Below are positions 1 to 20,448 of a stretch of 20,448 bases of DNA, one piece after another (positions within the stretch are counted from its first letter, which is position 1; each line of letters begins with the position of its first letter). The position numbers were made by a program, and so were the translations under genes. A model generated the notes under the pieces. That model was not told where the DNA came from. It did not search any database and was given only the letters and a program-made list of their open reading frames with translations. The stretch spans positions 1 through 20,448 of IMG/VR virus record IMGVR_UViG_3300042868_001564. The stretch is one strand, 5' to 3'. This stretch comes from a virus.

Positions 1-29
1 ACCATACCTATGGACAATCCTGTACTTAA

Positions 30-269
30 TCACGACTCTTCTGGCTTACCGGCCAGCTTAGCCATGCGGAACATGTCGTCACTAACCAAACGCATTTGGA
101 ACTCCTCCTCGTGCGCCCATGCGTGGCACGTGTAGTGCGCCTTGACATCGCCGTCATCGCGGTGGTACTTCTTCGTGTACTTCTCTGCACGTTGCAGAAT
201 CTCAGACAGTGCCACTGCATCCTTCGGGGACATTGCGAATTCGTTGTATCCAACTGTTACTATCATCAT
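30..269 (-). CDS. Hypothetical small phage protein (79 aa)
   Basis: I do not recognise this protein. It is 79 residues, soluble in appearance, starting MMIVTVGYNEF, with a His- and acid-rich middle (HYTCHAWAHEEEF) and no signal peptide or membrane segment. The frame is open further upstream to 425, but that extension overlaps the end of the VWA gene. The chosen start, a double ATG at 264-269, has an AAGGAG ribosome binding site 7 bases upstream. It starts 10 bases after the stop of the VWA gene, so it is probably the last visible gene of the leftward unit that begins at the 2933-2961 promoter. A link to the ATPase/VWA pair is possible but only positional. Confidence 0.75.
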   Translation of the reverse strand: MMIVTVGYNEFAMSPKDAVALSEILQRAEKYTKKYHRDDGDVKAHYTCHAWAHEEEFQMRLVSDDMFRMAKLAGKPEES

Positions 270-279
270 GTCAGTCTCC

Positions 280-1491
280 TTAATCTTGTATATGAATCGT
301 CTTACCGATGGGCGAGACCACATCGTTGCCACCAACGATGGCCCACATAACAGGAGCAGTCCAGTCGCTCCCCCAATCGCTACCCACGTAACCATCTGTA
401 AGGACAATGATGCACTGGGGTTCAATCTTCTTCTCCTTCAAGTACTCAGACACACAGCTTGGGCTTGTGCCACCACCGCCTCGGGGCTTGGTAGAACTAA
501 CAATGTTAGGTACCTCTGCTTCCGTATACGTTTCGTGCGCAGCCATTTCGCTATCCCAATAGATCAAGTCCACAATCTCAGGGCTTACCTCTTCGGCGAT
601 ACCCTTAACCTCGGACAAAAACTCTGCCAGTTCCTCGTTGCCGATAGAACCAGACGTGTCGATAGCTACAACCAAGTGCCCAACTTTCTCACCGATCATG
701 CTCGGCATGTACACACCACTGGATAGGAACCTACGGTTAACCCTGCGCCACGATGACGTGTCCTTGCTATGACACATGGACTTCACGTAGTCACGCAGCA
801 CCTCGCGCCAGTTGACCTTGGGTTGTAGTAGCTCTTGCATCTCACGGTCAAGCCCACCTGCACCCTCACCCACCTGCTTCTTGTGCGCCAGTAGCCCTTG
901 GCGAATCGCTTGGTCAATGTCACGCTCCAGCTCCTTCTTCTCCTCGGCGGTCATCTCCTTGGCACCGTCCCAGTCATGGTCGTCCATGCTGCCGTCACCA
1001 TCACCACTGCCACTCTTACCCCCCTGCGCATCTTGCTCCTGCTTCAGGATGTCGAACACCTGCTTAGAGTTCATACCCTTGAAGCGCATGTCACACATAC
1101 CCATGGGCTTGTTGATGTGTGGGCCTTCCCGATATATAGGCATGGCAATCACCGACTCGCTCGGGTCTAGCTCCTTGAGCATCAGGTTAATCACATGGTC
1201 ACAGGCAATGTTCGCTAGCTGTGCGTCAACATCATGCAGCTTCTTCCACGTAGTCAGGTGCCGATACATCTTGTGCCCTGCCTCATGGGCGATGACAAAG
1301 CACAGCTCACGGTCATGCAGCTTCTTCACAAACTCACGGCCATAAATCTCATCACGTCCGTTAGTACATGCAGTCGGTACGTTGTCGGCTACCTTAGTGC
1401 GACCGATCATCATCACGCCCTGCAACAGAGCAAACTTCTGATTACGCATCAGGCTAATCTTGGCCTTCTGCAACTTACGTTCTTCTAACAT
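280..1491 (-). CDS. HExxH metallopeptidase-like plus VWA domain protein (DUF2201-like)
   Basis: The 403-residue protein has two domains. The N-terminal part carries a zinc-peptidase signature HEAGH at residues 69-73, with His78 nearby, followed by the NIACDHVINL stretch (94-103) typical of DUF2201-type proteins. An acidic Gly/Asp-rich linker (157-176) leads to a C-terminal von Willebrand A domain with an apparently intact metal-binding (MIDAS) set: DTSGS at 278-282, Thr342 after a Gly run, and TDG at 365-367. Proteins of this kind are usually encoded beside MoxR-type AAA+ ATPases, as here (1789-2853). The likely role is an adaptor or effector whose conformation is driven by the ATPase; whether the peptidase is active is unknown. 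The ATG lies inside a 13-bp palindrome and is 2 bases after the TAA of the preceding gene, which suggests translational coupling. No strong Shine-Dalgarno is seen apart from that coupling. Confidence 0.9.
   Translation of the reverse strand: MLEERKLQKAKISLMRNQKFALLQGVMMIGRTKVADNVPTACTNGRDEIYGREFVKKLHDRELCFVIAHEAGHKMYRHLTTWKKLHDVDAQLANIACDHVINLMLKELDPSESVIAMPIYREGPHINKPMGMCDMRFKGMNSKQVFDILKQEQDAQGGKSGSGDGDGSMDDHDWDGAKEMTAEEKKELERDIDQAIRQGLLAHKKQVGEGAGGLDREMQELLQPKVNWREVLRDYVKSMCHSKDTSSWRRVNRRFLSSGVYMPSMIGEKVGHLVVAIDTSGSIGNEELAEFLSEVKGIAEEVSPEIVDLIYWDSEMAAHETYTEAEVPNIVSSTKPRGGGGTSPSCVSEYLKEKKIEPQCIIVLTDGYVGSDWGSDWTAPVMWAIVGGNDVVSPIGKTIHIQD
497..509. repeat. 13-bp palindrome CTAACA-N-TGTTAG (exact), inside VWA gene
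   Basis: Exact copy within the coding sequence, minus-strand centre T, encoding part of P-N-I-V-S. Far from any start codon. Confidence 0.9.
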
Positions 1492-1497
1492 TGTTAG
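1485..1497. repeat. 13-bp palindrome (exact), stop/start junction
   Basis: Contains the TAA of the 95-residue gene and the ATG of the VWA gene on the minus strand (TAACAATG). Confidence 0.92.
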
Positions 1498-1781
1498 TTC
1501 CTTTCGTTTCGTTTTCCATCTTCAACATTCAGCAGGAAGCGAATCATGTCCGTTGCCTCCTGCTTATCCTCATACGTACCTATCTCTAAGCGCTTAGTGC
1601 CGCTCACCGTATGCTCCCACCGGATAATGGTCACCCGATACGGCGCACCATAGGGCAGCGCAAACATCTTGGTCTCTATGTTCACGGTGTACCCGTAACG
1701 CTTGAGAAGTCTGGTCAGCCACGCAATCTCCTCGAACCCACCGGGCCAGTCTTTTTCTCGGTATATCGCTGCGTACAACAT
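1494..1781 (-). CDS. Hypothetical protein between MoxR ATPase and VWA genes (95 aa)
   Basis: I do not recognise this protein. It is 95 residues, with a helical N-terminal half (MLYAAIYREKDW; WLTRLLKRYGY) and a beta-rich middle (PYRVTIIRWEH), ending in a charged tail. The frame is open upstream to 2066 inside the ATPase gene. The start at 1781 is preferred because it begins 7 bases after the ATPase stop and sits in a variant of the 13-bp palindrome that holds the start codons of two other genes. Its TAA stop lies in the palindrome at 1485-1497, together with the ATG of the VWA gene. Position between the two genes suggests it is co-translated with them and may be a third partner; that is inference. 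Confidence 0.75.
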   Translation of the reverse strand: MLYAAIYREKDWPGGFEEIAWLTRLLKRYGYTVNIETKMFALPYGAPYRVTIIRWEHTVSGTKRLEIGTYEDKQEATDMIRFLLNVEDGKRNERN

Positions 1782-1787
1782 TGTTAG
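1775..1787. repeat. 13-bp palindrome variant (11/13), gene start
   Basis: Holds the ATG of the 95-residue gene; two mismatches in the left arm. Confidence 0.6.
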
Positions 1788-1788
1788 C

Positions 1789-2853
1789 TCACAGCAGGTC
1801 TTGGTTCTTAGCCACCCATGCAGCGAACGCCTTGCAACTGAACGCAATGCTCTGCTTGGCTGGTGCCTTGGCAATGTTGATCGCAAACACTGCTTGCCAC
1901 TCGGCGTCGAACCGCTCGATGTACTCCATGAACGGCGTGATGGTCTCCTTAGTGATACGCGAGATAGCGCCAAACACCACGATAGAACAAGCACCGGGGC
2001 TCGTCGGTACCGCCGCTGTCTTAGGGCTAGTGATCGTCGCCTCCCACGTTGGAAGCTGATCGGCAAACTCTATGTATGCTTGCATATCCCGTGCACCTGA
2101 CTCACCGATGGCACCAGTCAACGCGGCAATCACTGCATCGCTATCATTCTCTTTGCGAGTCCTAACAATGTTAGATGCAGTCTCCAATGAACGTGGGGAT
2201 ACGAACGCATTCTGGTTGCGCTTGGGGTTGTAGATGTACGGGTTGTCGTTCTGCCCACCCTCGGTATACGATGCCAACACTTGAGGGAACCGACTCACCC
2301 ACGCAATCACCTCGGGCGATACGTCCTTGTTGATGGCCCACTCAATCCATTGCTCGGCATTGGGCTTGCTGATAGTCACCGGCACCAGTCGGTTGCGGCT
2401 ATGTGCCTTCAGGTTGTCACCCACACCGTCCGTGGTCAGGTTACCCGTAAGAAACACAATGAACTTCTTGTTCAGGCTGATGTCACCCAGTCGAGGGTTC
2501 GCCTTCTCTAGCATGGGGTGCAGCATATTCTTGACCGGGTCGGCACCCTTAGTGAACTCGTCGAGCATGATGACGATAGGCTCGCCGGTATGCACACCGA
2601 ATCGTGCGTTGGGATAGTAGCGGGTCGTCTTGGTCTCGTGGTCAATCACCGGCATGGCAATGTCACCTAAGTCCATGTTCGGCACGTCGATATAAGCGTG
2701 CGCGTAACCCAGTCGGCCAGAGATCATCTCCAAGAGGGATGACTTGCCAATGCCCGGCTCACCCTGCAACAGGAAGCGGGTCTCGGGGTTGCTGCAAATC
2801 AGGTTCGCAGCTTGCTTGAGGGTAATTGTTTTACCAAACGATACTTCAGCCAT
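1789..2853 (-). CDS. MoxR-family AAA+ ATPase
   Basis: The 354-residue protein is an AAA+ ATPase. Walker A is GEPGIGKSS at 31-39, Walker B is IVIMLDEF at 93-100, sensor 1 is the Asn in LTGN at 135-138, and a candidate arginine finger lies in HSRNR (151-155). The layout matches MoxR-type ATPases, which remodel proteins or metal centres together with VWA-domain partners; such a partner is encoded two genes downstream (280-1491). The start is firm: AGAAGGAG lies 6 bases before the ATG. The gene is first behind the promoter at 2933-2961, with a leader of about 75 bases that begins with a stem-loop (2896-2929). A 13-bp palindrome copy lies inside the gene at 2162-2174 and encodes Ser-Asn-Ile-Val-Arg. 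Confidence 0.92.
   Translation of the reverse strand: MAEVSFGKTITLKQAANLICSNPETRFLLQGEPGIGKSSLLEMISGRLGYAHAYIDVPNMDLGDIAMPVIDHETKTTRYYPNARFGVHTGEPIVIMLDEFTKGADPVKNMLHPMLEKANPRLGDISLNKKFIVFLTGNLTTDGVGDNLKAHSRNRLVPVTISKPNAEQWIEWAINKDVSPEVIAWVSRFPQVLASYTEGGQNDNPYIYNPKRNQNAFVSPRSLETASNIVRTRKENDSDAVIAALTGAIGESGARDMQAYIEFADQLPTWEATITSPKTAAVPTSPGACSIVVFGAISRITKETITPFMEYIERFDAEWQAVFAINIAKAPAKQSIAFSCKAFAAWVAKNQDLL
2162..2174. repeat. 13-bp palindrome (exact), inside ATPase gene
   Basis: Exact copy; encodes S-N-I-V-R part of the ATPase. Confidence 0.9.
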
Positions 2854-2895
2854 TTCTAACTCCTTCTAATACGGGCAAAATCGCCCACTCTGAAC

Positions 2896-2929
2896 GGCTA
2901 CATTAGATACTCTATCCCCTAATGTAGCC
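2896..2929 (-). promoter_or_regulatory. Stem-loop at 5' end of the ATPase transcript
   Basis: Two perfect 11-base arms (2896-2906 and 2919-2929) flank a 12-base loop. The predicted transcription start from the adjacent promoter falls at about 2926, so the mRNA would begin almost directly with this hairpin. It could protect the 5' end from decay or be a DNA operator over the start point. The same arrangement is seen at the two other leftward promoters with unrelated arm sequences. Confidence 0.65.
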
Positions 2930-2932
2930 TCT

Positions 2933-2961
2933 ATTGTAACACATTGTGACACTTATGTCAA
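2933..2961 (-). promoter_or_regulatory. Strong sigma70-type promoter for the ATPase/VWA unit
   Basis: On the minus strand, TTGACA (2961-2956), a 17-base spacer and TACAAT (2938-2933) form a near-consensus promoter. The -35 box overlaps the TGA stop of the 57-residue gene upstream. An imperfect palindrome (GTAACACATTGTGAC, 2936-2950 on the plus strand) covers the -10 box and part of the spacer. This is a likely operator. The flanks and spacer end are nearly identical to the promoter at 5495-5523. Confidence 0.85.
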
Positions 2962-3131
2962 GCATTCAGGTCTCGTCCACCTCTCAGCGCATACGCCTTG
3001 ATGTGTTTCAAACTTGGCCGCAGGGATACGAATCGCTCCTTCGCTACCTCCATGCTGCTGGCCTCAATGCTCTCCGTGTGCCACATCCCGAACCGACTGC
3101 TCCAGCCGGTCACTAAATAGTTGCATAACAT
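2958..3131 (-). CDS. Hypothetical small protein (57 aa)
   Basis: This 57-residue reading frame starts MLCNYLVTGW and ends RDLNA. I do not recognise it, but it looks like a compact beta-alpha domain (ESIEASSMEVAKERF helix). Its ATG at 3131 lies in a copy of the 13-bp palindrome with one mismatch (3125-3137), 2 bases after the TAA of the preceding gene, exactly as at the VWA gene start. Its TGA stop is part of the -35 box of the ATPase promoter. The stop context (AATGCTTGACA) is the same as at the end of the 5520-5834 gene. Good start and stop coupling to neighbours supports a real gene despite the short length. Confidence 0.7.
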   Translation of the reverse strand: MLCNYLVTGWSSRFGMWHTESIEASSMEVAKERFVSLRPSLKHIKAYALRGGRDLNA

Positions 3132-3137
3132 TGTTAG
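3125..3137. repeat. 13-bp palindrome variant (12/13), stop/start junction
   Basis: One mismatch. Contains the TAA of the 61-residue gene and ATG of the 57-residue gene. Confidence 0.8.
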
Positions 3138-3319
3138 CTCTCCTCTAATAGTTTCAACATGCTTTTCAGCATCTTCAGTGGTTGGTCGTCGCAGATCACG
3201 GTATAGGTATTGATTGCTGCCAGTATGCGCAGCAGCTCCTTACTCTCTACCGAATAAGTTCCGTCCCCGTACCAAAGTGCGTTTTGTACTAACATGTACT
3301 TATATTTATTTTTAGCCAT
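3134..3319 (-). CDS. Hypothetical small protein (61 aa)
   Basis: A 61-residue protein beginning MAKNKYKYMLVQ, with a C-terminal amphipathic helix (LKMLKSMLKLLEES). No family recognised. It overlaps the end of the preceding gene by 8 bases (ATGGCTAA shared in two frames), and its own TAA stop sits in the palindrome that also holds the start of the 57-residue gene. It therefore lies in a chain of translationally coupled small genes. Confidence 0.7.
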   Translation of the reverse strand: MAKNKYKYMLVQNALWYGDGTYSVESKELLRILAAINTYTVICDDQPLKMLKSMLKLLEES

Positions 3320-3785
3320 GCCACTCTTCCAGTTGCTTTAGCTGGTGCGCCAATGACATGACCTCGGTCTTAACGTAGGCCCAGTCCCGGTACACAGCGT
3401 CATTTAGGATTAAGCGGTCTGTATGACTAAGCGTAAGAAACCCCGGCGACAAGTCACTCATGTGCCCACAGTCGAACCCGAATACCCGTCTGTCGTTCAT
3501 CACGTCCGCGAACGTCAACCCACCATGCACTTCAATATTGCTGAACGGGTCATCGTTGTAGCTCGCGGCTTCGAACGGCGGAGTATTCGGCACTGACACA
3601 TACCCACACAGGTGCATCATCATCTTATTGCGCTTAATCATGCACCCGTACCCAGTAGCTTCATCTACCCATTCTTCAGAGTCCGGCTCGTTGTCCCATG
3701 GTCGGTCGTCCTCTAACAATGTTAGTTTTTCGCGCATAGTCAGGAGTTCCTCCGCGTTCATGCCAGTTCCCTCACTTGTCTTCAT
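3312..3785 (-). CDS. Hypothetical phage protein (157 aa)
   Basis: I do not recognise this acidic protein of about 157 residues. It has Cys in GYGCMIKRN and FGFDCGHMSD, but no clear zinc motif, and a helical C-terminus (LAHQLKQLEEW). The frame stays open upstream to 3881, within the previous gene. The start is probably the third of three consecutive ATGs (3783-3791), because AAGGAG lies directly before the triplet and gives a 6-base spacing to the third; ATG 3761 with a GAGGGA site is an alternative. It overlaps the previous gene by 14 bases. A palindrome copy at 3713-3725 encodes Leu-Thr-Leu-Leu inside the gene. Confidence 0.75.
   Translation of the reverse strand: MKTSEGTGMNAEELLTMREKLTLLEDDRPWDNEPDSEEWVDEATGYGCMIKRNKMMMHLCGYVSVPNTPPFEAASYNDDPFSNIEVHGGLTFADVMNDRRVFGFDCGHMSDLSPGFLTLSHTDRLILNDAVYRDWAYVKTEVMSLAHQLKQLEEWHG
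3713..3725. repeat. 13-bp palindrome (exact), inside 157-residue gene
   Basis: Exact copy; read in another frame, encodes L-T-L-L-E. Confidence 0.9.
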
Positions 3786-4023
3786 CATCATCTCCTTCTT
3801 CGGCCCGTAATCTTTCCTCGTATATGTCGGCGAGTACACGCACGATACTGCTGAACGACACGTCATGTTGTATCGTTGCATGAATCAGCGCATAGCTAAG
3901 CACTGAGAGCATCTTGTCAGGCTCACGCCCCGCCATGCTCAGAACGATTGACACCTTGGCGTGCATGTCGTCGTGGTCTTTTCCCTTGAGGGGCTCGGCC
4001 CCTCGGTTGCGTTCGTAACTCAT
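3772..4023 (-). CDS. Hypothetical helical protein (83 aa)
   Basis: An 83-residue protein starting MSYERNRGAEP. It is mostly helical (HAKVSIVLSMAGREPDKMLSV-type segments) with a very acidic C-terminal tail (EEGDDDEDK). No family recognised. The start at 4023 has GGAG 5 bases upstream and forms an ATGA overlap with the stop of the DpnD/PcfM-like gene; an upstream in-frame ATG at 4053 lacks this support. Small coupled gene of the leftward early unit. Confidence 0.72.
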   Translation of the reverse strand: MSYERNRGAEPLKGKDHDDMHAKVSIVLSMAGREPDKMLSVLSYALIHATIQHDVSFSSIVRVLADIYEERLRAEEGDDDEDK

Positions 4024-4190
4024 GCTAGCTCCTCGATTGATTCGAGCGTCCACTCACCACCACGGTCAGTAGCTCCACCCTTTAGTTCTTCCATCGCAAG
4101 GGTCTCGGCTTCGTCCTCGCTATCGGCATCCACAGTTACCACTACGTATGCTTCGTACTTCATCTCCACCTCGTATGTCCTCTTGCTCAT
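4020..4190 (-). CDS. DpnD/PcfM-like small protein (56 aa)
   Basis: A 56-residue frame, start MSKRTYEVEM, with the pattern of DpnD/PcfM C-terminal-like proteins: a beta strand (TYEVEMKYEAYVVVTVDA) followed by DSEDEAETLAMEEL helix. These are small phage and plasmid proteins of unknown role. It is coupled on both sides by ATGA overlaps: its start overlaps the stop of the 46-residue membrane protein gene, and its stop overlaps the start of the 83-residue gene. Family assignment is from pattern memory, not a search. Confidence 0.7.
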   Translation of the reverse strand: MSKRTYEVEMKYEAYVVVTVDADSEDEAETLAMEELKGGATDRGGEWTLESIEELA

Positions 4191-4327
4191 TTCGTTTCTC
4201 CAGTTATTGGTACGCAGCTAGATGCAGGCACCATTGGCACGTTGGTGTAGTGTTTCCGGTATCCCGCAGAATAGAGAAACCCCATTAGCCCCACGATGAC
4301 GGCCACAAGTAGATAGAACCCCTTCAT
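4187..4327 (-). CDS. Mini membrane protein (46 aa)
   Basis: A 46-residue protein with one hydrophobic segment at the N-terminus (GFYLLVAVIVGLMGFLY, about residues 3-19), then a short polar tail with Pro and one Cys (PASSCVPITGETK). A single-pass inner-membrane peptide is likely. The frame is open upstream to 4435, but the ATG at 4327 has GGAGGAG 5 bases upstream and an ATGA overlap with the previous gene's stop. Function unknown. Confidence 0.7.
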   Translation of the reverse strand: MKGFYLLVAVIVGLMGFLYSAGYRKHYTNVPMVPASSCVPITGETK

Positions 4328-4524
4328 TTCATCTCCTCCCAGCCGAACCGCTCGGCTTGTGCGTGATAGATAGAACCCTTGTTTGTAGTAACTTTGTGCA
4401 GGGCTTTGGCTTCTAACAATGTTAGGTTGTCCCACTGCATCTTCACCGTCTCCCCGTTGTTAGGGTCGGTTACTTCGAGTAGGAACGTATACATCCCCGG
4501 TGCCGTTTGTGTTTGCTTGTTCAT
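4324..4524 (-). CDS. Hypothetical small protein (66 aa)
   Basis: A 66-residue protein, start MNKQTQTAPGMYTF, with beta strands followed by LLEAKALHKVTTNKG, and ending GWEEMK. No family recognised. The start has AAAGGA about 9 bases upstream. The stop overlaps the start of the mini membrane protein by 4 bases. An exact copy of the 13-bp palindrome (4413-4425) lies in the coding sequence and encodes Leu-Thr-Leu-Leu. Confidence 0.72.
   Translation of the reverse strand: MNKQTQTAPGMYTFLLEVTDPNNGETVKMQWDNLTLLEAKALHKVTTNKGSIYHAQAERFGWEEMK
4413..4425. repeat. 13-bp palindrome (exact), inside 66-residue gene
   Basis: Exact copy; also encodes L-T-L-L-E, in a different gene. Confidence 0.9.
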
Positions 4525-4535
4525 CTCGTTGTCCT

Positions 4536-4844
4536 TTAGTTAGTTGTTAATGCCAGTCCACACACGCCGTGCTCGGCTATCTTGCGCATGTCCACGGTGC
4601 TACGCTTGGCAGTCTCCACCCCGCTCGGTCGGCACTGACTTTGATGTCGGTTAGTTGACACGCTGTACCTATCCTCGTTCTCGAACCATACGCCCTCGGC
4701 GTATATGAACATGGGGAAGTGCACCCCGTAGCTATACACCACATAGGCACCGTGGCGCTTGTTCTCGCCCCACGTGTTGCTACCCTCGAACGGTAGCAGC
4801 TTCTCCACGTAGTACCGTGCGTCTCTGTTTGCTATCTTTTTCAT
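4536..4844 (-). CDS. Conserved-looking phage protein with RYSV..NRHQSQCRP motif (102 aa)
   Basis: A 102-residue protein, MKKIANRDARYY at the start. The central part (YVVYSYGVHFPMFIY, W, DRYSVSTNRHQSQ) recalls a family of small phage and plasmid proteins of unknown function that share a Tyr/Phe-rich strand and a Ser/Thr-x-x-His-Gln-Ser-Gln motif; this is recognition from memory. It begins 2 bases after the stop of the zinc-finger gene. The ribosome binding site is weak (GGGGCTGAGC before the ATG), so expression is probably coupled. Confidence 0.75.
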   Translation of the reverse strand: MKKIANRDARYYVEKLLPFEGSNTWGENKRHGAYVVYSYGVHFPMFIYAEGVWFENEDRYSVSTNRHQSQCRPSGVETAKRSTVDMRKIAEHGVCGLALTTN

Positions 4845-4846
4845 GC

Positions 4847-5083
4847 TCAGCCCCTTATGCTTTTGGGGTTAGTCTGCTTTAACGTTAGGGGTGCGCTAGC
4901 AGGAGTAACCAATTGATAGGCACCCTTGCTGTATTCCTGTATCACGCACCATGACATACGCTCCACTGTTGCGGCTTCCTCACCGCAGAATAAGCACACC
5001 CGGTAACCTAGGGCAAATCTGCGTGGGTTTATGTCGTCTCCGCACTCTCGGCACGCAGCAAATAGTTGTTTGGTGTTACTCAT
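4847..5083 (-). CDS. Small DksA/TraR-like zinc-finger protein (78 aa)
   Basis: A 78-residue protein whose first half holds a C4 zinc finger: CRECG, then INPRRFALGYRV, then CLFCGEE. The spacing and the Ile-x-Pro-Arg-Arg part resemble the DksA/TraR finger; similar small proteins occur in phages and end with an Ser-Lys-x-x-Tyr-x-Leu-Val-Thr segment as here. DksA/TraR proteins bind RNA polymerase, so a transcriptional role is possible but unproven, as the coiled coil of DksA is missing. The ATG at 5083 is chosen over 5086: GGAG is 6 bases upstream and the codon overlaps the TGA of the mini-protein (TGATG). Confidence 0.75.
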   Translation of the reverse strand: MSNTKQLFAACRECGDDINPRRFALGYRVCLFCGEEAATVERMSWCVIQEYSKGAYQLVTPASAPLTLKQTNPKSIRG

Positions 5084-5178
5084 CATGGTCTCCAAACTAA
5101 GATATCCAAACAAACTACCGCAATCGCCAGCAGGAATACAACCCGCTCGATGGTCTCTAGTCTTGTGTTCGTTTTCAT
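5083..5178 (-). CDS. Mini membrane peptide (31 aa)
   Basis: A 31-residue frame, start MKTNTRLETIER, followed by one hydrophobic stretch (VVFLLAIAVVCLDILVW). GGAG lies 6 bases upstream of the ATG, and the TGA stop shares a base with the ATG of the zinc-finger gene. It fills the gap between two genes exactly, with a plausible single membrane helix. Such peptides are easily missed. Function unknown. Confidence 0.55.
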   Translation of the reverse strand: MKTNTRLETIERVVFLLAIAVVCLDILVWRP

Positions 5179-5192
5179 GTGCTGCTCCTGCT

Positions 5193-5393
5193 TCAGATGT
5201 TGTATCCGTTGAGGAAGCGTGCGGCTTCTAGCACGTTGTCGGGCTCTACGATTGTTAGGCCCTCGTACTCGTTGTCGATATCACCGAACTCCATGCTGCC
5301 GTCGATGTCCATGTCTGGGTCGATGGTGTTGGTGTTCAGGTAGTGGGCGGGCATGAAGCTGTTCCATCCCGTGTCGGTTGCGCGTGTCTTCAT
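5193..5393 (-). CDS. Hypothetical acidic protein (66 aa)
   Basis: A 66-residue acidic protein, start MKTRATDTGW, with an Asp-rich middle (DPDMDIDGSMEFGDIDNEYE) and a helical end (NVLEAARFLNGYNI). No family recognised; the composition would fit a protein that mimics DNA charge or binds a basic partner, but that is speculation. The start at 5393 has AAAGG about 7 bases upstream; the longer frame to 5414 would need a TTG start. It is the first gene behind the promoter at 5495-5523. Confidence 0.7.
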   Translation of the reverse strand: MKTRATDTGWNSFMPAHYLNTNTIDPDMDIDGSMEFGDIDNEYEGLTIVEPDNVLEAARFLNGYNI

Positions 5394-5454
5394 ATCTAAC
5401 CTTTCTAATTTCAATTACATTGTTAACATTGGACTTCAGATTTACTTCTGATTG

Positions 5455-5491
5455 GCTTGGAGGCTTTGTTACGTTATCCTCCTTACCAAGC
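5455..5491 (-). promoter_or_regulatory. Stem-loop at 5' end of the small-gene transcript
   Basis: Six-base arms (gcttgg 5455-5460; ccaagc 5486-5491) enclose further pairing (ggagg 5459-5463 with cctcc 5478-5482, as an alternative). The predicted transcription start of the promoter at 5495-5523 is near 5488, so the RNA would begin with this hairpin. It is less regular than the hairpins at the other two leftward promoters. Confidence 0.5.
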
Positions 5492-5494
5492 TCT

Positions 5495-5523
5495 ATTGTA
5501 ACACATTGTTACGTCTGTGTCAA
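5495..5523 (-). promoter_or_regulatory. Strong sigma70-type promoter for the small-gene cluster
   Basis: On the minus strand TTGACA (5523-5518), a 17-base spacer and TACAAT (5500-5495). The TGA of the ribbon-helix-helix-like gene is inside the -35 box. A perfect palindrome with a 3-base centre, GTAACA-CAT-TGTTAC (5498-5512 on the plus strand), covers most of the -10 box and the spacer, where a bound protein would block RNA polymerase. It should drive 5393 down to 2958. Confidence 0.87.
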
Positions 5524-5834
5524 GCATTCAGGTATTCACTCAGGCACCGCAGGATGAGTTCGGCCACGGGTATTCCGTAGCTGTTGGCGTGTGCTATGTA
5601 GTTGTCCTTGAGGGCTGGGGGCACGATAGCTGTTATGAAATACCTGTCGGCGTAGTTTTCTGGTGGTCGGAACTTCTCGGGCACTTTGAGATGCTTGGCC
5701 TTATGTGCGTACATGGAGAGGGAAGTTCGCACGGCTTCAGATACGCCTTTGCGCAGGTGGAGGTTGGCTATTGCTGTACGCATAGCTGGGGAAGATGTGG
5801 CGGCTATGTTGCTGCTCAGGTTCAGGTGTTGCAT
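5520..5834 (-). CDS. Candidate ribbon-helix-helix DNA-binding protein (104 aa)
   Basis: A 104-residue protein. The C-terminal segment (about 66-104) reads as a short strand (YFITAIVPPAL), a helix (KDNYIAHANSYG) and a second helix (PVAELILRCLSEYL), the pattern of Arc/MetJ ribbon-helix-helix repressors. Such proteins bind palindromic operators as dimers. The N-terminal half is basic and helical. If correct, this would be a regulator, probably of the palindromes nearby: a variant (CTAGCAATGTTAC) lies upstream at 5890-5902 and a perfect one in the promoter that overlaps its stop. No convincing ribosome binding site precedes the ATG at 5834, so a later start (for example at 5783) is possible. Fold call is by eye. 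Confidence 0.6.
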   Translation of the reverse strand: MQHLNLSSNIAATSSPAMRTAIANLHLRKGVSEAVRTSLSMYAHKAKHLKVPEKFRPPENYADRYFITAIVPPALKDNYIAHANSYGIPVAELILRCLSEYLNA

Positions 5835-5889
5835 GGTTGGGTCGGGGTTGTTGAAGTACCTACAGTATATAACAATATAGATTGTGAGT

Positions 5890-5902
5890 CTAGCAATGTT
5901 AC
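5890..5902. repeat. 13-bp palindrome variant (11/13)
   Basis: CTAGCAATGTTAC, upstream of the ribbon-helix-helix-like gene; a possible autoregulatory site. Confidence 0.45.
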
Positions 5903-6279
5903 GGAAGTTTGTTATGAATAAACGTAACAGAAAGGTGGAATGTAACGAGAAACGTAACGGAGAAAACCCAATAGAATCAACGGGTTAGGTAAGAAATTTC
6001 TAAGATATTATATTGTTTAAGAAAAATAGATGTATATATAAATGGCGCCGCAAAATTAGTTGGGGGGAAGTTGTGCACTTGCTGGAAGGCTTGCTCGATT
6101 CCAGATTTTCCTAGCTCCATATATGCTTTGTAACAACGTAACATCTAACATAATAGCAAACTATCTAGCATCCATGCGGGTTCCCAAGGTTTTGCCTGTT
6201 TTCGTAACGTAACAATACCCAGAATTTCATAACGTTTTGGCCTACAAACGTAACGTTTACATTGGAAACCCTAGACTTC

Positions 6280-6316
6280 GGGCTACCCCCACGCAGAGAA
6301 CTGGTATTCGAGGGGT
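6280..6316. repeat. 37-bp direct repeat, copy 1
   Basis: Begins gggctaccccc and ends attcgaggggt. It differs from copy 2 (6395-6431) at one base only. Within each copy acccc and ggggt at the ends can pair, with a small cag-agaa-ctg hairpin inside, so a folded element is possible. A short related stretch (ttggaaacc) precedes copy 1 (6263-6271) and follows copy 2 (6454-6462). Confidence 0.85.
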
Positions 6317-6394
6317 ACTGTGTTTATATACACTACATTACACACAGCTAGCGTACACACAAGGAACACTAGGCCAAACCCCGCCGACAGACTA

Positions 6395-6431
6395 GGGCTA
6401 CCCCCACCCAGAGAACTGGTATTCGAGGGGT
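6395..6431. repeat. 37-bp direct repeat, copy 2
   Basis: Second copy, 115 bases downstream of copy 1, 36 of 37 bases identical (c for g at one position). Non-coding on both strands. Function unknown; the strong conservation between copies in a fast-changing phage spacer suggests a binding site or a recent duplication. Confidence 0.85.
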
Positions 6432-6478
6432 TTTCAATTTCGTAACAGATACGTTGGAAACCTTAAATCGTTGGGACG

Positions 6479-6503
6479 AAAAAAAACCCGCCGGAGCGGG
6501 TTT
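6479..6503 (-). terminator. Rho-independent terminator of the 169-residue protein gene
   Basis: On the minus strand an 8-bp stem (AAACCCGC / GCGGGTTT, arms 6496-6503 and 6484-6491) with a 4-base loop is followed by a run of eight T (6486-6479). It lies 14 bases after the gene's stop and should end the single-gene transcript from 7120-7148, keeping it out of the repeat region. Confidence 0.9.
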
Positions 6504-6517
6504 CAAGGGATAGGGGT

Positions 6518-7027
6518 TTACCCTAAGAAAAGAGCTTTGAGAGCTTTGAGCCCATCGACTGTTTTTATCACGTCAAAATCGAGCTTGCTCTCTTTGGCAC
6601 GTTTGATGCCGTCGATCATCTCTTGGCACTTCTTGGCGTAGACTTCACCCATGGTTTTCTTATCCATCGCACCGCGCTCAAGGTCCTCGAACTTCTTGAG
6701 ATGCTGCGCGATGCGCTTCATATGGACGTTGTCCACGCGGTTCATGAAGTACTTACGGTCGCTGCGCTCTTGGTCAGTAAACCCAATAGTTGACGATGCA
6801 GTCAACAGCGTGATGATGTTAGGCTTTTGCGCGTGCACCACAATGGCGCGAATAGCAATGTATTTCTCACCCTTCACGTCCGCCAAATCACCATGGCGAA
6901 CGTCCGCCATGTACAGTTTGGAGGCCGCGCTTACCCATTTGTCGTTTGCAGCATCCTCGGCGCCACAAGCCACACTAACAGCCTTGACCAATTCAGGAGA
7001 TGCCAGCGTTAATTTTGCGTTACTCAT
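6518..7027 (-). CDS. Hypothetical protein in a single-gene unit (169 aa)
   Basis: A 169-residue, mainly helical protein of unknown family. It starts MSNAKLTLASPELVKAVS, has two Cys-poor helical halves, a Lys-rich central part (HMKRIAQHLKKFEDLERG) and ends in LKALKALFLG. No membrane segment or catalytic motif is visible. The start has AAGAGG 8 bases upstream. It has its own near-consensus promoter (7120-7148) and a strong terminator, so it is probably made early and in quantity, apart from the other leftward genes. A DNA-associated role beside the putative origin is possible but only positional. Confidence 0.8.
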   Translation of the reverse strand: MSNAKLTLASPELVKAVSVACGAEDAANDKWVSAASKLYMADVRHGDLADVKGEKYIAIRAIVVHAQKPNIITLLTASSTIGFTDQERSDRKYFMNRVDNVHMKRIAQHLKKFEDLERGAMDKKTMGEVYAKKCQEMIDGIKRAKESKLDFDVIKTVDGLKALKALFLG

Positions 7028-7075
7028 ATTAAAACCTCTTATATCTACTAACTCTAGGGGAACTGCCTAGTCAGT

Positions 7076-7112
7076 ATGCGAGCACTGTATTTAAATATAC
7101 TCTTGTTCGCAT
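7076..7112 (-). promoter_or_regulatory. Stem-loop at 5' end of the 169-residue gene transcript
   Basis: Arms atgcgagca (7076-7084) and tgttcgcat (7104-7112) pair over 9 positions with one G-T pair, and inner gtat/atac can extend the stem. The predicted transcription start (about 7113) is right at its edge, so the RNA would begin with the hairpin, as at the other two leftward promoters. Confidence 0.65.
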
Positions 7113-7119
7113 GAGTTGT

Positions 7120-7148
7120 ATTGTATGACAAATTGACCCCTATGTCAA
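7120..7148 (-). promoter_or_regulatory. Strong sigma70-type promoter for the 169-residue gene
   Basis: On the minus strand TTGACA (7148-7143), 17-base spacer, TACAAT (7125-7120), the same boxes and spacing as at 2933 and 5495. The sequence AATGCTTGACAT is shared with the 2933 promoter, but the spacer lacks the GTAACA palindrome, so it may escape that control. Confidence 0.88.
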
Positions 7149-7270
7149 GCATTTTCACTGTAAACCCTATCCAGCGACCCCACCACCCCTTTTAGACGTC
7201 AAGGAGTCCCTAGGCTCCATACACACTAACCCACACACTCGATCTTCATTTTTGTACTTTTTGTAACAAA

Positions 7271-7368
7271 ACACCCCCCACCCCCTACTTTTTCCTGCCA
7301 CGACTTTCTCTAGTCCTTTTCTCAGAAACACCCCCCGTCACTTTTTTATTTCGCACACCCCCCACCCC
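7271..7368. repeat. C-rich tract with three ACACCCCCC copies
   Basis: ACACCCCCC occurs at 7271-7279, 7328-7336 and 7355-7363, the first and last followed by A and another C run (7281-7285; 7365-7368). T-rich stretches lie between. The minus strand therefore has several G runs that could fold into a G-quadruplex. Role unknown; it lies between the divergent transcription units. Confidence 0.6.
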
Positions 7369-7417
7369 ATATATTTTTCTGTTACAGTCCAGCCATTCCC
7401 GTTACACCACGGTGCAC

Positions 7418-8029
7418 ATGATAGAAATTACTCCTACTGCGGAACACCCGGTTCCGTTCGACTTGTCCGATGAGCGACCCAAGACTCATGCGGATAGCAT
7501 TTCTATTGCTGCGAATACCGCAGACCTCATCGACCAACTCGGCGGGAGCATTGACTTCAGTGCAGAGGACGAGGAGAAAGCTAGAGAACTTATTAAGGGC
7601 GGTGCCCGCTCGGCAAACATAAGTACCATCTCCAGTGCAGGAGTTGCGAAGAAGGCCAGTCAGATTCTCAAGACCTACGACTACCAAGCCATCGACGATG
7701 CGATTCAGGCACGGAACTTCATCACCAACAAGCTCATTGAACTAGCAGACTGCGGAGACCCGAAGTTTGAACTGAAGGCACTTGAGCTGCTCGGCAAACA
7801 TTCAGACATTGGAATCTTCACAGAACGCAGTGAGATTACGGTGCACCACAAAACTTCCATTGATCTTGAGAATTCCATCAAGGAGCGGGTCAAGCGCCTG
7901 CTCAATGCCACAGTTACAGATGTCACGCCACTTGACGACCTAGATGAACAATTGGGCCTCAGCGTAGAGGATGTGTTCGTAGGTATGGCGGACGAAATAG
8001 AATCCGAAGAAGCTGATACTAAAGAATAA
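7418..8029 (+). CDS. Probable terminase small subunit (203 aa)
   Basis: A 203-residue protein directly before the large terminase, the usual place of the small subunit, which recognises phage DNA and starts packaging. The middle reads QARNFITNKLIELADCGDPKF-type helices and then ALELLGKHSDIGIF, a pattern common in small terminases of this class, followed by an acidic tail. ATG at 7418 is chosen; an in-frame GTG lies 6 bases earlier at 7412. Neither has a good ribosome binding site. The assignment rests on position and the helical pattern. Confidence 0.7.
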   Translation: MIEITPTAEHPVPFDLSDERPKTHADSISIAANTADLIDQLGGSIDFSAEDEEKARELIKGGARSANISTISSAGVAKKASQILKTYDYQAIDDAIQARNFITNKLIELADCGDPKFELKALELLGKHSDIGIFTERSEITVHHKTSIDLENSIKERVKRLLNATVTDVTPLDDLDEQLGLSVEDVFVGMADEIESEEADTKE

Positions 8030-8041
8030 GTAAGAAATTAA

Positions 8042-9577
8042 ATGGCCCGCACCCCCAACATAAGTAACATATCCCTGAAAGATATACCGAGCGTTCTGTC
8101 TCAGTTGTCTGAGGCGGACATGCGGGTGCTCGAAACGCAGTTGATTCATCTGGAGAAGATGAAAAGTAGGGAACTTTCCCAGACTAAGTTCATCAAGTTT
8201 GTGGAAGCGGTGTGGCCGACCTTCATTTCTGGGCGTCACCACAAGCGGATGGCAGAAGCATTTGAAAGGGTAGCCAATGGTACTTGTAAACGTCTTATTA
8301 TTAACATGCCTCCTCGGCATACAAAGTCAGAGTTTGCTTCTTATCTACTTCCTGCTTGGTTTCTTGGCAAGTTTCCCCACAAAAAGGTTATCCAAGCGTC
8401 TAACACAGGTGAACTCGCAGTTGGATTCGGTCGCAAAGTCCGTAACTTGGTAGATTCTGAGGTTTTTCACGACATTTTCCCGGAATTGACGCTCCAAGCG
8501 GACTCAAAAGCTGCTGGAAGGTGGAATACCAGCAAGGGTGGCGACTATTTTGCTATTGGTGTGGGTGGTACGGTGACAGGTAAGGGTGCCGACATCCTTA
8601 TTATTGACGACCCGCACTCGGAGCAGGAGGCTGCGATGGCCGCGAGCAACCCAGAGGTCTATGACAAGGTGACGGAGTGGTATACATCCGGCCCAAGACA
8701 GCGGTTGCAGCCCGGTGGGTCTATTGTTATTGTGATGACGCGCTGGGCACAGCGGGACTTGACTGGTCAGGTGCTGAAATCAGCGGCCCAGAGGTCTGGA
8801 GAGGAGTGGGAGGTCATTGAATTCCCGGCGATTCTTCCGTCTGGAGGCCCACTTTGGCCTGAATTCTGGTCTATGGAGGAGCTTTCTGCCCTTCGTGAAG
8901 AGCTGCCGAACGCCAAATGGCAGGCCCAGTACCAGCAGAATCCCGTGGGGAATGAGTCCGCCATCGTCAAACGAGACTGGTGGAAGTGGTGGGAGCATGA
9001 CAATCCACCCCAATGTAACTATGTGCTACAGACGTGGGACACTGCGTTTGAGAAAAATAACCGTGCCGACTACTCTGCGGGCACGACGTGGGGCATCTTC
9101 GACTTTGATGAAGACAACGGGATGCCGAACATCATCCTGCTTAATACATATAAGAAGCGCGTTGAGTATCCAGACCTCAAGCGTGACGTGCTCAAAGAGT
9201 ACAACGAGTATGAACCCGACGGTGTATTGATCGAGAAGAAGGCGTCAGGAGCGCCTCTTATATATGAGCTTCGGCAGATGGGCATACCCGTGCAAGAGTT
9301 CACACCCGGTAAGGGGCAGGACAAAATCGCCCGCTTGAATGCGGTATCAGACATAATTGCGTCTGGGAAAGTGTGGATTCCCCGCACCCGTTGGGCTGAG
9401 GAGTTGGTCGATGAGATCGCTGCCTTCCCGTCCGGCGAACATGATGACTTGGTTGATGCGACCACGCTAGCCCTTATGCGGTTCCGACAAGGTGGGTTCC
9501 TCCGACTGCCTAGTGACGAGCCTGAAGAGATCAAATGGTTTAAGGGTAGCCGCCGAGAGCGGTTCTATACAGTTTAA
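8042..9577 (+). CDS. terL: Terminase large subunit
   Basis: A 511-residue DNA-packaging motor. The ATPase part has a Walker A of the type NMPPRHTKSE (88-97), Walker B ILIIDD (185-190) followed by PHSEQE, and the coupling-type motif MTRW (232-235). The nuclease part has the expected acidic residues: Asp333 in WDTAF, Glu398 in IEKKASG, and Asp468/469 in EHDDLVDA. The length is normal. It cuts concatemeric DNA and drives it through the portal (next gene). The start follows the small-terminase stop by 12 bases; only a weak AAGAA site is seen. Confidence 0.96.
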   Translation: MARTPNISNISLKDIPSVLSQLSEADMRVLETQLIHLEKMKSRELSQTKFIKFVEAVWPTFISGRHHKRMAEAFERVANGTCKRLIINMPPRHTKSEFASYLLPAWFLGKFPHKKVIQASNTGELAVGFGRKVRNLVDSEVFHDIFPELTLQADSKAAGRWNTSKGGDYFAIGVGGTVTGKGADILIIDDPHSEQEAAMAASNPEVYDKVTEWYTSGPRQRLQPGGSIVIVMTRWAQRDLTGQVLKSAAQRSGEEWEVIEFPAILPSGGPLWPEFWSMEELSALREELPNAKWQAQYQQNPVGNESAIVKRDWWKWWEHDNPPQCNYVLQTWDTAFEKNNRADYSAGTTWGIFDFDEDNGMPNIILLNTYKKRVEYPDLKRDVLKEYNEYEPDGVLIEKKASGAPLIYELRQMGIPVQEFTPGKGQDKIARLNAVSDIIASGKVWIPRTRWAEELVDEIAAFPSGEHDDLVDATTLALMRFRQGGFLRLPSDEPEEIKWFKGSRRERFYTV

Positions 9578-9586
9578 GGACATATC

Positions 9587-12091
9587 ATGGCAATGGACAA
9601 AGGTTTATACGCGGCCCCTCAAGGTCTATCTGATGGTGAAGACCCAGAGATCGAGATCGAGATTGAGGACCCAGAGGCAGTTCATATTGGCCTCGACGGT
9701 CTTGAGATTGACATCGAGAAGGAAGAGGCTGGCCCAGATCAGTTCGACGCCAACTTGGCTGAGTTCATGAATGACAGCGCCTTGGATGCCCTTGGCTCTG
9801 AGCTTGTCAGTGATGTAGACAAAGACCTAATGGACCGCAAGGACTGGATACGCACGTATGTAGATGGTCTGAAGTTGTTAGGTTTGAAGTACGAAGAGCG
9901 TACCGAGCCATGGCAGGGTGCCTGCGGTGTGTTCCACCCGATGCTGACAGAGAGTGTTGTGCGGTTCCAGTCAGAAGCGATGATGGAGACGTTCCCGGCT
10001 ATGGGTCCGGTGAAGACGCAGATCGTCGGTGCGATTGACTTGCTGGCTGAAGAGTCCGCTGCTCGTGTCCGTGATGACATGAATTACCAGCTCACTGAGG
10101 TGATGGTCGAGTACCGGCCAGAGCACGAGAAGATGTTGTGGTCACTGCCGTTGGCAGGCTCAGCGTTCAAGAAGGTGTACTACGACCCAAGCAAGGGCCG
10201 TCAAGTTGCTATGTTCATCCCCGCCGAGGATATCGTGGTGCCGTATGGTGCGTCGAATCTGGAGAGTGCCGAGCGGGTCACGCACGTTATGCGTAAGACA
10301 CCTAATGAGTTGAAGAAGCTCATGGCTGCTGGGTTCTACTCCGAGGTGGAGATGGGCGAGCCGTCGCATGAGTTGGATGAGATCGAGAAGCAGAAGGCCG
10401 AGGAGATGGGTCTGTCCGCAACACAGGACAACCGCTTCCGGGTTCTGGAGATGCACGTTGACTTGGACCTCGAAGGGTTTGAGGACGTGGACAAGAAAGG
10501 AGAGCCCACTGGGATTGCTCTGCCGTATGTCGTCACTGTAGAGAAGGGTACCGGCAAGGTACTAGCTATCCGTAGGAATTGGTACGAGGGTGACTCCTTG
10601 CACCTGAAACGCCAACACTTCGTTCACTATCAGTACATCCCCGGTTTTGGCTTCTATGGCTACGGTCTGATTCACCTGATAGGTGGGTATGCCAAGTCCT
10701 CTACGATGCTGATTCGTCAGTTGGTTGACGCTGGTACGCTGAGCAACTTGCCCGGTGGACTTAAATCCCGTGGCTTGCGCATCAAGGGTGATGACACTCC
10801 GATTGCTCCGGGCGAGTTCCGGGACGTGGATGTGCCTAGTGGAAGTATCCGTGACAACATCCTACCACTCCCTTACAAGGAGCCAAGCCAAGTTTTGTTC
10901 GCTCTGTTCCAGAACATCGTCCAAGAAGGCCGCTCGTTTGCTTCCTCTGGTGATATGAATGTCAGCGACATGAGTTCCAATGCTCCTGTGGGCACAACTT
11001 TGGCATTGCTGGAGCGCACTCTGAAGGTCATGACAGCGGTGCAGGCCCGACTGCACTACGCGATGAAGCAGGAGTTCAAGCTCCTGAAAGTCATCATTGC
11101 CGACTACACACCGGAAGATTACGACTACGAGCCAGAAGGTGGTAATCGTGATGTGAAGCGTTCGGACTACGACGCTGTGGACGTGATTCCAGTGAGCGAC
11201 CCCAATGCTGCCACTATGGCGCAGAAGATTGTTCAGTATCAGGCAGTCCTCCAGTTGGCTCAGTCCGCTCCTCAGTTGTACGACTTGCCGCTGCTGCACC
11301 GCCAGATGATTGAGATTCTGGGCATCAAGAACGCAGCCAAGCTAGTGCCTACTGAAGATGATGCACTGCCAATCGACCCAGTTCAAGAGAACCAAGACTT
11401 GCTCACGGGCAAACCAGTCAAGGCGTTTATTGAGCAGAGTCATCAAGCGCATATCGCCGTGCACATGGCTGCAATGCAGGACCCCAAGATTCAGCAACTG
11501 ATGCAGATGAATCCGCAAGCCCCAGCAATCCAAGCCGCAGCTATGGCCCACATCAACGAGCACATTGCCTTCGAGTACCGTAAGCAAATTGAGTTGTCGA
11601 TGGGTATGCCCCTGCCAAACAAAGAGCAGAGTAAGCAAGTGTCACCGGAACTCGCCGACAAAATTGCGATGATGGCGGCTCAAGCGTCAGCTCAGCTTAC
11701 TCAGAAGAACCAGCAAGAGGCTCAACAGCAGCAGGCTCAGGCTCAGCAGCAAGACCCAGTTATTCAGATACAGCAACAAGAACTTCAACTCAAGCAAGAA
11801 GAACTCAAGCTCAAGCAAGAGAAGCAGAAGATCGACGCCGCTGCTAAAGCCGACCAGCTCCGCATTGAGCAGTCTCGCATTGAGACACAGAAGGAGATTG
11901 CCCAGATGCAGGTGGACGCTACCAGCGCAACAGCGCGTGATCGGATAGCCAAACAACAAGAGACTGACGGTGCTCGCATGGGTATCGACATTGCGAAACA
12001 GAAAGCACAAATGGCGCAGCAACAGTACTCCGCGATGCTCAACCGCCAGAAGCAGCAGCAACAGCCGAAACAAGTCAAGGAAACTAAATAA
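9587..12091 (+). CDS. Portal protein, P22-like
   Basis: An 834-residue portal, the 12-subunit ring at the capsid vertex through which DNA passes. The core with WQGACGVFHPMLTESVVRFQ and LPLAGSAFKKVYYDP segments is typical of the P22-type family with its phage homologues. The N-terminus carries an acidic repeat (EIEIEIEDPE, 21-30). The last 140 or so residues (about 695-834) are rich in Gln and Lys and heptad-like, probably a long coiled-coil barrel inside the capsid, as in P22. ATG has AAGGA upstream; the TAA overlaps the next ATG (TAATG). Confidence 0.92.
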   Translation: MAMDKGLYAAPQGLSDGEDPEIEIEIEDPEAVHIGLDGLEIDIEKEEAGPDQFDANLAEFMNDSALDALGSELVSDVDKDLMDRKDWIRTYVDGLKLLGLKYEERTEPWQGACGVFHPMLTESVVRFQSEAMMETFPAMGPVKTQIVGAIDLLAEESAARVRDDMNYQLTEVMVEYRPEHEKMLWSLPLAGSAFKKVYYDPSKGRQVAMFIPAEDIVVPYGASNLESAERVTHVMRKTPNELKKLMAAGFYSEVEMGEPSHELDEIEKQKAEEMGLSATQDNRFRVLEMHVDLDLEGFEDVDKKGEPTGIALPYVVTVEKGTGKVLAIRRNWYEGDSLHLKRQHFVHYQYIPGFGFYGYGLIHLIGGYAKSSTMLIRQLVDAGTLSNLPGGLKSRGLRIKGDDTPIAPGEFRDVDVPSGSIRDNILPLPYKEPSQVLFALFQNIVQEGRSFASSGDMNVSDMSSNAPVGTTLALLERTLKVMTAVQARLHYAMKQEFKLLKVIIADYTPEDYDYEPEGGNRDVKRSDYDAVDVIPVSDPNAATMAQKIVQYQAVLQLAQSAPQLYDLPLLHRQMIEILGIKNAAKLVPTEDDALPIDPVQENQDLLTGKPVKAFIEQSHQAHIAVHMAAMQDPKIQQLMQMNPQAPAIQAAAMAHINEHIAFEYRKQIELSMGMPLPNKEQSKQVSPELADKIAMMAAQASAQLTQKNQQEAQQQQAQAQQQDPVIQIQQQELQLKQEELKLKQEKQKIDAAAKADQLRIEQSRIETQKEIAQMQVDATSATARDRIAKQQETDGARMGIDIAKQKAQMAQQQYSAMLNRQKQQQQPKQVKETK

Positions 12092-12291
12092 TGGACAACC
12101 ACCGCTTGCTTGGGTTCATTGCCCGAGAAATCGACAAATTGCGTACAGAGCAAGCGAGTTTCCTTTCCGCCGGTAGAGCAGGGGACTACTCTGAATATCG
12201 GCACATCTGCGGGATTATCCGGGGTCTAAGCCATGCAGAATCAATCCTAAACGACCTCGTGCAACGTATGGAGAAACTTGAAGATGAGTGA
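12091..12291 (+). CDS. Small hypothetical protein after portal (66 aa)
   Basis: A 66-residue helical protein, start MDNHRLLGFIAREIDKLRTE, ending VQRMEKLEDE. It probably forms a helical hairpin or coiled coil. Its ATG overlaps the portal stop (TAATG) and its end overlaps the GroES-like gene by 8 bases, so the three are co-translated. No family recognised; similar tiny helical proteins often sit after the portal in podovirus-like genomes. Confidence 0.8.
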   Translation: MDNHRLLGFIAREIDKLRTEQASFLSAGRAGDYSEYRHICGIIRGLSHAESILNDLVQRMEKLEDE

Positions 12292-12694
12292 ATTTAATGT
12301 CGCTGCGGTAGACCTCTCGGGGATTCTGAACAAGAAGAACGAGGACAAAGCCAAGCAGTTGCCGGACCCGAAGACCTTCCACATTCTCTGCGTAGTCCCC
12401 GAGGCTATGGAAGAGTACGCGGATAGCGCCATCGGTATCATTAAAGATGCGAAGACTATGCACTACGAAGAAGTACTGACCCCAGTGCTATTTGTGGTGA
12501 AACTGGGACCTGATGCGTACAAAGACGCCACTCGTTTCCCCAACGGGCCATCATGCGTGGAAGGCGATTTCGTTATTTGCCGACCCAACTCTGGTACCCG
12601 TCTGAAGATTCATGGCCGTGAATTCCGAATCATCAACGATGACTCGATTGAAGCGACTGTGGAAGACCCAAGGGGCATCACACGTGCTTCCTGA
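12284..12694 (+). CDS. GroES-like co-chaperonin
   Basis: A 136-residue protein. From about residue 65 it shows the GroES-type beta-barrel pattern: VLFVVKLGPDAYKDATRFP, GPSCVEGDFVICRP, GTRLKIHGREFRIINDD, and SIEATVEDPRGI. GroES caps the GroEL folding chamber; phages such as T4 (gp31) carry their own version so that their capsid protein can fold. Position between portal and scaffold/capsid genes supports this use. It has about 65 extra N-terminal residues compared with host GroES. The start is ATG 12284 rather than TTG 12278, with GGAG about 10 bases upstream. Confidence 0.85.
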   Translation: MSEFNVAAVDLSGILNKKNEDKAKQLPDPKTFHILCVVPEAMEEYADSAIGIIKDAKTMHYEEVLTPVLFVVKLGPDAYKDATRFPNGPSCVEGDFVICRPNSGTRLKIHGREFRIINDDSIEATVEDPRGITRAS

Positions 12695-12750
12695 AGTCGT
12701 CCGTAAACACACCGAGCGATATTTCGCTTGTGCATCGTAAGGAGTAAATA

Positions 12751-13743
12751 ATGGCTAGATTTGGACAAGATGACTTCAAGTTTCCTGACGAGCAGGAAGA
12801 AGAAGCTAAGGGTAAACCCGTGGATACGGAAGAAGAGTTTGAGATTGAGATCGAGAACGACACCCCTGTCGCCGACCGCAACCGCAAAGCTGCTCCTCCC
12901 CCTGAAGACCCTACCGACGACGAACTGAACTCGTATGACGAGAAGGTACAAGCGCGTATCAAGAAGTTCACCCGTGGTTACCACGATGAGCGCCGTGCTA
13001 AAGAAGAAGCCCTACGTGAGCGTGAAGCTGCCGAAAACTTTGCTAAGCAGGTTTTTGCGGAGAATAAACGCCTACAACAACAGCTTTCCACTGGCAGTGA
13101 AGCCTATATTGCACAGTCAAAGACAGCCGCCGAGCGAGCACTTATTGAGGCCAAGCGCCAATATAAGGAAGCCTATGAAGCTGGTGACCCTGACCTTATG
13201 ACTGAGGCACAGGCTGGTATTGCACAGGCAACCCTGCACGCCGACAAGGTCGAAAACATGCGGCCAATCCCAATTGTAGAGCGTGAATTTGAAGCTCCAC
13301 AGCGCGAAGTTAAGCCTCGATTAGAGACTAGAACAGCTAAATGGCTGGAAAATAACTCTGATTGGTGGGGTAAAGATGAAGAAATGACCGCTGCAGCTAC
13401 TGGACTAGACAGAAAACTTCAGCGAGAATATGGTGTAGACTTTATAGGTACCAAAGAATACTTTGATACTATTGACAAAACAATGCGCAAGCGTTTCCCT
13501 GAGAACTTCGAAAACTCTCAGAGCTATGAGGAAGATGAAGAGCCTCCACGAAAGACTTCTAAACCGGACGAGGATTTCACTCCCATCCGTGCAACAAAAC
13601 CCGCTTCGGTTGTGGCTCCGGCTACCCGCAGCACACCGCCTAATCGTATTAGGCTGAAGCAATCAGAGGTTGCCATCGCTCGGCGGCTTGGGGTTACTCC
13701 AGAACAATACGCGAAACAGGTTGCTTTACTGAAAAGAGGTTAA
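12751..13743 (+). CDS. Probable scaffolding protein
   Basis: A 330-residue, highly charged protein with a long helical, Glu/Lys-rich centre (about 60-170), an acidic N-terminus (EEEFEIEIEND at 28-37) and a basic C-terminal helix ending RRLGVTPEQYAKQVALLKRG. This composition and the place just before the capsid genes fit an internal scaffold, which guides assembly through a C-terminal helix that contacts the capsid protein. The ATG has AAGGAG 8 bases upstream. Between about 13310 and 13500 codons end in A or T more than elsewhere. Confidence 0.75.
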   Translation: MARFGQDDFKFPDEQEEEAKGKPVDTEEEFEIEIENDTPVADRNRKAAPPPEDPTDDELNSYDEKVQARIKKFTRGYHDERRAKEEALREREAAENFAKQVFAENKRLQQQLSTGSEAYIAQSKTAAERALIEAKRQYKEAYEAGDPDLMTEAQAGIAQATLHADKVENMRPIPIVEREFEAPQREVKPRLETRTAKWLENNSDWWGKDEEMTAAATGLDRKLQREYGVDFIGTKEYFDTIDKTMRKRFPENFENSQSYEEDEEPPRKTSKPDEDFTPIRATKPASVVAPATRSTPPNRIRLKQSEVAIARRLGVTPEQYAKQVALLKRG

Positions 13744-13745
13744 TT

Positions 13746-14213
13746 ATGGAAATGTCTAAAGAAAAATCCCAAAACCGTCTGGTTCGTGAACTGGACAGTC
13801 GTGAATCTTTCTCCCGCCCTACTGCTTGGCGACCCCCAGAGACCTTGCCGTCTCCTGACCCGCGTCCGGGTTGGACTCACCGTTGGGTTCGTATTAGCAT
13901 GATGGGACAGGCTGACCCTAGTAACACTTCTTCGAAGTTACGCGAAGGCTATGAACCCTGCAAAGCAGATGAGTATCCTGAGCTATTGGTGCACGCTTCT
14001 ACCGAAGGCCGTTTCAAGGGGAACGTCGAGGTGGGCGGACTGTTGCTTTGCCGTATTCCAGAAGAGTTCCTGAAACAACGTGATGCTTATTACGCCAATC
14101 AGAACAAAGCTCAAATGGAGTCAGTGGACAACAACTTTCTACGCGATAGCGACCCTCGTATGCCCTTGTTCTCGGACAAGAAGTCGAAGGTTTCTTTCGG
14201 TTCTGGTTCTTAA
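13746..14213 (+). CDS. Capsid-associated virion protein (155 aa)
   Basis: A 155-residue protein with the pattern of a family found before capsid genes in podovirus-like phages: RPTAWRPPETLPSPDPRPGWTHRW-type start region, WVRISMMGQADPSN, LREGYEPCKADEYPEL, GNVEVGGLLLCRIP, and an end with VDNNFLRDSDPRMP. These are thought to be virion proteins; no activity is known. AGAGG lies 6 bases before the ATG and the gene starts 2 bases after the scaffold stop. Confidence 0.75.
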   Translation: MEMSKEKSQNRLVRELDSRESFSRPTAWRPPETLPSPDPRPGWTHRWVRISMMGQADPSNTSSKLREGYEPCKADEYPELLVHASTEGRFKGNVEVGGLLLCRIPEEFLKQRDAYYANQNKAQMESVDNNFLRDSDPRMPLFSDKKSKVSFGSGS

Positions 14214-14231
14214 ATTTTTAAGGAGTCTTAA

Positions 14232-15068
14232 ATGGCTTATCCTATCGTCTCGGCCCCTTACGGGCTAAAGCCGATCAATCTGATCGGTGGTCAGGTGTTT
14301 GCGGGTTCTACTCGTAACATCCCTATCGCGGCTGGTTACAATACCAATATTGGCTACGGTGACGTGGTTCAGTACGGTACTGTTGGCAATCGCGGTTCTG
14401 TGATTCTTACTGCAATGGTGTACAACACTGCTGCGTATGTCGCTGGCACTATTGGCGTGTTCTTGGGTTGCTCTTATACCAGCCCCGCTACAGGCCAAAA
14501 ACTGTTTGCACAATACTGGCCCGCTGGCACTACTGCTACTGATGCTGTCGCTATCGTTTCTGACGACCCTGACACTATCTACAAGGCAGTGACTGTGACT
14601 AACAACGGTACCGACGTAAGCACAACTCAGGTAAATCTGGGTCAGCCTTTTGTTGGAACTAACTTGTTCTACGTGAAGAATGCTATGAGCACTTCCAATG
14701 GCAACTCCACTGCGGGTCTGTCGGCTGGTGCAAGTAACGTTATCACCACAAGCACCGCTCCTTTCCGTATTGTTGACATCGTGCCTGATACTGAGAACAT
14801 CTTGTCTCAGACTGCTACGACTGCTACCAGCACGGCTATGACTCTGAGCGCCGCCAATTCCGCCATTACGGCTGGTATGGCTGTTACTGGCTCTGGCGTA
14901 CCTACAGGCACCTACGTGGTCTCTGTGTCCGGTACCGCCGTTGTCCTGTCTCAGGCTACTACTTCGACTATCAGCACTGCGACCGAGTTCGTGTTTGTTG
15001 GTGCCGCCGAAGTATTAGTTAAATTCAACTTTGGCTACCATGCGTATTACGCAGCGGCTGGCGTCTAA
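14232..15068 (+). CDS. Capsid-associated or decoration-like protein (278 aa)
   Basis: A 278-residue beta-rich virion protein. The start MAYPIVSAPYGLKPINLIGGQ and the GYNTNIGYGDVV segment match a recurrent structural protein just before the capsid gene in such phages. From about residue 195 to 255 there is a Thr/Ala/Ser/Gly-rich inserted stretch (MTLSAANSAITAGMAVTGSG, TYVVSVSGTAVVLS) resembling a small repeat domain, after which the core resumes (EVLVKFNFGYHAYYA). AAGGAG lies 8 bases upstream of the ATG. Likely on the capsid surface. Confidence 0.72.
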   Translation: MAYPIVSAPYGLKPINLIGGQVFAGSTRNIPIAAGYNTNIGYGDVVQYGTVGNRGSVILTAMVYNTAAYVAGTIGVFLGCSYTSPATGQKLFAQYWPAGTTATDAVAIVSDDPDTIYKAVTVTNNGTDVSTTQVNLGQPFVGTNLFYVKNAMSTSNGNSTAGLSAGASNVITTSTAPFRIVDIVPDTENILSQTATTATSTAMTLSAANSAITAGMAVTGSGVPTGTYVVSVSGTAVVLSQATTSTISTATEFVFVGAAEVLVKFNFGYHAYYAAAGV

Positions 15069-15079
15069 GGAGCTAAATC

Positions 15080-15991
15080 ATGGCAATTTCACGCGCACAA
15101 CTACTTAAAGAACTGCTCCCCGGTCTGAACGCTTTGTTTGGTCTGGAATATGCTCGTTACGGTGAAGAACATAAAGAAATGTACGAAACCGAAACTTCTG
15201 AGCGTTCGTTCGAAGAAGAGACCAAGCTGTCTGGCTTCTCTGCTGCACCAGTCAAAAACGAGGGCTCTGCCATTTCGTATGACAATGCACAAGAGGCATG
15301 GACAACTCGCTACAACCACGAAACCATCGCTCTGGGCTTCTCCATCACTGAAGAAGCTGTGGAAGATAACTTGTATGACTCACTGTCTGCTCGTTACACC
15401 AAGGGTCTGGCTCGTGCTATGGCCTACACCAAGCAAGTCAAGGGTGCTGCCGTTATCAACAACGGTTTCTCCTCGGCTTATGTCGGTGGCGATGGCGTGC
15501 CTTTGTTCTCTACTGCTCACCCTCTGGTGAACGGTGGTACCAACAGCAACCGTCCTGCTACCGCTGCCGACCTGAACGAGACTTCTCTGGAAGCCGCTGT
15601 GATTCAGATCGCTGCTTGGACTGATGAGCGTGGTCTGCTGATCGCCGCTAAGCCTAAGAAAATGATTGTTCCTCCTGCTCTGCAATTCGTTGCTACCCGT
15701 CTGTTGGAAACCAGCCTCCGTGTTGGTACTACTGACAACGATATCAACGCAATCAAGAACAACGGTTCGATTCCTGAAGGCTACTGTATCAATCACTTCT
15801 TGACCGACGCAAACGGCTGGTACCTCACCACCGACGTGCCAAACGGCCTGAAGCATTTCGTTCGTACTCCGCTGTCTAACAGCATGGACGGCGACTTTGA
15901 TACCGGCAACGTCCGTTACAAGTCCCGCGAGCGTTATTCGTTCGGCTGGTCTGACCCATTGGGCGTGTTCGGTTCGCCCGGTTCGTCCTAA
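15080..15991 (+). CDS. Major capsid protein, HK97-like fold
   Basis: A 303-residue capsid subunit. Segments LLPGLNALFGLEYARYGEEH, SAISYDNAQEAWTTRYNHET, GFSITEEAVEDNLYDSL and DGVPLFSTAHPL resemble the Mu gpT-type branch of the HK97 fold, which the length fits. No protease or propeptide is obvious in the window. The ATG has AAGGAG 8 bases upstream. A strong terminator (16009-16034) follows by 18 bases, so it ends one transcription unit. Confidence 0.9.
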   Translation: MAISRAQLLKELLPGLNALFGLEYARYGEEHKEMYETETSERSFEEETKLSGFSAAPVKNEGSAISYDNAQEAWTTRYNHETIALGFSITEEAVEDNLYDSLSARYTKGLARAMAYTKQVKGAAVINNGFSSAYVGGDGVPLFSTAHPLVNGGTNSNRPATAADLNETSLEAAVIQIAAWTDERGLLIAAKPKKMIVPPALQFVATRLLETSLRVGTTDNDINAIKNNGSIPEGYCINHFLTDANGWYLTTDVPNGLKHFVRTPLSNSMDGDFDTGNVRYKSRERYSFGWSDPLGVFGSPGSS

Positions 15992-16008
15992 GCTCTTGTA
16001 GCTTGACT

Positions 16009-16034
16009 AAAAGGCTCCTTCGGGAGCCTTTTTT
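16009..16034 (+). terminator. Rho-independent terminator after the capsid gene
   Basis: AAAAGGCTCC - TTCG - GGAGCCTTTT forms a 10-bp stem (16009-16018 and 16023-16032) with the very stable TTCG loop and a six-T run (16029-16034). It should end the head-gene transcript or reduce read-through. Confidence 0.93.
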
Positions 16035-16046
16035 ACGTCTATAATT

Positions 16047-16111
16047 TCCCGGTTGGTTACGCTGAGCTAAGCTCAAAACGGGTGCGGGGTTCAAGTCCCA
16101 GAAAACTGCCA
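16047..16111 (+). other. tRNA-like remnant (not a functional tRNA)
   Basis: Contains a D-loop-like GGTTGGTTA (16051-16059), a small hairpin TGAGC-TAA-GCTCA (16063-16075), a T-arm-like GGGGTTCAAGTCCC (16086-16099) and CCA at 16109-16111. The arms do not fold into a cloverleaf: D- and anticodon stems are missing and the acceptor has no 5' partner. It is best read as a broken tRNA or tRNA-derived scrap. Confidence 0.45.
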
Positions 16112-16144
16112 GACGCACAGTGGAATCACCACACCAACATCCTG

Positions 16145-16173
16145 TTGCACCTACGCAAACAACATGCTATATT
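16145..16173 (+). promoter_or_regulatory. Sigma70-type promoter for the downstream virion genes
   Basis: TTGCAC (16145-16150), 17-base spacer, TATATT (16168-16173), about 90 bases before the ATG at 16263 and just after the capsid terminator. It would restart transcription for the 16263-20448 genes. Confidence 0.6.
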
Positions 16174-16262
16174 GCAGTCACTCCGGGCTTTCCGGTGCAT
16201 CAAACTGTCCCGGCAGACGACATACCGATTGGTGCACTTCACTTGTATGTAAGGAAACTATC

Positions 16263-16754
16263 ATGGGATTCGCAACTCACCTCGGCCCTTGGCTGCTCGG
16301 CACTGTTAAAAACACCACTGGCACCACTGCTGGCAATATCCAGAATCTGGGCGCAACTCAAGTTACTCAGTCAATCACCCTCGACTTCAATTCGATCAAC
16401 GGCTCACTTACTGGCACCGCGTTTGTACTTCCAGCAGGCGCAATAGTTACGTATTTCAAATACTACGTTACATCTACATTTAGTGGCGCTACAACAGTCA
16501 AGCTAAGCATCGGTGCTACTGACGTTACAGCGGCTACCACAATTACAGGCCCTGCTGCTCCAGCCACTATGACGGCTGCATCTGCTGCTGATGCTGTTAC
16601 AGCTTTGTTTAATAACGTTGGTGCTACTGACGCACTCGTGACCTACACAGCCACCAAGGCAGCGACTTTGACTACGGGCTCTGTAACGCTTCAAGTTACC
16701 TACACCGTGCGGGGCTCCGACGGCGCTGCCAACCCAACTGCTACTCAGCAGTAA
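16263..16754 (+). CDS. Virion structural protein (163 aa)
   Basis: A 163-residue Thr/Ala-rich beta protein. The start MGFATHLGPWLLGTVKNTTGTT is a pattern seen in small proteins after the capsid gene of such phages; the rest consists of short beta strands and Thr-rich turns. It has no Cys or catalytic motif. The longer open frame upstream (from 16164) crosses the promoter and lacks a ribosome binding site, so the ATG at 16263 (AAGGAAA 7 bases upstream) is chosen. A hairpin (16763-16783) follows. Confidence 0.75.
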   Translation: MGFATHLGPWLLGTVKNTTGTTAGNIQNLGATQVTQSITLDFNSINGSLTGTAFVLPAGAIVTYFKYYVTSTFSGATTVKLSIGATDVTAATTITGPAAPATMTAASAADAVTALFNNVGATDALVTYTATKAATLTTGSVTLQVTYTVRGSDGAANPTATQQ

Positions 16755-16762
16755 TTAGTCTT

Positions 16763-16783
16763 GGGGGCTCCGGCCCCCGTTTT
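16763..16783 (+). terminator. GC-rich hairpin, probable weak terminator
   Basis: GGGGGC - TCCG - GCCCCC (arms 16763-16768 and 16773-16778) followed by G and four T. Lies between the two small virion genes, 9 bases after the first stop. The short T run suggests partial termination. Confidence 0.65.
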
Positions 16784-16797
16784 ACAGGAGATTAGTT

Positions 16798-17280
16798 ATG
16801 CCTATGCAAACAGACGTTCTTTCTAAATTTGTAACAGCACCCGGCGCGGTTACAGATAGTCGCTATCGTATTAAGGGGGCGTGGGTCTCTTCTACCGTTG
16901 CTACGAACCCAAACCCAGTTTTTGTTGACACAAGTACCGCATTCACTGGTACATACAGCCAAACAACCACAGTTATTACAGTTACATCAGCCAATCATGG
17001 CCTAGTAGCTGGACAGCGTGTTGCTTTGGCGCTTACCAGCGGCTCTGGCGGAAGCGGCGGCTTTGCGGTGACTACAACACCTGATCTCAACACGTTTACG
17101 GTATCTACACCGCTTACTGGCACCAACTCCGGTAACGTGACTATTTACACGCGAGCGTACATTGAAGTCGCCATTTCAGCGCTTACGCAAGGCATGTTGA
17201 TTATTCCCGGCGAAGGCGTTCTTGCTTATAACGGCATTTTTTACGTTGGTATTTCTGAGTTAACAGTGTTTTATGGCTAA
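16798..17280 (+). CDS. Virion protein with beta-strand domain (160 aa)
   Basis: A 160-residue protein of unknown activity. The middle (about 55-125) has a Thr-rich beta domain with VTSANHGLVAGQRVALALTSG and NTFTVSTPLTGTNSG; the C-terminus GEGVLAYNGIFYVGISELTVFYG is hydrophobic and beta-rich. Both occur in small phage virion proteins. ACAGGAG lies 8 bases upstream of the ATG. The TAA overlaps the next gene's ATG by 8 bases (ATGGCTAA). Confidence 0.72.
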   Translation: MPMQTDVLSKFVTAPGAVTDSRYRIKGAWVSSTVATNPNPVFVDTSTAFTGTYSQTTTVITVTSANHGLVAGQRVALALTSGSGGSGGFAVTTTPDLNTFTVSTPLTGTNSGNVTIYTRAYIEVAISALTQGMLIIPGEGVLAYNGIFYVGISELTVFYG

Positions 17281-17527
17281 GAAAACTCCCTCCCTTGCAG
17301 TCGGTCGTGGCGAAAAGCTCCCGGTCTCTAAGGGGGCTGGACTCACAGCTAAAGGCCGCGCTAAATACAATGCAGCCACGGGCAGCAACCTGAAAGCACC
17401 CCAACCCAAGGGTGGCCCACGGAAGGCTTCATTCTGCGCTCGGATGTCCGGTATGCCCGGCCCGATGAAGGATGAAAAAGGTCAACCGACACGCAAAGCT
17501 GCGTCACTAGCTAGATGGAAGTGCTGA
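17273..17527 (+). CDS. DUF6321-like basic protein (84 aa)
   Basis: An 84-residue basic protein with SKGAGLTAKGRAKYNAATGSN-type and GGPRKASFCARMSGM segments, matching my memory of the DUF6321 family common in marine and freshwater phages; no function is known. It carries two Cys (FCARM and the terminal WKC), so a metal or disulfide is conceivable. Its start overlaps the previous gene, and it begins the group of small basic proteins up to 19343. Confidence 0.8.
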   Translation: MAKKTPSLAVGRGEKLPVSKGAGLTAKGRAKYNAATGSNLKAPQPKGGPRKASFCARMSGMPGPMKDEKGQPTRKAASLARWKC

Positions 17528-17529
17528 AC

Positions 17530-17772
17530 ATGGACGACGCAATTCACACAGCCCGCGAGCTGGCTACTCATGCCGCAGACATCAAACATCTGCAAGACGA
17601 CATGGACAAGATGTTGGAGAGTATGAAGGCCATGCAAGTTACGCTGACAGCCATCGACCATACACTGTCGGAAGCTAAGGGCGGCTGGAAGGTACTAATG
17701 TTGGTGGGGGGCGCAAGTGGTGCAGCCACTGCACTTTTGGTAAAACTTGCGTACTGGTACTCGGGGAAATAA
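17530..17772 (+). CDS. Holin-like / XhlA-like membrane protein (80 aa)
   Basis: An 80-residue protein with a helical, coiled-coil-like N-terminal part (about residues 8-50, HLQDDMDKMLESMKAMQ) and one membrane helix near the C-terminus (VLMLVGGASGAATALLVKL), ending WYSGK. This is the layout of XhlA-type holin partners that help open the membrane for lysis. ATG 17530 is preferred to 17515 because it follows the previous stop (17527) directly, with GGAAG upstream. A lysis role is inferred; no endolysin is visible in the window. Confidence 0.65.
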   Translation: MDDAIHTARELATHAADIKHLQDDMDKMLESMKAMQVTLTAIDHTLSEAKGGWKVLMLVGGASGAATALLVKLAYWYSGK

Positions 17773-17775
17773 ATA

Positions 17776-18240
17776 ATGCCTAGCACTAGCAAAAAACAGC
17801 ACAAATTCATGGCAGCAGTGGCTAATAACCCTGCCTTTGCCAAGAAAGCAGGAGTACCGCAATCTGTGGGTAAAGAATTCACAGCAGCGGACAAGAAGCT
17901 GAAGTTACCTAAGTCTGGCTCTAGGGCTGACTTGCAGAAGGTAAACAGCCCGAAGACAAACCAAGGCGCAAACGAACTTTTCAAGAAAGGTGGCTCTACC
18001 ATGGCTACAAAAATGAACCCCGGTTTTATGGCAATGATGGCAAAGAAAAAAGACGGCGCTAAAGGCGACATGCCAGCAGCACTAGCTAAACATGCAGCTA
18101 AGCCCGCTTCCAAAGCACATGCGGGTCTTAAAGCAGGTGGTTCCACAGGTTCCTTCCGCGCCTCGGCTAACGGTATCGCTCAGCGTGGCAAGACTAAAGC
18201 CATGATGCCTAAGATGAACAAGGGCGGCAAAGCCTGCTAA
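17776..18240 (+). CDS. Basic virion-associated protein, DUF3008-like N-terminus (154 aa)
   Basis: A 154-residue, Lys/Ala/Gly-rich basic protein. The N-terminus SKKQHKFMAAVANNPAFAKK with VPQSVGKEFTAADKK is the pattern of a small family of T4-type and other phage proteins (DUF3008-like). From residue 70 a Gly-rich stretch follows (MNPGFMAMMAKKKDGAKG), and the C-terminus carries NGIAQRGKTKAMMPK. An internal ATG at 18001 with AAAGGTGG upstream could give a separate 79-residue product. This may be a fusion of two small genes. Confidence 0.72.
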   Translation: MPSTSKKQHKFMAAVANNPAFAKKAGVPQSVGKEFTAADKKLKLPKSGSRADLQKVNSPKTNQGANELFKKGGSTMATKMNPGFMAMMAKKKDGAKGDMPAALAKHAAKPASKAHAGLKAGGSTGSFRASANGIAQRGKTKAMMPKMNKGGKAC

Positions 18241-18256
18241 CCTAAAGGAAATAATC

Positions 18257-18832
18257 ATGAATAAGCCAAAAATGCGTAAGATGAACAACGGCGGTGAATC
18301 TGATGGTATTGATACCGAAGACACCACAGACTACACAGGTGGTCAAGATGACCTGCCATCTGCTAAAGCCACTGCCCCCAAGGCAGCTCCCAAGATGGTC
18401 ACCAAGGAAGAGCTGGCGAAGTCCGGTTTGAGCCTGCGGGACTACCTGAACAAGCAGCAAGGGCTGACTCGTCGGAGTGAAGCTAGTGCCCCTAGTCGCG
18501 CAGGTATGCAAGATGCGCTGAATGCAGCTAATAAGCCATTTGCCGACACCAAACGTCCGGGCATCGTGGCTCGTATGCGTGAAGCTGACAAGAGCGTTAA
18601 GGGCGTGCGCGAAGCTGCTCCAGAAGCTAAAGCCCCAGCTAGGTCACCTGCAAAGGCAATCTCCAAGGAAATGTCCAACCCAAGAGAGATAAACGCCAGA
18701 ATGTCAAGAGGCTTTGAGCCTCGCCAAAACTATGCGCCTAGCCGAGGCTACGCTAACGGTGGCTCTGTCTCCGCTTCTCGCCGTGCCGACGGTATTGCTG
18801 CCAAGGGTAAAACCCGTGGTCGGATGTGCTAA
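18257..18832 (+). CDS. Basic, low-complexity phage protein (191 aa)
   Basis: A 191-residue protein with low-complexity Ala/Pro/Lys-rich stretches, a possible helix (EELAKSGLSLRDYLNKQQGL, about 55-74) and a C-terminus RADGIAAKGKTRGRMC. The last part matches the C-terminal motif of the preceding protein, so the two may share a handling or binding signal. Function unknown. AAAGGAA lies 7 bases upstream of the ATG. Confidence 0.72.
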   Translation: MNKPKMRKMNNGGESDGIDTEDTTDYTGGQDDLPSAKATAPKAAPKMVTKEELAKSGLSLRDYLNKQQGLTRRSEASAPSRAGMQDALNAANKPFADTKRPGIVARMREADKSVKGVREAAPEAKAPARSPAKAISKEMSNPREINARMSRGFEPRQNYAPSRGYANGGSVSASRRADGIAAKGKTRGRMC

Positions 18833-19108
18833 ATGATGGCGAGTCGAGGGATGGGGGCCATCTCCCCCTCTAAAATGCCCAAGGGTAAGCAGACAGCTCG
18901 CCGGGATAACACCGACTTCACTCAATACGCCGAAGGTGGCAAAGTCAATGCGGCTGGCAACTACACGAAGCCTGATGTACGCAAACGCATCGTAAGCCAA
19001 GTAAAAGCTGCCGCAACTCAGGGTACTGGCGCAGGACAATGGTCAGCCCGTAAAGCGCAGCTTGTGGCTAAGAAGTACAAAGCCGCTGGCGGCGGGTACA
19101 AGGATTAA
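18833..19108 (+). CDS. Small basic phage protein (91 aa)
   Basis: A 91-residue basic protein, start MMASRGMGAISPSKMPKGK, with YAEGGKVNAAGNYTKP and QWSARKAQLVAKKYKAAGGGYKD at the end. Proteins with this pattern occur next to DUF5872-like genes in related phages. ATG 18833 is directly after the preceding TAA; an in-frame ATG at 18836 is equally possible. Function unknown. Confidence 0.75.
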   Translation: MMASRGMGAISPSKMPKGKQTARRDNTDFTQYAEGGKVNAAGNYTKPDVRKRIVSQVKAAATQGTGAGQWSARKAQLVAKKYKAAGGGYKD

Positions 19109-19109
19109 A

Positions 19110-19343
19110 GTGAAAGCACCGCAGCAATCCCTCAAAGATTGGGGTGACCAGAAATGGCGCACCAAAAGCGGAAAGCCGTCGAGCAAAACTGGGGAGCGTT
19201 ACTTGCCCGAGAAAGCCATACAATCACTAAGCCCGTCCGAATACGCTTCTACCACAAAGGCCAAACGGGCCGGTAAAGCAGCAGGCAAGCAATTTGTGGC
19301 GCAACCTAAACGTATAGCAAAGAAAACAGCAGGGTTTAGATAA
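19110..19343 (+). CDS. DUF5872-like basic protein, GTG start (77 aa)
   Basis: A 77-residue basic protein. KAPQQSLKDWGDQKWRTKSG, KTGERYLPEKAIQSLSPSEYA and KAAGKQFVAQPKRIAKKT match the DUF5872-type pattern from memory. The start is GTG at 19110: the family usually begins with K-A-P, AAGGA lies 7 bases upstream, and the preceding gene ends 1 base before. The upstream ATG (19062) would overlap the previous gene by 47 bases. TAA overlaps the next ATG (TAATG). Confidence 0.78.
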   Translation: MKAPQQSLKDWGDQKWRTKSGKPSSKTGERYLPEKAIQSLSPSEYASTTKAKRAGKAAGKQFVAQPKRIAKKTAGFR

Positions 19344-20035
19344 TGGCAACTTCCGGCACCACTGCATTTAACCTCGACCTCGTCGAGCTAGTTGAGGAAG
19401 CGTTTGAGCGATGCGGTGGGGAGCTGCGCACTGGTTACGACCTTAAGACAGCCCGCCGTTCACTGAATCTTATGTTCGCCGACTGGGCGAATCGTGGTTT
19501 GAACATGTGGACGTTTGAGCAGGGCTCGATTGTCTTGACTCCCGGCACCGGCACTTATGACTTGCCAGCCGACACTGTAGATTTATTGGAGCATGTGATT
19601 CGTACTGGGGCTGGTAGTGCTTCTACGCAAGCAGATTTAACGATTACCCGCATTAGTGTTTCTACCTACGCTACGATTCCGAATAAGCTGCAACAAGCTC
19701 GCCCGATCCAGATTTACATTGATCGTAGGCAGGAAATCCCACAGGTAACTGTGTGGCCCATCCCAGATAACGTGCAGACCTACACACTGGTGTACTGGCG
19801 TTTGAAACGAATTGACGATGCTGGCACGGGCGTAAATACGATGGATGTACCATTTCGGTTTATACCCGCCATGGTTGCTGGCCTTGCTTACTACCTCGCT
19901 ATGAAGGTGCCGACTGGCGCTGAGCGTTTACCAGTGTTGAAAGCCCAATATGATGAGGCTTGGCAGTTGGCTTCTGAAGAAGATCGTGAAAAGGCGGCGG
20001 TACGATTCGTGCCTCGCCAACAGTTTATTGGATAA
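19343..20035 (+). CDS. P22 gp4-like head-tail adaptor / tail accessory factor (230 aa)
   Basis: A 230-residue protein. EEAFERCGGELRTGYDLKTARRSLNLMF and ADWANRGLNMWTFEQGSIVL fit the helical gp4-like adaptor that binds the portal and joins the tail. The following GTGTYDLPADTVDLLEHVI region is beta-rich, and the C-terminal part (FIPAMVAGLAYYLAMKVP) is a helix. It is somewhat longer than P22 gp4 (about 166). It lies downstream of the head genes, as expected. Confidence 0.75.
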   Translation: MATSGTTAFNLDLVELVEEAFERCGGELRTGYDLKTARRSLNLMFADWANRGLNMWTFEQGSIVLTPGTGTYDLPADTVDLLEHVIRTGAGSASTQADLTITRISVSTYATIPNKLQQARPIQIYIDRRQEIPQVTVWPIPDNVQTYTLVYWRLKRIDDAGTGVNTMDVPFRFIPAMVAGLAYYLAMKVPTGAERLPVLKAQYDEAWQLASEEDREKAAVRFVPRQQFIG

Positions 20036-20038
20036 GCC

Positions 20039-20425
20039 ATGGGCAATAGGTTTGCTTCCGGCAAGAACAGTATTGCGGAATGTGATCGCTGCGGGCAGCG
20101 GTACAAGCTAAAGCAACTGAAGCAAGAGATCATCAAACTTAAGACGTTTAACCTCTTGGTTTGCCCAGAATGCTGGGACCCCGATCAGCCTCAGTTGCAA
20201 CTAGGTATGTTCCCTGTGGATGACCCACAGGCAGTACGGAATCCAAGGCATGACCAAACGTATGTAACGTCTGGCCTAAACAGCTTAGGGAATCCCTCTG
20301 AAGGCTCTAGGGAGATACAATGGGGCTGGAATCCAGTAGGTGGAGCCAGTCAATTTGATGCTGCACTTACGCCGAATTACTTGGCTTCTTTAGCAGAACT
20401 TGGTACAGTAACAGTTATTATCTAA
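20039..20425 (+). CDS. Virion-associated protein with N-terminal zinc ribbon (128 aa)
   Basis: A 128-residue protein with an N-terminal zinc ribbon: CDRCG at 15-19 and CPECW at 42-46, with a YKLKQLKQE helix-like stretch between. A PQLQLGMFPVDDPQAVRNPR segment follows, a pattern common in small proteins beside the head-tail adaptor of such phages. The C-terminal part is Gly/Asn-rich. Likely a virion or assembly protein; DNA or protein binding by the finger is possible. The start is 3 bases after the previous stop. Confidence 0.75.
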   Translation: MGNRFASGKNSIAECDRCGQRYKLKQLKQEIIKLKTFNLLVCPECWDPDQPQLQLGMFPVDDPQAVRNPRHDQTYVTSGLNSLGNPSEGSREIQWGWNPVGGASQFDAALTPNYLASLAELGTVTVII

Positions 20426-20435
20426 GGAGCCAATC

Positions 20436-20448
20436 ATGGCATTCACAC
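20436..20448 (+). CDS. Start of next gene, truncated by window end
   Basis: ATG at 20436 with AAGGAG 8 bases upstream (20424-20429); the first residues are M-A-F-T. Only 13 bases are visible, so the product cannot be named. Expected neighbours are tail or adaptor genes. Confidence 0.6.

Follow-up and report, generated by a model that had tools for sequence, protein, structure and literature searches.

The window analysed here covers 20,448 bp of the genome of an uncultured phage. Between two minus-strand genes, coding for proteins of 104 and 169 aa, it contains 683 non-coding bases (5835-6517) with a cluster of the hexamer CGTAAC, Table 1. The original prediction described at least seven plus-strand copies, an overlapping pair and an AT-rich stretch in non-coding DNA, and this is what we find. 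Exactly seven plus-strand copies are present in 5898-6446, the overlapping pair is located precisely at 6203-6213, the stretch is non-coding and follows a terminator, and the AT content reaches 82% in a 60-base window centred near 6012. Inverted copies were also described, in the plural; within this range there is a single one (5898), and the plural is correct only when the copies at 5468 and 5508, outside the range, are counted.

Table 1. Features of the window discussed in the text, ordered by position.
Feature	Position	Strand	Remark
Palindrome B (CTAACAATGTTAG)	497-509		within VWA-domain gene
Palindrome B	1485-1497		overlaps start codon of 403 aa gene
Palindrome B	2162-2174		within AAA ATPase gene
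Palindrome B variant (ATAACATTGTTAG)	3125-3137		
Palindrome B	3713-3725		
Palindrome B	4413-4425		
CGTAAC copy	5468-5473	-	downstream of early promoter
Leftward early promoter TTGACA-17-TACAAT	5495-5523	-	counterpart of relatives' TTGACW-NNNN-N[AG]TAACTTTGTGG-TATAAT
CGTAAC copy	5508-5513	-	within early-promoter spacer; part of inverted repeat CGTAACAATGTGTTACA
104 aa ORF	5520-5834	-	ribbon-helix-helix-like by eye, without library match; inserted between core and early promoter
Second, weaker leftward promoter-like site TAGACT-17-TATACT	5864-5892	-	
CGTAAC copy	5898-5903	-	exact match; inverted; directly upstream of -35 of promoter 5892-5864
CGTAAC copy	5923-5928	+	exact match
CGTAAC copy	5953-5958	+	exact match
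IHF-consensus site AATCAACGGGTTA	5975-5987	+	motif class 23-fold enriched in relatives' homologous region
AT-rich core, candidate unwinding element	5982-6041		82% AT in 60 bases
Conserved core block TGCACTTGC	6074-6082	+	conservation among relatives
CGTAAC copy	6137-6142	+	exact match; within conserved ACGTAACATNTAACAT element
Two overlapping CGTAAC copies (6203-6208, 6208-6213)	6203-6213	+	exact match
CGTAAC copy	6249-6254	+	exact match
Direct repeat C, copy 1 (consensus CTACCCCCGCACAGAGAACTGGT)	6280-6316	+	conserved among relatives
Direct repeat C, copy 2	6395-6431	+	97% identical to copy 1
CGTAAC copy	6441-6446	+	exact match; right of direct repeat C copy 2
Intrinsic terminator of upstream minus-strand gene	6483-6504	-	bounds region
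Gene beside cluster, 169 aa	6518-7027	-	all-helical model; no known family
Promoter TTGACA-17-TACAAT of 169 aa gene	7120-7148	-	

CGTAAC is the most common hexamer of 5835-6517, with eight copies compared with 0.57 expected (mean of dinucleotide shuffles). A short hexamer in AT-rich surroundings could cluster by chance or through composition, an explanation that we practically discount: none of 2000 dinucleotide shuffles of the stretch reached five copies, the maximum being four, and the cluster is conserved among relatives. The original prediction named an equal density across the genome as evidence against itself. The density is 9.0 per kb in 5401-6517 versus 0.62 per kb in the remaining window (22 copies in the whole window, 7.85 expected), and in 13 related records the genome-wide totals are at control level, with a single cluster at a constant place.

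The terminase of this phage is 50-57% identical to those of Phage DSL-LC04 and the HTVC023P/HTVC027P pelagiphages, and hundreds of closer relatives were found in viral contigs. Comparison of these loci shows that the cluster is part of a conserved non-coding region of about 0.6-0.9 kb, common to a large family of uncultured aquatic phages. In nearly all related contigs it precedes the early genes and lies some 2 kb upstream of terL. CGTAAC is present in 39 of 41 loci and is enriched 11.5-fold compared with the rest. In the 43 loci whose sequence reaches far enough upstream of terL, its enrichment in the homologous stretch is about 11.6-fold, and that of the extended hexamer AAACGTAACA more than 400-fold. 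The loci are related, and these counts are non-independent samples. Some relatives use CATAAC as the hexamer, and in one locus (L014) it is nearly absent. Neither the region nor the proteins encoded beside it had homologues in the phage collection.

The shared anatomy was read from an alignment of 28 loci. It begins on the left with a leftward promoter (TTGACW-N17-TATAAT) whose spacer contains [AG]TAAC. To the right of this follow two to four copies of GTTACG, the AT-rich core (about 200 bp, including the TGCACTTGC block), two to four copies of CGTAAC, the repeat CTACCCCCGCACAGAGAACTGGT in two copies and, last, a terminator. IHF-consensus sites are located on the flanks of the core. In most loci the core has 75-87% AT in 60 bases, and in two genomes (G002 and G005) the region is among the two longest AT-rich gaps adjoining early genes. 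The C repeats, 23-bp direct repeats, are paired and found only at the cluster locus; an exact scan of the viral collection with 21 of their bases identified 31 stretches, and in most of these two copies occur at a distance of 60-110 bp. Across the family, the promoter, the hexamers, the AT-rich core, the IHF-consensus sites and the paired repeats are conserved together at one place. The window carries all these parts, and differs in that the 104 aa ORF separates the core from the early promoter. In the core of five loci (L040, L025, L029, L045 and L064) an IHF-type module AATCAANNACTTA and a module GCGGGTTT are exchanged and inverted between the core sides.

A near-consensus leftward promoter is found in 16 of 28 trimmed segments of the relatives. 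On the other strand of these segments there is no excess of promoters over shuffles, and a rightward promoter was rejected. A sigma54 promoter in the core was also rejected on inspection, as the GG-GC spacing does not fit. Nearly all relatives have [AG]TAAC at the counterpart of the 5508 copy, i.e. inside the early-promoter spacer. In many relatives further hexamers are located about 58, 82 and 112 bases upstream of the early start site, and copies in the opposite orientation at about -311 to -371, an arrangement that fits looping control of the early promoter.

A conserved motif of the alignment, AATCAANNNNTTA, is the IHF consensus WATCAANNNNTTR. The cluster sequences (49 kb in total) contain this consensus 54 times, compared with 30 times in 639 kb elsewhere, and 3.4 occurrences are expected when they are shuffled. 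At least one site is present in 36 of 41 loci, and the cluster of the window itself has just one. As for the hexamer, the related loci do not count as independent samples. Such enrichment at the region is what an IHF-organised control region should display, and the IHF-type sites suggest that the host of the window's phage is a proteobacterium. DnaA boxes are not enriched, and this possibility was rejected. We also considered a structured RNA; an Rfam search of the region gave no match, RNAalifold predicted no pairs in the core, and a tRNA search found none. A structured RNA was rejected on the Rfam and RNAalifold results, and the absence of RNA structure favours a role in DNA binding.

We propose, with a probability of roughly 0.6, that the cluster controls the early promoter as a nucleoprotein region shaped by IHF, and that it is probably also the replication origin. 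The region would be the main cis-acting control element of the early (leftward) arm. A putative phage-encoded DNA-binding protein would sit on the CGTAAC sites (consensus AAACGTAACA), which form two oppositely oriented groups flanking the AT-rich core of about 200 bp. Host IHF may introduce bends at its consensus sites next to the core and so let the two groups meet, and the folded complex would control the adjoining sigma70 early promoter. From the sequence we infer the binding of a phage protein to the hexamers, the binding of IHF and the control of transcription by the region. The multi-site control region offered by the original prediction is supported, in that hexamers, promoter, IHF sites, AT-rich core and paired repeats are conserved family-wide at one place.

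For the additional role as origin we see about even odds. Replication probably starts at the complex because it would span an easily melted core, a replication operon is adjacent and the terminator insulates the region. The downstream arm encodes a DUF927-type primase-helicase, a DNA polymerase I match and a protein that is SSB-like by our own reading only. The original prediction proposed a turn of the GC skew as a check of the origin. A turn is indeed present near the cluster: in three of four complete relatives the skew minimum falls between -113 and -285 relative to terL (-3514 in the fourth), and three of these four genomes have the maximum at their convergent end. However, the minimum of those three coincides with the place where gene orientation switches, and as the skew follows gene orientation it cannot test the origin; we rejected it as proof.

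An alternative is a purely transcriptional enhancer or operator, in which the hexamers would be activator or repressor sites looping with IHF to control the early promoter and replication would start elsewhere. The fixed distances of the hexamers upstream of the early promoter, the half-site in its spacer, the IHF sites and the lack of independent support for an origin all fit such an element. We nevertheless find it rather unlikely, since it gives no account of the two C repeats, the AT-rich core or the TGCACTTGC block, and about 600 bp at this level of conservation is large for an operator.

Fold searches with both neighbour proteins gave no match. The 104 aa ORF has no relative in viral contigs, whereas the cluster is family-wide, and it was rejected as the CGTAAC binder. 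Candidates for this role are conserved HTH proteins (78-89 aa), RHH-like proteins (66-86 aa) and the primase-helicase. A different ribbon-helix-helix-looking ORF is found nearby in L064. The 169 aa protein is present in the window and its nearest relatives, and in the other subgroups its place is taken by an unrelated family, here called A1, with proteins of 160-209 aa that adjoin the cluster. A1 has no match in Pfam, PHROG, NCBIfam, PDB or BFVD, apart from one weak NCBIfam hit for a single member.

The position of the cluster, about 1.4 kb from terS, could also indicate a packaging (cos/pac) site near the terminase genes. In phage lambda, cosB consists of repeats and an IHF site, and the cluster would then resemble this terminase-binding region. 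We regard a packaging site as very unlikely, and rejected it, since the contig ends of the relatives accumulate outside the cluster, at about 600-760 bp upstream of terL; in addition, a gene in the opposite orientation separates the cluster from terS, and the promoter anatomy would be left unexplained. The pile-up of contig ends, seen in L007, L015, L016, L017, L041, L042, L047, L048, L051, L061, L077 and L081, corresponds to about 7200-7400 of the window, a C-rich stretch before terS near ACACCCCCC repeats. It may mark a cos or terminal region where the genomes end, or else a break in the assembly.

A core surrounded by inverted, arm-like repeats and by IHF sites is also reminiscent of an attP-like site (arm-type sites, IHF sites, core) or a partition centromere, as carried by temperate or plasmid-like phages. 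This reading is more improbable still. Tyrosine integrase, serine recombinase (resolvase) and ParA were found in none of 12 relatives, while the same three models match most or all control genomes, and a lambda-type attP goes with an integrase gene in the phage. Further, a scan of the bacterial genome collection detected, within its sensitivity, no relative of the terminase. The reading was rejected on the 12 relatives.

A second repeat, palindrome B (CTAAC-N3-GTTAG or CTAAC-N4-GTTAG), is found in nearly all relatives, dispersed over the left (early) arm. Where 4 kb or more of this arm is available, most loci contain 7-18 copies, and the same dyad is absent from the right arm. Some sites overlap start codons and some are intragenic at orthologous places. 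The sites are fewer in the window and its nearest relatives (6, 5, 3 and 1), as if they were decaying. In L038/G001 (L002 10001-10507) the 169 aa gene is found in two tandem copies and there are almost no palindromes B. The early arm also contains a conserved pair of an AAA ATPase and a VWA/metallopeptidase-like (DUF2201) protein (280-1491 and 1789-2853 in the window). The ATPase is MoxR-like by our reading, and the PHROG to which the VWA protein belongs carries the label HNH endonuclease, which looks wrong.

The palindrome changes to CTGAC-N4-GTCAG in L066 and to CTCAC-N3-GTGAG in L079, while the TAAC-core hexamers persist. The hexamers and the palindromes therefore probably have different binders, and the A1/B protein was rejected as the CGTAAC binder. 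In L067 the palindrome core is apparently AGAAC-GTTCT; the changes in these three loci resemble diverging operator specificities.

The A1 proteins carry a motif, xG...YA, that predicts the length of the spacer in B. A YG motif goes with N3 in 17 of 17 loci and a TG or SG motif with N4 in 20 of 20, an agreement in all 37 loci. L033 and L055 have an SG motif in a YG-type background and the spacer is N4. For the same loci, two changes of spacer length are needed on the A1 tree versus six on the terL tree; control trees need seven each for terS, AAA and VWA, and a further control, ZnF, needs five versus one for A1. A1 proteins that bind B should show such a covariation, and the association suggests that they may do so. 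It also suggests that A1 is a new protein family in a stoperator-like system. More tentatively, and with some doubt, the family could use a palindromic system of this kind, in which the all-helical A1 would bind B, the YG or T/SG motif would set the spacing, and the locus with CGTAAC, IHF sites and AT-rich DNA would be the hub that decides on silencing, early transcription and replication. For an abundant family of uncultured phages, the region is a specific candidate for the site of early control and of replication start, and the covariation of motif and spacing makes A1, a family of unknown function, testable as a DNA-binding regulator.

Iteron-type origins generally combine repeated short binding sites, an IHF site and an adjacent AT-rich unwinding region (PMC10797057). 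The region described here resembles those of plasmids R6K, pSC101, F and RK2 and phages lambda and P4 in its short repeats, IHF sites and AT-rich DNA, and in adjoining replication genes and a promoter. The repeated sites are clustered at one place of the genome, next to a candidate unwinding element. No Rep-type initiator was identified near the cluster, where the neighbour proteins match no known family or fold. Unlike head-to-tail iterons, which are regularly spaced and in phase, the hexamers are irregularly spaced (48, 12, 30, 24, 33, 5, 13 and 20 bases), occur in both orientations and form two inverted groups about 200 bp apart. The iterons of a replication origin suggested in the original prediction fit in anatomy, but not in spacing.

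In the early operator/enhancer of phage Mu (O1-IHF-O2-O3), several repressor-type sites and an IHF bend control the early promoter, and the element has a second role in replication. The repeated sites and the IHF-type site at an early promoter are similar here. The sites themselves differ, no Mu-type transposase was seen, and the AT-rich core and the C repeats have no counterpart in Mu.

The palindromes B are best compared with the stoperators of cluster A mycobacteriophages such as L5 and Bxb1, whose motif differs among relatives together with the regulator gene (PMC6550527). Unlike those sites, which are asymmetric and have one orientation relative to transcription, the sites here are palindromic; the linked protein belongs to no known family, and integrase and ParA were not found in the 12 relatives searched. 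As in L5 and Bxb1, many operator-like copies are spread across the early arm, with some at the early promoter, and the specificity of a candidate cognate repressor appears, as an association, to change with the sites. If this is true, control by dispersed, stoperator-like operators extends beyond the actinobacterial phages where it was first described, and to phages without sign of integrating.
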